Assembly (NCBI RefSeq): GCF_004005375.1
Contig: NZ_RZUF01000003.1
Location: 47,132-111,131 of the forward strand
DNA: 64,000 nucleotides
DNA from: Rheinheimera sediminis
GTDB lineage: Bacteria; Pseudomonadota; Gammaproteobacteria; Enterobacterales; Alteromonadaceae
Reading direction: 5' to 3'
The position numbers and the translations under genes were made by a program. Below the pieces are notes generated by a model that had not been told where the DNA came from, ran no database searches, and was given only the letters and a program-made list of their open reading frames with translations. The first letter of the stretch is position 1. Each line of letters starts with the position of its first letter. This document shows, piece after piece, positions 1-64,000 of the stretch.

Positions 1-48
1 GGCCTTTAGCTGCGGTGATAACTATGTAGGAATGAAAACCTAAAATTA

Positions 49-91
49 GGGTCAGAGCACATTGTTAACTGTTAACAATGTGCTCTGACCC
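49..91. repeat. Perfect long palindrome followed by T-run (REP-like hairpin / terminator)
   Basis: A 21-base arm (49-69) is followed by one unpaired T (70) and its exact reverse complement (71-91). The arm begins GGGTCAGAGCAC and ends GTTAAC. Six T follow at 93-98. The RNA would form a very stable hairpin with a U tract, so it can serve as a rho-independent terminator for a gene upstream of the window. The perfect pairing also fits a mobile REP-type palindrome. Confidence 0.7.
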
Positions 92-164
92 CTTTTTTAA
101 ACAGGGCTAGGGCGGTTACACTAGCTGTAGTTTTGTCCTTGATCTGAAAAGTTAAAGTAACGCT

Positions 165-923
165 ATGTCCAGCACCTGTTATTTAATCCAGCCCGACTTT
201 CCCCCTGAACTGGCCGAAAGCCTGCAACACCACTTTGGTTTGCAAGCAACAGCTTCGCCCCAAGGCTGGTATTTATGCTGGACTGGTGAGGCTTTGGTGT
301 TACGTAACACTGAACTTAATAAACAAGGCGATATACTGGTCGACTTCGCCAGTGGTGCTGCAACCTACAGACGTAAGTTTGGTGGCGGTAAAAGTGAAGC
401 CATAGCCAAAGCTGTGGGCTTAACTAAAAAACCGGGTTTAACTGTAGTAGATGCAACCGCAGGTTTGGGCCGTGATGCCTTAGTGCTGGCAAGTCTTGGC
501 GCAAAGGTGACTTTAGTGGAGCGTCAGCCTGCTGTAGCGGCTTTATTGGCGGATGGTTTACGCCGGGCAGCCCTAGATCCTGAATTAGCCCATTGGTTGC
601 CTGAACGTATGCAACTGGTATTTGCGCCGTCTCAACAGGCGTTGACCCAATTGCCAAGCCCTGATGTGGTGTATTTAGACCCTATGTTTCCAGCCCGTGA
701 AAAATCGGCCTTGGTGAAAAAAGAAATGCAGGCCTTTCATCAGGTGGTTGGTACAGATGAGGATGCAGATGCCTTGTTTCCGCTCGCCTGGCAACTGGCC
801 AGCAAAAGAGTAGTGGTAAAGCGGCCTGGTTATGCAGAGTTTTTAGCTGGGCAAAAACCCAGCATGCAAATTGAAGGCAAAAATAATAGATTTGATGTGT
901 ATGTCAAAGCAGCTCTCGAATAA
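165..923 (+). CDS. rsmJ: 16S rRNA (guanine-1516-N2)-methyltransferase RsmJ
   Basis: Cytoplasmic SAM-dependent enzyme that methylates G1516 of 16S rRNA. The 252-residue length matches the RsmJ (YhiQ) family. The N-terminal third is a small substrate-binding region. The Rossmann motif [18 protein letters not shown] lies near residues 96-112, an acidic ribose-binding motif VERQP follows, and the catalytic-type motif YLDPMFPAR sits near residues 170-178. The C-terminus NRFDVYVK is family-like. It starts at ATG 165 with no strong Shine-Dalgarno. The next gene begins 32 bases downstream on the same strand, so the two may be co-transcribed. Confidence 0.93.
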
Positions 924-955
924 CTGAATGAGCTGGATTAAAAAGGGATAAATTT

Positions 956-1429
956 ATGATCAAGATTGGCGATACCTTACCTGAAATCACTTTCGCCCGT
1001 TTCACCGACAATGGCCCGGTGAACCTGACCACAGCAGAAGTCTTTAAAGGCGAAAAAGTAGTGTTATTTGCGGTACCAGGTGCTTTCACGCCCACCTGCA
1101 GTGCAGCCCATTTACCAGGTTTTATTGAATTGGCGCAGCAGTTTTTTGATAAAGGTGTGGATCGTATTATCTGTACTTCGGTGAACGATGCTTATGTGAT
1201 GGATGCTTGGGGTAAAGCTCACAACGCCACTGACATTGTATTTTTAGCAGACGGTGCAGGCAAGTTTGCCAAAGCTATTGGTCTGGATATGGATAGCGGC
1301 GATTTTGGCGGTCTGCGTTCCAGGCGCTATGCTATGGTTGTGGACAATGCAGTGGTAAAAGCGCTGAATGTCGACGAGCCCAAACAGTTTGAAGTTAGTA
1401 AAGCTGAAGTGATGTTAGAGCTGGTGTAA
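956..1429 (+). CDS. Prx5-type peroxiredoxin
   Basis: Thiol peroxidase of the AhpC/TSA superfamily, Prx5 class, reducing H2O2 or organic hydroperoxides in the cytoplasm. The peroxidatic cysteine is about residue 48 in the motif PGAFTPTCS. A second cysteine near residue 75 lies in ICTSVNDAYV, which is typical of bacterial Prx5. The length of 157 residues is normal for the stand-alone form; there is no fused glutaredoxin domain. The start is ATG 956 with AAGGGATAAATTT just upstream. The stop codon lies in the loop of a hairpin that probably ends the transcript. Confidence 0.93.
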   Translation: MIKIGDTLPEITFARFTDNGPVNLTTAEVFKGEKVVLFAVPGAFTPTCSAAHLPGFIELAQQFFDKGVDRIICTSVNDAYVMDAWGKAHNATDIVFLADGAGKFAKAIGLDMDSGDFGGLRSRRYAMVVDNAVVKALNVDEPKQFEVSKAEVMLELV

Positions 1430-1439
1430 GCCAGCTCTA
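1416..1439 (+). terminator. Hairpin over the peroxiredoxin stop codon
   Basis: TAGAGCTGG (1416-1424) pairs with CCAGCTCTA (1431-1439), a perfect 9-bp stem with a 6-base loop that contains the stop codon. Only a weak T-rich tail follows. It sits between convergent genes, so it could work in both directions. Confidence 0.5.
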
Positions 1440-1454
1440 TAGTTAATTGCTGCT

Positions 1455-2279
1455 TCAATAGGTTAAGGAAATACTTTTGGGCAAGGAGACATAGGCTAAG
1501 ACAGCCCTGTCGCGTATGCGTGAGTCTTGATGATAATGCTGAGCGCGATAGGACTGGCAATAGGCTACGGCATCGCCTTGCTGGTGCAGGAAATCATTCT
1601 GCTGAATTTTGGATAACACCTCTTTCCATCCAATAACGGCTTGTTGTGGAGCTGTAGGCAGAGTTAATAAAATACGTTCGGACGCTGCAAACTCACTTTC
1701 AGTCGCGACGGCCAGCATGTTATCTGTGGCTTCTCCGAGCCAGCAAGTGCCGCTTTTTGAGATGTATAGCAAAGGCATATAAGGTGCCAGAGCGGGGCAG
1801 ATATCATTGCGATAAACGTCTACTTCCCAATAACTTCGGGCTACGGCTATAAATTGCTCAAAGCTGGTTACTGCGGCAAAACCTGAACTGGCTAAAGGTA
1901 ACACTTCAATCCGCGGTTTATTCGGGTTCACTGTATCGTTTGAAACATCCAAATACCAATCGCCAATAGCCATCGCATTCTGAAAATAAACACCCCGTAA
2001 AGCGCCCCATATTTTTTTCAGGCTCTCACCTTTTTGCAGCTGGTCGCGGATTAAAACCAACCCAGGTTCTGTCGCTTGTGGTAGTTGTTGCTGTAACTTG
2101 ATAAAAACCGCATCGCGAATTTCTTTGCAGCGCCCCAAGGGGTAAGTCTTAGTGCCCAGATAAGGGTAACGTGGAACCAGTTCTAAATCGACCAACAACC
2201 GCAACTGGGCTAAGTCGGCCACTACAGCATTGACTTGCTCATTGTTCCATTGCTGAATTTCGTTTTCTGCGGAGTTCAT
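1455..2279 (-). CDS. Conserved-looking protein of unknown function
   Basis: A 274-residue soluble protein with no signal peptide, no membrane segment and no motif I recognise. The N-terminal 110 residues are charged and helix-rich (Q/L-rich), with the phrase LVPRYPYLGTKTYPLGRCKEIRD. The middle mixes hydrophobic and acidic segments (DWYLDVSNDTVNPNKPRIEVLP, VARSYWEVDVYRND). The last 50 residues are His/Gln/Arg-rich. Codon use looks like neighbouring genes, which supports real coding. The start ATG at 2279 has no strong ribosome site. It converges with the peroxiredoxin. I cannot assign a function. Confidence 0.6.
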   Translation of the reverse strand: MNSAENEIQQWNNEQVNAVVADLAQLRLLVDLELVPRYPYLGTKTYPLGRCKEIRDAVFIKLQQQLPQATEPGLVLIRDQLQKGESLKKIWGALRGVYFQNAMAIGDWYLDVSNDTVNPNKPRIEVLPLASSGFAAVTSFEQFIAVARSYWEVDVYRNDICPALAPYMPLLYISKSGTCWLGEATDNMLAVATESEFAASERILLTLPTAPQQAVIGWKEVLSKIQQNDFLHQQGDAVAYCQSYRAQHYHQDSRIRDRAVLAYVSLPKSISLTY

Positions 2280-2384
2280 ATTTTGCTAAGCACCTGATGT
2301 TTATGTCATAACATCATAGATATAGCATAGTTCCTTATGACTGTGGCTAAGGTTCAAAGCCTATTGCGAGCGGATAAGGGCCGC

Positions 2385-3314
2385 TTATGGCAAATACAAG
2401 GTACCATTTGCCTTGATGAGAGTGAGCCACTGCTGTGACAAAACCTGAGCTTGTTCAATCTGCTCCGGGCTAAGTTCTGACTCACGACGTTGCACAAACC
2501 ATGAGTATCTGCTTTGTAATTCATTGTCGTCTGTCAGTTCCAGGATCAGCAGGTTTAAGGCGTAAGATTTAGCCCGGCCATTGGCACCATAGTTTTGTGA
2601 GTGGTGCATAGTCGACAATGTGATCAGCGCTTTGATGCTGCCATGCTGCGACGCGGATTCCAGTAAAGAGAGCTGGAGCTGAATAAATTCTTCCCGCTTT
2701 TGGATATAGGCTTCGCGTTCAAGCTCAGTTGAGTCAGCTAATTGCATAAATTGCTCTGACGTGATTGTGGCCATCTCCTCCTGAGCCGGCACATAACCCG
2801 CTTTGGCGGCACTTTCTAAATAAAGGTAGAATTCAGCCCGTTGCTGTTGGTCTATTCCTTCACAAAACTCATAGCGTTGTTTGATGTCAGCTATAGCAAA
2901 GCCATCATCTTTATACTGATAGGCTTGTTGCAGCCGCTCCTCTAAATCAGTCTCATCCAGTGGCGCTGTGTTACAAAACTTCAGGTTCATTGCCAGACTA
3001 TAAGCAGCTGGCAGATCGCCTTGGTCTGCCCGATTTTTCAGTGTTATCAGCTGAGTTTGTAAAGGCTGATCCAGTGTCCAGTCTGGTCGTTCAATCACGA
3101 CCAGCTGTTCAGCTGTAGCTGCTGGGGCCGGGTTGGTTTGTGTTACCAGTTCTTTCTGAACAGCGAAGGGCACAGGGTTGGGTTCTTCAATATCATCGCT
3201 TTGCTGAGTTTGCGGCTTAGTGTTGCTGTGATTGCTGGCTATAAAAACCAGGCCACCGCAGACCAGCAAGGCGAACAGCAAAGCCACTAAGGTCTTAGTT
3301 AAAAGCTTTTGCAT
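2385..3314 (-). CDS. Single-pass membrane-anchored protein, unknown function
   Basis: A 309-residue protein with one N-terminal hydrophobic helix (about residues 7-27: KTLVALLFALLVCGGLVFIA) followed by a polar, probably periplasmic domain. Residues 95-290 are helical and rich in Ala, Gln, Glu and Tyr, with segments such as GDLPAAYSLAMNLKFC and AAKAGYVPAQEEMATI that recall SEL1/TPR-like helical hairpins, though no clean repeat is visible. The start ATG 3314 has AAGGA eight bases upstream. It lies 31 bases downstream of gmhB on the same strand and could be the last gene of that operon. The function is unknown. Confidence 0.6.
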   Translation of the reverse strand: MQKLLTKTLVALLFALLVCGGLVFIASNHSNTKPQTQQSDDIEEPNPVPFAVQKELVTQTNPAPAATAEQLVVIERPDWTLDQPLQTQLITLKNRADQGDLPAAYSLAMNLKFCNTAPLDETDLEERLQQAYQYKDDGFAIADIKQRYEFCEGIDQQQRAEFYLYLESAAKAGYVPAQEEMATITSEQFMQLADSTELEREAYIQKREEFIQLQLSLLESASQHGSIKALITLSTMHHSQNYGANGRAKSYALNLLILELTDDNELQSRYSWFVQRRESELSPEQIEQAQVLSQQWLTLIKANGTLYLP

Positions 3315-3345
3315 TACATTCCTTGTAAAAGTGCGAGCCAGGCGT

Positions 3346-3903
3346 TTAGTTTGTAACTAATTCCAGCGCCGCTTGAATTGAAGGCCAGACTTCATCAGCA
3401 CTGGCCTGGTCTTCCGCTGTTAAGCTTTGGCCTGATAACACCAGTACTTTACGGCCAACACCAGCAGCTTTGGCTGCCTGCATATCGGCTTTTTTATCAC
3501 CCAGCATCAGGCTTTGGTTGGGGTCAATCTGATACTTGTGGATGGCCTCCAGCAGCATACCTGGCGCTGGTTTACGGCAATCGCAGTCGATTTGATAAGG
3601 TGGCTTGGCATTGACCGGATGATGTGGGCAAAAAAATACATCGGTCAGAGTCACGCCATGAGCTTCAAACTGTGCTTTCATCCAGTCAGTTAATTCATGA
3701 AACTGCTGCTCGTTGTAATAGCCGCGGCCTATACCAGATTGGTTAGTGACCACTATCAAAAGATAACCCAGTTGCTGCAAATGACGGCAAGCGTCAAATA
3801 CGCCGTCAATAAACTCGAATTGCGAAGGCTCACTGACATAGCCATGGTCGACATTAATCACACCATCACGGTCTAAAAAGGCGGCTTTTTGCATCTTTTT
3901 CAT
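3346..3903 (-). CDS. gmhB: D-glycero-beta-D-manno-heptose-1,7-bisphosphate 7-phosphatase
   Basis: HAD-superfamily phosphatase removing the 7-phosphate from heptose-1,7-bisphosphate in the ADP-heptose pathway. The nucleophile motif FLDRDGVIN is at about residues 9-17, the conserved TNQSGIGRGYY at about 53-63, the zinc-binding cysteine/histidine cluster CPHHP...CDCRKP at about 92-114, and the third HAD motif MLGDKKADM at about 133-141. The length of 185 residues is standard. The start ATG overlaps the stop of the preceding heptosyltransferase gene by four bases (ATGA), indicating translational coupling within the gmhA-hldE-heptosyltransferase-gmhB operon. Confidence 0.95.
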   Translation of the reverse strand: MKKMQKAAFLDRDGVINVDHGYVSEPSQFEFIDGVFDACRHLQQLGYLLIVVTNQSGIGRGYYNEQQFHELTDWMKAQFEAHGVTLTDVFFCPHHPVNAKPPYQIDCDCRKPAPGMLLEAIHKYQIDPNQSLMLGDKKADMQAAKAAGVGRKVLVLSGQSLTAEDQASADEVWPSIQAALELVTN

Positions 3904-4964
3904 AGTTTCTGTTCGGCCACTACTTTATCAAACATAGCAGTCACGGCCTCTACAGCTATTTTCTGCATAATATCGCTGCCTTTGACGCGGGTGCCCCATT
4001 TCAGCTCTGCTGCAGTTTTGCCTTGCTGTGCCAGTAACGACTGGTGATAGACCTCCACCACATACTGGCGGAATAAATAAGGCCCGGTGCGGTCCGGATT
4101 ACTGTGGCCATATAAACCTATCACCGGAGTGCCAACAGCCACCGCCATATGAGCTGGGCCTGTGTCGGGTGCCAAGACTAAACTGGCGTGTTTTAATAAA
4201 GCCAGCAGCTGTTTTAAATTGGTTTTGCCGGTCAGGTCTGTAATGGGCTGCTTGGCTGAAGCCAGAATGGCCTGACTTAAACTGCGTTCCAGCTCTGTTG
4301 GGCCGCCGCATAAGATCACGGCAAAGCCTTTGGCATGAGCATAATCGGCCAAAGCTGCATAACGTTCTGGTAGCCAGTTACGTTCTGCTTTAGAGGCGGC
4401 AGGGCTGATAATCAAAACGCGGGAGTTGCCAGTGGCGGCTAGCTGCTGTTTAGCCCATAACTCGTCTGCTGCAGGAATAGGCAGTTGCCATGTTGGAGTT
4501 TTTCCAAGTTCTTGCTCTGTAACCCCAACAGCTTTGGCAAACTGGCGAAAGCCATCCAATACATGGCTGCGTGGTGCTGGTTCTATGCGGTGACGCATAA
4601 AAAGCGCATGTAACTCTTTGGCAGTGTGCCAGTCAAAACCAATCTTTTTGCGCGCCTTAATGCAGAGCGAGGCGAGGTTAGCGCGAAAGGCCACCTGCAT
4701 ATGCAGCAGCAGATCAAAATAGTCGTGTTTTAAATCCTGCTTCAGCTGGCTATAAGCGGCTTTGCCGAGCTTTTTATCAAAGACGACAAAACGTACAGCT
4801 GGCAAACCTTCCAGCAAACGGGCTTCGATTTTGCCGATAATCCAGGTGATTTGTGCCTCTGGGTACTGGCGCTGAATAGCTTGCACTACAGAGACTGCAT
4901 TGCAGACATCACCTATAGCGGATAAACGCAGAATACAAATGGACTTGAACTGTGGCACTGACAA
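3900..4964 (-). CDS. Heptosyltransferase, glycosyltransferase family 9 (WaaF/WaaC/WaaQ type)
   Basis: Transfers heptose from ADP-heptose to the LPS inner core at the inner face of the cytoplasmic membrane. The N-terminal motif SICILRLSAIGDVCNAVSVV and the C-terminal nucleotide-sugar motif APDTGPAHMAVAVGTPVIGLYG...NPDRTGPY are family-typical. Which core position it serves cannot be told from sequence alone. An ATG at 5030 lies inside hldE. I prefer TTG 4964, directly behind the hldE stop (4966-4968), because AGGGA lies 10 bases upstream; GTG 4958 is an alternative. The product is about 354 residues. It overlaps gmhB by four bases. Confidence 0.88.
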   Translation of the reverse strand: MSVPQFKSICILRLSAIGDVCNAVSVVQAIQRQYPEAQITWIIGKIEARLLEGLPAVRFVVFDKKLGKAAYSQLKQDLKHDYFDLLLHMQVAFRANLASLCIKARKKIGFDWHTAKELHALFMRHRIEPAPRSHVLDGFRQFAKAVGVTEQELGKTPTWQLPIPAADELWAKQQLAATGNSRVLIISPAASKAERNWLPERYAALADYAHAKGFAVILCGGPTELERSLSQAILASAKQPITDLTGKTNLKQLLALLKHASLVLAPDTGPAHMAVAVGTPVIGLYGHSNPDRTGPYLFRQYVVEVYHQSLLAQQGKTAAELKWGTRVKGSDIMQKIAVEAVTAMFDKVVAEQKL

Positions 4965-4965
4965 A

Positions 4966-6426
4966 TTAGTTATTTCCCTGCAAGTCCTGAATTTTCCGTA
5001 TGACTTTGCTGGTGGACCGGCCATCAACAAAAGTCAGTACTTGTACTTCGCCACCATGAGCTATCACCACATCTGCACCTACTATGGTTGCAATGCTGTA
5101 GTCGCCGCCTTTGACTAAGACGTCTGGCAATATGGTGCTGATTAATTTGAGCGGCGTGTCATTTTCGGCAAGGTCATCGCCAAAAGGCACCACCCAGTCG
5201 ACACTGGCCAAACTTGCCAGCACTGTGGCGCGGTCTTCTAAGGTATTGATAGGGCGCTGTTCGCCTTTTAAGCGGCGCACTGAAGCATCAGAATTCAGGC
5301 CTACGACTAAACGATCACCCAAGGCCTTAGCCTGAGCTAAATAACGCACATGACCAGCGTGTAAAATGTCAAAACAGCCATTAGTAAAAACTATACGCTC
5401 GCCGTTTTGACGGGCAAACTGAATATGCTGCAGTACTTTATCAAAAGGCGTCTGGTAAAAATCGCCCTGACGGAATAAATCTTTATTTAGCTTAGCGGCC
5501 AACTCTTCTGGAGAAACTGTGGCTGCGCCGACTTTGCCGACCACTATGCCAGCCGCCAAGTTCGCCAGTTGAGTAGCGTCATGCAGCGACATGCCAGCAC
5601 TTAACATCACAGCTAAAGTGGCTATTACGGTATCGCCAGCACCTGTTACATCACTGACTTCCAGCACTTGGGCCGGGAAGTGATGATGTTCAGTCGCGGT
5701 AATCAGGCTCATGCCTTGTTCGCTGCGGGTTAATAAAATCGAGGCTAAACCGGCTTTTTGCATCAGTTCGCGGGCTGAACTGAGCATTTCTTCCACTGAA
5801 GCTATTTTGCCGCCAGCGGTTTTAAATTCACCTAAATTCGGTGTAATCACATCAGCACCGGCGTACACCGATAAATCTGCTTGTTTGGGGTCAACCAATA
5901 CGGTTTTGCCTGCCGCTTTGGCCAGTGTGATCATTTTAGAAATCTGCTGCAACGAGCCTTTATTGTAATCACTAAACAGGATCACATCGTAGTTTTGATA
6001 CACAGCAGCAAAACGTTCCGCCAGGAGTTCGGCATCTTCGCTGCTGAACCTTTCTTCCTGATCCAGCCGCACTATTTGCTGTTGGCGTGACACCACCCGC
6101 ATTTTGGCGATAGTAGGTTTGTCATTCTGACTAAACAATTCTGAATGAATTTGTTCACCCGCCAGCAATTGCTGCAGCGATTCACCAGCGCTGTCGTTAC
6201 CAATAATACCTAATAAGCCCACTTTACCGTCCAAATGGGCGATATTACGTGCCACGTTGGCAGCGCCGCCGGCTTTGTCTTCTATTTTGCTGATTTTCAC
6301 CACAGGCACCGGGGCTTCGGGCGATATACGCTGCGAGTCGCCATTAAAATAGCGGTCCAGCATCACATCACCCACCACCAGCACAGAAGCAGAAGACAAA
6401 TTTTGCAGCAGGCTTAAGTTAATCAT
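4966..6426 (-). CDS. hldE: Bifunctional heptose-7-phosphate kinase / heptose-1-phosphate adenylyltransferase
   Basis: Two-domain cytoplasmic enzyme of ADP-heptose synthesis. Residues 1-320 form a ribokinase-type kinase domain ([28 protein letters not shown], and the catalytic-loop motif [14 protein letters not shown] near residue 255). Residues 345-486 form a nucleotidyltransferase domain with [17 protein letters not shown], in which HAGH is the CTP/ATP-transferase HxGH motif. The length of 486 residues is close to E. coli HldE (477). It overlaps gmhA by one base, and the next gene starts immediately after the stop. It phosphorylates at C1 and, after GmhB, activates with ATP to ADP-D,D-heptose. 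Confidence 0.96.
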
Positions 6427-7031
6427 CAGTTGTTTCCCGTAATGGCTAAATCCAGCGCTTCACAAAGCCAGTGGCCAATAAACATATGTACTTCCTGAAT
6501 ACGGGCTGTTTCGTCGTTTTTAACGATAATAGGCAGTTTGGCGATGTCTTTGACTAAACCACCATCACGGCCAGTCAGGGCGATTGTGAAAGCGCCTAAG
6601 TCATTGGCTGCTTTTAAAGCTAAATTGATATTTGGGCTTTTGCCTGAAGTCGTCAGGCCAATCACCACGTCTTGTGGCCGTACTAAACCTAACACCTGGC
6701 GCTCAAATACGCTGTCAAAATGGTAGTCGTTGGCATGGGCGGTCAAAATAGAAGTGTCGGTAGTTAAGGCGATAGAGGCCAGTGGGCCACGTTCTGCTTT
6801 GTATCTCACCATAAATTCCGCTGCTAAATGCTGGCTGTCGGCGGCGCTGCCGCCATTGCCCATCCATACTACTTTGCCACCTTGTTTTAAGCAGTGTTGT
6901 ACTGCTTCCAACAGCTGCATGGCTTGCTCATGATAGGCTTCCACTGTGGCAAAAGCGTCACGGTGACGTTGTAAACTATCTAAAAAGCTGCTTTTTAAAC
7001 TGGGTGTTGAATTGGATTTTACATCTGACAT
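6426..7031 (-). CDS. gmhA: Phosphoheptose isomerase (sedoheptulose-7-phosphate isomerase)
   Basis: SIS-domain isomerase that converts sedoheptulose 7-phosphate to D-glycero-D-manno-heptose 7-phosphate, the first committed step to LPS heptose. Visible motifs are [16 protein letters not shown] (about 59-74), the phosphate-binding TTSGKSPNI (about 125-133), and [15 protein letters not shown] near the C-terminus with a probable metal/catalytic His. The length of 201 residues is family-normal. It is first in the minus-strand operon. The 212 bases to the divergent GT25 gene must hold the promoters for both directions. Confidence 0.94.
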
Positions 7032-7243
7032 AGCAGGCTCGGTTTAGCTCAATGAATAAAGCATTTTAACGGATCTTGTTTATTGCAAAAGAACTTTTTA
7101 GCGTTCAACTTTTTTTAGCTGATGATTTTGCGGTAAAGACCTGAGCCCGGACTGAACAATGGACTGGATGAAACAGTTTTTGTCCATTGCTGCTTATAGG
7201 ATAAGATTGTGGACTCACAGGCAGAATCAGTCAGGAGACAGCT

Positions 7244-8002
7244 TTGACGGCCGCTATTACTATGCCAATTTGGGTGATAAATCTGGATAGCTCTTTCGAG
7301 CGTTATGAGTCTACAGTAAAGCAACTAAAGCAGCTGGGGTTAACTGCGGAACGTTTTAGTGCAGTGTATGGTAAAAATTTAACTGCAGAGCAAGTTGAAG
7401 CCTGTTACGACCGCCATTTGAATAAATCCTTGTTTCGCCGACCTTTATCGCCAGGTGAAATTGGTTGCTATTTAAGCCACAGGGCTTTATGGCAGCGTAT
7501 GGTCGATGAGAATATCGTAGTGGCTATAGTGCTGGAAGACGATATAGAGGTTGAACCAGGTTTTCCTGATGTGCTGGCACTGGTTGAGAAATTGCAGCAA
7601 TGGGACATGATCAAACTGTCGGATAACCGTAATGGCCAGGGCTATCAATCTTTACCATTAACTGCAGACTACAGGCTAGTGAATTTTCGTAAAGTGCCAA
7701 ACTGCACTACGGGTTATGCCATTAGTTTACAAGGTGCGAAAAAACTACTGGCAAGGCCAAAAATTTTCCGGCCTGTGGATGTCGATTTGCAGTTTTATCC
7801 TGAACTGGATTTTACTGTCTACTCAATTTTGCCCTATACCGTCTGGCCTTCCAGTAGGTTTGAAAGTGAAATTGATTTGATGAGTGGCGGTAGCCGCAAA
7901 GGCGGCACTGCGTTTTGGCACAACATAAGGTATAGAGTGCAGCTAGGCTGGGTTCGTAAAACCGCTATATCAGGCGATTTAAGCACCATAAGTCAGAGCT
8001 AA
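7244..8002 (+). CDS. Glycosyltransferase family 25 (LPS glycosyltransferase)
   Basis: A LgtB/LpsA-like GT25 enzyme adding a hexose to LPS. It opens with the family motif MPIWVINLDSSFERYE, followed by SPGEIGCYLSHRALW (about 73-87) and the metal-binding ED-D motif VLEDDIEVEPGF (about 99-110). TGYAISLQGAKKLL (about 165) is also typical. The sugar and acceptor cannot be predicted. TTG 7244 has AGGAG six bases upstream and is preferred over ATG 7262. It is divergent from gmhA and ends just before a strong bidirectional terminator, so it is probably monocistronic. Confidence 0.88.
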   Translation: MTAAITMPIWVINLDSSFERYESTVKQLKQLGLTAERFSAVYGKNLTAEQVEACYDRHLNKSLFRRPLSPGEIGCYLSHRALWQRMVDENIVVAIVLEDDIEVEPGFPDVLALVEKLQQWDMIKLSDNRNGQGYQSLPLTADYRLVNFRKVPNCTTGYAISLQGAKKLLARPKIFRPVDVDLQFYPELDFTVYSILPYTVWPSSRFESEIDLMSGGSRKGGTAFWHNIRYRVQLGWVRKTAISGDLSTISQS

Positions 8003-8013
8003 GAAAGGCTGCA

Positions 8014-8045
8014 GTAAAAACAGGCCTGAGCTAGCCTGTTTTTAC
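8014..8045. terminator. Bidirectional rho-independent terminator
   Basis: GTAAAAACAGGC (8014-8025) pairs perfectly with GCCTGTTTTTAC (8034-8045) around an 8-base loop. The A tract on one side and T tract on the other give U-runs in both directions, as expected between the convergent GT25 and GT2 genes. Confidence 0.85.
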
Positions 8046-8050
8046 GTTTT

Positions 8051-8893
8051 TTAACCGGCTTTGACTACGCCATAGTCGGTATAGCGTTTTTTCTGTTGCT
8101 GGGTTTGTTTACGGATTTGTTTATTTTTTGCTCTCATTTCGTCCGTGACATAACCACGGGCGTGATCCAAATGTACGCACACTGCGGTGTAGCGAACTCT
8201 TTTTACCTCAATACCGTTAAATTTCATCCGATCGCCCATTTCGCAATCTTCACCACCATACTGCATGCGCTCGTCAAAACCGTTTACTGCCAGAATATCC
8301 TTTTTCCAGCCAGACGCATTATGACCATTCCAGGTTTTGGCCGTAGGGATCAGGGCATTGCAAAGGTCAGCCAGCAAACCTGATGCCGTTAAACGTAATT
8401 TTTTGCCTTTGGCCGGGTAGCCATGCTGAATTAACCAGTTCATATCAAAAGCTTTACCTGATTGAATAGCGTCCTGATCAATGGCTTCACTACAACTCAT
8501 AGGTAATTTGAAGTAGCCACCTGACAAGAAATAACCCGGTTTGGCATTGGCTCTGTGCACGGCAACAAAATCACGGCGTGGCACGCAGTCACCATCCGTA
8601 AATATCAGGTAATTGCCTGTGCTTGCCACTATGGCTTTATTTAAAATAATACATTTTTGAAAGCCGTTATCCGCATGCCATACATGTTGGATCCGAAGTG
8701 TGCTTTGTTGCTGAAACTCCTTAATCAGTTCAGCTGTAGCTTCGGTAGAGCCATCGTCTGCAATCACGATTTCAAAATCTGTATCGGTTTGGGCGGCAAA
8801 GCCCCACAGCACCTTAGTTAACCACAATGGGCTATTGTAAGTAGAAATAATGATACTGATTTGAGGGTTATGTTCAGGCATGCGATAAACCAT
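8051..8893 (-). CDS. Glycosyltransferase family 2 with galactosyltransferase-type C-terminus
   Basis: GT-A-fold enzyme probably acting on LPS or another surface glycan. The N-terminus has the GT2 start ISIIISTYNSPLWL, the nucleotide-binding VIADDGSTEAT (about 43-53), and the DxD-like motif FTDGDCVPRRDF (about 99-110). The C-terminal third contains NGHNASGWKKDILAVNGFDE and YGGEDCEMGDR, matching the galactosyltransferase C-terminal extension often fused to GT2 in LPS loci. It has 280 residues and starts at ATG 8893 (ATG 8881 is also possible). It stands alone between the terminator and the divergent waaA-kdkA gene. Confidence 0.87.
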   Translation of the reverse strand: MVYRMPEHNPQISIIISTYNSPLWLTKVLWGFAAQTDTDFEIVIADDGSTEATAELIKEFQQQSTLRIQHVWHADNGFQKCIILNKAIVASTGNYLIFTDGDCVPRRDFVAVHRANAKPGYFLSGGYFKLPMSCSEAIDQDAIQSGKAFDMNWLIQHGYPAKGKKLRLTASGLLADLCNALIPTAKTWNGHNASGWKKDILAVNGFDERMQYGGEDCEMGDRMKFNGIEVKRVRYTAVCVHLDHARGYVTDEMRAKNKQIRKQTQQQKKRYTDYGVVKAG

Positions 8894-9058
8894 TTATTCA
8901 GAGATTAAAACTTAAATAGAAGGTTATGATCATCTAAAGACAGGCTTTGGATCAAGGAATATATCCTTTGACGCTGGTGAACTGCTGAATTGCATTTTTC
9001 CGGCTCAGGATTTTATCTGGTATCATTTGCCGGCTTGAATACCTTTTCTGCTGAGGCT

Positions 9059-11116
9059 GTGACTGCTTTGAGTTTATTGTTCTATTCAGTGTTACTGCTA
9101 TTGGCAACCCCCTTAGTGTTGCTTTATCTGCTATTGCGCTCGCGCAAAGACCCGGCATATCGCCAGCGTTTTGCGGAGCGTTTCGCTTTAACCTTACCTG
9201 CAGCTTCAGCTAAAGACGGCATAGTGCTGCATACAGTCTCTGTAGGGGAGTTTAACGCCGCCAAGCCTTTGATTAAACAGTTGTTAGTGCAGTACCCGCA
9301 ACTTCCCTTAACTATCACTTGCACCACACCTACAGCTTCAGCCGCTATTGCTAAGCTAGTGGCTGAACAGCGCGAATTGGGCCGCAAGCTAGAGCATTGT
9401 TACCTGCCTTTTGATTACCCTGTATTGATGCGGCGCTGGCTGAGTTTTATGCAGCCGCAGTTGCTACTGATTTTAGAAACTGAGCTGTGGCCTAATCTGA
9501 TAGCGAATTGCAAAGCGCTGTCTATTCCAACTTTGGTGGTCAATGCGCGTTTATCGGCACGTTCAGCCAAAGGTTATCGGCGTTTTAGTTTTTTCACTCG
9601 GCCTATGCTACAGAACATCAGCCAAATTCTGACGCAGGATAAAGCCAGTGCCCGCCGCTTTTTAGCTTTGGGTGCAAAGCATGTGCAGGTGGCAGGTAAC
9701 TTAAAATTTGAACTGGATGTGTCTAAAAGCAGCATTCAACTGGCGCACAGCTTAAAACCTCTGTTGCAAGGCCGGGCAGTCTGGGTGGCTGGCAGTACTC
9801 ATGTGGGTGAAGATGAGCTGCTTATTCAGGCTTATCAGCAATTAAAAGTTGTGTTCCCACAGCTGCTGCTGGTGCTGGTACCACGACATCCGGAGCGTTT
9901 TGATGCTGTGGCAGAGCTATTACAACAACAGCAACTGAACTTTGTCCGCCGCAGTGTGAATGGTTTGCCCGATGTCAGCACCCAAGTCTGGCTTGGCGAT
10001 TCGATGGGCGAGTTATTAAGCTGGTATCAACTCGCTGATTTTGTTTTTATCGGTGGCAGCCTGATTGAACGTGGTGGCCATAACCCGCTGGAAGCTATGG
10101 CTTTTGGCAAAGCCGTTTTATCCGGCCCTTATGTGTTTAATTTTCAGCTGGTGTTTCAGTTGCTGCAACAGCAGCAGGCTTATGTTCAGGTAAGTACAGT
10201 GACTGATTTGGTGAGCACTGTAGCTCAACTTATTCAGCAGCCAGAGCTTGCTATTCAGACCGGCGCTAAGGGTTTACAGCTGTATCAGCAGCAACAAGGT
10301 GCAGTGGCGCGGATTATGGCAAAAGTGCAGGAATTAGTGCCTATGGCTGAAGTTGAAAAGTTAAATCAAGGCAATAACTTAGCCTGGTTTGACCCGCACT
10401 TTTATCCGAACTTTGAGTTGGCTTACTTCCAAAGCGAATTCTGGTTGCAACAGGGCTTAGTCGCAGGTCAGTCGAAAGGCCGTAATACAGTTTGGTTTAT
10501 CCGCCAGCAGAATGCCAAAGAGGCGGTGCTGCGGCATTATTACCGAGGCGGTTTGGTTGGCAAACTGAATAAAGATAAATTCTGGCCAGAGCCTGCAGCA
10601 CAAAGCCGTGCTATGGCGGAATTTAGTTTACTCTGGCAAATGCGCTTATGGGGTTTGCCTGTGCCGCGGCCTTGCGCTGCTTTGTATCAAAAGCACGGCT
10701 TCAGCTATAGCGCTGATATTTTGATTGAACGGATCCCAGGCACCATAGACTTGGCGCACCTGCTGCAACAACGCGCTTTAACCAACTTAGAATGGACAGA
10801 GCTGGGTGCTTTAATAGCCCGCTTCCATCAGCATCAGGTGTATCACTCTGATTTAAATTGCCACAATATTTTGCTGGATAGTCAGGGCCAGTTTTGGCTG
10901 ATCGACTTTGATAAATGCGCTATTCGCCACGTAGCAGACTATCCTGATCAAAGCTGGAAAGCACAGAATCTGCAGCGTCTTTTGCGCTCTTTAAATAAAG
11001 AAAAACAGCAGTTGCCAGTCTTCCATTGGCAGAGCGACCAATTCGCTGCGCTTGAGCTGGGTTATCAGCAAGCGGGCCTGAACCAGACAAACCAAATCAT
11101 ACAGAGTACAAATTAA
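9059..11116 (+). CDS. waaA-kdkA: WaaA-KdkA fusion: Kdo transferase plus Kdo 4-kinase
   Basis: One uninterrupted frame encodes two LPS inner-core enzymes. The first 420 or so residues are WaaA/KdtA: an N-terminal membrane anchor, HTVSVGEFNAAKPLI with the catalytic-type Glu, ETELWPNLI, and GGSLIERGGHNPLEAMAFGKAVLSGP. The last 250 or so residues are Kdo kinase KdkA: a substrate region AWFDPHFYPNFELAYFQ, RHYYRGGLVGKLNKDKFW, and the kinase-like catalytic and metal motifs HSDLNCHNILLD and LIDFDKC. Transfer and phosphorylation of Kdo would therefore be coupled. The start is uncertain: TTG 8990, GTG 9059 or TTG 9068. I chose 9059 because it matches the usual WaaA N-terminus. yhiN overlaps by one base. 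Confidence 0.88.
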   Translation: MTALSLLFYSVLLLLATPLVLLYLLLRSRKDPAYRQRFAERFALTLPAASAKDGIVLHTVSVGEFNAAKPLIKQLLVQYPQLPLTITCTTPTASAAIAKLVAEQRELGRKLEHCYLPFDYPVLMRRWLSFMQPQLLLILETELWPNLIANCKALSIPTLVVNARLSARSAKGYRRFSFFTRPMLQNISQILTQDKASARRFLALGAKHVQVAGNLKFELDVSKSSIQLAHSLKPLLQGRAVWVAGSTHVGEDELLIQAYQQLKVVFPQLLLVLVPRHPERFDAVAELLQQQQLNFVRRSVNGLPDVSTQVWLGDSMGELLSWYQLADFVFIGGSLIERGGHNPLEAMAFGKAVLSGPYVFNFQLVFQLLQQQQAYVQVSTVTDLVSTVAQLIQQPELAIQTGAKGLQLYQQQQGAVARIMAKVQELVPMAEVEKLNQGNNLAWFDPHFYPNFELAYFQSEFWLQQGLVAGQSKGRNTVWFIRQQNAKEAVLRHYYRGGLVGKLNKDKFWPEPAAQSRAMAEFSLLWQMRLWGLPVPRPCAALYQKHGFSYSADILIERIPGTIDLAHLLQQRALTNLEWTELGALIARFHQHQVYHSDLNCHNILLDSQGQFWLIDFDKCAIRHVADYPDQSWKAQNLQRLLRSLNKEKQQLPVFHWQSDQFAALELGYQQAGLNQTNQIIQSTN

Positions 11117-12297
11117 TGCAGCAGTGGGACGTAATAGTTATAGGTGCAGGCGCAGCTGGTTTATTCAGCGCTATTGAAGCTGCCAAAAGAGGCCGTAAAA
11201 CCCTGGTGCTGGATAACGGCAAACGTATAGGCCGCAAAATTCTGATGTCGGGTGGCGGCCGCTGTAACTTCACCAATATCTACGCCAGCCCGGCTAATTT
11301 TTTATCGCAAAACCCGCATTTTTGTAAATCGGCGTTAATCCGTTATACCCAATGGGATTTTATTGCTTTGGTGCAGCAATACGGCATTGCCTATCACGAA
11401 AAAACTTTGGGCCAGCTGTTTTGTGACGACAGCGCCAAAGACATAGTGGATATGCTGCAACAAGAATGCGACAAGGCTGGCGTTTCTATTGCGCTGCAAC
11501 AAGATATTCAAAACGTTAGTTTTGCTGATGGAGTCTATACAGTCACTACACCTCAGCTTAGCCGCAGCTGTCAGAGTTTAGTGGTGGCCAGTGGTGGTTT
11601 AAGTTTGCCGAATCTAGGTGCTACAGCTTATGGCTTTCAGCTGGCCGAACAGTTTGGTTTAAATGTATTGCCGGTGCGCGCTGCTTTAGTGCCTTTAACC
11701 TGGCAACCGGCTGATAAAGCGGTATTTGAAGAAATCAGCGGTGTGTCTTTACCTGTTACGGCTGAAGCTAACGATGTGGTGTTTCCGGAAGATATGCTGT
11801 TTACCCACAGGGGCTTAAGTGGCCCTGCTATTTTGCAAATCTCCAGCTTCTGGCAACCGGGCGACGAGCTGATTATTAACTTATCGCCGCAGCAGGATTT
11901 AAACGAATTCCTGCTGGAGCAACAGCAAAAACACCCAGAGCAGGAACTTAAAACTATACTGTCGCGTTTGCTGCCAAAGCGTTTAGTCGAAAAACTGCTG
12001 GAGCTGAATGTATTTCAAAATCAGCCTATTAAGGCGCTGCACGCTAAATCCATCCAGCGTTTAGCCGACAGCCTGACTCATTATGTGTTTAAACCCAACG
12101 GCACCGAAGGCTACCGCACCGCCGAAGTGACTTTAGGCGGGGTCGACACCAACGAACTCTCGTCCAAAACCATGGAAGCAAAAAAACAACCAGGCCTGTA
12201 TTTTGTCGGCGAAGTGGTAGACGTTACTGGTTGGTTAGGAGGCTATAATTTTCAATGGGCCTGGGCATCCGGTTGGGTGGCAGGGCAGTACTGTTAG
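11116..12297 (+). CDS. yhiN: YhiN/HI0933-family FAD-dependent oxidoreductase
   Basis: Flavoprotein of the HI0933 family (predicted NAD(P)/FAD-dependent oxidoreductase; physiological substrate unknown). It shows the FAD dinucleotide-binding motif VIVIGAGAAGLFSAIEAAKRG (about 6-26), then RIGRKILMSGGGRCNFTN (about 36-53) and the C-terminal FAD motif GLYFVGEVVDVTGWLGGYNFQWAWASG (about 360-386). At 393 residues it is full length. Its ATG shares one base with the stop of waaA-kdkA, so it is translationally coupled. A short diverged copy of the 3' end lies at 13056-13095. Confidence 0.92.
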   Translation: MQQWDVIVIGAGAAGLFSAIEAAKRGRKTLVLDNGKRIGRKILMSGGGRCNFTNIYASPANFLSQNPHFCKSALIRYTQWDFIALVQQYGIAYHEKTLGQLFCDDSAKDIVDMLQQECDKAGVSIALQQDIQNVSFADGVYTVTTPQLSRSCQSLVVASGGLSLPNLGATAYGFQLAEQFGLNVLPVRAALVPLTWQPADKAVFEEISGVSLPVTAEANDVVFPEDMLFTHRGLSGPAILQISSFWQPGDELIINLSPQQDLNEFLLEQQQKHPEQELKTILSRLLPKRLVEKLLELNVFQNQPIKALHAKSIQRLADSLTHYVFKPNGTEGYRTAEVTLGGVDTNELSSKTMEAKKQPGLYFVGEVVDVTGWLGGYNFQWAWASGWVAGQYC

Positions 12298-12354
12298 TTT
12301 GAAATTTTGCCTCAATGCATGATGAAACAACCTATGGATTGTCAGTAACAGCTT

Positions 12355-12687
12355 GTGCGTTTTAAGCGTTCAGAAGAGCCTTTAGCTGAAGCTATTGCTT
12401 TATCTGAACAGCGAGCTTTTACGGAGCTTGAACAGTCGGGCTTTATCCATAGATTTGAGTTATGTTTTGATTTGGCTTGCAAATTTATTGAACACTATTG
12501 CCACCACCAAGAACCGCAGGTATCCATCCAAGGTAGGCGCGATGCTTTCCGCTACGTTTTCAAATATGGTTTGATCGATGATGTCCAGCTTTGGATGGAT
12601 ATGATGAAAAGCCGCCAGCATACAGTGCACTCTTACAATAAGAATACCGCCGATGAAATTACACTAGAGGTGATCCAGCGATATTAG
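12355..12687 (+). CDS. HI0074-family nucleotidyltransferase substrate-binding protein, probably cut short
   Basis: A small helical protein of the HI0074/HEPN-like family that pairs with an HI0073/MNT-type nucleotidyltransferase, a toxin-antitoxin-like module. Family signatures are FIHRFELCFDLACKFIEHY (about 32-50), RDAFRYVFKYGLIDD (about 62-76) and MDMMKSRQHTVHSYN (about 81-95, with the R-H-x-Y-type residues). The frame stops at TAG 12685, but the next 18 codons (PALMALKQQLADKAAPYK, to TAA 12742) read exactly like the normal family C-terminus. This TAG therefore looks like a recent nonsense mutation. The start GTG 12355 is the only in-frame option after an upstream stop. Confidence 0.72.
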   Translation: MRFKRSEEPLAEAIALSEQRAFTELEQSGFIHRFELCFDLACKFIEHYCHHQEPQVSIQGRRDAFRYVFKYGLIDDVQLWMDMMKSRQHTVHSYNKNTADEITLEVIQRY

Positions 12688-12745
12688 CCGGCACTGATGG
12701 CTTTAAAGCAGCAATTGGCAGATAAAGCAGCCCCTTATAAATAAG

Positions 12746-12971
12746 GTTCTAAGCGACGGTCTACCCGCACAGGTTGTTCAGGCTATTCAACTGGTACTGT
12801 CGCAGTATCCACAAGTGCGATCTGCTGTTTTATATAGCTCTCGCGCTAAAGGAAATTTCAGGGAAGGTTCTGATATTGATCTGACCTTTTAAAACAGACT
12901 CTACTGCCGATACAGCTTTGATTGAGCATATTAGTAGGGTTGGTGTAAATTTTTATCCCGCTTCCAGTTAA
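12746..12971 (+). pseudogene. Remnant of HI0073/MNT-type nucleotidyltransferase
   Basis: Reading from 12746 gives a family-like start LSDGLPAQVVQAIQLVLSQY, then the nucleotidyltransferase core VLYSSRAKGNFREGSDIDLTF, close to the usual GSRARG...GSDIDL. A stop follows at once. One base over, in the T/A-rich run around 12888-12894, the frame resumes as KTDSTADTALIEHI and then SRVGVNFYPASS before a stop. Compared with the family, about 30 residues between these pieces appear lost. No start codon is available in frame. It is the expected partner of the gene at 12355. The sequence shows frameshift, deletion and start loss, so it is dead. Confidence 0.75.
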
Positions 12972-13453
12972 ACTCTCCGCTCTTTTGTTAATAGAACAGG
13001 CCAAGAAACCTGAACCCGATGCTTCTACTTTGTTGGTTAATTCGCAGAGATTAAAGGTTGGTTAGGCCGCCAGAACTTCCAGTGGGCTTGGCATAGGGTT
13101 GAGGCAAGTGTAACGCTGTTGTCCGGTAGTTTTCTTAGATCTTTTGTGTTGGCACTATCTGCCAAAACCTGAGATTCGTCATAGTGACACACTTGCGTTA
13201 GTTGCTTCTTTTTTGAACTACAACCACTGGTTAAATTGCCAGATTTTGCCCTTGAGTAAATTGAAGAACAACTAGCGTACTGGCTGTATACATTTTGTCG
13301 GATGCACATTTACTGATTTCAGAAAAATTTATTGAAATAGAGGTACATCAGAGTTAGTTTGGTATGAGTAAAATTCAGGAAAGAAGGCAGAAAAAATGTT
13401 CGACTTGCGGGCAGGCGGCCTTTGAAAACGGATTGTTATGAGTCTTTCGCGCC
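12972..13453. other. Gene-poor scar between yhiN module and cassette array
   Basis: Apart from the yhiN-like fragment I find no gene. A 25-codon frame at 13364-13441 (starting MSKIQERRQKKCSTCG, with a Cys pair) has coding-like composition and may be a truncated zinc-ribbon protein, but the evidence is weak. GTTATGA at 13435-13441 could be the right-hand core of a lost attC site at the edge of the array. Confidence 0.4.
13056..13095 (+). pseudogene. Diverged fragment matching the yhiN 3' end
   Basis: Bases from GGTTGGTTAGG (13056) to TGGGCTTGGCAT (about 13095) match yhiN around 12229-12268, and the translation GWLGRQNFQWAW parallels GWLGGYNFQWAW of YhiN. Only about 40 bases are alike and the surrounding frame is closed. 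This looks like a relic of a second yhiN copy, or of an insertion that duplicated the gene end. Confidence 0.5.
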
Positions 13454-13474
13454 ATGTTACAGAAGGAGTTGAAC

Positions 13475-14230
13475 TTGAAATATCTTGCTAGATTTCAGAA
13501 TAAAATGATGTTTCTCGTTGGTTTTATTTCTTTGTATTTGATATTTAAAGAATCTACAGCTTCAATGCTCCCGATTCTAATAGGTTCAGTTGTAGAAACT
13601 CTATTCGTCAAAAGCAGATTTTCTGAAATTTCTTTTGCAGTCTCATCTGGTTTGTTTGTTGCTTTCCTTGTTTGGTTTGTTGATATCTATATTCAAAAGG
13701 CGATTAAGTTAAGAAGAAGGAAGGTTCATATTCAGCAATGGGCTTCAAGTCTTTACGAAAGTGCTAGGTGTATACATTACCGCCTTATGGAGTTTTGCTT
13801 GGGTAAGGATTACGACGAAATTACTATTTTTGGCCCTCCGCGCTCAAAAACTGCGCTTGAGCTTAATAGTAATCAATGGTCAAAGCCAATTGAGGCGACG
13901 AAAATTAGGTGCGAAATTCAGGCTATTACTGAAATATCCAAAGACTTTAGGAACTCGGAAGATGTCTTCGATGATGAAACTTGTATCCTTGTCGATAAGT
14001 TATACAGGCAGTGTAAGGACTCAGATTCATCTCTCCACACGACAGAGGAGTTTAAATCACACAGGCAGTTTGTCCTAGCTAGAGATGTAGTTCACAGTGT
14101 TGTAGCGTTACTGCAAAATCCTTTACTGCATCAATCATGGAAAGGCCATCCGGTTCATGGCTTCGAAAAAAAGATTATTTCTCATAACAAGTCAAAGCAG
14201 AAAGCCAGTGCTATTTTCGTTGCACCTTGA
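13475..14230 (+). CDS. Two-helix membrane protein of unknown function (cassette 1)
   Basis: AT-rich gene encoding about 250 residues. Two N-terminal transmembrane helices (MMFLVGFISLYLIF and ISFAVSSGLFVAFLVWFVDIYI) are followed by a basic segment KLRRRKVHIQQW and a soluble C-terminal domain of about 160 residues that I do not recognise. ATG 13454 has no ribosome site, whereas TTG 13475 has AAGGAG seven bases upstream, so I prefer the latter. Base composition and codon use differ from the LPS genes, which suggests transfer. attC1 follows 74 bases after the stop. Two-helix proteins with cytosolic domains are common in cassette and defence contexts, but no function is assigned. Confidence 0.65.
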   Translation: MKYLARFQNKMMFLVGFISLYLIFKESTASMLPILIGSVVETLFVKSRFSEISFAVSSGLFVAFLVWFVDIYIQKAIKLRRRKVHIQQWASSLYESARCIHYRLMEFCLGKDYDEITIFGPPRSKTALELNSNQWSKPIEATKIRCEIQAITEISKDFRNSEDVFDDETCILVDKLYRQCKDSDSSLHTTEEFKSHRQFVLARDVVHSVVALLQNPLLHQSWKGHPVHGFEKKIISHNKSKQKASAIFVAP

Positions 14231-14303
14231 TAAAGCAGGCAAGCCTTAAGAATAGTATGCATTCAAGAGTGATTTCAGTGAAACAATCTTGCTGCAAAAC
14301 AAC

Positions 14304-14384
14304 TCATAACAAGCGCCTTAAACAATGCGGCCTGCGGCCGCTGGACTCGCAACAAGTTGCTCGCCGTCTAGGCGATAGTTATAC
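14304..14384 (+). repeat. attC-like site 1
   Basis: Left core TCATAAC (14304-14310), then AAGCGCCTTAAAC. The right side reads GTCTAGGCG followed by GTTATAC (14378-14384). CGCCT pairs with AGGCG with an unpaired T beside it, and ATAAC pairs with GTTAT. The pattern resembles Vibrio VCR sites, which also start ATAACAA-CGCCT and end AGGCG. The right core sits 12 bases before the next start codon. Confidence 0.65.
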
Positions 14385-14395
14385 CAGTCAAACTT

Positions 14396-14875
14396 ATGCA
14401 TACATTTTTTAATCTGAAAATTAAAGAAACAAATGACAAAATGAGGCAGCTATTAAAGGCTCATGTTGAACCTTTTTTAAAAGAGCACGGTTGGCATGGA
14501 AAGGGCTCCAAATTTAAACGTATCGCGAATGGCCAGTATCAAACATTAGATTTTCAATTTAATAAATATGGCGGAAGTTTTGCTGTAAATTTGGGAGTTG
14601 TGGAGCCAGTAGAAAATTTTTACGGTTCTAACTCTGAAAATTTGAAGTTTATTCGCAGCCAAAGACTTGGCTCGCTCAATAAAAGAATTGTTAAACGGAA
14701 AAACATGGATCATTGGTTTAACTTCATGTTGGGTGTACTAATTTACGTTCCTGCCTATAGACGAGCCGTCTCGGAACTTTTGAAAGTCTATATTTCTCAG
14801 GCTGATTTAACTTTTGAAAGTATGCAAAAATCAATTAAAGCTGGTGTAGCTTGCATACACTTGGAAAAGGTATAA
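14396..14875 (+). CDS. DUF4304 domain protein (cassette 2)
   Basis: A 159-residue soluble protein with the DUF4304 pattern: FLKEHGWHGKGSKFKR (about 28-43), then GQYQTLDFQFNKYGGSFAVNLGVVEP (about 47-72), where Q-x-x-x-F-Q and F-x-V-N-L-G are the recognisable parts. The biochemical role of the family is unknown. Family members are often found in accessory and cassette settings. The start ATG 14396 lies 12 bases after the attC1 right core, and the stop codon TAA is embedded in the left core of attC2, which is a compact cassette layout. Confidence 0.75.
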   Translation: MHTFFNLKIKETNDKMRQLLKAHVEPFLKEHGWHGKGSKFKRIANGQYQTLDFQFNKYGGSFAVNLGVVEPVENFYGSNSENLKFIRSQRLGSLNKRIVKRKNMDHWFNFMLGVLIYVPAYRRAVSELLKVYISQADLTFESMQKSIKAGVACIHLEKV

Positions 14876-14970
14876 CAAACCACTGTAGTCGCTCACTGCG
14901 TTCGCTAGGACAAAAACACATGGGCTGTCTCGCTTCGCTCGCATTTTAGCCCCTAAGTGGGGTGTTATAG
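14870..14970 (+). repeat. attC-like site 2 (best paired)
   Basis: Left core GTATAAC (14870-14876) overlaps the DUF4304 stop. The inner arm CCACTGTAG pairs with CTAAGTGG on the right side, with a single unpaired G, which is the classic extrahelical base of attC. The right core is GTTATAG (14964-14970). The middle is long and GC-rich with further partial pairing. The next start codon is 10 bases away. Confidence 0.78.
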
Positions 14971-14979
14971 GGCAAAATC

Positions 14980-15225
14980 ATGGAAGTAACAGCATCTCAT
15001 TTGGTAGGAATAGTTTTTATGTATATTGGTGCATCATTAGTACTCAAGGGAGATGTGAATTTTGAATATGGCATAACAAATGGAGCGAAGAGAACTAAGT
15101 TCATTAAATCAAAAACGAGCAAACTAGTTGGCAACTCTGCAAAATTAGTTGGTGTTTTTATTGTACTTGTTGGAGTCGCCGTTTCTCTATTTGTGCCGTC
15201 AGAGCAAGTTCTGTTTACCATTTGA
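14980..15225 (+). CDS. Small two-helix membrane protein (cassette 3)
   Basis: An 81-residue protein with two predicted transmembrane helices, roughly residues 6-24 (HLVGIVFMYIGASLVLKG) and 55-75 (KLVGVFIVLVGVAVSLFVP), joined by a short basic loop (GAKRTKFIKSKTSK). I recognise no family. There is no Shine-Dalgarno, which is common for cassette genes whose start lies next to the attC right core (10 bases here). It is AT-rich compared with the chromosome. Confidence 0.6.
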   Translation: MEVTASHLVGIVFMYIGASLVLKGDVNFEYGITNGAKRTKFIKSKTSKLVGNSAKLVGVFIVLVGVAVSLFVPSEQVLFTI

Positions 15226-15235
15226 TGCAACAGCC

Positions 15236-15310
15236 CTATAACAAAAACATCAACTGGAAAACCACTCGCTGTAAAGCGCTCGCATTTTCCAGTTCTATTA
15301 AACGTTAGCG
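15236..15310 (+). repeat. attC-like site 3
   Basis: Left core CTATAAC (15236-15242), right core GTTAGCG (15304-15310). The inner arm AACTGGAAAA pairs perfectly over 10 bases with TTTTCCAGTT. It has 75 bases, within the usual attC range. Confidence 0.62.
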
Positions 15311-15386
15311 GGCTTTTATCTCATTAGAGTACTTAAACTATTAAATTATAGTACTGGCAACAATCACACTGCAGGAGCAGACATCT

Positions 15387-17126
15387 ATGAAGGGAATCAT
15401 TCGGTTTTTGAAATGGGCATTCGCCGTCATTGCAGTGATTGGCATTGCATCGCTTGTGGCGGGTTTGTCGTTTCGCTCGGGGTTAGGCACTCCAACCACT
15501 GAATTCAAAGAAAAAGCAGTGTATGCACCGCATGGCGTAGTGGCGACCAGCCAACCTTTAGCCAGTCAGGCTGGTTTGGTCGTGCTGCAAAATGGTGGTA
15601 ATGCCGTAGATGCAGCAGTGACCGCGGCGGCCGTGTTGAGTGTAGTGGAACCTTATATGACCGGTATTGGCGGCGATATGTTTGCTATGGTTTGGTTGGA
15701 GCCTGAGCAGCGCCTGATCGGTATCAATGGCAGTGGCCATGCCGGCACGTTGATGACGCTCGACAAATTAGCGAGCCGCAATCGTGTACCAGACGAGGGC
15801 GCTCAATCTATTACCTTGCCTGGAGCGTTAAGTGGCTGGGCAATGTTGTTGGAAGCCCATGGCACAATCAGTCTGGCACAAGCGCTGGCACCAGCTATTG
15901 AATTGGCCGAAAAAGGCTTCCCAATCTCTAAAACAACAGCAGAAGAATGGGGCCTTTTTGAAAGTAAAATCAATTATGACCAAGGGGCAAGAAGCACCTT
16001 TTTAATTGAAGGCGGCCGGACACCTGTTGCCGGTGATAGGTTTTTGAATCCAGACTATGCTAACACTCTGAAACTGATCGCAGCACAAGGTCCGCAGGTA
16101 CTGTATGGTGGTGAACTGGGTGAGAAAATTGCTGCAAGAGTACAAGAGTTAGGTGGCTTTTTAACCCAAAGCGACTTCGCCAATTATCAGGCTGAGTGGG
16201 TGGAGCCGATGTCAGTGTCCTATAAAGAATATCGTTTATGGGAGTTACCGCCGAATGGACAGGGCATTGCTGCGCTTGAAATGCTGAAAATCCTCGAACC
16301 CTATGATTTAAAGGCAATGCAGCATAATTCTACCACTTATTTACACCATCTTATTGAAGCCAAAAAGTTGGCTTATGCCGACCTCGAATATTTTGTAGGT
16401 GACCCCCAGTTTATGCAGATAAAAGCGGAACAGTTGTTAGATGATTCTGTTATCGCTAAGCGGCGCGCCTTGATCAAACAGGATCAAGCCATGGAGCAAG
16501 TTGATCCAGAAAAGTCGTTAAATACCAGCGACACGACCTATTTGAGCGTGGCTGACAAAGACGGCAATATGGTGTCTTTTATTAACAGCATTGCCGGGCC
16601 TTTTGGCTCAGGCGTTGTTGTCCCAGGCACCGGTTTTGCTTTACAAAATCGCGGTGTGGGTTTGTCGCTGCAACCAGAGCGCGCCAACACAGTTGCCCCC
16701 GGTAGAAAGCCATTTCATACCATTATTCCTGGTTTTGTCACTAAAGCCGATGCTCAGGGTAAGCAACAACCTTGGTTGAGCTTTGGCATTGTCGGTGGAC
16801 CTCAGCAGCCTCAAGCACATGTGCAAATGCTGTTGAATATGGTGGTGTTTGGAATGGATGTACAAGAAGCTATTGACGCGCCAAGGTTTCGCCATTGGGA
16901 AGGGAATAGAGTGAGCTTTGAACAAGGGATCCCACAGAGTACAGTGGACGAGCTTTATTCGCTCGGACATGCGCCGCAAAACCCAGTGATGGCTACCGTG
17001 CAGGGCTTTTTTCACGGCAATAACCCAGGACTGGTATTTGGTGGCGGACAAGGTGTTATGAAAACTGCCAACGGATATGTCGCAGGTTCTGATTCTCGTC
17101 GCGATGGGGTGGCAGCGGCACATTAG
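15387..17126 (+). CDS. Gamma-glutamyltransferase family protein (cassette 4)
   Basis: Ntn-hydrolase of the gamma-glutamyltranspeptidase family, which cleaves gamma-glutamyl bonds (glutathione or related compounds) and self-processes at a Thr. It has 579 residues. One N-terminal hydrophobic helix (about 9-28) would export or anchor it in the periplasm. Family motifs: GGNAVDAAVTAAAVLSVVEPYMTGIGGDMF (about 70-99), LPGALSGW, ELPPNGQGIAALEML, and the processing site TSDTTYLSVADKDGNMVSFINS, where the second Thr of DTT or its neighbour is the nucleophile. Unlike typical enzymes the TTH is TTY. AGGAG lies upstream of ATG 15387. It is large for a cassette. Confidence 0.88.
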   Translation: MKGIIRFLKWAFAVIAVIGIASLVAGLSFRSGLGTPTTEFKEKAVYAPHGVVATSQPLASQAGLVVLQNGGNAVDAAVTAAAVLSVVEPYMTGIGGDMFAMVWLEPEQRLIGINGSGHAGTLMTLDKLASRNRVPDEGAQSITLPGALSGWAMLLEAHGTISLAQALAPAIELAEKGFPISKTTAEEWGLFESKINYDQGARSTFLIEGGRTPVAGDRFLNPDYANTLKLIAAQGPQVLYGGELGEKIAARVQELGGFLTQSDFANYQAEWVEPMSVSYKEYRLWELPPNGQGIAALEMLKILEPYDLKAMQHNSTTYLHHLIEAKKLAYADLEYFVGDPQFMQIKAEQLLDDSVIAKRRALIKQDQAMEQVDPEKSLNTSDTTYLSVADKDGNMVSFINSIAGPFGSGVVVPGTGFALQNRGVGLSLQPERANTVAPGRKPFHTIIPGFVTKADAQGKQQPWLSFGIVGGPQQPQAHVQMLLNMVVFGMDVQEAIDAPRFRHWEGNRVSFEQGIPQSTVDELYSLGHAPQNPVMATVQGFFHGNNPGLVFGGGQGVMKTANGYVAGSDSRRDGVAAAH

Positions 17127-17205
17127 CAATCATCCCTGGTGTTTGTCCGCCCTTCAACCGATCAGTTGGTAGTGCTATCTACAAAAGCTGGAAGTTGGTT
17201 GATAT

Positions 17206-17298
17206 GGCTAACAAGCAAATCTTATTCGCCTATGCTGCACATGGGCTGCGACGGCAAAACGCTTGCGCGTTTTTCCGCGCTAAATTGGGTAGTTAGCC
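17206..17298 (+). repeat. attC-like site 4 (weaker)
   Basis: Left core GGCTAAC (17206-17212) is the exact complement of part of the right end GTTAGCC (17292-17298). Inner pairing between CAAATCTTA and TAAATTG is imperfect. A central hairpin AAAACGC-TTGC-GCGTTTT is present. The right core ends 6 bases before the next ATG. Confidence 0.52.
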
Positions 17299-17304
17299 AT
17301 CATT

Positions 17305-17757
17305 ATGAATATATCCCGTATACATGACACATATTTCTCAATCTCATTGCTCAGCGTTGTAATGGTACTTGTACTGGTCCTAGGCGACGCGATGTATATT
17401 GGTATTTGGTATTATTTAGCTATACCAATAGCTGCGTTATTGATTGCATGGGGCTTCAAGTCACCACCATTATTTCAAACCGGAGCGGTACTTGGACTGT
17501 CGGTTACATTTTTAATTTATCTTAGCCTCAACTGGAGCGCAGAACGTCCAGAGGGGCTGCTTGGGCTAGGCCATTTATTTTCATTGCCTGGTGCTGCAAT
17601 TGGGCTGGTTCTTAGTGCATATATAGTAAAGATGAGAAGCATCGAAGGCGTTTTGGTTGGTTTTACAATGGGGTTGCTAGGGGTTCTAGCCGGTTTCTTT
17701 ATTAACCAAATGGTTGTTTGTAACACTGTTATGTGGTGCGGAGTATTATCAGTGTGA
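17305..17757 (+). CDS. Four-helix membrane protein, unknown (cassette 5)
   Basis: A 150-residue, strongly hydrophobic protein with about four or five transmembrane helices (about 12-30, 32-48, 56-73, 88-105, 115-135) and almost no polar domain. I recognise no family. ATG 17305 begins 6 bases after the attC4 right core and has no ribosome site. The stop is followed two bases later by the attC5 left core. The compact layout supports a cassette gene. Confidence 0.58.
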   Translation: MNISRIHDTYFSISLLSVVMVLVLVLGDAMYIGIWYYLAIPIAALLIAWGFKSPPLFQTGAVLGLSVTFLIYLSLNWSAERPEGLLGLGHLFSLPGAAIGLVLSAYIVKMRSIEGVLVGFTMGLLGVLAGFFINQMVVCNTVMWCGVLSV

Positions 17758-17759
17758 AT

Positions 17760-17831
17760 GGCGAACGCCCGCACATGGTCGGACTGGTGTTCGGCTGCGC
17801 TCCAAACCAGCCGCACATGCGGGCGTTAGCT
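17760..17831 (+). repeat. attC-like site 5 (well paired)
   Basis: Left core GGCGAAC (17760-17766) and right core GTTAGCT (17825-17831). GCGAACGCCCGCA pairs with TGCGGGCGTTAGC with one mismatch. Further in, CGGACTGGT pairs with ACCAGCCG leaving a single unpaired A, as expected for an extrahelical base. It has 72 bases. Confidence 0.75.
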
Positions 17832-17853
17832 TGAATCATAAAAGGAGTAACTT

Positions 17854-18273
17854 TTGAGATATTCAAATGAAGAAATGGAAAATGCTTTGGCCGAGATTAA
17901 TCGTAATCAAAAACCTGTCTTGGCATTTATTGCTTCTCTCATTGGTGCAGTTCCAGCTATGGGAATGTATTTCTTTTTTGCGCAGATGGGGGGAGTTTTA
18001 TACCTTATGCTTGCTCTGCCGCCTGCGTTTGTAGGTTTGTTTGCTCGATTTGTTGGCCGTACTTACAAGGCAAAACATAGAATTTCAGTAGGTATCGTTG
18101 GCGCGCTGGTTCATGTGGCTGGTTGCTTATTACTTCAATTTAACCCGCTAATTTATTTACTGGCACCAGTAGCCTTTTTTATTGCCATGTCTGTAGCCAA
18201 AATAAAACTTAAACATATTCATGGCTTGGCAATTATTCAGGCGAATTTAGGCAAGTTAAGTGCTGAAAAGTAA
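17854..18273 (+). CDS. Small multi-helix membrane protein, unknown (cassette 6)
   Basis: A 139-residue protein with a short polar N-terminus (MRYSNEEMENALAEINRNQ) and four hydrophobic helices (about 20-40, 46-65, 78-95, 97-115), ending in a basic tail. I recognise no family; it resembles other small inner-membrane proteins of cassette arrays only in general design. TTG 17854 has AGGAG seven to ten bases upstream and is the evident start. The attC5 right core ends 23 bases upstream. No clear attC follows. Confidence 0.58.
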   Translation: MRYSNEEMENALAEINRNQKPVLAFIASLIGAVPAMGMYFFFAQMGGVLYLMLALPPAFVGLFARFVGRTYKAKHRISVGIVGALVHVAGCLLLQFNPLIYLLAPVAFFIAMSVAKIKLKHIHGLAIIQANLGKLSAEK

Positions 18274-18380
18274 TGACAGTCGTGCTCTTGGTTGCAATGC
18301 TTTTGGGTGTAGTGTGTTACAAGGCGGGGCACTTTGCGGTCTGCGCCCGCAGCAACTCTCACTGGCGTTTGCGCGCTAAA

Positions 18381-18409
18381 TAACCTGAAATTATCCCGAG
18401 TTCAGGTTA
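18381..18409 (+). repeat. Inverted repeat before the ASCH gene
   Basis: TAACCTGAA (18381-18389) and TTCAGGTTA (18401-18409) form a perfect 9-bp stem with an 11-base loop, 19 bases before the ASCH start codon. It could be a leader hairpin or an operator. It lacks the internal attC layout. Confidence 0.45.
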
Positions 18410-18427
18410 AATATTTAGGACATTTTT

Positions 18428-18904
18428 ATGCACCGATCAGTACAGCTGATGTGGGATGACTACCTTGCGCATCAGTCTCAGCTATCACAGTTCCCCACAG
18501 ATGCACCGCCAGCCTGGTATTTCTGCGACAACGAGACGGATGCTAATGAGTGTGCTCAGCTAGTCGTGAGCGGTACAAAGCGCGCAACATCACCATCACT
18601 ATGGTCTTTTGAAGCCAGCGGTGAGGCTTTGCCGCGTATAGGCGATTTGAACATAGTGACGGACTGGAATGGCAAGGCCGTATGTATTATTCGCACAACC
18701 AATGTACAGATCTTCCCGCTCAACGAGGTCACTGAGGCACATGCAAGAATTGAAGGTGAGGGCGACGGCTCACTTGATTGGTGGCACAAGGCTCATTGGG
18801 ACTATTACCATCACGAGCTCCAAGGCACTGGCTATGAGCCCAGGGCTGACATGCCCGTTGTCTTTCAAGAGTTTGAGTGCATATTCCCGGCAGGTGCGGT
18901 TTAA
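18428..18904 (+). CDS. ASCH domain protein
   Basis: A 158-residue protein with the ASCH (PUA-like RNA-binding) fold. Characteristic are VVSGTKRATSPSLWSFEASGEALPRIGDLNIVTDWNGKAVCII (about 46-88; the G-x-K-x-A-T and P-x-x-G-D motifs) and EGEGDGSLDWWHKAHWDYY (about 109-127; the W-x-x-x-H region). Related small ASCH proteins include nucleoside/amide hydrolases such as YqfB; whether this one is an enzyme is not decided by sequence. AGGAC lies seven bases before ATG 18428. It may be the last gene of the cassette array, but no attC-like site follows. Confidence 0.82.
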   Translation: MHRSVQLMWDDYLAHQSQLSQFPTDAPPAWYFCDNETDANECAQLVVSGTKRATSPSLWSFEASGEALPRIGDLNIVTDWNGKAVCIIRTTNVQIFPLNEVTEAHARIEGEGDGSLDWWHKAHWDYYHHELQGTGYEPRADMPVVFQEFECIFPAGAV

Positions 18905-19155
18905 TTCAGGCATTAGGCAATATGGAGTCATCCTGAAACGGGAAAATTAGTGTGAACCAGACTCTTTTATGACTGAAAGCTGGCCTTGTCTACGGCATCT
19001 TTGAGCGGCATCCATCATCATTTGCTCCCGCTCTGGTTTTGCTGCATTACATGCTGAGTCATGCCTTTGGCACCGATGGACGATTTTGGCATTTTACTGT
19101 TGATACTCAATGTAGCTGCGGTCTTGACCATCAGGCTTACTACAGCGCCATGAGA
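18905..19155. other. Array-edge spacer with one unexplained open frame
   Basis: No recognisable gene. A plus-strand frame from 18973 to 19179 (without an early ATG) reads 68 codons with natural-looking composition, including HAFGTDGRFWHFTVD, and runs into the end of the DUF2182 gene on the other strand. It could be a gene remnant at the right edge of the array. I do not recognise it. Confidence 0.3.
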
Positions 19156-19941
19156 CTAAGCTCTCACTTGCTTATATAGTGCTGTGCTACGTAAAGACTC
19201 CAGGCGGAATGGAAGATACCAGTTTGCGGGCCTTGGGGAGAGATGTTGCTCTACGAACATCCACATGCAGACTATCAGCATTGATATATACAGCAGTAAA
19301 AACGAATCAAACAGCATTGGAAACACCATGAGGTGCCAGCAAGACACTATGCACCAACAGCTTTTTTTAACACCGAAGCTTAAGCAGTCATAAGCATACT
19401 GCCAGCCAGAGAGCGCAAGCCTTTGGGTATAGTGGCAGTAATTTAATCCCCACTGTTTCATTGGTGAGGCTTGCCATAACAGCACAATTGCACTGGCTAC
19501 AAGAGCTATCTGTAACGGAGCTGTATTTTTAAGTGCCATCAGCATCAGGTTGCACACTAAGCCCACTCCAAGCCATAACGACAGATAACCCAAACAAAAA
19601 AGTACGCTTCCGACAAGCCGTAATCTTGGTAAACTGCGCAGCCAAATATGCCGAATAGCATTGTGTAGCAGTGGGAACATCATGGCCACGATCATAGTCA
19701 GCCAGCCGGAGAGCTGAATAAAAGCAGAGTAAAATGGATTTTGAGTTGGGGCTGGGGAGTGGTTGTGCATGTGATGATGTTGGTCTGCCATTGGTATATC
19801 TTGCAGAGTGGCTGAGAGTGAGTGGGCGCTGTGATCGTGACCACCAAAGTACAATAATAGCCAGGCAATGCTTGAGAACAGTAGTAATATCGGCAGTGGG
19901 GGCTGGGATAAAAACCAAATATAACTTCTAATTTTCATCAT
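19156..19941 (-). CDS. DUF2182 predicted metal-binding integral membrane protein
   Basis: Inner-membrane protein with about five to six transmembrane helices. The motif WLTMIVAMMFPLLHNAIRHIW fits DUF2182 (W-x-x-M-x-x-A-M-M-x-P). After the first helix comes a His-rich stretch (GGHDHSAHS and DQHHHMHNH, about residues 28-62), an obvious metal-binding candidate. A longer frame reaches 20052, but ATG 19941 or ATG 19938 has AAGG immediately upstream and sits right behind the stop of the preceding gene (19943-19945), so translation is probably coupled. Last gene of the tyrosinase operon; a role in copper handling is inferred from context only. Confidence 0.75.
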   Translation of the reverse strand: MMKIRSYIWFLSQPPLPILLLFSSIAWLLLYFGGHDHSAHSLSATLQDIPMADQHHHMHNHSPAPTQNPFYSAFIQLSGWLTMIVAMMFPLLHNAIRHIWLRSLPRLRLVGSVLFCLGYLSLWLGVGLVCNLMLMALKNTAPLQIALVASAIVLLWQASPMKQWGLNYCHYTQRLALSGWQYAYDCLSFGVKKSCWCIVSCWHLMVFPMLFDSFLLLYISMLIVCMWMFVEQHLSPRPANWYLPFRLESLRSTALYKQVRA

Positions 19942-19942
19942 C

Positions 19943-20380
19943 TTACCTTGTGCAGCCGCTCGCGCTGAGTGACAGTTGCTTGATTTGTAGTGCCCCTTTT
20001 TCTTGCAACTTATGGCGTGGCTGTAGCAGTAAAGAGCAGGTGCTGTCAGCACTAAAACACTGCTGACAAAACTGAACTAAACCAGCCGATATTTCAGTGC
20101 AAATTGATAGCCCATCAGAGGACTTGCCAGCATTTCTTAGCCCGTACAGCCCCTCAGTGCTGAGCAATACGGAGTGGTTTTCTGCGCACAGATAAACTTC
20201 CAGCGTAATACCCTCGCTTGTGCCACTGATCCCAGCTATATGCAGGTATGTTGAGTGTTGACTCTTAGTCCATTGGCTCAAATCGCTACAGTTTCCCAAA
20301 GGCAACACCAAAGGTTGTGCCAACTGCAGCTTGGTATGAATGAGGCTCAAACGATCGCCTTGGTTATCTGCTGTGGTCAT
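19943..20380 (-). CDS. Free-standing paralogue of the tyrosinase C-terminal domain
   Basis: A 145-residue protein. Its residues 40-140 line up by eye with the last 115 residues of the adjacent tyrosinase: EGITLEVYLCAENHSVLLSTEGLYGLRNAG against EGLSVDVHLLVDGQEVKLAPLGLFGIKNAS, and the closing IKQLSLS against IERISLY. In plant and bacterial polyphenol oxidases the C-terminal domain caps the copper site or assists maturation. This one is separate and carries five Cys (three as ...CFSADSTCSL and FCQQC) absent from the tyrosinase copy. No signal peptide. It lies 72 bases after tyrosinase and is coupled to the DUF2182 gene. Role unknown; chaperone or metal carrier is a guess. Confidence 0.68.
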   Translation of the reverse strand: MTTADNQGDRLSLIHTKLQLAQPLVLPLGNCSDLSQWTKSQHSTYLHIAGISGTSEGITLEVYLCAENHSVLLSTEGLYGLRNAGKSSDGLSICTEISAGLVQFCQQCFSADSTCSLLLQPRHKLQEKGALQIKQLSLSASGCTR

Positions 20381-20452
20381 GGGTCAAGATCTCTGTAGGC
20401 CAATTGATGAGTATCGCAGCGGTTGAGGTCTGGTCAACCGCTGCTATGGGGC

Positions 20453-21976
20453 TTATTGTTGGCGATAGAGACTTATGCGCTCAATGCTTAAATCAGCTCC
20501 TGCGGTATTGGTGTTGCGTGGGGTGAGTTTCACCTCAATCTCACTCAGGTTTTCAATACCCTGATTTAACTGCAGCCTATCCAGCTCGTCTGTAACATCC
20601 AACACAATGGTTAAACCAGCGCCGCCATGGGCTAAATCCTGGCGTGAGGCATTTTTAATTCCAAACAAACCCAGTGGTGCCAGCTTTACCTCTTGACCAT
20701 CGACTAACAAATGCACATCCACACTTAAGCCTTCACGGTTGGCGCGAATAGACTCCAGATTAAGGAAGAAACGATCGGGCTCCCGACTGCCAGACTCTGC
20801 CAACAGAGTGGTTTTAAAACCGCGAGCACTGCGTTGCATCATGCGCTTATCAAGCTTAACCAAGCTATGTTGAGCACTGTTCAGGCTAATGGCTGCTTCG
20901 TTGGCCCCTAACAGTTCTGTCTGTGAAGGAGTCTCTGCAGACAGTATAGTTGGCGCTACTAAGGCCTTTAAACCAAATTGCTCAAGTCGAGTATTTTTGC
21001 TGCTGGGCGGTACTATATCTCCATTGTCTAAAGGATCATAACGGTAACCAAGCTGCTCCGTGGCCAGAACATCCTTGGGCGCATATACCCAGTCTTGCCC
21101 ATTCGGCATTGGCATTATAAAGCGGCGGCTGATTGGGCCTTGCAACCAGCTCTGGTCACTAGGGTTAGCTCGGCCTTCACCCAGACTGAGCCAAAATGCC
21201 CAGAGCCTGTCAATATTGGCATGGTGCAAATAAAAAATAGGATCTAATCCGGCCAGATCCGGGTCGGCCATAAGGCCAGGGCCACCTGAATTTTCCTGAC
21301 CTACATCGACATGCACAATGTTATGAGGCAGAGATTCTAATCCGCCAGAATAACCGCCACCGTGATGAAAGGCTGTTTTAGGCCCGCCAAAACCCGGACT
21401 GCCACCGCCAGTGCCAACGTAAGGTATGATGTTAAGATTTTTAAGTGACACATCCTGTACCGGTAAAGGTAAGGTGGGAGGGTTAACTGACGAGCCATAG
21501 CGTTGTTTAATAAACAAAGGGTTAGGGCTACCATCTGGTAATGTAGTGACGATAAAAGCTGGCGGTAAATCGCGCGAAGTTGGGTTTGGGTTAGAGTAGT
21601 CCCAGTAGGGAAGCGCCCAATCAGATGGCCCCCCGAGTTTGACTATAGCGTCGCGTACAATGGATTCTAGCGAGATCAAATAGCCTCGATGCCAAGGTAA
21701 AAAATACCAGGATTGATGCTGACATTGATTCCAAAACGCATTTTGCTCAGCCTTGCTGGGTAATGGCTCGCCGGGGCTGTAATAAAGGTATTGCTGCCAG
21801 AAGGAGGTCGCGGTGTTATTGCTAAAATCTTCACCATGTATAGCGGCTAAAAAACGCCAGCTGGTTTTGTCGCTTAACGGTCTTGTCATCAACTCGGCCA
21901 CGCCTTTGGCATACCAGAATAGCAACGGGTCGTTAAAGTCACCGCCATTTGCCCACACGCTTTGACGTAAAAACAT
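20453..21976 (-). CDS. Tyrosinase / polyphenol oxidase-type copper enzyme
   Basis: Type-3 copper monooxygenase/oxidase acting on phenols. After the start it shows FLAAIHGEDF (first CuA His), then HQSWYFLPWHRGYLISLESIVRD (the other CuA histidines), ALPYWDYSNP, SLPHNIVHVDVG and DPIFYLHHANIDRLWAFW (CuB histidines). The C-terminal 130 residues form a beta-type domain repeated in the next gene. There is no signal or Tat peptide, so it is probably cytoplasmic. ATG 22012 opens a longer frame, but ATG 21976 has AAGGA seven bases upstream and gives about 507 residues. Monophenolase or diphenolase activity cannot be told. Confidence 0.9.
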   Translation of the reverse strand: MFLRQSVWANGGDFNDPLLFWYAKGVAELMTRPLSDKTSWRFLAAIHGEDFSNNTATSFWQQYLYYSPGEPLPSKAEQNAFWNQCQHQSWYFLPWHRGYLISLESIVRDAIVKLGGPSDWALPYWDYSNPNPTSRDLPPAFIVTTLPDGSPNPLFIKQRYGSSVNPPTLPLPVQDVSLKNLNIIPYVGTGGGSPGFGGPKTAFHHGGGYSGGLESLPHNIVHVDVGQENSGGPGLMADPDLAGLDPIFYLHHANIDRLWAFWLSLGEGRANPSDQSWLQGPISRRFIMPMPNGQDWVYAPKDVLATEQLGYRYDPLDNGDIVPPSSKNTRLEQFGLKALVAPTILSAETPSQTELLGANEAAISLNSAQHSLVKLDKRMMQRSARGFKTTLLAESGSREPDRFFLNLESIRANREGLSVDVHLLVDGQEVKLAPLGLFGIKNASRQDLAHGGAGLTIVLDVTDELDRLQLNQGIENLSEIEVKLTPRNTNTAGADLSIERISLYRQQ

Positions 21977-22096
21977 CACTGTATTCCTTGTTGTTTGTGG
22001 ATACTTTGGCAATCTTGCGCTTTTAGGGATAAGCCACGGGATCCTGTAAAACGTGAATGATTACCAGCTTGTTAAAATTGACATCGGTTTATCTAA

Positions 22097-22135
22097 CTGC
22101 ATTGCTACCTATTGGGTATTGGCGACACAATGCAG
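22097..22135 (-). promoter_or_regulatory. Interrupted dyad upstream of the tyrosinase operon
   Basis: CTGCATTG (22097-22104) and CAATGCAG (22128-22135) are perfect inverted repeats, and TACC...GGTA forms a second, inner inverted pair. It lies about 120 bases before the tyrosinase start. A regulator-binding site is plausible. The rest of 21977-22375 shows no gene. Confidence 0.35.
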
Positions 22136-22375
22136 TCCCGAAATCCAGTGTTTAATGAATTTATAGGTACAGTCTATTGGTCGCTTGATAGTGAGGATGG
22201 CAAAAATCCATCTGAGTTATTTTGTTTGGTCCCAATATGGTACTAAAGTGTAGATGGTATTTAGGTAAATTAGTGAATTTTTTGTGAGGTGTCTCAAGTT
22301 CTGCTGTGGAGGAGGGGGCAGTATCAAGCAGTTTTAAAACCCAACCTAAAACCAGCATGTACTGAGTAAAACAAA

Positions 22376-22405
22376 TCAGGCCTGACAGCACAGTATCAGG
22401 CCTGG
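22376..22405 (-). terminator. Terminator of the carboxylesterase gene
   Basis: TCAGGCCTGA (22376-22385) and TCAGGCCTGG (22396-22405) can pair across a 10-base loop, and on the minus strand are followed by TTTGTTTT. It lies just past the esterase stop. Each arm is also nearly self-complementary. Confidence 0.65.
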
Positions 22406-22426
22406 AGATATCAAACTCAGCGGGAG

Positions 22427-24049
22427 CTATTTTTTAAGGTCTGTCGCTTTTTCAACCAGATCCAAACGAGCTTTCCATGGGTCTACGCCATGCACTGCCT
22501 CGGCTTGCATAGTGAAATCCATGATATTGCCCTGTTCAGGGTCAAAAGCCTGCCAGGTTGTTAAGCCATCGCCATTCGGATTGCCGGTTTTGGCGAAGTT
22601 GACTACATAACTAAAAGGCAGGGCAGAGGCTTTTTTGTCTTGCTCTGTCAGAGCCTCGTATTTTTTATCTATGGTTTTAAAGAAAAATGGAATTTCGGCA
22701 GCGTGTTGAGCGCCTTGACCGTCACGAATGGCTTCTGCCACATAACTAAAACGATAGAGGTAAGCCGCTTGACCCAGAGCTGTCATTTTCTTCGCAACAT
22801 AGCGGGCAGGTTCCTGCATGCCCCTGTCCTGACCTACCATAAAGTTCAGCAACTGCAGCGGCAACTCGGCTTTTGCATCATAAGCCTGGCGCGCTTCCTC
22901 AGCATGGGGGCCAAAAGATGCAAACAGGCTGTCTTTATCAGGCGACATAGTAAAACCTATATCCTGACTGGTGGTTCCTACCATCACTGGGATTTTGGCA
23001 ACCTGGGCTGTTTCTAACATCTGCTGTGTGCTGCCTAAAACTGTATGGCCATCCGCCAGCGGACCTCCAACATAAGTGGGTTTGCCTTCTGCAGGCTGAA
23101 AGAAATCCATCAGGCTTAGCCCGTCTAAAACCGCTTCAGCCGATAAGGCGCGCATTTTGGCGATAGCCTCAGGGTCGTCTTTAGCTATACCGTGTTTTTC
23201 AGCGAAGTTCAGGCCTATTTGTTCTGCTGAAGGATTCTGCTCTGTGCCTTCAGTTAAACTGCGCTCTCCCATTAATGAGCGGCCGCCGCCTGACATAATA
23301 ATGGCGCGTTGAAACAACGCTTTACTGGCCGGAGCTTGCATCAGAGTATGGACTGAGCCACCGCCAGCAGATTCGCCCATAATAGTGATCTGCTCTGGAT
23401 CTCCATGAAAAGCTGCAATGTTGTCTTTCACCCATTTCACCGCAGCTATCTGATCCATAAAGGCGTAATTACCCAGTTGCCCTTCTTTGGCCGCAGTTAA
23501 GGCTGGGTGGGCAAAAAATCCAAACCGTCCTAAGCGGTAGTTAAAACTAACAAACACTACCCCAGCTTTGGCAAATTCAGCACCGTCGTATACGGCAGGC
23601 GAAGCGCCGCCATTGACGTAACCACCACCATGGATCCAGATCAAGACTGGGGCTGGTTTGGCTTGTTCAGCCGGAGTCCAGACGTTCAGGTAAAGGCAGT
23701 CTTCAGCCGGAGTTTCTCCTAATGGCGCTGCATCACTGGCAAAGGGTTTTTGCATACAGTCGTGACCAAAGCTAGTGGCCTCTCGCACACCAGACCAGGC
23801 CGCTACAGCTTGCGGCTCACGCCAGCGGTTTGCCCCAACAGGTGCTGCTGCATAAGGAATGCCTTTATAAATCTCAATATTCTGCGCTGTCACGCCTTGT
23901 AATTGGCCGCTTTCGATAGTGACAAGCGGCTGCTTTGTTGCTGGTGAATTGTCGCTAGGTTTAGCCGTTGTGTTATCGCTACAGCCACTGAGCAGTAAAG
24001 CTGCGCTCAGAGCCACCAGCAGTAAGCTTTTTGGTGTTAAAACAATCAT
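22427..24049 (-). CDS. Type-B carboxylesterase, lipoprotein
   Basis: Alpha/beta-hydrolase of the carboxylesterase B (para-nitrobenzyl esterase) family, 540 residues. The N-terminus is a lipoprotein signal ending LLLSGCSDN (lipid-modified Cys about 23), so it is expected outside the cytoplasmic membrane. Oxyanion motif WIHGGGYVNGGAS (about 136-148), nucleophile motif IMGESAGGGSVH (about 223-234), and the catalytic His probably in QGAQHAAEIPFFF (about 450). EDCLYLNVWTP is also family-typical. ATG 24049 has AAGGGG upstream. It is followed by its own terminator, so it is probably monocistronic. Substrate is unknown. Confidence 0.92.
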   Translation of the reverse strand: MIVLTPKSLLLVALSAALLLSGCSDNTTAKPSDNSPATKQPLVTIESGQLQGVTAQNIEIYKGIPYAAAPVGANRWREPQAVAAWSGVREATSFGHDCMQKPFASDAAPLGETPAEDCLYLNVWTPAEQAKPAPVLIWIHGGGYVNGGASPAVYDGAEFAKAGVVFVSFNYRLGRFGFFAHPALTAAKEGQLGNYAFMDQIAAVKWVKDNIAAFHGDPEQITIMGESAGGGSVHTLMQAPASKALFQRAIIMSGGGRSLMGERSLTEGTEQNPSAEQIGLNFAEKHGIAKDDPEAIAKMRALSAEAVLDGLSLMDFFQPAEGKPTYVGGPLADGHTVLGSTQQMLETAQVAKIPVMVGTTSQDIGFTMSPDKDSLFASFGPHAEEARQAYDAKAELPLQLLNFMVGQDRGMQEPARYVAKKMTALGQAAYLYRFSYVAEAIRDGQGAQHAAEIPFFFKTIDKKYEALTEQDKKASALPFSYVVNFAKTGNPNGDGLTTWQAFDPEQGNIMDFTMQAEAVHGVDPWKARLDLVEKATDLKK

Positions 24050-24342
24050 TAGTTTCCCCTTGTCAATTGAAGGTCAAAACAAACGCACAGCTTCGGCCAT
24101 TTTTTAGCTCTTTGTAGTTCTGTTGCGTTGTCAGTGGCTGTAGGGCTTGTTACCAACTTTTGTAGTTTGAATGGGTAACTTAACAAGGATAAATAGCAAA
24201 GGCTATTTTTATCAGTCCAGTACAGGCTATTCAGGGCCGGTTCTACAGGGCTACAGCCTACAGATCAGACCAATAGCTGTTTGACCTGCTTTGCTTTTCA
24301 GGGCAGTGTAAAGGCAAGTTAATTCAGCAGCAGGAAGTAAGG

Positions 24343-24798
24343 ATGTTTAAATTAAAGTTAGGGTTAGCTGCGGGTTTGGCTTTGACTTGCCTGAGCACGG
24401 CAGCGGCAGAGCCAGTGCAGCCATCACAAATTATGACACAGGCCGAAGCCAAAGCCGAAAAAGGCGATGGTTATGTGTTTTACAGCTACTTTACCAAGCC
24501 TACTTTTGGTACCCAGGATGCACTGACAGGTGTGGCTGTGATTGAGCCAGGTAATGAAATTCATCCGCCTCATATTCATGCTGAAGAAGAGTATCTGATG
24601 GTGATTGAAGGCGAGGGCGTCTGGTCGCTGAAAGACAAAGATATTGCTGCGAAAGCCGGTGATATTTTATATGCAGCGCCATGGGATTCGCATGGTATCC
24701 GCAATACAGGCAAAAAGCCGTTGAAGTTTGTTGTGATGAAATGGCATAGCAAAGGTCTGCCAGTTCCTGTTGATCCTGCGGTAAAGGCCAAACCTTAA
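24343..24798 (+). CDS. Exported cupin-domain protein
   Basis: A 151-residue protein with a clear Sec signal peptide (about 1-22, cleavage near AAAEP) and a single cupin barrel. The first cupin motif is EIHPPHIHAEEEYLMVIEGEGVW (about 72-94), with HxH and a Glu as metal ligands. The second is APWDSHGIRNTGKKPLKFVV (about 111-130), with the fourth-ligand His. It is probably a periplasmic metal-dependent enzyme or sensor; substrate is not evident. It starts at ATG 24343 with AAGTAAGG just upstream. It is convergent with the Fic gene, with only an 18-base gap. Confidence 0.82.
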   Translation: MFKLKLGLAAGLALTCLSTAAAEPVQPSQIMTQAEAKAEKGDGYVFYSYFTKPTFGTQDALTGVAVIEPGNEIHPPHIHAEEEYLMVIEGEGVWSLKDKDIAAKAGDILYAAPWDSHGIRNTGKKPLKFVVMKWHSKGLPVPVDPAVKAKP

Positions 24799-24816
24799 AG
24801 CTGTAATGTGAGCAGG

Positions 24817-25836
24817 CTAAAGTTGCTTTAGCCTGTACTGTTGTAATCTGCTATTGGGTTTATCCGCTAAGGTCATTTCTATCAATCCGGCTTGCAGCGC
24901 TGGCTTTAAATAGCGGGCGCTAAAAGACTTCCGATCTTTAAGTTGTAACAACTGCTGCAGTTGATCACGGCCTAATGGGCCTTGAGCGAGCAGAGCTAAC
25001 AACTGCCCGACTTGGGGGCTGACTTGCGGGTTGACTTGGGGACTGATCTGATAAAGTGCATTGTCCTGATGCAGATATTTGTCGTTTTCCTGCAGAGTGT
25101 TATTGATTACTGTCAGCATAAACTCGATAAAAGCGGCACAATCGCTTTGTTTAGTGCTTTGATTGATCGCCTGATAATACTGGCTTTGACTGGCATGAAT
25201 CATACTTTCCACTGGCAGTTGCGCTAACAATGGGAACCAGCGGCTGAGAATTAATGTTTGCCACAAACGTCCCACACGGCCATTGCCATCACTGAATGGA
25301 TGAATAAACTCAAATTCGTAATGAAATACACAACTTGCAATCAGCGGATGTTGTTCAGTTGTCTTGAGCCAGCCCAATAAATCAGCCATCAGCTGTGGTA
25401 CTTTGCTCGCAGGTGGCGCCATATGAACGACCTGTGAGCCATTCATCACCCCCTCATTGCCTTGCCGATACAAACCTGCATCGTCCACCAAGCCTGTCAT
25501 CAATAGCTGATGAGCACAGAGCAAATGCTTTTCGCTGTCTGGTTGCCAGCGCTCAAATTGCTCATAAGCCATCAGAGCATTACGGGCTTCCAAGATTTCC
25601 CTGGGGGGAGCTATCACTCTTTTGCCTTCAAGAATGGCGGTAATTTGTGCTTCACTCAGGGTATTGCCTTCAATGGCCAGTGAACCCTGAATAGTGCGGA
25701 TGCGATTAATACGACGTAGCTTTAACTGGCGCTTTTCGTCCTGCATTGACAAGCGCCCCAAGTGCTGATTGATCTCTGCAATCAGCCGAATGATTCCGGG
25801 GGTAATGCTAAAAGGCGGCGTATAGGCTTTGGCCAT
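24817..25836 (-). CDS. Fic-family AMP-transferase, class II
   Basis: Protein AMPylase/deAMPylase of the Fic family, 339 residues. The inhibitory helix motif SLAIEGNTLS (about 53-62, S-x-x-x-E-G-N) precedes the Fic core, making it class II. The active-site loop HPFSDGNGRVGR (about 178-189) is intact, as is an N-terminal Fic_N region. The C-terminal 70 residues form a winged-helix-like domain (LLALLAQGPLGRDQLQQLLQL), preceded by a four-residue repeat linker (PQVNPQVSPQVGQ). There is no neighbouring antitoxin; the inhibitor is built in. It starts at ATG 25836. Target unknown. Confidence 0.9.
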   Translation of the reverse strand: MAKAYTPPFSITPGIIRLIAEINQHLGRLSMQDEKRQLKLRRINRIRTIQGSLAIEGNTLSEAQITAILEGKRVIAPPREILEARNALMAYEQFERWQPDSEKHLLCAHQLLMTGLVDDAGLYRQGNEGVMNGSQVVHMAPPASKVPQLMADLLGWLKTTEQHPLIASCVFHYEFEFIHPFSDGNGRVGRLWQTLILSRWFPLLAQLPVESMIHASQSQYYQAINQSTKQSDCAAFIEFMLTVINNTLQENDKYLHQDNALYQISPQVNPQVSPQVGQLLALLAQGPLGRDQLQQLLQLKDRKSFSARYLKPALQAGLIEMTLADKPNSRLQQYRLKQL

Positions 25837-26136
25837 AAAATACTGGGATCGCTTGAGTGTTACTTCCGGGCAGCTTATCCCATTATGGCTGAATCTAAAA
25901 CAGTCCTGATTATTGTTATCTCAATGCTTGATGTGACCAAACAGCAGAGACTAGTGTGTAATTTGTACTTAAGTAACTTGAAGCTGCTGAATTCTGAAAG
26001 GCTTGTTGCCGTTCTGCTACTTTCGCTTTCGTTGCTATAGCATAAGCGCCATTAGTGCGGTGCTTAATCACTGAAAACGGGAAATGGTCAGGGATTGAGA
26101 TGTGCTGTATCAATACAAGCGACAGAAGGGGAATGG
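25837..26136. other. Intergenic region without recognisable gene
   Basis: A 300-base stretch between the Fic gene and the end of the diguanylate cyclase gene, both on the minus strand. The open frames in it are short and have no coding character. It should contain the promoter of the Fic gene. No clear terminator is visible. Confidence 0.4.
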
Positions 26137-27870
26137 TTAATCTGCCGCTACTCTGTCTCGTCCAGCCTGTTTCGCTTTGTACATGGCGCTGTCGGCCCGA
26201 CGCAGTAAATCATTCAGCTCAGCCTGTTCGTCCTGACTTTCAGCTACGCCAAAACTGGCGGTCAGATACAGAGTTTGGCCATCTAACAGCTCGATCCCGG
26301 TCTTTTTCACTTCCTGGCGCAAGCGTTCTGCAAAATCCAGCGCATGTTGTTTGTTGCACGATTCGAGCAAGATCACAAACTCTTCGCCACCAACTCTGGC
26401 GACCAGGTCGTGAGCACGTACTGCTTTACGCAGAATTGCGGCGACTGCTATCAAAGCCCGATCGCCGCTGTCGTGACCATAGGTATCGTTAATAGTTTTA
26501 AAATGGTCGATATCCAGCGCTATCAGCGAAAATGGTGCTTTATAGCGGGCCGATCGGCTTAGTACTGGCACTGCGGTGTTTAAAAATGCTCTACGGTTGA
26601 AGAGCCCGGTCAGAAAGTCTGTGTTGGATAAGTTCTGTAGTTGTTCGATTAGGGCTTCACGTTCAGCTTCCAACCGGCTGCGCTCTTGCTCATGCTGTTT
26701 GATCAGCTCCACGGCCTCCACAACTGCGGCCATCTCGTCGTCTTTGTGTACTTGGGGTAAGGGCAAATCCAGTTTGCCTTCAGCTACACCCTGCAGGGCT
26801 TTAACCGAGCTTTGCAAAGGGCTGAGCAATCTGTAGTGCAATAAAAACACTACCGCAGATAAAGTCGTCAGCAGCAGTATGACAAAAACGACGTGAAGCA
26901 TAAAATCCCATCGAGCCTGCGCCAAACGCTGTTGAGCGGCGCGCTGCGAATTTTGCAGCAGCACATCGCGCAGCTTTAACATTGATTGCATTTTAGGCAC
27001 GTAGCGGCTGGCGAATTCGCTGGCATTCATTGGATAAGGGCTTGAGTTGGTGCTTGCGGTAATTACTTGCTGCACTATGGCCAACGCCTGCAGGAAATAG
27101 GTCGACTCCACCTGGGCCCATAGCGTTAAGGCATCGTCAGAATCGGGCTCTTGCCATGAACTTAACCGGGCTTTCAGCAGGTCCTGCATCTGTGTAACAC
27201 GCCCCAGCATCATCTGAATATCTGTTAAATCCTGCTCAGACATAGGCCGGCCTGAGGCAAAAGCCGGAGTGAGTAGAGAACCTAACAAGCCCGCTTTTTC
27301 TCGAAGTTCAAAAACAAAGAGTGCGCCTTGCACTCTGTGTGTCAACTCAGGCAGCGCTGTGTGTGCTTTTTTGGCTTCGAGCAAGGCAATATGTTGGGCG
27401 CAAGCTACTGTCGCGGCCATTTCTGCGATGATCTGCTGTATTTGGGCTTTGCTTCTCTGGGATGGCGCTGTGCCAGCCATTGTGTCGGCGGCAAGCCTGG
27501 CATGCATCAGCTGTGTATGACTGGTAGCCAAGCAACTGAAGTTGTTATGGTCCGCACTCAGAGGTAATGCATCGGACAAAGTGCTTAGCGCTGCCAGCAT
27601 GGCATCTGTTTGAATTCGCGCTTCTGTAACTTTTGTCCGGATAGCAACATCGGTTTCACTGGCCTGACTGATCAGCGCATTGGTCGGGCCTCGCTCTTTC
27701 GAGGCCATCTCTGCAGCAATCAGTGCAACAGAAACGTTCTGCAGCGCTTTTACAGCCGTGACACTTTGCTGATACATTTGCCATTCGTTATGCACTGACA
27801 GTCCTGCTACCGTCATGGTTGCGAGAGACGCAATAAATACAAGCAGGTTGAACTGAGTGCGGAACTTCAT
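26137..27870 (-). CDS. Membrane diguanylate cyclase with periplasmic helical sensor and HAMP
   Basis: Makes c-di-GMP. Order: transmembrane helix 1 (about 8-27), a 300-residue all-helical periplasmic sensor (with EMASKERGPTNALISQ and a second helical half, resembling nitrate/nitrite-sensing NIT domains in design), helix 2 (about 325-345), HAMP-like linker, short coiled coil (EQERSRLEAEREALIEQLQNLS) and a GGDEF domain. The active site RVGGEEFVILL is intact and no EAL domain follows. 577 residues. AGGAC lies nine bases before ATG 27870. The signal sensed is not known. Confidence 0.9.
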   Translation of the reverse strand: MKFRTQFNLLVFIASLATMTVAGLSVHNEWQMYQQSVTAVKALQNVSVALIAAEMASKERGPTNALISQASETDVAIRTKVTEARIQTDAMLAALSTLSDALPLSADHNNFSCLATSHTQLMHARLAADTMAGTAPSQRSKAQIQQIIAEMAATVACAQHIALLEAKKAHTALPELTHRVQGALFVFELREKAGLLGSLLTPAFASGRPMSEQDLTDIQMMLGRVTQMQDLLKARLSSWQEPDSDDALTLWAQVESTYFLQALAIVQQVITASTNSSPYPMNASEFASRYVPKMQSMLKLRDVLLQNSQRAAQQRLAQARWDFMLHVVFVILLLTTLSAVVFLLHYRLLSPLQSSVKALQGVAEGKLDLPLPQVHKDDEMAAVVEAVELIKQHEQERSRLEAEREALIEQLQNLSNTDFLTGLFNRRAFLNTAVPVLSRSARYKAPFSLIALDIDHFKTINDTYGHDSGDRALIAVAAILRKAVRAHDLVARVGGEEFVILLESCNKQHALDFAERLRQEVKKTGIELLDGQTLYLTASFGVAESQDEQAELNDLLRRADSAMYKAKQAGRDRVAAD

Positions 27871-28043
27871 AAAGGTCTGTCCTGAGCGCAGGGATGGCTT
27901 GGCAAAGTCTGTAACAATGCATTGTAGACAAAAAAAGCCAATACGCTATGAATTTACAGCGTTTTTTCTGTTTATCTCAATGCTGAATGCTTCAGAGCCA
28001 AGCCTAAGGTTGGCTCTGCTATCAACTAGACTGTACAGGATAA

Positions 28044-28391
28044 TTAGCAGTTTTTATCCTCTGTATCTGCTTTTTGTTTCGCATCTTCACAAAGCTCTTT
28101 CAGCTTTTCTGCTGTTTTATCTGCTGCATCTTGCAATTTTTCAGCGCCTTGATCCAAGGCTTCACCCAGTTGCTCAGCACCTTGTTCAGTCACTTGCGCT
28201 GCTTTGTCGGCAGTTTCTTCTGCAGCCTTTGTCAGTTTCTCACCGGCCTGTTGAGCTTTTTCCTCAACCTGAACTTTCAGCTGTTGAATTTTATCTTCGG
28301 CTTTTTCAGTGTCCTGTTGACTGCAGGCGGCCATAGTGGTTGTCAGCAGGGCTGTGAACAATAGTGCTGACACTGAGGTGTAAGTTTTCAT
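28044..28391 (-). CDS. Small helical lipoprotein
   Basis: A 115-residue protein with a lipoprotein signal (lipobox TTMAACS, Cys about 22) and a mature part that is one long, charged amphipathic helix, with heptad-like Ala/Lys/Glu/Gln repeats (AEETADKAAQVTEQGAEQLGEALDQGAEKL). It ends with two Cys (ELCEDAKQ and DKNC). Lpp-like or apolipoprotein-like design suggests an envelope structural or stress role, but this is inference. ATG 28403 opens the frame, but ATG 28391 has GGAGA seven bases upstream. Confidence 0.72.
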   Translation of the reverse strand: MKTYTSVSALLFTALLTTTMAACSQQDTEKAEDKIQQLKVQVEEKAQQAGEKLTKAAEETADKAAQVTEQGAEQLGEALDQGAEKLQDAADKTAEKLKELCEDAKQKADTEDKNC

Positions 28392-28666
28392 CGCTATCTC
28401 CATTAGCCGTTTCCGGCATAGTAAATCTTTAAATCACAGTACAGGTGACTGTTATGAACTATCTTACCGCTGTTTTATGAACCCAGGCTGTCTTGGTTTT
28501 TTTACTGACCCAAGCCGCTGTTCATGCTGTTTACGTGAGGATGGGTAAGCAAAACAAGGCAGAAAAAACAGACATATCCAATAGCAGCAACACCGAAAGA
28601 CTGCTGCTGTGCCTGCTGAATTCATGGCATAATCCTGCCCCTGAAATCCAGAAGTGTGAGTAAAGC

Positions 28667-28984
28667 ATGGCGAAAAAACTAAGTGTGGTGCAACTAAAAC
28701 AACAAGCCAATGTGCTGAAGTCACTCGAAGTAGTTGAACAGGCCGCTGCGCCACTTTATGCGGATTTTGTTGGTTGCTGGTTCAGTATGGAGTTTGAAAA
28801 CTTTCCTGGCTCTTTGCTGGTGCGCTGTCAGTTTAACTCCGAAGCAGCTCTCGCTGCTGCGCTGGAGCAAAAGCTGGATCTGTATTTTCAAAAACAAATT
28901 CATAAGCAGTTGTTTAAATGTGGCATTTTAATCAAAGACATCAAAAAGCATGTGGTGTTAACCACCTTATCTGCTGAAGATTAA
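28667..28984 (+). CDS. Small soluble protein of unknown function
   Basis: A 105-residue, charged cytoplasmic protein. The N-terminus is a helix (KLSVVQLKQQANVLKSLEVVEQAAAPLYADF), followed by a beta-rich middle (CWFSMEFENFPGSLLVRCQF) and a helical end. No family is recognised. It lies 81 bases upstream of the SNF2 helicase gene on the same strand and may share its transcript. Codon use resembles its neighbours, which supports real coding. Confidence 0.6.
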   Translation: MAKKLSVVQLKQQANVLKSLEVVEQAAAPLYADFVGCWFSMEFENFPGSLLVRCQFNSEAALAAALEQKLDLYFQKQIHKQLFKCGILIKDIKKHVVLTTLSAED

Positions 28985-29065
28985 CCAGCTTGTGAAAATG
29001 CCTGCTTTGGCTACTCCGCAAATTGAGGTAGCATAAACGCCATTTGGTTTTAAAAAATTTGGCGT

Positions 29066-32000
29066 ATGACGGCTGATTTTGTTTTTCCTGTCTCTGCAGA
29101 GCAGTTACAACTCTGGTTTCACCCTGCCACCTTTCATAAGGCGCGGGCCTATTTTTTGGCTGGAAAAGTAGTGCAACTGGATTATGAGCCTGACTTTTCG
29201 CAAATCCGCAGTCAGGTCTGGGGTGATGGTTTTAGTCCTTTTAAACAGCTGATTTCTATTTCTGAGCGTGATGGCCAGGTGCAAATGACCGATTCCTGCA
29301 CCTGCTCTGAAGGCAACAGATGCAAACATGTGCTGGCCGCTTTACTGAAATTGAAACATCAGTTGGATCAGTTGCAGCAAAAAGCTGTGCAGCAGCCGGT
29401 GCGACAGCTGAATCAATGGTTTAGTGAAGCCGAGCACTACAATCCTCCTGCAAGTACAACAAAGACTGAAGATACTGTGTTGTATGAACTACGACCTAGT
29501 AGCTTAGGTTTACAGCTTCTGCCGAAAAGGGTGAAACAAGCCAAAAATGGCAGCTTCAGCAAAGGAAAAATCATTGCTCAAAGTGAGCTTGCCGGCCAAA
29601 TCCGGCCTTTATGGCTGGCCGAAGATGACTACAGATTATTGCAGCAGTTTTTTGCTTTTGACTTACGCCGTCAAGCCTTGCTGGAGGATCAGTGGGGTTA
29701 TCAGCTGCTGTTAAAAATGCTGGAAACTGGCCGTTGTGTGCTGGACGAAGAACGCCGTGAATTAAGCTGGAGCGAGACACTGCCACTGCAGTTACGCTGG
29801 CTGAAAAGCAAAGCGGGCTGGCAGTTATTGCAACTGATGCCTAAAGAGCGGGAACTGGAACTGGTCTACACAGATCCGCCTTGTTATCTCGACCTGGTCA
29901 ATAATCAGCTGGGTTTACTCGAAAGTGACATCAGTGGCCGCGAGTTAAAACTTTTAATGCGGATGCCCCCTGTGCCGGCTGCAGTTTTGCAGGACAGCAT
30001 GAAACGGCTGCAGCAAATTTTCCCCACACTGAATTTGCCTGTACCGGACGACAGCGCTGTGCAGAAAATTGAAAGTAAACCCCTGCCTGTGTTGCAGCTG
30101 AAGTTACTGACGCAAAAAAACAAAGTCAGCAAAGCTGTGGCCTTGCTGCAGATGGCTTATGGCCCACATTTACTGCCGTTGGATTTGCAGCAATCCCAAA
30201 CTCAGTTGCAACTGGATAACCAGACGGTTTTTATCCGCCGCGACCGCGATAGCGAAATCAAGGCCTTGGAAACTCTATCCCAGTATGGCTTGCGTTCTGT
30301 TCCGGTTGAGCAGTCGAGTCTTGCTACGAGTGGGGCCTATTTTGATTGCGGTGAAGGGCCGGAAAACCCGCTGTTATGGCAGCCTTTATTGCAGGCTATT
30401 CCAGAGTTAAAACAACAAGGCTGGCGTATTGAGCAGGACAAAGCCTTTAATCAGGCGGTGATCCACGCCAAAGCTTATTTGGAAGTGACAGACAAAAACA
30501 CCGGTGGTTTTGGTTTAGCTATTCAGGTGGAAATTGATGGCCAACACATTCCGTTGTTGCCTTTAATCACGCAGTGGTTGCGCAGTTATGGTTTGCCCGC
30601 AGCCGATGAAACTTTATGGCTCAGTTTACCGCAAGGCAAATTACCTTTGCCTGTCAGTCTTATTCAGCCTTTGATCGACACCATAGTTGAACTGTTAAAC
30701 CTGAAAAAAGCACCGAGCGAAATAGAGCTGCCAGACTACAAAGCCGCCTTGTTACCAGGCCCTGGTGCTGAAGAAATCCGTTATTTAAATGCTGGTCGGT
30801 TGCAGCAGTTAGTCACTCAATTGCATCATTTTGACGGCATTGAAGATATTGCAGCTCCTGTCAGTTTAAAAGCTCAATTGCGGCCTTATCAGCAGCAGGG
30901 CTTAAGCTGGCTGTGTTTCCTGCGCCGTTTCGGTTTAGGCGGTATTCTGGCCGACGATATGGGCCTGGGTAAAACAGTACAAACCCTGGCGTTTTTGTTG
31001 CATCAGCAAGAATTGGGTTTGCTGAAGCACCCGGCTTTAATCGTCTGTCCTACCAGTTTATTGGGTAACTGGGCACAGGAAGCAGCACGTTTTGCCCCTT
31101 CACTGAAAGTACTGACTTTATATGGCCCTAAACGTCAGGCGCTGTTTGATCAGCTGGAAAACTACGATTTGATAGTCACCAGCTATCCGCTGTTGGTGCG
31201 GGATCTTGCCTATTATCAGACACATCACTTTAGCCTGATGGCGCTGGACGAAGCTCAGCATATTAAAAATGCCGGTTCACAATCTGCGCAAAGCGCCAGG
31301 CTGGTCAAAGCTGACTTTAAACTGGCGCTCACAGGCACACCGCTGGAAAACCATTTGGGTGAACTTAAAGCCTTATTTGATTTTGTCCTGCCGGGTTTAT
31401 TAGGCACTGAAGCTCGTTTCCAGCAGGTATTTCGCAAGCCGATCGAAAAGTCAGCCGATGCTGAGCGGGCGCACGCGCTGCGCCAGCGTATTGCACCTTT
31501 TATGTTACGCCGTACCAAAAAGCAGGTCGCGACAGAGTTACCTGATAAAACCGAAATTCTGCAGCTGCTGGAGATGGAATCTGATCAGCGCAACTTGTAT
31601 GAAAGCATCCGTTTAATTATGGAAACCAAAGTGCGGGAACTATTTTTGCGCAAAGGCGTAGCCGCCAGTCAGATGGAGTATCTGGACGCGTTGTTAAAAC
31701 TGCGTCAGGCCTGTTGTGATGCGAGGTTATTGCCGATAGAACAAGCACAGTTGGTACAGAACAATGCCAAGTTGCAGTGGCTGCGCGATACCTTGCCTGA
31801 CATGATAGAGGAAGGCCGTAAGGTGCTGATTTTCAGTCAGTTCTCCAGCATGCTAAGCCTGATAGAGCAGGAACTGCAGTATATGGATATCAGCTACAGT
31901 AAGCTGACAGGCCAGACCAAAAAACGCCAGGAACAAATAGACGAATTCCAGCAGGGTGATAATTCGGTATTTCTAATCAGCTTAAAAGCTGGCGGCACAG

Positions 32001-32272
32001 GCTTAAACCTGACAGCAGCTGATACTGTGATTCACTACGACCCCTGGTGGAATCCGGCCGCGGAAAATCAGGCGACAGACAGGGCTTATCGTATAGGTCA
32101 GGACAAGCAGGTATTTGTGTATAAGTTGATTATCAGTAAAACTGTGGAAGAGAAAGTGCAGCAGTTACAGCAGTTTAAACAAGGTTTGGCTGACCAGATT
32201 TTCAGTTTGGGTCAAAGCCATATTTGGCAGGGGGAGGCACAGGATCTGTTGGCGCTGTTTAGCGAGGATTGA
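29066..32272 (+). CDS. SNF2-family helicase with N-terminal SWIM zinc finger
   Basis: Large ATP-dependent DNA translocase of the bacterial SNF2 (HepA-related) family, 1068 residues. A SWIM zinc finger CTCSEGNRCKHVLAALL (about 78-94) is followed by a 500-residue bacterial SNF2 N-terminal region. The ATPase begins LRPYQQQGLSWLCFLRRFGLGGILADDMGLGKTVQT (Walker A DDMGLGKT, about 631). Motif II is DEAQ (ALDEAQHIKN), motif III LTGTPLENHL, and the helicase C-terminal domain contains SLKAGGTGLNLTAAD and DRAYRIGQ. It probably remodels nucleoprotein. The stop overlaps a spurious upstream extension of the next frame, and a hairpin repeat follows. Confidence 0.92.
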   Translation: MTADFVFPVSAEQLQLWFHPATFHKARAYFLAGKVVQLDYEPDFSQIRSQVWGDGFSPFKQLISISERDGQVQMTDSCTCSEGNRCKHVLAALLKLKHQLDQLQQKAVQQPVRQLNQWFSEAEHYNPPASTTKTEDTVLYELRPSSLGLQLLPKRVKQAKNGSFSKGKIIAQSELAGQIRPLWLAEDDYRLLQQFFAFDLRRQALLEDQWGYQLLLKMLETGRCVLDEERRELSWSETLPLQLRWLKSKAGWQLLQLMPKERELELVYTDPPCYLDLVNNQLGLLESDISGRELKLLMRMPPVPAAVLQDSMKRLQQIFPTLNLPVPDDSAVQKIESKPLPVLQLKLLTQKNKVSKAVALLQMAYGPHLLPLDLQQSQTQLQLDNQTVFIRRDRDSEIKALETLSQYGLRSVPVEQSSLATSGAYFDCGEGPENPLLWQPLLQAIPELKQQGWRIEQDKAFNQAVIHAKAYLEVTDKNTGGFGLAIQVEIDGQHIPLLPLITQWLRSYGLPAADETLWLSLPQGKLPLPVSLIQPLIDTIVELLNLKKAPSEIELPDYKAALLPGPGAEEIRYLNAGRLQQLVTQLHHFDGIEDIAAPVSLKAQLRPYQQQGLSWLCFLRRFGLGGILADDMGLGKTVQTLAFLLHQQELGLLKHPALIVCPTSLLGNWAQEAARFAPSLKVLTLYGPKRQALFDQLENYDLIVTSYPLLVRDLAYYQTHHFSLMALDEAQHIKNAGSQSAQSARLVKADFKLALTGTPLENHLGELKALFDFVLPGLLGTEARFQQVFRKPIEKSADAERAHALRQRIAPFMLRRTKKQVATELPDKTEILQLLEMESDQRNLYESIRLIMETKVRELFLRKGVAASQMEYLDALLKLRQACCDARLLPIEQAQLVQNNAKLQWLRDTLPDMIEEGRKVLIFSQFSSMLSLIEQELQYMDISYSKLTGQTKKRQEQIDEFQQGDNSVFLISLKAGGTGLNLTAADTVIHYDPWWNPAAENQATDRAYRIGQDKQVFVYKLIISKTVEEKVQQLQQFKQGLADQIFSLGQSHIWQGEAQDLLALFSED

Positions 32273-32280
32273 ACTCCACA

Positions 32281-32346
32281 GGGGCAATCCCGTTCGACAC
32301 CGACCCGGCTTCTGGTCGGGCGGGGACAAGCCCCCGCCCCTACATT
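32281..32346. repeat. REP-like double hairpin (family also at 48201)
   Basis: CGACC (32301-32305) pairs with GGTCG (32314-32318), and GGGCGGGG (32318-32325) pairs with CCCCGCCC (32332-32339). On the minus strand it begins ATGTAGGGGCGGG, matching the element at 48207 (ATGTAGGGGTCGGG). It sits just after the SNF2 stop and may also act in transcript ending. Confidence 0.6.
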
Positions 32347-32373
32347 TGGGCTAAACATAACGTGAAAAAAATT

Positions 32374-33567
32374 ATGAAAATCAAATGTATAGTATTTTCC
32401 CTGCTGTGTTCTGTCAGTTCAGTTGTGCTGGCTGCTGAACCTTATGACCCTATAGCGCCTTTAATCGAAAAGGCGATCGCTGATAAGCAATTCCCCGGTG
32501 CTGTGGTGTTAGTAGGGCGTGGCGATCAGATGTTATACCGCAAGGCTTTTGGTTTCAAAACTTATTCGCCTGCAGCGCCTGTGATCGCAACAGATACTGT
32601 GTTTGATTTAGCCTCCTTAACTAAGCCTGTAGTCACAGCAACTTTAATTATGCAGTTGGTGGAACGGGGCGAGTTACGTTTAACAGACCCTATCGGTAAG
32701 TACCTACCGCAGCTGACCGATGCTGAAGTGAAGAAAGTCACTATGTTGCAATTACTGACCCATAGTTCAGGTTTAGCCGATGGTTTCGATCGGCGTGAAT
32801 TCTGGCAGGGTAAAGCAGGCTTAGATGCTGCGCTGGCAAAGTTGAAGTTAAAAACCCAACCCGATCAAGAGTTTGTCTATTCGGATATAGGCTTTATTTT
32901 ATTGGGTTTGGTGGTGGAGCGAATCACAAAACAGCCTTTGGATTTAGTAGCCGAGCAGCGCATTTTTCAGCCCTTGCAGATGAAAGACAGTCGCTATTTG
33001 CCTTTGGGTACTGCGCTGCAGAATACTGCTTATCTGCAACGTATAGCCCCCACTGAAAACCTGAAAGGGGATGCGGATTATCAAAAACTATTGCCGAATT
33101 ACGCTCAGCCTTATTTACATGCGGTAGTACATGACCCAACAGCTCAGCGTTTAGGTGGAGTAGCAGGGCATGCCGGTATTTTTGGTACAGCAGAGGATTT
33201 GGCCTTATTTGTCCAAATGTTGCTGAACGGAGGAGAGTTAAAAGGCCAAAGAGTATTATCTCCTCTGGCAATACAGAGATTGTTGACTCCCTTTGTTATT
33301 GGTCGCCAAAGCCGGGCTTTGGGTTGGGACATGGATACGCCTTATTCGGCGCCTAAAGGGGATTTAATGCCGCCAGGCTCTTTCGGTCATACAGGCTTTA
33401 CCGGCACCAGTATCTGGATAGACCCAGCCAGCCGCACTTATATCATTCTGCTATCGAACAGAGTTCATCCCAATCGAAACAGCTCTATCACAGAGCTTCG
33501 TGCCAGATTGGCCAATATAGTGGCTGCTGCTATTAATGTACCAATTGCTCGCGGTTTTTCTGGATAA
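32374..33567 (+). CDS. Exported serine hydrolase, beta-lactamase/PBP fold (class C-like)
   Basis: About 397 residues with a Sec signal peptide (MKIKCIVFSLLCSVSSVVLAAEP). The serine-lysine motif SLTK (DLASLTKPVVTA) supplies the nucleophile, YSD (FVYSDIGFILLG) the second motif, and HTG (FGHTGFTGTSIW) the third, replacing KTG. This pattern fits esterases/beta-lactamase-like hydrolases of family S12 (EstB-like) rather than a proven antibiotic beta-lactamase. The frame is open from 32269, but that part covers a hairpin repeat; ATG 32374 directly precedes the signal peptide (GTG 32362 is an alternative). It overlaps the convergent GGDEF-EAL gene by 35 bases. Confidence 0.88.
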   Translation: MKIKCIVFSLLCSVSSVVLAAEPYDPIAPLIEKAIADKQFPGAVVLVGRGDQMLYRKAFGFKTYSPAAPVIATDTVFDLASLTKPVVTATLIMQLVERGELRLTDPIGKYLPQLTDAEVKKVTMLQLLTHSSGLADGFDRREFWQGKAGLDAALAKLKLKTQPDQEFVYSDIGFILLGLVVERITKQPLDLVAEQRIFQPLQMKDSRYLPLGTALQNTAYLQRIAPTENLKGDADYQKLLPNYAQPYLHAVVHDPTAQRLGGVAGHAGIFGTAEDLALFVQMLLNGGELKGQRVLSPLAIQRLLTPFVIGRQSRALGWDMDTPYSAPKGDLMPPGSFGHTGFTGTSIWIDPASRTYIILLSNRVHPNRNSSITELRARLANIVAAAINVPIARGFSG

Positions 33568-35476
33568 AGCTGTTCACTTGATGCAGTTCCAGTGGTCGCT
33601 CGTACAAATAGCCCTGTAAAAAGTGTACCCCTGCTTTTGTCAGTTTTTCAGCCTGTTCAGCAGTCTCAACCCCTTCAGCTACCACCTTATAACCCATGTT
33701 GGCGGAAATACTCATCACAGCTGATACGATCGACATGCCGTTCAGGTCGAGCTTGTCGATAAAAGACTTATCTATTTTTACAATATTGACATTTAAATCC
33801 TGCATGGCTGACAAGGATGAATAACCTGTACCGAAGTCATCAATAGATACCTTAATACCAAGGCTTTGCAGGTGTTTGATGATAAAGAACAGATTGTCTT
33901 TGTCACCAGAAAACACAGATTCAGTGATTTCGATGTGCAGAAAACGAGCCTCAATACCGTAATGCTGGATCATATCTTCGACAGTCACGGCAAAACTCAG
34001 ATCTTGAAATTGCACTACTGATACATTAACGCACACAGAGATCTCGCCATAAAGTTCAGTTAAGGTTTTGATTTCCATACAGGCATTGTGCAAAACCCAA
34101 TAGCCAATTTGTCGTATTTTCCCTGTTTGCTCTGCCAGGCAGATAAACTCGTCTGGTGCTATGTTTTCGCCATCCAGCTGCCAGCGTAGTAAGGCTTCAA
34201 AAGCGACAACGGCAGTATCAGATGCACGCACTATAGGGTGAAATACCAGGCGGAACTCGGCATTCTCTATGGCGGTATCTAACCTGTTGCGCAGGAAGAT
34301 TTCCCTTTTCATTCTGCTGGCCAGATGATCATCAAAAAAGGCCCAACGTTGGCTGATACTGGATTTCTGGTTGTACATAGCCATATCGGCTAACTGAATT
34401 AACTCTTGTTCATCCCTACTGTGGTCAGGGAAAAGTGCTATGCCTATGGTCGCGCTGATACGGATCCTGTGCCCCCGTATATCCATAGTGTTGGAAATGC
34501 CTTCCACCAACTGCCCTGATAACAGCACTAACAGCTCAGTATCATTGCTTGGAACACAGATCAGAAATTCGTCGCCGCCCCAGCGGCATAAAATCATCGC
34601 TTCAGTACAGCAGGCTTTAATTCGTTGCGCTGTCAGCAGCAATACCTCATCGCCGACACTATGGCCTATACTGTCATTGACTCTTTTAAAACCGTCCAAA
34701 TCTACAAACAAAATAGATAAGCCTTTGTTTAATTTAATAGAATTTTGTTTTATTTCCCGCACATGAGACAAAAAAGCTGTTCTGTTAAATAATCGGGTTA
34801 ACACATCCAAATTGGATAAATCATAGATTTGTTTGGTTCTGGCTATGACCTGATCTTCCATATTCTCCAGCAATAGCTTGTTTTGATGGCGTAGCTCAAT
34901 AGATTTAAGGGTGAAGTCTGCCGATTTGATCGCAGACACTATCATCACCATTGAAAAAAATAATCCCAGTCCACCCAATAAGGTCTGAAAGTACTCAGGC
35001 GATAACAACAGCAAGATAGAAAAGGGGAGGAGTAAGAGCATGGAGTAAATGACAGAGGTAAATTTGTCACCCGATAAAATATTTACAGCGCCTCCTGCCA
35101 TAGCTGAAACAATGATGATGCTGGTGGTCAGTTCACTTTGTTCAAAATAGCGATAAAAATACAGGCAATAGAAACACCAAAGCAAAGCTGTAGTGAGAGC
35201 GCCCGCTGAGAATCTGCGTAAATCTTTGCGCTGGCCTTGGTATCCCTGCCGGACTTTGCGCGCCCAGATTATAGAGTCTGCCAGCCTGAACAGGAGAAGC
35301 AGGTTCATCACTAGCCACCACTGTATTTTTTCTTCGCTATTGTTTGGTTGTAAAAAACCAAAAGCCAAAGTACCAGAGGCGAGTATTGAAATGAAAACTC
35401 CAGCATAACTATTTGAATATAATAAATTTATTTTATCGTGTTGATGCAGTTTTTGCAGTTCATCTTCATTCCCCAT
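33533..35476 (-). CDS. Membrane GGDEF-EAL protein (c-di-GMP synthesis/breakdown)
   Basis: About 647 residues. The N-terminal 180 residues hold about five to six transmembrane helices (from YAGVFISILASGTLAFGF onward). A short coiled coil leads to a GGDEF domain with intact motif RWGGDEFLICV and then an EAL domain with EALLRWQ, EITESVF, SIDDFGTGYSSLSAMQ and VAEGVETAEQ, all intact. Both activities are possible. A frame opens at 35497, but ATG 35476 has AGGA nine bases upstream. The last 35 bases overlap the 3' end of the convergent serine hydrolase gene. The signal is unknown. Confidence 0.9.
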   Translation of the reverse strand: MGNEDELQKLHQHDKINLLYSNSYAGVFISILASGTLAFGFLQPNNSEEKIQWWLVMNLLLLFRLADSIIWARKVRQGYQGQRKDLRRFSAGALTTALLWCFYCLYFYRYFEQSELTTSIIIVSAMAGGAVNILSGDKFTSVIYSMLLLLPFSILLLLSPEYFQTLLGGLGLFFSMVMIVSAIKSADFTLKSIELRHQNKLLLENMEDQVIARTKQIYDLSNLDVLTRLFNRTAFLSHVREIKQNSIKLNKGLSILFVDLDGFKRVNDSIGHSVGDEVLLLTAQRIKACCTEAMILCRWGGDEFLICVPSNDTELLVLLSGQLVEGISNTMDIRGHRIRISATIGIALFPDHSRDEQELIQLADMAMYNQKSSISQRWAFFDDHLASRMKREIFLRNRLDTAIENAEFRLVFHPIVRASDTAVVAFEALLRWQLDGENIAPDEFICLAEQTGKIRQIGYWVLHNACMEIKTLTELYGEISVCVNVSVVQFQDLSFAVTVEDMIQHYGIEARFLHIEITESVFSGDKDNLFFIIKHLQSLGIKVSIDDFGTGYSSLSAMQDLNVNIVKIDKSFIDKLDLNGMSIVSAVMSISANMGYKVVAEGVETAEQAEKLTKAGVHFLQGYLYERPLELHQVNSFIQKNREQLVH

Positions 35477-35943
35477 AAAGCATCCTGTTTTCTTCATTGG
35501 GTGTTTGAGTATCAGCTATCCGACGGACGGCTAACAGGCGGTTAAGAGACTTCTCGCATCAAGATACTGAGTTGGAAGTTATATTCAGTATGGCAGTAAT
35601 TTTTCAGGTCAAGGTGGCAAAAGTGATAAGTTTTGCTGTCCAAAGACTATTTTCTGGCTCTGCTAAAAAATAATTTGAGTAATCACTTTAAACACTTAGA
35701 GTGATGACTGCTTTTAGTGGCTACCGCTATCGGAATTACAGGGTATAGCTTTGCTGAATTGTTAACTAAAGTGTTACAGCTGATTCAAACAAAAAAGCAT
35801 TATTGCAGTGTAGCAGGGCTTATTTTCGCTATAAAGTGCCATTGCATTGTTATTTGGCTGTTCTATCTTGTACTGGGATTTGTAACTTGGTATCACGGAA
35901 ATGATGCAAATAAAACAATAAATTTACAGGCAAGGACAAACGA
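35477..35943. other. Intergenic region between GGDEF-EAL and lipase genes
   Basis: A 467-base AT-rich divergent spacer that must hold promoters for both genes. A 76-codon plus-strand frame (35717-35947) overlaps the lipase start, has no ribosome site, and reads like non-coding DNA, so I do not call it. No clear repeat or RNA gene is seen. Confidence 0.45.
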
Positions 35944-36999
35944 ATGAAACTACTAAAAATAGCGGCAGCCACATTGGCACTGCTGAGCTTACCTCTCTCT
36001 GCAGCGTTAAATGGTCATCCTGTCGTCTTGGTGCATGGTTTTCAACCTGCTAATTTAGCCGACAGGCCAACAGCTAGCGATGTTACCAGCAATGGCGCTG
36101 ATTACTGGGCTGGCTTTTGGTTAAGTCGTGCTGATGCTCGCATCGATTGGCCATCACAAGAACGTATTACCGGAAAAATTGCCACAGACTATATCTGGCC
36201 AAAACTACAGCAGTTATCCCGTGCCGGCACCTGCGCTAACGGCTGTATTTTTGTCAGCCACTCCACAGGAGATTTAGTCACCCGTTATATCATCGACAAT
36301 CAGGCCTTATGGCTACAAAACGCTGGCTTACAACCTTTGAGCATTATCGCCAGTTTTGACTTTGCCGGCGCCGGTGGTGGTGTTGAGCTGGCAGATTTAG
36401 CGGTGAATGTGGCCGGAGGCAGCAGCTGGACAGACGCAGCTTTGCGGGCTGCTTTATCTTTATGGTTAGGCCAGATGCCGTCGCCTTCCAATATCGGTGT
36501 GCTGAACGATCTGCGGGTAAATACGGCGCGGCAACTTGCCAGCTTCCCAACCAGTCGTGTACCACGTTTACGTTTTGCTGGCGCAGGTTCTGATTTTCTA
36601 AATGCCACAGGGCCATTTTTACCTGGCACTGATGATGGCGTGGTTGCCAGTCATTCCAGTTGTGGTGCTTCTGTTGTTGGCTCTTTTGATAGCTGTAGTG
36701 CCAATGTGGCTTTTGATGGCAAACTAGCCAGCCAAAGCCGCGGTGTGAAAGGCTTTATGCCCTACCACTACCCCATGCTGATGGGCAATGACTACAGCCA
36801 CAGCGGTTTGATTGAAAATAGCCGCGATGGCGAAGTAACAGCTGCCAATGCCAGAGCTAATTACCTGAACGCCGAAGCTTTGCAGTTCCAGACCTATCAG
36901 CAAAAACGCGGCTGGTGGGTGTTTGCTACTAACTATTTGTTAGTGACAGGTTCGGATCGTCACAGTATGTCGTCTTTAGTCAGTCAGGCTGCTGATTAA
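35944..36999 (+). CDS. Secreted lipase (alpha/beta hydrolase)
   Basis: A 351-residue exported lipase. The signal peptide is about 1-20 (cleavage near LSAALNG). The oxyanion motif PVVLVHGFQP is about 26-35. The nucleophile lies in FVSHSTGDLVTRYI, a SHSTG variant of the usual GHSxG. A candidate Asp is in PGTDDGVVASHSSCG and a candidate His in YSHSGLI, which resembles triacylglycerol lipases. Several Cys suggest disulfides outside the cell. RBS AAGGACAAACG precedes ATG 35944. The stop shares a base with the next ATG. A classical lipase foldase (Lif) is not next to it. Confidence 0.87.
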   Translation: MKLLKIAAATLALLSLPLSAALNGHPVVLVHGFQPANLADRPTASDVTSNGADYWAGFWLSRADARIDWPSQERITGKIATDYIWPKLQQLSRAGTCANGCIFVSHSTGDLVTRYIIDNQALWLQNAGLQPLSIIASFDFAGAGGGVELADLAVNVAGGSSWTDAALRAALSLWLGQMPSPSNIGVLNDLRVNTARQLASFPTSRVPRLRFAGAGSDFLNATGPFLPGTDDGVVASHSSCGASVVGSFDSCSANVAFDGKLASQSRGVKGFMPYHYPMLMGNDYSHSGLIENSRDGEVTAANARANYLNAEALQFQTYQQKRGWWVFATNYLLVTGSDRHSMSSLVSQAAD

Positions 37000-38048
37000 T
37001 GCAGAAGAAAGTTTTGTTAAGTCTGCTGCTGGTGCTGATAACACTGGCAGTTTTTTGGTTGTGGCCCAAAACTGAAACTGCTGTTGTTTCGGCTGGTAAA
37101 GCACAAGCGCCAGTTGTTGCTGATCCCCAAAAAGACAGCTTGGCTGAAGTAACTGAGCCAGTGCAGATGGATCAGTATCAACAGGAAGAGTTGCAGCAAA
37201 GTTTTAGTCTATTGTCGCAGGTATATGCGGCTGAACTTAGTTATCCGCCTTACTCCAGGCCTTTGTCGGCTGCCGATTATCAGCTACTCAACCCCAATCA
37301 TTTTGACACTGTGGCTTTGCCGCTGGAAGGTGGCGCCAGCGCCAGTCTGGTGTTGCCCAAGTACCGCTTTAGCTACCCTGAAACTGTGGTTTTTACTCTG
37401 GTAATGGAAGGGGTATCACCACAATATGCCAGAGCTGAATTACGTGAACAACAAAGCGGCAAAGTGTTGGCGCAAGCTGACTTAACTGCCACACCGGACT
37501 CCACTGAATGGCCGCATCAGTTTGATGCCAGTGAAAACTGGGATGGAGCTATGGAGTTGGTGGTGCTGTTTGAAGCTGAAGGTAAAACCCAACAATTGCA
37601 AACAGGGCTGGATTACAGCTATCCAGTCGCAACTATCACGGGTATTGGCAGCAGCAGTACCCGTGGTGCTGATTTAGTAATACCCGTGCAGCTGGATGTA
37701 AAAAAAACCGGTATGTATCGCTTAAGAGCCAATTTATTTACCGAAAGCAAACAGCCTTTGGCTGTGCTGACGGCAGAGGGGAAACTGACCGAAGGTGCTG
37801 CCACTTTGGATTTAAAAGCATTTAAACAAGTATTACAGCAACAAGGTGGGCCTTATTGGCTCGGCACTTTTGTGCTGGAATTACGTTCCGCCAGGCCAGG
37901 AGAAGTCAGCCGCTACGGCGATAGCAAAGAACCTGGTTTTATGGTGGACGCCATTAACTTTGGCCAACTCAGTGACGAGCCTTTTGTGTTAAGTGACGAA
38001 GAAAAGCAAAGACTGCTGTTTTTGCAGCGGTTAGCGGATGGAGGCTGA
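36999..38048 (+). CDS. Membrane-anchored partner of the lipase, unknown family
   Basis: A 349-residue protein with one N-terminal helix (KKVLLSLLLVLITLAVFWLW) and a long periplasmic part. A Q/E-rich helical segment (about 45-75) precedes beta-rich regions (YRFSYPETVVFTLVMEGVSPQYARAELRE; GADLVIPVQLDVKKTGMYRLRANLF) that look like two immunoglobulin-like domains. It overlaps the lipase gene by one base (TAATG), so the two are made together. The topology recalls lipase foldases, but the R-x-x-F-D-Y motif of Lif is absent. A role in lipase folding, anchoring or inhibition is inferred from the overlap alone. Confidence 0.65.
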   Translation: MQKKVLLSLLLVLITLAVFWLWPKTETAVVSAGKAQAPVVADPQKDSLAEVTEPVQMDQYQQEELQQSFSLLSQVYAAELSYPPYSRPLSAADYQLLNPNHFDTVALPLEGGASASLVLPKYRFSYPETVVFTLVMEGVSPQYARAELREQQSGKVLAQADLTATPDSTEWPHQFDASENWDGAMELVVLFEAEGKTQQLQTGLDYSYPVATITGIGSSSTRGADLVIPVQLDVKKTGMYRLRANLFTESKQPLAVLTAEGKLTEGAATLDLKAFKQVLQQQGGPYWLGTFVLELRSARPGEVSRYGDSKEPGFMVDAINFGQLSDEPFVLSDEEKQRLLFLQRLADGG

Positions 38049-38600
38049 GCTTCTGATTTCGTGTTGTGGTCAAAAGCCGGGGAAAATTCGAAGCTGCGCA
38101 GATACAACAAAACTCTCGCCTGAAAAAGCATAGTCTGCAGGTGAATTGCTGTTTTACTATTTTTCCATATATTTAGTGGTAAAGGCTCTGGCTGCCGTAG
38201 TTAAAACTAAAGTTAGCTCCTGCTGGGGCTGCTGTTGCTGCAGCGCAAGGATGCCGTCCCAGCTTTTACCCTATTGCCGAACCAGCCTTTGTCTCTATTT
38301 TGTTGCTCCGCTGCCTGGTCTACACTGGTTGCAGAATCACTGCTGCGCACCGGATTTCATCACCTATACTCACTAGGGTGGTGTGCAGGCTTGGAGTGAC
38401 AGCGGTTTCCCGATACAGCACTGAGATCTGAGGCTTTGTATCCGGTGACTTAGACTTTAGTCGCAAACCTCTGTGGATGGTTTGACAGTTGCTTACAGAA
38501 CAGAAACACTGCCGTGAACTTAGTATTTCAGAGTATCTAGACTCTGTTGTAGTTTTCTTTTGCCATGTTGTCTTCTGGCCTCTATTGATGGGAAGTCGTT
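38049..38600. other. Long intergenic region, nothing recognised
   Basis: 552 bases between the lipase partner and the chemoreceptor gene. Open frames here (for example 38146-38376) are Cys/Leu-rich and look random. I see no clear terminator, tRNA or repeat; degraded coding sequence is possible but not supported. Confidence 0.4.
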
Positions 38601-40145
38601 ATGGAAAATGTTCGTGTTGTAGTGGTTTTTCTGGTGTTGTGGTTACTATCACAAGTAGTGTATCTGTGGCTTGGCTTCAATACCTGGCTGTTAGTAGCAG
38701 TAAATTTGTTTGTTGTCGCAGGTTTTCTGTTGTGGGCTGGCCGGAAACAACCAGAAGTGCAGCAGCAACATCAGCCCAATGCGCTGGCGCAAAGCGCTCA
38801 CTCTATTACCGAAGCGACCTCTAAAATGGCGATAGGTGCTGCCGAAGTTTCCTTTTATATCGATGGTTTAATTAAAGATATCAAACACAGCGGTGACGAC
38901 TGTGGTCAGATAGGTAGTGCAGCTGCAGGCCTGGCCGATACCAGTGGTCAGTTGACCGACAATTTGCAGCAAATCAGTCAAAGTATTACCCAGACCGCGA
39001 ATGCTTGTAGTACGGCCGATCAACGTCTGCAAAAAAGTGTAGGTAATATCAACCAGCTGGCAAATGCCGTAAGTGCTGCGGCCACTCAACTGGAGCAACT
39101 CAAAGGCAGCGCAGACGATATTCAGCGTATTACCGAGGTGATCACCAGTGTCGCCAATCAAACCAACTTACTGGCACTGAATGCTGCTATTGAAGCAGCA
39201 CGGGCAGGTGAACAAGGTCGTGGTTTTGCGGTAGTGGCTGATGAAGTGCGGGCCTTGGCGGGGAAAACCTCAGAAGCCACCAAAGATATTGCTAAAATGC
39301 TGGCTGATATTCGCAGCCAAAGTGAGCAAACCGCTGACGTGATGACGCAACTGGTGCAACTTAGTGCTGAGGTGCAGCAGGAATTGCAATCTGTAGCTTC
39401 TGGCTTTAATGGTATTAACACAGAAGTTGGGCAGGTATCTGCGGCGCTGGAGCAAATAGAGCAGGCCAGCACTGGGCTGGAGAATACCAGTCAGCAAGTG
39501 GGGCAGTCTATTCAGAGTATTAACAAAGCCTTGTCAGCGATAGAATACAAAGGGAGCTCAGTAGCTGAACAGGCCATAGAGTTGTCAGTAGAAACTGAAA
39601 GTATTTACCGTGAACTTAGTGCTGTCACCAACCAGAGTTTCTTTAACCCAGTGTTAAAAGAAGCGCAGCAAGCTGCTGCAGCTATAAGCGCTTTATTTGA
39701 AAAAGCGTTGAGTGACGGTAAACTAACCGAACAACAGTTGTTTGCCGAGCAGTATCAGCCTATAGCCAATACCAATCCACAAAAATTCCATACTGCTTAC
39801 GACAGTTTTACCGACCAGTTTTTCCCGATGATCCAGGAGCCTATTTTAGAGCGGCATAGCAATGTGTTGTACGCGGGTGGCGTGGATCGTAAAGGTTATT
39901 TCCCAACTCATAATAAAAAATACAGCCAGGCCTTAACGGGGAACTACGAGAAAGATTTACTACAAAACCGCACTAAACGCGTCTTCGGCGACCGCACCGG
40001 CAGCCGCTGTGGCAGTAATACCCAGCCTATGCTGCTGCAAACTTATAAACGTGATACAGGCGAAATTCTGCATGATTTGTCGGTGCCTATTATGGTGAAA
40101 GGCCGACATTGGGGTGGCTTTAGAATAGGCTTTAAGCGGGTTTGA
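38601..40145 (+). CDS. Methyl-accepting chemotaxis-like protein with C-terminal sensor domain
   Basis: 514 residues. Two closely spaced N-terminal hydrophobic helices (about 4-24 and 28-45) anchor it. A long signalling coiled coil follows, with the canonical tip [20 protein letters not shown] and [25 protein letters not shown]. After this (from about 345) comes a domain with [35 protein letters not shown] and [10 protein letters not shown], which resembles cache-type sensor domains usually placed before, not after, the signalling part. There is no large periplasmic loop. It would couple to CheA/CheW. The SDR gene overlaps its stop by four bases. Confidence 0.82.
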
Positions 40146-40888
40146 ATAAGGTTCTGATTATTACCGGAGGCAGCCGTGGCATAGGTGCTGCTACTGCAAC
40201 ACTGGCTGCAGCTCAGGGTTATCAAGTCTGCGTTAACTATCTAACCAATCAACAGGCCGCAGATGCAGTAGTTGCTGCTATTCGCTCTGCAGGCGGCTAT
40301 GCTGTGGCTATGCAGGCCGACCTTGCTGTTGAAGCAGAAATAGTGGCGTTGTTTCAGCGTGTTGATCAGGAATTAGGGCCCTTAACTGCGCTGGTGAATA
40401 ATGCAGGCATTTTGGAGAAACAAAGTAGCCTGCTTCAGATGGATCAAGCCCGTTTGCAGCGGGTTTTTGTAACTAATGTTGTTGGCCCTATGTTATGCGC
40501 GCGTGAAGCTGTGAAGCGTATGTCGACAAAACTAGGTGGCAAAGGTGGGGTCATTGTTAATGTCTCTTCTGTAGCATCCCGTTTAGGTTCGGCGGGTGAA
40601 TATATTGATTACGCCGCGTCAAAAGGTGCATTGGATAGCTTCACTATTGGTTTATCCAAAGAAGTGGCTGAGCAGGGTATCCGTGTCAATGCCGTACGGC
40701 CGGGTTTTATCTATACGGATATTCACGCCAGCGGCGGTGAGCCTGGTCGCGTTGACCGCATTAAAGATGCCATTCCAATGAAACGAGGTGGTCAGCCGGA
40801 AGAAGTTGCTCAGGCCATTTTATGGCTATTATCCGAGCAGGCTTCTTATGCTACCGGTACTTTTATCGATTTAGCGGGTGGGCGGTAA
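40142..40888 (+). CDS. Short-chain dehydrogenase/reductase
   Basis: Classical SDR of 248 residues, a FabG/glucose-dehydrogenase-like NAD(P)-dependent oxidoreductase. The cofactor motif TGGSRGIG (about 8-15), NNAG (about 86-89), catalytic Ser (VSSVAS), Y-x-x-x-K (YAASK, about 158-162) and the closing IDLAGGR are all present. Substrate is unknown. The start is TTG 40142, overlapping the chemoreceptor stop in TTGA. Coupled translation with a chemoreceptor is unusual, but a functional link is only inferred. Confidence 0.9.
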
Positions 40889-40907
40889 ATGGATAGGCTG
40901 CAGCTGC

Positions 40908-41453
40908 TTAAACCTTTTTTACTTCCAATTTCGCTGCATCGAACAACGGAATATAACCTTGCTGTTCAGATAACCGGATATCAATCCAAAGCAGCACTTC
41001 ATCTTTGATCTGTGTAGCATCTTTCACATCGAAGTTTGTTTCCACACTAAAACTTATGCTGCCTTTATTGCCAGCAGTTTTAATCTGAGTTTGCAGTTGT
41101 TTTAAGGTGTTCACTCCGGCCTGGTCGAGTTTAAATTGATAAGTTGTGACCTCCATATCCGCACTAAACAGACCTGTGGCGCGTTTCTGTGAGACTTTAC
41201 TCAGTTGTACTAAACCAAAAACAGCTTCAGTACTTTTGTTGACCTTGTCTAATTGAACAGTCAACTGCAGTTTAGTTGAATCCGGCTCCAGACTAAAATC
41301 ATCACCCACACTGACTTTTACCAGCATCTGATTTGGGTCCAGTGTGGTCAGGGTGTTTTCATCAAACTGGCTGACTGTAGCCATAGTGCTAAAAGGGATT
41401 GAGGCACAGCCTGATAACGCCAGCAACGCAGATAAAATTACAACAAAACGCAT
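40908..41453 (-). CDS. Lipoprotein of unknown function
   Basis: A 181-residue protein with lipoprotein signal (MRFVVILSALLALSGCA, Cys about 16). The mature part is beta-rich with alternating charged and hydrophobic residues, for example LVKVSVGDDFSLEPDSTKLQLTVQLDKV and GSISFSVETNFDV. No family recognised. ATG 41462 is possible, but ATG 41453 has AAGGA eight bases upstream. It lies 17 bases past the SDR gene in convergent orientation and just downstream of thiF; it is probably independent of the thi operon. Confidence 0.65.
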   Translation of the reverse strand: MRFVVILSALLALSGCASIPFSTMATVSQFDENTLTTLDPNQMLVKVSVGDDFSLEPDSTKLQLTVQLDKVNKSTEAVFGLVQLSKVSQKRATGLFSADMEVTTYQFKLDQAGVNTLKQLQTQIKTAGNKGSISFSVETNFDVKDATQIKDEVLLWIDIRLSEQQGYIPLFDAAKLEVKKV

Positions 41454-41479
41454 AATAACCATCCTTGGAAAATATCACT

Positions 41480-42262
41480 TTATATTGTCACTATAACCTG
41501 ACCAATATCTATATTTCTCGCTGTATTCTCAACTGGACAACAACAAATCTGAGCAGGCAGGTTGTAACCTATCCATCGGAATTCTTTACCTTCAAACTGC
41601 CAAAATTTTGCCTGAATGTCTGGCTGAATAATTTGCTGGATCAGCAACATAGCTTGCATAGCGCCGATAATTCCAAGTAAAGGGGCTATTACACCTAAGC
41701 TACTGCAGTTACCGGATTGGTCTGTGAGTTCAGGGAATAAACAGCTGTAGCAGGGGCTTTGGTTATGCGCAAAAGGCCAAAGCATCAACTGGCCTTGTTG
41801 GGCTATGGCCGCTGCACTGATCAGGCTGATTTTCTGTTGCTGGCAAAGCCGATTAATCAGTTTACGGCTGTGGAAATTATCAGTGCAATCCAGTACCCAG
41901 TCCGCCTTTGCCAGCAAGGCGTCGGCATTGTCGGTGCTAAAATGCTGGTCGACTGCTGTAATTTGCACATGCGGGTTGAGCTGTTTAAGCTGGCGCGCTG
42001 CTACTTTGGCTTTGTTAAGGCCTTTGTCGCTGTCACGAAATAATATCTGCCGTTGCAGGTTAGATAACTCCACTTTATCGCCATCAACCAACGTCAACTG
42101 GCCTAAACCTGATGACACCAGATACTGACTGGCAGCATTGCCTAAACCGCCACAACCTATCAGCAACACCTTCGTTTGTTTTAGTTTTAGCTGAGCGGCT
42201 TCGCCAAAGCCGGGTAACATCAACTGGCGGCTATAACGGATAAATTCTAAATCACTGAGCAT
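41480..42262 (-). CDS. thiF: Sulfur-carrier protein adenylyltransferase ThiF
   Basis: E1-like enzyme that adenylates the C-terminal Gly-Gly of ThiS for sulfur loading in thiazole synthesis (MoeB/ThiF family). It shows RYSRQLMLPGFG, the ATP-binding VLLIGCGGLGNAASQYL (about 32-48), LVDGDKVELSNLQRQ and DCTDNFHSRKLIN. Zinc ligands are CYSC (about 172-175) and CCCP (about 243). ATG 42316 opens a longer frame, but ATG 42262 has GGAG eight bases upstream and gives about 260 residues. It overlaps thiDE by 16 bases and ends the operon. Confidence 0.93.
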   Translation of the reverse strand: MLSDLEFIRYSRQLMLPGFGEAAQLKLKQTKVLLIGCGGLGNAASQYLVSSGLGQLTLVDGDKVELSNLQRQILFRDSDKGLNKAKVAARQLKQLNPHVQITAVDQHFSTDNADALLAKADWVLDCTDNFHSRKLINRLCQQQKISLISAAAIAQQGQLMLWPFAHNQSPCYSCLFPELTDQSGNCSSLGVIAPLLGIIGAMQAMLLIQQIIQPDIQAKFWQFEGKEFRWIGYNLPAQICCCPVENTARNIDIGQVIVTI

Positions 42263-43806
42263 GGCTTTTGCTCCAGTTGGGCCTCGGCGATCAGCTGCTG
42301 CATTTGTTGCACCCAAAGTTTTGGATCTGACGCTTGAGCAAAGCCTTGCACCACGGCTAAGTGCTTGATACCACTTGCCAACACAGCTTTGGCATTGGTT
42401 GCATTAATGCCACCAATAGCCACCAACGGGAGCTTTGGGAATAAGGCCGGATAGCGATAAAGCTTCTGCAGCCCCTGTAACTTGCCGCCCATCTCTTTGG
42501 TTTGAGTGGTAAAAACTGCACCTATCGCCAGATAACTGGGCTGGAGTTGCTGTGCTCTTAACAGTTTATAAAAACCATGATTGGATACACCCAACCGAAT
42601 TCCGGCTTGTCGCAAAGCCGCTAAGTCTGCTTGATCAATGTCTTCCTGGCCTAAATGCACACCATAAGCGCCAAGCTCCAACGCCAATTGCCAATGATCG
42701 TTAATAAAAAGCTGAATATCAGGGTGCTGACAAAGCTGGACTGCCTGCCGGATTTGTTGCCTCAACAGCGCCTGTTCTATGTTTTTAATCCGTAGTTGCA
42801 GGGTTTTTACTCCGGCGTCTAAAGCTCTTTTTAACTCTGTGACCGAAGGCACTATCACATATAAACCTAAAGGCGCTTTCAGTGGCGCAAAGGCCTGGTC
42901 TGGCGGCTGCAGATCATCCGTTAGCAGCTCTGGTAAATACTGCGGATCAGTGGGAAAGCCGCAGTGTCCGACAGTGCCTGACCAAGGGTTGACCGCAACT
43001 GGTAGACTTAACCCTTGATTGATATAAGTTTTTGCCACTACAAAGGCATCTTCCAGCGCATAACCTAACGCCAAAGTTGCCGCCAAAGCACTACTGAAAC
43101 TACAGCCTGTGCCGTGGTTAAAACTATGCTGTTGGCGTGGGCTGCGAAGGCTGACTTGATGGGTATAAGCCGGATAACCGCGGTAGCGAAACTTAGCGCT
43201 GATAAAAAGCTGGTCTGTGCAAGCACTGGTATCTGCATGGCCGCCTTTCACCAGTACAGCTCTGACGCCAGTAGTGAATAGCCGTTGTACCGCCTGCTCA
43301 GGGTCTGAGCTGTGGGTTAAAGCTTGAAGCTCTGGCAGGTTAGGTGTAAGCAGATCAAGTTGTGGCAATAAATACTGGATAACCGTCTGATATAATTCGG
43401 GTTCAGCCATAGTTGAGCCTGAACTGCTGATAGCTACAGGGTCATAAATCACCAATAAGTCAGGCAGGCTTTGTCTGAGCTGTTGTAAAAAATCAGTCAG
43501 CCAAAGCACCTGAGCTTTGTTCACCAGTAACCCAATTTTTATCACAGCAGGCTGCGCATCTTTGAGTAAAGCTATAGCTTGTTGTTGCAGCAGATCGACA
43601 GAGACCGCCATGCAGGCATCGACCCCAGAACTATGCTGGGCTGTAATAGCTGTCACTAAAGTACATAAGTGCAGAGGCTGTTCTGGGGCAGAAAAACTCT
43701 GAATGACTTTTAAGTCGGCCTGAATACCAGCGCCTGCGCTATTGTCTGAACCTGCGATGCTCCAGAGGATTGTTGCTTGATTTGCTGCATGAGTTGTTTG
43801 AATCAT
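42247..43806 (-). CDS. thiDE: Fused HMP(-P) kinase ThiD and thiamine-phosphate synthase ThiE
   Basis: About 519 residues. Residues 1-290 are Thi[20 protein letters not shown] (about 17-35), [21 protein letters not shown] and [13 protein letters not shown]; it phosphorylates HMP and HMP-P. Residues 310-519 are Thi[49 protein letters not shown], and [11 protein letters not shown], joining HMP-PP with thiazole phosphate to thiamine phosphate. ATG 43806 overlaps the thiG stop (ATGA) with AGGAGG upstream. ThiD-ThiE fusion is known in gammaproteobacteria; it couples consecutive steps. Confidence 0.94.
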
Positions 43807-44597
43807 GGCGCCTCCTGTAACCAAAACGGCATGCCAAGCACTGGTGTCGAAGGGCTGGCAAAGTCCTGTTTTGGCATAGCGCCCGCTAAAAATGCCGAGC
43901 GGCCAGCTTGTACTGCCTGCGAAAAAGCCAAAGCCATCACTACAGGATCTTTGGCTAAAGCCACGGCAGAATTCAGTAATACACCATCAAATCCCATTTC
44001 CATCACCTGACAAGCGTGACTGGGCAAACCTAAACCTGCATCTACTATTAAAGTGGCGTCTGGTAAACGTTCCCGTAAAGTCCGCAGCGCATAAGGGTTT
44101 AACACACCTAAACCTGAACCTATAGGTGCCGCCCAGGGCATCAGCACTTTGCAGCCGAGTTCGTACAGCCTTTTGCAAAGTACCAAATCGTCGGTGCAAT
44201 AAGGCAATACGTCAAAGCCATCCGCCAGCAGTTGTTCGGCTGCTTGTAGTAATAAAATCGGGTCGGGCTGCAGGTTGTAGTCATCGCCTATCAGCTCCAG
44301 TTTTATCCAATTGGTCTGGAAAATTTCCCGCGACATCTGCGCTAAGGTCACAGCTTGTTGTATTGAATGGCAACCTGCGGTATTGGGTAGCAGCCTGAGT
44401 TTTAAATCGCGGATCAGCTGCCAGAACTGCTCGCCACCTTGTTGTTCAGGCGCTTGCCGACGCAAGCTTAAAGTCACGGCTTCGCAGCCGCTTTGCTGCA
44501 AGGCTTGTTGCATCAGCGCCGGGTTTGGATACAAGGCGCTACCTAAAATCAGCCTGCTGTTCAGGGTTTGGCCATATATGTTGAAGCCTGAGTTCAT
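43803..44597 (-). CDS. thiG: Thiazole synthase ThiG
   Basis: TIM-barrel enzyme that builds the thiazole ring from deoxyxylulose phosphate, dehydroglycine and ThiS thiocarboxylate. Family motifs: [40 protein letters not shown] (Schiff-base Lys, about 100), [22 protein letters not shown] and [27 protein letters not shown]. 264 residues, standard. It starts two bases after the thiS stop and overlaps thiDE by four. With ThiO in the operon, dehydroglycine comes from the aerobic glycine oxidase route. Confidence 0.95.
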
Positions 44598-44599
44598 AT

Positions 44600-44804
44600 T
44601 TAACCTCCTGCTATAGGGCTAACAATATCCAGCTGATCACCGGCTTGAAGCACTGTGTCTGAATACTGGCTTGCAGCAATAAAACAGCCATTTAAGGCCA
44701 CAGCAAAAGGGGCTTTAAAACGCGGCAATAGCTCGTTTAATTGACTGGAGTTTAAGATTTCGGTTTTACCATTCAGCCAAATGCTTAGCTCTGTGTTTAG
44801 ATGC

Positions 44805-44812
<8 letters not shown>
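44600..44812 (-). CDS. thiS: Sulfur carrier protein ThiS
   Basis: A 70-residue ubiquitin-like sulfur carrier ending in the obligatory Gly-Gly (DIVSPIAGG), where ThiF adenylates and sulfur is loaded. [29 protein letters not shown] is the conserved beta-grasp part. A frame is open from 44911, but the family start is ATG 44812, with AAGGAG seven bases upstream. It overlaps the thiO stop by eight bases. Confidence 0.93.
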
Positions 44813-47869
<3,057 letters not shown>

Positions 47870-47974
47870 TTAATTTTCAACAGAGCTTGGGAAAAGCGTG
47901 GACAGCCATCAACAGATGAGCCGAATGAGTGCGCCAACAGGCAGACGGATCACCGCCGCTATTAGCGCTCTTGT

Positions 47975-48068
47975 TTCCCTCCGCAGGTATTATCCTGTTC
48001 AGGTTCCACGGATTCCGCCCAAGGGCGGTCTCAGCTGACAAACAAGGTTTGTGCAGCACTCCGACAAG
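47975..48068 (-). promoter_or_regulatory. TPP riboswitch (THI element)
   Basis: On the minus strand the leader reads GTCGGAGTGC...GTCAGCTGAGACC, then a GC stem (CCGCCCTTGGGCGG), GGAACCTGAACAGGATAAT, and CCTGCGGAGGGAA. These are the conserved CUGAGA and ACCUGA...GGNUAAUNCC...GCGNAGGGA blocks of the thiamine pyrophosphate aptamer. It should repress the thi operon when TPP is abundant. The expression platform lies in 47848-47974. Confidence 0.95.
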
Positions 48069-48200
48069 CTAAGTGCAGCCAGCATAAACAGCTTTTTTTC
48101 AGGCGGCAAGGGGAAATTGGTGGGGTCGTTGTTTTGGACTTGCGGTTTCTGTGAGCTAATTGGTGGCGGTCATCGGCGTAAAGTTTTCCTAAAAGTGGAT

Positions 48201-48235
48201 AAAAAATGTAGGGGTCGGGTTTATCCCGACCCACT
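48201..48235. repeat. Hairpin repeat, second copy of the 32281 family
   Basis: GGGTCGGG (48212-48219) and CCCGACCC (48225-48232) form a perfect 8-bp stem with loop TTTAT, preceded by ATGTAGG. The outer bases match the minus strand of 32318-32345. The rest of 48069-48389 holds the thi promoter region and nothing else I recognise. Confidence 0.58.
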
Positions 48236-48389
48236 CAACGTCAAGTCTTAAGCCGTGTTTCACACTTTATTTTATGGTGAGAGGGTTTCGTTACTTAGTA
48301 TTACCTATCAATGACTTAGCCTCAGAAGGATGATGCATGGCAATCTGATGCTGATTGTGCAGGGCAATGTAAAATATTCTGGGAAAAAC

Positions 48390-48665
48390 TTAGATCTTGT
48401 GCGACTTAATCGAAAGCTCAAAACCACAGGCATGGGCATATTTCACCAGCGTAGACCAGCTGGGGTTGGAGTTACCTTTTTCTAAGCGGCTGATATTGCT
48501 CTTTTGTGTCTGCATCCTTTGTGCAACCTGTTCTTGCGTGAGCCCGGCTTTAGTGCGCATGGAGAGCAGTTGATCAATAAAGTTAAATTCAGCCTCCAAC
48601 TGCTCGTATTCAGCTTTTACTTCAGGATTATCTAAAGCACGTTGTTTTAGTATTTGCAGACTCAT
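48390..48665 (-). CDS. XRE-family HTH protein, orphan HigA-type antitoxin
   Basis: A 91-residue protein with an N-terminal helical arm (MSLQILKQRALDNPEVKAEYEQLEAEFNFIDQLL) and a helix-turn-helix domain (TKAGLTQEQVAQRMQTQKSNISRLEKGNSNPSWSTLVKYAHACG). This arrangement is typical of HigA/RelB-like antitoxins that sit downstream of a RelE/HigB toxin. Here no toxin gene is left: only a short frame matching a toxin C-terminus overlaps its start codon. A 20-base palindrome 63 bases upstream is the likely operator, so self-repression is expected. Confidence 0.85.
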   Translation of the reverse strand: MSLQILKQRALDNPEVKAEYEQLEAEFNFIDQLLSMRTKAGLTQEQVAQRMQTQKSNISRLEKGNSNPSWSTLVKYAHACGFELSIKSHKI

Positions 48666-48712
48666 AAATGTTGAACCTCTTTTTGTCGTTCGCGAGCAGG
48701 CGTTAACGCTAT
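48662..48712 (-). pseudogene. C-terminal remnant of a HigB/RelE-type toxin
   Basis: Seventeen codons read IALTPARERQKEVQHL and stop in TGA, overlapping the antitoxin start as ATGA. The T-P-x-R-E-x-x-x-A/Q pattern recalls the C-terminus of Gp49-like toxins (KTPAREI...). It is preceded by a TAA, with no room for the rest of the gene before the operator. A deletion of the toxin body is inferred. Confidence 0.5.
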
Positions 48713-48727
48713 TTACGCGACCAGCTT

Positions 48728-48747
48728 AGTTATCTTATAAGATAACT
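48728..48747. promoter_or_regulatory. Perfect 20-base palindrome, probable antitoxin operator
   Basis: AGTTATCTTATAAGATAACT is a complete palindrome. It lies upstream of the XRE antitoxin in the position where HigA-type proteins bind their own promoter. It also contains a -10-like TATAA core. Confidence 0.75.
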
Positions 48748-48895
48748 TTCGGCAACGTTGTTGTCTATTCGTTTAGCTTCAGTGGTGAGGCGTAATTCTT
48801 GATACCCCAACCCTGCGACAATATGTCACATGGGTAGCAACGGAACTTTTTAGTAAAATCAGGGACATGCAACTAGCTATTTCCTGAAGGTTTTT

Positions 48896-50944
48896 ATGAA
48901 TTTTCCGCTATCCCGCCTGACTCTTGCTTTAAGTTTAGTTTGTTTTCCTGTCACTGTGCTTGCCGCTGACCCGGCAAATAAAGACGATGAGGAGATAGAG
49001 CGGGTCTCGGTCACAGGCCAGGTATTGAATAGCCCTGGTCAGTTGATCATGGACCCTAAAGCTGCGCGTCAGCCTTTGCCTGCCCACGATGGTGCTGATT
49101 ATTTAAAAACCATTCCGGGTTTTTCTGTGACCCGCAAAGGTGGCGCTGATGGCGATGCTTTATTCCGTGGTATGGCAGGTTCGCGTTTAGGCATTTTGGT
49201 CGATGGTGAAAATATATTGGGAGGCTGTAACTCCAGAATGGATGCACCAACTGCTTATATTTATCCTGAATTGCATGACTCGATGACAGTGATTAAGGGG
49301 CCACAATCTGTGATTCATGGCGCTGGTCATTCCGCTGCTGTGATTTTATTTGAGCGCACTACCGAAGCTTTTGAGCAACCGGGTTACCGCGCACATCTGA
49401 GTGCTACAGGTGCCAGTTTCGGCCGTCATGATGAGCTTGCCGATCTGCAATTGGGGCAAGAAAAGGGCTATTTGCTGTTAAGTGGCAGCAACTCTCAGTC
49501 GGACAACTACAAAGATGGCGATGGCACTGAAGTGCATTCGCGTTATCAGCGCTACAGTGGCAATATTGCATTGGGCTGGACACCGGACAGCGATACCAAA
49601 GTCGAACTGTCTGCGTCACGCAGTGACGGTGAAGCTGCTTATGCCGATCGTGGTATGGATGGCAGCCGTTTTTTACGCGATAGCCTGAACTTCAGGGTCG
49701 AGAAAAATGCCATTAAACCCTGGTTGGAACAAATCAAATTCCACGCTTTTGATAATGAAGTTGATCATCTGATGGATGATCAGCAATTGCGTAAGCCCGG
49801 CATGATGGGTTACGCCAACCCATTGCGTGAAACCAAAGGTGGCCGTTTTTCTGCAGTGTTAGTGCCTGCAAGCGCTCACAAGCTGACCTTGGGAGTTGAT
49901 CACCAAGAAAGTGCACACAGCTCACGTTCTGCGCCAGTTTCAGCCATTTACACCAACTGGCTGGATGATGCCGAAGTGTCACAGTTTGGTGTTTTTACTG
50001 AGTGGCGTTACGCTGCTTCGCTACAAAACACCCTGGTGGCGGGCTACAGATGGGATCATTGGAAAGCTGAAGATCAGCGTCTGGTGATTAAAGGCATGAT
50101 GAGCTCAGTACCTAATCCAACAGCTTTAGATCGCAGAACTAACGACTTGCACAGTGGCTTTGCCCGTTTTGAGCATAAGCTTGCAGAGCAGCCTGCTAGT
50201 TGGTACCTGGGGCTTGGCACAACGTCCAGATTTCCTGATTACTGGGAGCTAATCGCCAAAGAAGCGGCCGGCAGTATCAGTGCTTTTGATAGCTTACAAA
50301 GCGAAATCACTACTCAACTGGATACAGGTTACCTGTTTAAAAATGACAAAACCCAATGGTCGGTTTCAGCCTTTTACAATCAAATTGACGATTTTATTCT
50401 GGTTGATTACAGCTCAAGGATGAAAAGTAACGGTTTCGTTCGCAACATAGATGCCAGCAGCTATGGTGCTGAGTTGGGCATACAGCACAAGCTGACAGCG
50501 CATTGGCAAACTGAAGCTACTCTGGCTTATGTGCGTGGTGAAAATGACACGGATGGCACAGCATTAGCCCAGTTATCACCACTAGAACTGAAACTGGGTT
50601 TAAGTTATGCCCAGGATAACTGGTCTGTTGGCTCGCTGGTCCGGGTGGTGGATGCACAAAACCGCTTTGATCTGAATAAAGGCAATATAGTGGGCAAAGA
50701 CTTAGGGGCAACACCGGGTTTTGCTGTGTATTCACTGAATGCCAGTTGGCGTCCAATGGCTAGTTTGTTATTCACCGCTGGTGTGGATAACCTGTTTGAT
50801 CGCACTTATGCTGAGTTTGTCAGCTGTGCTTCCGGCAATGGTATGGGCGGCGCTATACCGGGTTACGTGCAAACAGGAAGAGTGAATGAGCCAGGTCGCA
50901 CGGCCTGGCTGAAATTACAGTGGAACTGGCAGGGTGATTTTTAA
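48896..50944 (+). CDS. TonB-dependent copper receptor, NosA/OprC family
   Basis: Outer-membrane TonB-dependent channel of 682 residues. The signal peptide is about 1-23. The plug domain has HDGADYLKTIPGFSVTRKGGADGDALFRGMAGSR and the diagnostic NILGGCNSRMDAPTAYIYPE, in which C-x-x-x-M corresponds to the copper-binding Cys and Met of OprC. A 22-strand barrel follows, ending in NLFDRTYAEFVS...ARTAWLKLQWNWQGDF with terminal aromatic Phe. Copper import is therefore likely. ATG 48896 has CTGAAGG upstream. Possibly serves copper enzymes such as the tyrosinase in this window (inference). Confidence 0.9.
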   Translation: MNFPLSRLTLALSLVCFPVTVLAADPANKDDEEIERVSVTGQVLNSPGQLIMDPKAARQPLPAHDGADYLKTIPGFSVTRKGGADGDALFRGMAGSRLGILVDGENILGGCNSRMDAPTAYIYPELHDSMTVIKGPQSVIHGAGHSAAVILFERTTEAFEQPGYRAHLSATGASFGRHDELADLQLGQEKGYLLLSGSNSQSDNYKDGDGTEVHSRYQRYSGNIALGWTPDSDTKVELSASRSDGEAAYADRGMDGSRFLRDSLNFRVEKNAIKPWLEQIKFHAFDNEVDHLMDDQQLRKPGMMGYANPLRETKGGRFSAVLVPASAHKLTLGVDHQESAHSSRSAPVSAIYTNWLDDAEVSQFGVFTEWRYAASLQNTLVAGYRWDHWKAEDQRLVIKGMMSSVPNPTALDRRTNDLHSGFARFEHKLAEQPASWYLGLGTTSRFPDYWELIAKEAAGSISAFDSLQSEITTQLDTGYLFKNDKTQWSVSAFYNQIDDFILVDYSSRMKSNGFVRNIDASSYGAELGIQHKLTAHWQTEATLAYVRGENDTDGTALAQLSPLELKLGLSYAQDNWSVGSLVRVVDAQNRFDLNKGNIVGKDLGATPGFAVYSLNASWRPMASLLFTAGVDNLFDRTYAEFVSCASGNGMGGAIPGYVQTGRVNEPGRTAWLKLQWNWQGDF

Positions 50945-51065
50945 AGCACCACTGATAAGTTTATTCAGTGGCACGGCTTATCGCGAACTCAGGTTGTTTA
51001 ACTTAGCCGCAAGAAGATTCAGCCAATTTATGCTAATTTGCTTGCGGTTGCCATTTTGAAAAGAC

Positions 51066-52583
51066 TTGCCTGTGGACAGACGCCATTTTTTAACTTTAAG
51101 CAGTGCCGCTGCTGTAGCTACGTTATCCGGTTGCCAGTTCAGCCCTGTTACTGCTTTGCCAGAAGCTACAGACTGGCAGCTGCTCAAGGCCAGTTTTTCC
51201 GGCCAGTTGCTATTTCCATCAGAGAACGGTTTTAGTCGTTTTTATAAAGCGGCCAATTCCCGTTACGACTCAATTATTCCAGCTGTGATAGCGCGTTGTG
51301 CCACTAAGGCCGATATACAGCTGGTTTTAGCTTTTGCCCGTCGTTATCAATTGCCTATTACAGGCCGCAGTGGCGGGCATAATTATGCGGGTTACTCCAG
51401 TACTCAGGGTATTTTGCTGGACTTAGCTTTGATGGCCGATATTCAGTTGCAGCCAGAAGACAACACAGCCTGGATTGGCGCTGGCGCTAAATTAGGCGAT
51501 GTATACGACCAACTGAGTAAAAAAGGCCGCTCCATTCCGGCAGGCAGTTGCGTAGGTGTGGGTATTGCAGGTTTAACTCAAGGCGGCGGTTTTGGTATTG
51601 CAGACCGATTATACGGTTTAACCTGTGATGCAGTGCTCGAGGCTGAACTGGTGACAGTGGATGGCGAAGTGCTGCGTTGCAGTGAGCAGCACAATGCAAA
51701 TTTATTCTGGGGTTTACAGGGCGGTGGCGGTGGTCAGTTTGGCATAGTCACCCGCTTTAAATTTCAAACTTTTGCCACTAGCGATATCTTAAGTTGCAGG
51801 GCTTCTTTTGCGTTGAAAGACGCTTTAGCTGTGCTGAGTGCCTGGCAAGACTGGAGTCAGCAGTTACCAGAACAGTTATGGTCGCAAGTGGCTTTATGGT
51901 GGAGCGGCGATACAAAACGTGAACTGGTGGTACAAATACGTCTCACCAGCCTGGGGTTGACTGAACAGGCCAAGCAATTATGGCAAAACTGGTTGCAGCT
52001 TTTGAAAGTAGAGCCGCTGACCCAGGAAGTGGCTTTGCATTCCTATCGGGATTTTATGCTCAGTGATTGTGATGGGTTGGAGATGTCTGAATGCAAACTG
52101 TCACATCAGTCGGAGCAGGCCAAACTGAACCGCACTGCAATGACCGGAAGTTCGGATTTTTTTAATCAGCCTATTAATCAGGCTGGTTTAACAGCTTTGC
52201 TGGAACAGGTGCTTAAGCGACATCGGCAGGGGTTTTCAGGCGGTATTTTATTCACCTTGATGGGCGGTGCTATTGGTTCAGTTGCCATAGATCAGACCGC
52301 TTTTGTACACAGGGATGCGGTATTTTGTGCTCAATATATGGTGAGTTACCCTGTGGGTACTGATGAGACTTCATTAAAGAATGCTGCGCTTTGGGTCAAT
52401 CAGATGCGTACTGTTATGCGGCCTTACAGTACAGGTGGGGCTTATTTAAACTACACAGACGCTTTACTTAAAAACTGGCCTGATGCTTATTATGCGGGTC
52501 ATTACAGCAAACTACAGCAACTGAAAGGCCGTTACGATCCACAGTGGTTACTACGATTTGCACAAGGCATCACACCAGCCTGA
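51066..52583 (+). CDS. Tat-exported FAD-linked oxidoreductase (BBE type)
   Basis: Flavoprotein of the berberine-bridge/VAO family, about 505 residues. The N-terminus has a Tat motif (DRRHFLTLS) and a lipobox-like LSGC. The FAD domain contains PITGRSGGHNYAGYS (about 100-114), where the His can carry covalent FAD, and PAGSCVGVGIAGLTQGGGFGI. The C-terminal BBE segment YLNYTDALLKNWPDAYYAGHYSKLQQLKGRYDP is typical. Substrate unknown (sugars and alcohols are common). The start is TTG 51066 or GTG 51072. The SMP-30 gene follows after 20 bases and is probably co-transcribed. Confidence 0.87.
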   Translation: MPVDRRHFLTLSSAAAVATLSGCQFSPVTALPEATDWQLLKASFSGQLLFPSENGFSRFYKAANSRYDSIIPAVIARCATKADIQLVLAFARRYQLPITGRSGGHNYAGYSSTQGILLDLALMADIQLQPEDNTAWIGAGAKLGDVYDQLSKKGRSIPAGSCVGVGIAGLTQGGGFGIADRLYGLTCDAVLEAELVTVDGEVLRCSEQHNANLFWGLQGGGGGQFGIVTRFKFQTFATSDILSCRASFALKDALAVLSAWQDWSQQLPEQLWSQVALWWSGDTKRELVVQIRLTSLGLTEQAKQLWQNWLQLLKVEPLTQEVALHSYRDFMLSDCDGLEMSECKLSHQSEQAKLNRTAMTGSSDFFNQPINQAGLTALLEQVLKRHRQGFSGGILFTLMGGAIGSVAIDQTAFVHRDAVFCAQYMVSYPVGTDETSLKNAALWVNQMRTVMRPYSTGGAYLNYTDALLKNWPDAYYAGHYSKLQQLKGRYDPQWLLRFAQGITPA

Positions 52584-52603
52584 CCTAAGAGGGATATCAG
52601 AGG

Positions 52604-53461
52604 ATGAAGTTTAAGCTATTGAATTTATTATTTTTATCACTAACCCTGCCAGCTTTCAGCCTTGTGGCTGAACAGAAAATCCACAGCACAGATTTTGTGG
52701 CTGATGGGGTTTTTCATGCCGCTATTGAAGGCCCGGCTACAGATCAAAACGGCTATCTGTATGCAGTGAATTATGGCGTTGAAGGCACTATAGGCAAAGT
52801 CAGTCCAGAAGGTGAGGTGAGCTTAGCTTTGACTTTACCTAAAGGCAGCATTGGCAACGGTATACGTTTTGACCAAAAAGGTCTGATGTATATAGCAGAT
52901 TACACAGGCCATAATATTTGGCGTTACGACGGAAAACAGTTGCAGCTGCATGCTCATCAGCCTTTGATGTTTCAGCCAAACGATTTAACCATAGCCACTA
53001 ACGGCGTGATTTTCGCCAGCGACCCGGACTGGAAAAACCGCAGAGGCCAGTTGTGGCGTATTGAAACAGATGGCAGATCCAGTCTGGTCGAAACAGAAAT
53101 GGGTACCACCAACGGAGTGGAAATCAGCCCAGACCAGACCAGGTTGTATGTCAATGAAAGCGCGCAGCGCAGAGTCTGGGTTTATGATTTGGATGACAAA
53201 TTTAACGCCAGCAATAAAAGACTGTTGATCCAGTTCCCTGATTTTGGCTTAGACGGCATGCGCTGTGATGCTGCAGGCAATCTTTATATAGCGCGTTATG
53301 GTAAAGGTGTGGTTGCTAAAGTGAGCCCGGACGGCACTTTGCTGAAAGAATACAAGTTAAAAGGTGAGTTTCCGACCAATGTCACTTTTTCGCAAAAAGA
53401 CCCAGGCTTGTTATATGTCACTATGCAAAAACGTGGCGCTGTTGAGCTGATAAAGCTCTGA
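52604..53461 (+). CDS. Exported SMP-30/gluconolactonase-like beta-propeller
   Basis: A 285-residue protein with a signal peptide (about 1-22) and a six-bladed propeller of the SMP-30/Gluconolactonase/LRE family. Repeating elements include GPATDQNGYLYAVNYG, GIRFDQKGLMYIADYTGHNIW, PNDLTIATNGVIFASDPDW, TNGVEISPDQTRLYVNES and DGMRCDAAGNLYIARYGKG. Metal-ligand positions (E, N, D) seem present. Together with the preceding FAD oxidoreductase it could handle sugar oxidation: the oxidase forms a lactone and this opens it. That pairing is inferred. GGGATATCAGAGG precedes ATG 52604. Confidence 0.87.
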   Translation: MKFKLLNLLFLSLTLPAFSLVAEQKIHSTDFVADGVFHAAIEGPATDQNGYLYAVNYGVEGTIGKVSPEGEVSLALTLPKGSIGNGIRFDQKGLMYIADYTGHNIWRYDGKQLQLHAHQPLMFQPNDLTIATNGVIFASDPDWKNRRGQLWRIETDGRSSLVETEMGTTNGVEISPDQTRLYVNESAQRRVWVYDLDDKFNASNKRLLIQFPDFGLDGMRCDAAGNLYIARYGKGVVAKVSPDGTLLKEYKLKGEFPTNVTFSQKDPGLLYVTMQKRGAVELIKL

Positions 53462-53509
53462 CGCAAAAAGCTGCTTTTTTGCAGCTTTCATCGAAATTGG
53501 CTTGTGTGG

Positions 53510-53782
53510 TTAATGCACCTGATAGTGGCGGCAAAAAAAGTCGATCACTTTGTCCGGATCAGGCCTGGTCAGCATTTTATGTTTCAGCGCTAAACCTACT
53601 GCGAGAGCTCTTAAACTGTCATCTAGAGGTGCACCTGCAGGCTTTTTAATTTGATGATGCTGAAACAGAAAATTCAGCGCAGCTCCAGCATAAGAGTTCA
53701 CCGAGTGCGAAGGCAGTAAACGCAGTTCCTGCAGCCTTACTCCAAGTTCACGCATGCGTTGTAAGCGGTTGGCTTCGTTCAT
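53510..53782 (-). CDS. Small soluble protein of unknown function
   Basis: A 90-residue, helical, basic protein (MNEANRLQRMRELGVRLQELRLL...; FLFQHHQIKKPAGAPLDDSLRALAVGLALKHKML; ending FFCRHYQVH). No family recognised. AGGAGA lies seven bases before ATG 53782, a strong ribosome site that supports translation. It stands alone between a convergent SMP-30 gene and a 350-base leader region that contains an unusual open frame. Confidence 0.65.
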   Translation of the reverse strand: MNEANRLQRMRELGVRLQELRLLPSHSVNSYAGAALNFLFQHHQIKKPAGAPLDDSLRALAVGLALKHKMLTRPDPDKVIDFFCRHYQVH

Positions 53783-54131
53783 GTATGTCTCCTTTCAACA
53801 GCAGTAAAACCTGATGTTTCTATATCTGCCGTGATCGGGAAAGCTTTAGTGAAATCCTTGCTACTGAATTTGCTATGGCCGTCGGGTAAGGAAAATGCTG
53901 GCATAAACTCAGCCGTTACAAGGGTGAGAAAATCAGCAAGTAGAGCGACTTGCGTCCGCTGAAAAGGAAAATGCCGCCATAAACCAGAACATCTGACAGA
54001 GGGAGGTCTTTGGAGGTACCTGTACTCTGTGGCGGCTTTCAAAACCCTGTTTCGTGGGAATGAGGACGAAACAGGGAAAACTAGGAGAAAACATTGTTGC
54101 CGGGCCGGGTTAGCAGCTCGGCAAAGAGCAA
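53783..54131. other. Leader region with open frame and hairpins
   Basis: A minus-strand frame from 54042 runs to 53779 without a stop (87 codons) and ends inside the next gene's start. Its second half (SKFSSKDFTKAFPITADIE) has natural composition although it lies in a 5' leader. It could be a remnant, a repeat or a leader peptide. Hairpins are listed separately. Confidence 0.35.
54045..54076. terminator. Strong hairpin downstream of the CBS gene
   Basis: CCCTGTTTCGT (54045-54055) pairs perfectly with ACGAAACAGGG (54066-54076) around a 10-base loop; flanking AAAA and TTTT in both directions give U-runs. A second, weaker stem TTGCCG/CGGCAA lies at 54097-54124. It probably ends the minus-strand CBS transcript. 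Confidence 0.65.
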
Positions 54132-54692
54132 TCAGGCATACACATGGTCAAAAATATTCAAAAAAGTCGGCACTTTTTCAATATGAACCGGAATATGCAG
54201 ACGGCTGGCGATATCGCTGGCGGATATGACGCCCCGAATATGGTGAGATTCGGTATCTATTACTAAACAATACTGCTCGCCATTGTGTTGCAGAGTGCTC
54301 AGCACATCGCCGATAGAGCAGTGTTTGATTTGCTGATAGGCCAAGGCTTTGATTTTATCGCGTGGACGCATTAAATCAGCTACTGTCAGGTCAGTACGAT
54401 TGACCCCTTTGCCTAAGCGTTGCAGTACATTCTGGATAGACAACTGTTCGTAGCTGATTAAACCAATCAGTTCCTGATTGGCGTCTATTACCAGTTTTAG
54501 CTTGCTATGCTCGTGATTCATCATATCCTCTGCTTCGACTGCACAGGTGCCAGAATCAATCATCATAGGGCTGTTGGTTTTAAAATCAGACAGGAAATCC
54601 AGCGCCGCTGAATTTAACGTTGCTTCGGCAAATTCAGCGGGCTGAACTAAATGATCTATCACGTCAACGTTGAATAAATTTAACTTTTTCAT
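54132..54692 (-). CDS. CBS-domain protein
   Basis: A 186-residue soluble protein with a CBS pair. CBS 1 is about residues 38-95 (SPMMIDSGTCAVEAEDMMNHEHSKLKLVIDANQELIGLIS), and CBS 2 about 108-170 (VADLMRPRDKIKALAYQQIKHCSIGDVLSTLQHNGEQYCLVIDTESHHIRGVIS). Such modules bind adenine nucleotides and regulate partners. There is no attached enzyme domain. The start ATG 54692 has AGAGG upstream. A partner is not evident; the neighbours are a small exported protein and a hairpin-ended leader. Confidence 0.85.
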   Translation of the reverse strand: MKKLNLFNVDVIDHLVQPAEFAEATLNSAALDFLSDFKTNSPMMIDSGTCAVEAEDMMNHEHSKLKLVIDANQELIGLISYEQLSIQNVLQRLGKGVNRTDLTVADLMRPRDKIKALAYQQIKHCSIGDVLSTLQHNGEQYCLVIDTESHHIRGVISASDIASRLHIPVHIEKVPTFLNIFDHVYA

Positions 54693-54802
54693 AGAAACCT
54701 CTCGTCAGTCCGCTCAGAGGCAGCGAACCGAATATCAATACAATCAATGGATGTCGTCAGATCTATGGCGATGAAGCCTGAAACTCTGACTATTTCAATG
54801 AA

Positions 54803-55120
54803 TTAAGAGAGGTGTACTGGTGGCGCACGCGCTGCATAACAGCTTTGCTGCGCTTTATTGAAGTTTGTATCTGGTTGCTGATAAAAACGATTTTGTGCTG
54901 CGGGAAATTCAAAGCTATTCCAGCAGGCGGCACCTTTATCGTCATCAGTTGAAGTTTCTGTTAAGTCGACAGTGGAATGAGTGGCAGAGGCCACCAGAGC
55001 AACGGTGAAGTTTTTATTCGCCTGCTGTAAATCTACCCAACTGCTGGATGCAGAATGGCCTGCTGAAGGAAACAGCAAACTCAGGTAAAACAACACTGCG
55101 ATAAAACTTAAATACTTCAT
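54803..55120 (-). CDS. Small exported protein of unknown function
   Basis: About 105 residues with a signal peptide (MKYLSFIAVLFYLSLLFPSAGHSASS) and a mature part of some 80 residues, including ATHSTVDLTETSTDDDKGAACWNSFEFPAAQNRFYQQP and two Cys that could form one disulfide. No family recognised. A frame opens at 55240, but the signal peptide begins at ATG 55120, so I choose that. It lies downstream of the cyd operon on the same strand after a 187-base gap. Confidence 0.58.
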   Translation of the reverse strand: MKYLSFIAVLFYLSLLFPSAGHSASSSWVDLQQANKNFTVALVASATHSTVDLTETSTDDDKGAACWNSFEFPAAQNRFYQQPDTNFNKAQQSCYAARAPPVHLS

Positions 55121-55307
55121 TTTTCGCGCCCGGAATAAACCAATACAGCTTGGCCTTCTCCTGACTATAGCAGCGTTGTTTTTTAAAATGCAAATAAAAG
55201 AAATGAAAAAAGTGATAAGGGTTATTTTAAAGATCGACACTTTCCTTGTGTCAGATCAATAAAAGTCTGCTGTTTAATAGATGAAAGTTGTTGATTTTTT
55301 TAGTGCT

Positions 55308-55424
55308 TCATAAAAACTTCATGCCCTGTTTTAACAGCCAGGCGACCAGCAGCAAAGTTAAAAAACCTGTCAGATACAACAACACAAACCACTGGCCCTG
55401 GGAAAGTTTATTGAACCATTTCAT
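55308..55424 (-). CDS. CydX/DUF2474-like small subunit of cytochrome bd
   Basis: A 38-residue single-helix membrane protein that begins MKWFNKLSQGQ and has a helix of about 20 residues (FVLLYLTGFLTLLLVAWLL), ending KQGMKFL. Its ATG shares a base with the cydB stop (TGATG), with AGGAGGG upstream. The position and design match the small accessory subunits (CydX, or DUF2474 in CIO-type oxidases) that stabilise haem insertion. Confidence 0.8.
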   Translation of the reverse strand: MKWFNKLSQGQWFVLLYLTGFLTLLLVAWLLKQGMKFL

Positions 55425-56467
55425 CAGTAGCCCTCCTGATAATCTTCAATTTTTCCAGCAAAAATCTTATAGCCCCATAAAGTGTAAGCACAAATAAGAG
55501 GTAGAAAGATAAAGATGCCTGGCAGCATAAACATCAGACTGCTGTCAGGCGCTGCGGCTTCCAGGTAGGTCAGTTGGCGTGGCAGCAAGTAAGGAAACAC
55601 ACTGACCAGTAAACCGACAAAAGCCAGCAAAAACAAGCCAGAAGCCAGCCAGAACGGCCTTTCTTCATGACGTTGCTGCACTGCGGTTTCAGCTTTATGG
55701 CTGCGGTTTACCCGGCCTAAGTCGCGGAATAATAAACGGGCGGCAAGCATCGACAACAGAGGCAGTGGGATTAACCATAACGCATGCCAGCCGCCAAACC
55801 AGCGAGCCCGAATTTCCGGCTCAATCCAGACAGTCCAGAGGCTGACCAGCAGCATGGATAACATCACAATCAATACTAAACGCTGACCATAACGGGCTGC
55901 TTTGTGTTGCAGCTCGCCACGGCTTTTCATCACCAGATAGCAGCAGGCCAGCAGGGCATAACCCGCCATTACGGCTAAACCACAAAATAAGCTGAAAGGG
56001 CTGAGCCAGCTAAAACTGGACTGGTCAATAAAATCTGTTGGTACACCTTGTACTAAAGTGCCCAGCATCAGGCCCTGACAGAACGCAGCAAGGCTGGATC
56101 CAATGGCAAAAGCTGAGTTCCAATATTTCTTTGAAGTGTCTGATTTAAATCGGTATTCAAAAGCTACACCACGGAAAATTAAGCCTATCAGCATCAGTAT
56201 TATCGGTAGATAAAAAGTCGAGGCAATAGCGGCATAAGCGGCAGGGAAGGCTCCAAATAATATGACGCCGCCAAACACTAGCCAGGTTTCGTTACCATCC
56301 CAGACGTGAGCGACAGACCGCATCAAATGATCGTGTTCGGCATCGCTGTTAAACCAGGGGTATAAAATGCCCATGCCTAAGTCAAAACCATCCAGTAGCA
56401 CATACATCAGAATGGCAAAACCAAGCAGTAATAGATAAAACAGGCCTAAACCCAGTTCCAGCTCCAT
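55424..56467 (-). CDS. cydB: Cytochrome bd-type quinol oxidase subunit II
   Basis: Integral membrane subunit of cytochrome bd/CIO oxidase, 347 residues with about eight to nine helices. N-terminal LGLFYLLLLGFAILMYVLLDGFDLGMGILYP is the family hallmark (with conserved DGFDLG), followed by WDGNETWLVFGGVILFGAFPAAYA. It forms a heterodimer with CydA. Its start overlaps the cydA stop by one base, and the small subunit overlaps its stop by one base. Confidence 0.95.
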   Translation of the reverse strand: MELELGLGLFYLLLLGFAILMYVLLDGFDLGMGILYPWFNSDAEHDHLMRSVAHVWDGNETWLVFGGVILFGAFPAAYAAIASTFYLPIILMLIGLIFRGVAFEYRFKSDTSKKYWNSAFAIGSSLAAFCQGLMLGTLVQGVPTDFIDQSSFSWLSPFSLFCGLAVMAGYALLACCYLVMKSRGELQHKAARYGQRLVLIVMLSMLLVSLWTVWIEPEIRARWFGGWHALWLIPLPLLSMLAARLLFRDLGRVNRSHKAETAVQQRHEERPFWLASGLFLLAFVGLLVSVFPYLLPRQLTYLEAAAPDSSLMFMLPGIFIFLPLICAYTLWGYKIFAGKIEDYQEGY

Positions 56468-57906
56468 TAGTAGGCTCCTTTTGTTTCAGTGGCAGGGGAA
56501 TTTGATGTTTCAGCATCAGTGGCTAAGGTTTTGGTAAAAGACAGCGCATAACCCGAAGCTTTTACGCCTATACGTTGTTGTTGCAGGTGATCGATAGGTG
56601 CCGGGCCTTTTTTGATTAGCTTACGCATAAAGTACAGATACACAGCAAACAGCAGGCTGTAGGTCAGCACAAACAAGGTCAGCGAAAATAATACCCGTTC
56701 TGCAGGTAAAGGGCTGACCACTTCACTGGTGCGCACCAAACCATAAATAATCCAGGGCTGACGACCAATCTCAACCACATACCAGCCTGCTAACACCGCG
56801 ATAATTCCTGTAGGAGCCATCAAGCTGACAGGCCAGAGGAACCAGTTGCTTTGATACAAGGTGCCACGCCAGCGCAGGTAAGCGCCCAGCAGCGCAACGC
56901 CTATCATCAGCAGGCCAATACCCACCATGATGCGGAAGCTGAAAAACACCATAGGCACATTAGGTCTGTCGGCTGCGGGCACTGACTTTAGGCCTTGCAA
57001 CTCACCATCCCAGCTGTGCGTCAGTATTAAGCTTGCCAATCCTGGCACTGCCACTTCATAGTGATTTTTTTCAGCTTTCATATCAGGTAAAGCAAATAAT
57101 AACAGCGGAACATTGGCTTCTTTTTCTGCCCAGATCCCTTCCATGGCCGCCAGTTTCACTGGTTGGTGTTCCTTCACGTTTAAGCCATGTAAGTCACCCA
57201 CCCAGGCTTGCAGCGGGGTCAACACCAAAGCTATCCATAAGGTCATAGACAACCCCTTGCGGCCAAAATCTATATGTTGGCCTTTGCGTAAATACCAGGC
57301 ATGAGTAGCCATCACCACAAAAGTGGCTGTGATAAAAGCGGCTAATAACATATGGAAAAAGCGGTAGGGCATAGAGGGGTTAAAAATTACTTCTATCCAG
57401 CTGACGACTTCAAATTTACCATCAACAAACTGATGCCCTTGTGGGGTTTGCATCCATGAATTGGCCGCAATAATCCAGAACGCAGAGATCCAGGTGCCCA
57501 CTGCAACTGTGACAGTGGCGAAAAAATGCATTTTGGCGCTGACACGCTGCCAGCCAAATAACATTACCCCTAAAAAGCCAGCTTCAAGGAAAAAGGCAGT
57601 CAGTACTTCATAAGCCATTAAAGGCCCAATCACTGCACCTGCCATTTCTGAGAATTTGGAGAAATTAGTACCAAACTCATAAGACAAGACAATGCCCGAC
57701 ACCACTCCCATACCAAAGGTAATGGCAAAAGGTTTGATCCAAAACTTAGCCAGTTGCAGATACTGCGGATTACCGGTTTTCAGCCATAAGCCTTCCCAGA
57801 TCGCAATCAGCGTGGCTAAACCTATGGTGATAGAAGGAAAAATAATATGGAAGCTTACCGTAAAAGCAAACTGGATCCTGGATAGGATACTGACATCAAG
57901 TTCCAT
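56467..57906 (-). CDS. cydA: Cytochrome bd-type quinol oxidase subunit I (short Q-loop, CioA-like)
   Basis: Haem-binding subunit, 479 residues. QFAFTVSFHIIFPSITIGLATLIAIWEGLW carries the His ligand region, YEFGTNFSKFSEMAGAVIGPLMAYEVLTAFFLEAGFLGVMLFGW the conserved Glu residues, and PYRFFHMLLAAFITATFVVMATHAWY another haem-ligand His. It is shorter than E. coli CydA (522), consistent with the short Q-loop of the cyanide-insensitive CioA type. It reduces O2 to water with quinol, without proton pumping. A 35-codon membrane ORF ends seven bases upstream. Confidence 0.95.
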   Translation of the reverse strand: MELDVSILSRIQFAFTVSFHIIFPSITIGLATLIAIWEGLWLKTGNPQYLQLAKFWIKPFAITFGMGVVSGIVLSYEFGTNFSKFSEMAGAVIGPLMAYEVLTAFFLEAGFLGVMLFGWQRVSAKMHFFATVTVAVGTWISAFWIIAANSWMQTPQGHQFVDGKFEVVSWIEVIFNPSMPYRFFHMLLAAFITATFVVMATHAWYLRKGQHIDFGRKGLSMTLWIALVLTPLQAWVGDLHGLNVKEHQPVKLAAMEGIWAEKEANVPLLLFALPDMKAEKNHYEVAVPGLASLILTHSWDGELQGLKSVPAADRPNVPMVFFSFRIMVGIGLLMIGVALLGAYLRWRGTLYQSNWFLWPVSLMAPTGIIAVLAGWYVVEIGRQPWIIYGLVRTSEVVSPLPAERVLFSLTLFVLTYSLLFAVYLYFMRKLIKKGPAPIDHLQQQRIGVKASGYALSFTKTLATDAETSNSPATETKGAY

Positions 57907-57913
57907 AACTACC

Positions 57914-58021
57914 TCAGTTTTTAGACGTTTTGATCCGGCTAAGCGCAGCAGGCGCTATGGCCACGGATAACAACAGCAACATGGTCAGCAGTTCGGCTGC
58001 AAAAATCGACAGGTCAGGCAT
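57914..58021 (-). CDS. Tiny membrane protein in front of cydA
   Basis: A 35-codon frame: MPDLSIFAAELLTMLLL then LSVAIAPAALSRIKTSKN. It has a single predicted helix and a basic C-terminal tail, and its stop is only seven bases from the cydA start, so it lies in the same transcript. GAGA sits a few bases upstream of the ATG. Too short for ordinary gene finders. The family is unknown to me; it could be an extra oxidase subunit, a leader peptide or chance. Confidence 0.5.
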   Translation of the reverse strand: MPDLSIFAAELLTMLLLLSVAIAPAALSRIKTSKN

Positions 58022-58209
58022 AGTGTTCTCTTTGTTGACAAGTTATACAGCATTCAGGCTGCTTAGCTTTGTAGTGCCAGAATCAGGCCATAATTTCATG
58101 TATTTATAACGTGATGATTTTAAATGAATAAAATTTAGTGTTTGCAGGTATTGTTAACTTGGTTTACGCTTCAAAGCCAAAGTGGTGACAACTAAGTTAA
58201 CGGTGAGCT

Positions 58210-60093
58210 GTGGATTTAATTTTAGCTTTTGAGCTGATGATGTTAGTCACCAGTGCTTGTGCTGCCTTGATGTCGGGTTGGTTATGGTGGCATTCGCGTT
58301 ATCAGCGCAGGCTGGCAGGTCTGGCTGGCTTTGGTGCCATGATGGCGCTCTGGTGTCTGGGTCATATTTTCGTATTACACAATGAGCCGCAGCTTGGCCG
58401 CTATTTATTGTTGGCTAATCCTTTCATGCCAACCTTTTTTCTGCATTTTGCGTTGCGTTTTGTCGAGCAGGATCAGGTAAGAGCGCCTTGGTTGGGTTGG
58501 GCTCGTCGCCATATTGGCTGGTTGTATTTTCTGACTTCGTTAGTGGTGTTGCTGAGCTGGAGCCTTGATGCCGCTGATGTACTGCAAAGTGTTGCTTTGG
58601 GCCAGGTTTTTGTTTTTCACTCTTATGGTTTTTTAAATCTGCTCTACACAGTGGTTCTGGGTGTATTGGCTCATGCCGTATTGTGGTACGGCTGGCGTTA
58701 TCATCAGGGCAATAAAAAGCGCTCAATAGTGGCGATGTTTTTAGCGGGTGGCTGGGGTTTATTGCTGGCGACTCCGGTCGTATTTCCTTCCTTTGGGCTG
58801 GACTGGTTTCCTTATCCTATGTTGTTGCTGCCGAGCTATCCGGTGTTGCTGGTCTATGGCGTAGTGCGTTACCAGATGCTGGCGGTGAATGCACTGGCCA
58901 ACAGAGCCTTACTCTGGCTGGTGATGTCCTTGTTATTGCTGTTGTTGATGGCACTGGTCAGCTCGATTTTTGGTCAGTTGGGCATGCAGGCTCTGGCGAA
59001 TGTACCTGGCTGGCAATTGTGGTTGTATTCCAGTCTGGTGTTGTTGTTAACAGCCGCCTGTTACCGGCCTGTGGCTAAATTGGCTGAACGCTTGATTTAC
59101 CCTGGTGCCACTTTGGATCCGGCGTTGATCAACGTCTGGCGGCAGCAATTGGGTCAGTGTCAGAACTGGCTTCAACTAAGTCAAACCGCAGCTGAGTTAT
59201 TGTCGACTACTTTGACACAGAAGGTGCAGGTGGAACTACCAGGTGCTATAGCCGGTGAGCAAAGTCAGCTAAAACTGCGGTGCGACAGACAACAAAACCA
59301 ATGGCAAGTGCAGTTGGTGGGCTGGGATGATCTAACACCTGGTCTGCGTTTAATGGCCGAAGTCTTTGGCTCTTTGCTTGGCAGCAGCTGCGAGTTACTG
59401 GCGCAATCTTTGCAGCTGGCTGAAGCTGAAAAACAGCAGTTGTCGCAACAACATCTGGTTGAAATGGGCGCTTTAGCCGCTTCTATGGCGCATGAATTGC
59501 GTAACCCGCTGAATATTATTTCGATGGCATCCGCTGGTGTCGATGCCGAGTTGCGTGGTCATATTCAGCAGCAACTGAAAAGGGCCGACCGGCTGATTTC
59601 CGATATGTTGGTCTACTCAGGTCGGTTGCAGCTGCAATATAGTCAGATGGAACTTGAACCTCTGTTGCAAAGCTTGTTACAACAATTCGATTGGCAGCAG
59701 GTAAAGCTTGAGCTGAAGGTACCAACTGGTTTGATGCTGCAGGCCGATCAGCACAGAGTGCAGCAGGTATTCTTAAACTTATTTGATAACGCCAATGCGT
59801 TCTTACGTAACCTGGCCAACGCATCTTTGCTGATTGAAGTGACTGATCTACAGCATCAAATCCGGTTTAGGGTGCATAACAATGGTCCGGCTTTGGATGC
59901 CAGTTTAACCACACAACAATTATTCCGGCCCTTTATCAGCAAACGTAGCGGTGGCAGTGGTTTAGGTTTGGCCATAGTGAAACGTATTATGGATGCCCAT
60001 CAGGGCCAGATCAGTTTCCGTACTGATTTGGGCTGGCCTGTCAGTTTTGAACTTTTGTTTCCAAAGTTTCCGAAGGATACTCCTTATGTTTAG
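58210..60093 (+). CDS. Membrane histidine kinase with N-terminal 7TM sensor
   Basis: A 627-residue sensor kinase. The first 270 or so residues contain about eight hydrophobic helices (7TM-type sensor module). After a linker that might be a degenerate GAF region comes the HisKA box MGALAASMAHELRNPLNIISM (phosphorylated His in MAHELRNP, about 425) and an ATPase domain with LNLFDNANAF (N box) and SGGSGLGLAIVKRIMDAHQG (G box). The start is GTG 58210. It overlaps the regulator by eight bases, so they form a pair. The design recalls PrsK of exosortase systems, but no such genes are in the window. Confidence 0.85.
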   Translation: MDLILAFELMMLVTSACAALMSGWLWWHSRYQRRLAGLAGFGAMMALWCLGHIFVLHNEPQLGRYLLLANPFMPTFFLHFALRFVEQDQVRAPWLGWARRHIGWLYFLTSLVVLLSWSLDAADVLQSVALGQVFVFHSYGFLNLLYTVVLGVLAHAVLWYGWRYHQGNKKRSIVAMFLAGGWGLLLATPVVFPSFGLDWFPYPMLLLPSYPVLLVYGVVRYQMLAVNALANRALLWLVMSLLLLLLMALVSSIFGQLGMQALANVPGWQLWLYSSLVLLLTAACYRPVAKLAERLIYPGATLDPALINVWRQQLGQCQNWLQLSQTAAELLSTTLTQKVQVELPGAIAGEQSQLKLRCDRQQNQWQVQLVGWDDLTPGLRLMAEVFGSLLGSSCELLAQSLQLAEAEKQQLSQQHLVEMGALAASMAHELRNPLNIISMASAGVDAELRGHIQQQLKRADRLISDMLVYSGRLQLQYSQMELEPLLQSLLQQFDWQQVKLELKVPTGLMLQADQHRVQQVFLNLFDNANAFLRNLANASLLIEVTDLQHQIRFRVHNNGPALDASLTTQQLFRPFISKRSGGSGLGLAIVKRIMDAHQGQISFRTDLGWPVSFELLFPKFPKDTPYV

Positions 60094-61489
60094 CGCTATC
60101 ACGCCTGCACAGGCGCGCATTTTAATAGTGGATGACGAACCGGCCTTTCGTTTATTAGCCGAACGTTTTTTACAGCAACAAGGTTATCAGGTGGCAGCAG
60201 CTGCTAATCTGGAAGAAACCCGCAGTAAATTGCAGCAGTTTGATGCCGACTTAATTTTATTGGACTTGGCGTTACCACCTGCGTTTGACCCCGCCCATAC
60301 GCTGGCTGCTGTGCCTGAATTCTCCAGCAGGCCTGTGATTATTTTAACCGGACATGCCGAACGGGAGCTGGCATTGCAGGCTATAGCTCAGGGCGCGTGG
60401 GACTTTATTGCCAAACCCATAGATCCAGAATTATTGGCTGTAGTGGTAAAACGGGCTATCACTAAACATCAGCTGGAAAAAGAGCTGAGTCAGTTAAAAC
60501 AAGGTTTGCAGCAGCATAGTTTTTTGCCGAAGTTGGCTGGTCATTCGCGGCATATGGAAACAGTTCGTACCTTAGTGCAACGTATAGCACCTACAGAAGT
60601 GCGGGTGCTGGTGACAGGGCCATCCGGTACAGGTAAAGAAGTGATTTCGCGAGCTTTGCATGAACTAAGCCCACGATCGGGCAAAGCTTTTGTCTCAGTT
60701 CATTGTGGTGCTATTCCGGCTGAACTGTTGGAAAGTGAGCTGTTTGGTTATGTCAAAGGAGCTTTTACCGGTGCAGATAAAGACCGGCAGGGTTTATTAA
60801 AACTGGCGGATGGCGGTACTTTGTTTCTGGATGAAATTGGCGAAATGCCGCTGGCGATGCAGGTGAAATTACTGCGGGTGCTGCAAGAGGGCACTTTTTA
60901 TCCTGTTGGCGGGCGTGAGCAGCAAAAAATTGATATCCGCTTAGTGTCGGCCACCAATGCCAATCTGCCTGACTTAGTGAAACAAGGTAAGTTTCGCGAA
61001 GATCTGTATTACCGTATCAAAGGGGTCACCATAGAAACAGTGGCTTTGGATGAGCGGCGGGAAGATATTCCTTTGCTGATCCAGTTTTTTCTGGAACAAC
61101 TAAGCCAGCAGTATGGCCTGAAACTACAATTGGAGTCGGCGGCTATCAGCTGGTTCTTGCAAAAACACTGGCCAGGGAATGTGCGCGAATTAAAGAATAC
61201 ACTGGAAAGTGTCGCTGCTATAGCCCAACAAGGGGTGATCCGGGTTGCAGATATTCAACTGCTGCATCTGGAGCATCAAAGCACTCCGACAGACAGCGAA
61301 CTCTTGCCAGGATCGGATTTAAGTAGTCTGGATGAACAGGTCAAAGCATTGGAGATCCGTTTAATTCAACAGGCCATGGCCCAACATAGAGGTAATAAGA
61401 GTCAAGCCTCGCGTATTTTGGGTATTTCCCGTCAGGGCTTACTGAAAAAAATTGAGCGTTACGGCCTGACAGATTTGGGTGATGAGTAA
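60086..61489 (+). CDS. Sigma-54-dependent NtrC-type response regulator
   Basis: About 467 residues: receiver domain with [11 protein letters not shown] (acidic pocket) and phosphoacceptor in [10 protein letters not shown] (Asp about 56), then an AAA+ domain with Walker [32 protein letters not shown] (GAFTGA, contact to sigma-54), [17 protein letters not shown] and a Fis-type HTH ([25 protein letters not shown]). It activates sigma-54 promoters when phosphorylated by the upstream kinase. A longer frame begins at 59993, but ATG 60086 has AAGGA eight bases upstream. Confidence 0.93.
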
Positions 61490-61534
61490 TCCAACCTATA
61501 CTCAGACACAAAGAGCCAATAGGAGTTACCAGCT

Positions 61535-61924
61535 ATGACCGATTTTATTGCCCATGGTAAGTTCAGCGTCACACCTCAAGGCGAAGTTTTATTGTGTGAA
61601 ATTCAGGGCGCCTGGAACAAGGAGGCTTCAGAGCAACTTATTGAGGATCTAAAAGCCCAGGTACAAGAATTTTCCGGAAAAAAGTGGGCCAGGGTTATGG
61701 ATATGCAAGGTTGGGAGCTGGCGACACCTGATGCGCTCAGTATGATGACAGCCTTTAGTGCCTGGGAAGATCAACATGGCTGTGTGCTGCGCTGTTTTGT
61801 CGGTTTAAATACAGTTCAGCAACAGTTGTTGGAAATGAAATACCAGCACTCACATAAACCCCAACATTTTAGCCACACAGATACAGCGCTGAGTTACGCC
61901 AAACAATTTTTGCAGCGGCTTTAA
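61535..61924 (+). CDS. Small soluble protein of unknown function (STAS-like feel)
   Basis: A 129-residue protein. Alternating strands and helices (ARVMDMQGWELATPDALSMMTAF; CVLRCFVGLNTVQQQLLEM) and conserved-looking AWNKEASEQLIEDLKAQVQEF give a SpoIIAA/STAS-like impression, but I cannot confirm it. It lies 45 bases after the sigma-54 regulator, on the same strand, with AGGAG before ATG 61535, and so is probably part of that transcript. Its stop is exactly next to that of the convergent YkgJ-type gene. Confidence 0.6.
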   Translation: MTDFIAHGKFSVTPQGEVLLCEIQGAWNKEASEQLIEDLKAQVQEFSGKKWARVMDMQGWELATPDALSMMTAFSAWEDQHGCVLRCFVGLNTVQQQLLEMKYQHSHKPQHFSHTDTALSYAKQFLQRL

Positions 61925-62512
61925 TCAGCCTGCCATGTCGGCATACCAGGCTTTGGTGAGTACTTTTTCCAGAGCCGCAGCTGTAGCTTCTTTGATAGGC
62001 ATATTTTGCTTACTGAGTTCGTAATCCAACTGAGCAATTTGAGCTTTATGATTCATCATCATTGGCGGCATCACACTGGTCAGGCTTTGTTCTGCTGCAA
62101 TCACTGCAGCAGGTTCATCTGTACGTATCACTTTGCATATTGACAGTAAGACTTCGCCCTCGCGGCCACGGTAACCTGCTGCACCAAACATACGGCAAAC
62201 GGCAGGGCGGTAGGGGTAAACACCACACTGGCCACTTTTACGATCTTCTGAAGAGGCCTGATAAAAATAACAGCCATCCAGCTCATGGTGTTGCAGGGCT
62301 TCGAGTGTGCTTTCAGCTGTGCCTTGTTCGTACAAATAAAGTGCCAAAGGCAACATTTCAAGTACTGAGGCTTCAATACCAGGATGCAGACAACATTCAC
62401 CACAACCACTGCGGCAAAACAGTTTGCGATCATTCTGGTAACTACTGTAAGTCTGAGCAATTTCGTCGTTGAGGATCATTAACGTCGAGGCTGTCTCGCG
62501 CAGCTGCTGCAT
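61925..62512 (-). CDS. YkgJ-family cysteine-cluster protein
   Basis: About 195 residues. The zinc- or iron-binding Cys cluster pattern is CRSGCGECCLHPGIEAS (about 34-50) with later Cys in CGVYPYRPAVCRMFG (about 98-112), as in the CxxxCxxCC proteins (UPF0153/YkgJ). A metal-binding role is likely; substrate unknown. ATG 62587 opens a longer frame, but ATG 62512 has GGAG upstream. It abuts the convergent gene without any spacer (stops at 61924 and 61925). Confidence 0.82.
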   Translation of the reverse strand: MQQLRETASTLMILNDEIAQTYSSYQNDRKLFCRSGCGECCLHPGIEASVLEMLPLALYLYEQGTAESTLEALQHHELDGCYFYQASSEDRKSGQCGVYPYRPAVCRMFGAAGYRGREGEVLLSICKVIRTDEPAAVIAAEQSLTSVMPPMMMNHKAQIAQLDYELSKQNMPIKEATAAALEKVLTKAWYADMAG

Positions 62513-62639
62513 AGGTTCTCCGAACAAACAGCAAGACCCCATCTGGGGCGGGGCGCTATTGTAATGACAGCGAATCAGACTCAGCAATAGGGCGCAAAAA
62601 ATATACTTTTGCTGCTGAAAATGGGGGTAGTTGCTGGTT

Positions 62640-64000
62640 TTATTCCTGTTGATAAAGAGGGCGGGGTTTGGCGATGCCGTAGCCTTGAGCGAAGTCTATT
62701 CCCATTTCTGTCAGCTTGTGACAAATCTCCATGTTTTCAACGTATTCGGCTACGGTTTGAATTTTCATAGCTCTGGCTATATCGTGAATAGACTGCACTA
62801 TGGCGCAATCAAATGGGTCGATGAGCAAGTCACGGACAAAACTGCCGTCAATTTTAACAAAGTCGATCGGGAAGTTTTTCAGATACCCATAAGAAGAAAA
62901 ACCACTACCAAAGTCATCCAAAGCAAACTTACAGCCTAAAGTGCGGAAGTGAGAAATAAAATCCAGTGTCTGATGCACATTTAAAATTGCCATACTTTCT
63001 GTGATTTCAAAACAGACCTTGGCAAAAGGAATGCGGTATTCACGGAACAAGGAGGCGACATAAGCTTTAAACAGAGGATCTGTTAACGAAGCGCCGGATA
63101 AATTGATATTGGCTAAATTCAGTTCTGCCAGATGCTCGGGTTGCTGTGCCAACCAGCGGAAGTAATTGCGGATCACCCAGCGGTCTATTTGCGGCATCAG
63201 ACCATAACGTTCGGCTGAACTTAAGAAATTTCCCGGTGCTATCAGTCCCTGATCCGGCAAAGATAAACGCAATAACAGCTCGTAATGCAAACCCTGTTGA
63301 GCCTGCTGTATTGCAGCTATAGGCTGTATAAAAAGCACAAAGTTATCTTGTTCCAGCGCCTGACGTAAGGTTTTTAACCACTGAATTTCAGACTGATGCC
63401 TTTGTAGCTCTTCATCATCGGCATTAAACATATGAATACGGTTACGGCCTTTTTCTTTGGCAACAAAACAGGCAGAGTCTGCTTGTTTTAACCAATGTTC
63501 AGAATTTCTATTGCCGTCCGAGTTTTCTGCCAGACCAATACTAACACTGATGTTAAACACGCTGTCCTGCCAGATAAAACGAAATTCTTTCACTGTGTCC
63601 AGCAATTGACGGGCAATAGCAAAAGCTTCATTACCCTGTACGTGCGGCAGCAGCACCACAAATTCGTCACTTTCCAGCCGGGCTAAAATACCTCTGTTAT
63701 CCAGTACTCTTTGCATTTGATTGCCGAGCTGGCACAACAAGGCATCACCTGCTCTGTGATCGCAAGTGGTATTGATCAGCTTAAACTGATCAATATCCAG
63801 ATACAGCAGCGTTGCTTTGTGTTCGCTGCCTAGCGTCAAATCCAACTGCCCAATAAAATAGTGCCTGTTGTACAAAGAGGTGAGCGGGTCGTGAGTGGCC
63901 AGATAAGCCAGCTGTTCAGTATTTTGTTTGTGGGCTGTGATATCGACTATAGAGCCATGCACGTAAGCAGTTTGGGCTTTGTCTCCTTGTGCCAGCCTGG
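62640..64000 (-). CDS. GGDEF-EAL protein with degenerate GGDEF, cut by window edge
   Basis: C-terminal part, at least 453 residues; the frame runs off the window end. The first visible residues, RLAQGDKAQTAYVHGSIVDITAHK, are the end of a PAS/PAC sensor domain. The GGDEF domain has the altered motif RLESDEFVVLL instead of RxGGDEF, so cyclase activity is probably lost. The EAL domain has ELLLRL for EALLRW, but EITESM, ALDDFGSGFSSYGYLK, FVKIDGSFV and VAEYVE are intact, so a phosphodiesterase is likely. A GTG at 63962 is inside the PAS domain and is not the start. Confidence 0.88.
   Translation of the reverse strand, partial: RLAQGDKAQTAYVHGSIVDITAHKQNTEQLAYLATHDPLTSLYNRHYFIGQLDLTLGSEHKATLLYLDIDQFKLINTTCDHRAGDALLCQLGNQMQRVLDNRGILARLESDEFVVLLPHVQGNEAFAIARQLLDTVKEFRFIWQDSVFNISVSIGLAENSDGNRNSEHWLKQADSACFVAKEKGRNRIHMFNADDEELQRHQSEIQWLKTLRQALEQDNFVLFIQPIAAIQQAQQGLHYELLLRLSLPDQGLIAPGNFLSSAERYGLMPQIDRWVIRNYFRWLAQQPEHLAELNLANINLSGASLTDPLFKAYVASLFREYRIPFAKVCFEITESMAILNVHQTLDFISHFRTLGCKFALDDFGSGFSSYGYLKNFPIDFVKIDGSFVRDLLIDPFDCAIVQSIHDIARAMKIQTVAEYVENMEICHKLTEMGIDFAQGYGIAKPRPLYQQE

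What the first reader, a model, noticed from the sequence alone, without database searches (positions are those of the whole stretch)
13454..18904. Integrase-less gene-cassette array (CALIN) in a chromosomal hot spot
Seven same-strand accessory genes are separated at five of six junctions by 72-101-base imperfect inverted repeats with the features of attC: left core ending AAC, right core GTTA(T/G), inner arms with a single unpaired base (clearest at 14870-14970 with an extra G, and 17760-17831 with an extra A). Stops and starts abut the cores. The sites differ in sequence, so cassettes were probably gathered from different sources. No integrase lies within 13 kb upstream or 45 kb downstream.
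Basis: partly seen in the sequence, partly recalled or inferred. Interest (0 to 1): 0.78.

Follow-up and report, generated by a model that had tools for sequence, protein, structure and literature searches.

The report
Gene-cassette array on an orphan attI
This Rheinheimera chromosome carries a row of mobile gene cassettes with no integrase beside it, and the row starts at one of about ten scattered copies of the integron landing site, which suggests that cassette arrays without an integrase can be built at spare landing sites and are not only broken integrons.

Summary
A covariance model built from attC sites of other genomes finds exactly three sites in the 64-kb window, both strands: 14304-14384, 14870-14970 and 17206-17298. 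Sites 15236-15310 and 17760-17831 are weaker, and the sixth junction is a decayed attC. No intI lies on the 231-kb contig, so the CALIN label fits. The 330 bases before cassette 1 (13110-13441) are a copy of the attI region found between intI and cassette 1 in Rheinheimera integrons (140 bits, E 2e-42), joined to the first cassette exactly at G|TT (13435/13436). Ninety-seven such copies occur in 18 of 22 Rheinheimera genomes and in none of 39 genomes of other genera. Only ten adjoin an intI. Of 51 orphan copies, 29 have a same-strand attC just downstream and none upstream. The window copy sits in a supported clade of 29 copies with no integrase-linked member. Orphan attIs at the same chromosomal place in different species carry different cassettes. 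Close relatives lie on enterobacterial plasmids, including an IncC VIM plasmid. Best reading: dispersed orphan attI sites filled by an integrase acting in trans. Recombination at them was not tested.

The parts
13110..13441 (+). orphan attI-type element; recombination point G|TT between 13435 and 13436
   Evidence: R2 profile 13269-13441 139.7 bits, 1.7e-42; DNA match 81% from 13111 to own C35 copy; tree clade of 29 orphan copies, support 98/99
13436..14378 (+). cassette 1 (258-aa membrane-anchored protein, no family) with its attC
   Evidence: 5' end GTTATGAGT pairs with R'' ACTCATAAC at 14302-14310
14304..14384 (+). attC site 1
   Evidence: 65.1 bits, 6.3e-13; 93% twin in intI-linked array L037
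14379..14964 (+). cassette 2 (DUF4304 protein) with its attC
   Evidence: Pfam PF14137 40.6 bits; 8-nt own-end match
14870..14970 (+). attC site 2, lacking 14 nt relative to its twin in L044
   Evidence: 40.2 bits, 4.1e-7; 85% over 118 nt to L044
14965..15304 (+). cassette 3 (81-aa membrane protein) with its attC
   Evidence: 10-nt own-end match GTTATAGGGC
15236..15310 (+). attC site 3, weak
   Evidence: 13 bits with filters off; fold z -3.1
15305..17292 (+). cassette 4 (gamma-glutamyltransferase, 579 aa) with its attC
   Evidence: PF01019 495 bits; 90% and 87% copies in G019 and G017 begin and end at the core sites, window 15298/15304 to 17295/17296; flanked by attCs in L176
17206..17298 (+). 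attC site 4
   Evidence: 25.2 bits, 0.0013; 92% twins in L044
17293..17825 (+). cassette 5 (150-aa membrane protein) with its attC
   Evidence: own-end match 9 nt with one mismatch
17760..17831 (+). attC-like site 5, not found by the model
   Evidence: long palindrome, bottom-strand fold z -3.4; next cassette starts here, as in G021:3199407-3199651
17826..18385 (+). cassette 6 (139-aa membrane protein) with a decayed attC at 18303-18385
   Evidence: 9.1 bits; 81% over 58 nt to attCs of L044
18386..18911 (+). cassette 7 (ASCH-domain protein), attC lost
   Evidence: PF04266 88.9 bits; homologues next to attC in L172 and L173
18912..19062 (+). 5' fragment of cassette 8, core decayed to ATTAGGC; array truncated here
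   Evidence: 75% over 154 nt to a cassette in L035, 72% in L037

Best explanation
The feature is an integrase-less cassette array built at an orphan attI site. A genus-specific attI-type element of about 170-330 bp has been copied to many chromosomal places in Rheinheimera without an integrase gene. At this copy (13110-13441) an integron integrase acting in trans inserted cassette circles by attC x attI recombination between 13435 and 13436, giving at least seven cassettes in one orientation. The array then decayed: site 2 shortened, junction 6 and the attC of cassette 7 eroded, cassette 8 cut off. Shown: attC sites, attI homology, junction at the core, absence of intI in cis, dispersal of the element, different cassettes at the same orphan attI in different species. 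Inferred: catalysis by an integrase in trans (cognate intI on C15 now broken, another intI on C35 intact), and the means by which the attI element was copied (unknown).
For: attC; own-end matches; array twins in intI-linked arrays. attI: 140 bits at 13269-13441; alignment of dispersed and intI-linked copies ends at G|TT. Dispersal: 14 hits in this genome; 97 hits at E<=1e-10 in 18 of 22 Rheinheimera genomes, none in 39 others; 10 adjoin intI. Filled: 29 of 51 orphan copies have a same-strand attC within 2.5 kb downstream, 0 upstream; own-end match >=8 nt in 21 of 36, against mean 2.6 and maximum 8 in 300 shuffles. Not intI relics: tblastn finds intI upstream of 7 of 7 linked and 0 of 58 orphan copies; the window copy is in a 29-member clade, support 98/99, with no linked member. 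In-situ exchange: 41 pairs of copies with matching flanks (86-99%), no downstream similarity within 900 bp in 38; C5 and G021:2984685 share flanks on both sides with unrelated DNA between.
Against: No recombination assay. The cognate intI of this genome is disrupted and complete genome G021 has no intI at all, so activity may be only past. 22 of 51 orphan copies have no detected attC, and 9 of 51 have no intact GTT core. The 41 pairs are not independent: many share one place. Clean empty sites for the attI element were not found, because the loci are generally variable. The tree is midpoint-rooted with many weak inner branches.
Confidence: 0.8

Rival explanations
1. Ordinary degraded integron: a complete integron once lay here and lost its intI, leaving attI and cassettes.
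For: CALINs are commonly thought to be degraded integrons (PMC9024848). intI loss does occur in the genus: broken in G000, G001 and G012, none over cut-off in G007, G016, G020 and G021.
Against: No intI remnant within 1.1 kb of any of 58 orphan copies. The window copy belongs to a large clade without any intI-linked member. Several orphan copies share an upstream stretch that intI-linked copies lack. About ten copies per genome would need ten lost integrases.
Confidence: 0.13
2. Cassettes inserted at a non-classical genomic attG site, the flank being host sequence.
For: attG insertion is established in E. coli (Loot et al. 2024, cited in PMC12444791), and attG sites need little beyond a short GTT-type core (own knowledge).
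Against: The flank is a 170-330-bp attI homologue, not unique host DNA.
Confidence: 0.03
3. The repeats between genes are REP or terminator hairpins, not attC, and the genes are an ordinary accessory cluster.
For: REP-like palindromes exist in the genus, for instance inside the C15 intI.
Against: Model hits only at the junctions, twins in intI-linked arrays, own-end matches, and the gamma-glutamyltransferase unit found elsewhere with ends at the core sites.
Confidence: 0.02

Closest known systems
[quoted passage not shown]
   Same: at least three model-supported attC sites in one orientation, no intI on the contig
   Different: starts at a recognisable attI-type site, and many further copies of that site are scattered over the same genome
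Sedentary chromosomal integron (intI + attI + array), as in Vibrio or intI-bearing Rheinheimera
   Same: attI sequence, cassettes inserted at G|TT, heterogeneous attC sites shared with intI-linked arrays
   Different: no integrase in cis; attI in many copies instead of one
attG insertion of cassettes
   Same: cassettes away from an integron
   Different: site is an attI homologue, not a degenerate genomic site
Delta-attI-type gene cassettes of mobile integrons (PMC12901181)
   Same: attI sequence found outside its usual place
   Different: there a (partial) attI is part of a cassette, downstream of its gene; here it lies 5' of whole arrays at many chromosomal sites

Membership tests
CALIN | at least two attC sites in one cluster | tested here: met
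   three hits at E<=0.0013 on the + strand within 3 kb, no other hit in 64 kb
CALIN | no intI nearby | tested here: met
   intI only on C35 and C15, none on C24
CALIN | score by the IntegronFinder attC model | not testable with these tools
   that model was not available; own model used instead
complete integron | intI divergent from the array beside attI | tested here: not met
   no intI on the contig, no remnant upstream
attI site | sequence homologous to the site between intI and first cassette | tested here: met
   139.7 bits against a profile that contains seven intI-linked copies
attI site | cassettes joined at a G|TT core | tested here: met
   alignment diverges just after 13435 and cassette 1 pairs with its own attC over 9 nt
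attI site | double-stranded site without the attC-type palindrome | tested here: met
   single-strand fold z +0.99
attI site | recombination by IntI at this site | not testable with these tools
   needs an assay

The most novel reading that the evidence does not exclude
Rheinheimera has a distributed integron: a small attI unit that has spread by itself to about ten chromosomal sites per genome, each a stable landing site whose cassettes are exchanged by one integrase acting in trans. The same kind of unit has reached conjugative plasmids and chromosomes of E. coli, Shigella, Klebsiella and Enterobacter.
Probability: 0.55. Interest if true: 0.82.

Novelty: new variant of a known kind. Interest (0 to 1): 0.68.

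Why it matters
CALINs are about as common as complete integrons, and their origin is usually put down to decay (PMC9024848). IntegronFinder does not look for attI outside class 1 integrons, so orphan attI sites would go unseen. Here CALINs start at orphan copies of a recognisable attI, with different cassettes at the same site in different species. That gives a testable origin for such arrays and means one integrase could serve many places. Near-identical orphan attIs in 52 of 5,426 complete E. coli genomes and one on an IncC VIM plasmid with an SMR efflux cassette show that the sites also travel.

Tried and rejected
(1) A home-made attC finder based on core and arm complementarity alone did not separate sites from shuffles; replaced by the covariance model. 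(2) REP-like sequence next to the attI element as its carrier: seen beside only 3 of 29 clade members, two of them at the same place in two species; dropped. (3) Clean empty sites for the attI element: relatives with matching left flanks were compared at five places; nearly all hold other DNA in between. The nearest to empty is L260 (G014), about 75 bp where G021 has about 1.6 kb, so ends and target duplication could not be defined. (4) A sigma-70 promoter in the attI element: none found by consensus scan. (5) Phage carriage: no match to the attI element in 50,697 phage records. (6) Defence-system models for the cassette proteins: none. (8) Literature: no paper for 'orphan attI' with integron, and none of the few papers opened or listed for attI-like, CALIN with attI, or Rheinheimera integrons appeared to describe it. 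Most papers of subscription journals were not searchable.

Full report
WHAT IS THERE. The window is contig C24:47132-111131 of a 4.49-Mb, 100-contig assembly. A DNA pattern from the attI element occurs, among 84,980 species genomes, only in Rheinheimera and in gammaproteobacterial MAGs without a genus name, so the genus is Rheinheimera. Seven ORFs on the + strand fill 13454-18904. Family matches: DUF4304, gamma-glutamyltransferase and ASCH; the other four have none above cut-off.

THE attC SITES. I collected attC sites from arrays beside intI genes in other genomes of the genus and family, aligned 36 of them and built a covariance model with the R and L stems and the extrahelical base. Over the whole window, both strands, E<=10, it finds three sites and nothing else: 14304-14384 (65 bits), 14870-14970 (40 bits) and 17206-17298 (25 bits). 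With filters off the site at 15236-15310 scores 13 bits and a relic at 18321-18379 scores 9 bits; 17760-17831 is missed. As single bottom strands the five sites fold with z from -1.5 to -3.4, while the relic (+0.6) and the attI region (+1.0) do not. Sites 1, 2 and 4 have 85-93% twins in arrays next to intI genes of other species. The twin of site 2 has 14 more nucleotides, between two TTTTAGCC repeats, and folds much better (z -4.7), so site 2 has probably lost them.

THE OWN-END TEST. A cassette circle closes R'' of its attC against its own 5' end, so in an array the 5' end of each cassette should match the R'' at its own 3' end. Read: cassette 1 matches over 9 nt, cassette 2 over 8, cassette 3 over 10; cassette 4 over 6 only, and cassette 5 over 9 with one mismatch. 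This fixes the left boundary of the array at G|TT, 13435/13436. The gamma-glutamyltransferase unit is found in G019 (90%) and G017 (87%) with homology that begins and ends at the core sites, and in G017 it lies between two attC hits. It is therefore a true, unusually large cassette.

THE LEFT FLANK IS AN attI. Window 13101-13443 matches many places in related genomes, among them the stretch between intI and the first cassette in about ten integrase-bearing integrons. The alignment of these copies runs to ATTG|TTA and then stops. A sequence profile made without the window copy gives 139.7 bits at 13269-13441. This genome has 14 hits, of which one, on C15, is beside an intI. At E<=1e-10 there are 97 hits in 18 of 22 Rheinheimera genomes and none in 39 genomes of other genera. 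By coordinates ten adjoin an intI. The complete genome G021 has nine copies and no intI over the cut-off.

THE ORPHAN COPIES HOLD CASSETTES. I fetched 58 orphan copies with their surroundings. Of 51 with at least 1 kb downstream, 29 have an attC hit on the same strand within 2.5 kb, and none has one upstream. From 19 attC hits in the whole 4.49-Mb genome, well under one would be expected by chance. The own-end match of the first cassette reaches 8 nt in 21 of 36 copies, against a mean of 2.6 and a maximum of 8 when the 5' ends are shuffled among loci. Behind one orphan attI in G019 (L134) the model finds nearly 20 attC sites in about 10 kb; behind one in G021 (L127) it finds eight.

NOT SIMPLY INTEGRONS THAT LOST intI. 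A tblastn search with an intact intI finds it upstream of all seven linked copies tested and of none of 58 orphan copies. In the tree the window copy falls in a group of 29 orphan copies split off by a branch with support 98/99 and without any linked copy; many of its members end in CTTTGAAAAYGGATTG|TTA, whereas all linked copies end in CTTCTATTAAATTG|TT. Other orphan copies do sit next to linked ones in the tree, so loss of intI may explain some of them.

EXCHANGE IN PLACE. Forty-one pairs of orphan copies from different species have matching upstream flanks (86-99%) and a conserved attI, but in 38 pairs the 900 bp downstream share nothing. One such place is occupied in eight species (L123, L178, L236, L207, L246, L215, L221, L225), with no shared cassette found. 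These pairs are not independent, and one of the eight has only 107 bp downstream. At another place the flanks on both sides are conserved between this genome (C5) and G021, with 1.4 and 1.8 kb of unrelated DNA between. At other conserved places the attI element is present in some species and absent in others, by comparing flank hits with the attI list.

THE LOCUS. Relatives have the oxidoreductase gene (ends 12297) followed closely by window 24260 (G021, G014) or 22362 (G015), so the stretch in between is an insertion here. A degraded second copy of the 3' end of the oxidoreductase gene lies at 13026-13101, just left of the attI element. On the right, cassette 7 has lost its attC and a fragment of an eighth cassette (18912-19062) is followed by unrelated genes.

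WHO COULD DO IT. The intI on C15 next to a linked attI is disrupted after the HxLR box by an insertion of about 70 nt with an in-frame TGA; G001 and G012 are broken at the same position. A second intI on C35 is intact and has attC hits on its upstream side, but its own attI is not of this type. Whether it can use the orphan sites is unknown. Intact cognate genes exist in G005, G008, G010 and others. So insertion in trans is inferred from the sequence, and it may be past rather than current.

BEYOND THE GENUS. The element is 79-89% identical on plasmids of Enterobacterales: 51 records, 44 of them conjugative. On the IncC plasmid pVIM-Exn692 of Enterobacter hormaechei an attI of the window's type is followed by an SMR efflux cassette and an alpha/beta hydrolase cassette with attC sites and 8-9-nt own-end matches. 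A second, near-identical lineage is in 52 of 5,426 complete E. coli genomes, 31 on chromosomes and 21 on plasmids, with one attC hit behind it in the two plasmids examined and no annotated feature at the site. The recombinase nearby is Xer-like and below the integron-integrase cut-off.

VERDICT. As an array the feature is a new member of a known kind (CALIN). Its anchor, a dispersed orphan attI family that holds cassettes, is a new variant that I did not find described in the open literature available here.

Noticed in passing
L030 6762-7796, minus strand (own contig C15): intI is interrupted by about 70 nt of palindromic, REP-like DNA with an in-frame TGA right after the HxLR box; two other species (G001, G012) are broken at the same position.
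   Followed up: partly
window 13026-13101: Degraded second copy of the 3' end of the oxidoreductase gene 11116-12297, just left of the attI element; origin unexplained.
   Followed up: partly
L268 4048-6151 (IncC plasmid pVIM-Exn692): Orphan attI with an SMR efflux cassette, an alpha/beta hydrolase cassette and a third cassette on a VIM plasmid of Enterobacter hormaechei, not annotated as an integron in the table shown.
   Followed up: partly
L267 4018-4418 and 52 E. coli genomes: Orphan attI plus one cassette, near-identical in E. coli chromosomes and plasmids and in Shigella and Klebsiella plasmids; no annotation at the site.
   Followed up: partly
L134 6359-16142 (G019 contig C33): Array of nearly 20 attC sites behind an orphan attI, no intI on that contig.
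   Followed up: partly
L181 (own contig C14 around 98886-100292): A single attC without an attI at a chromosomal place where G021 and G016 have an orphan attI.
   Followed up: no
window 13364-13441: The conserved attI element contains a short ORF that in the window reads MSKIQERRQKKCSTCGQAAFENGLL with a CxxC motif; no family match above cut-off.
   Followed up: no
window 47958-48073, minus strand: TPP riboswitch (72 bits).
   Followed up: no
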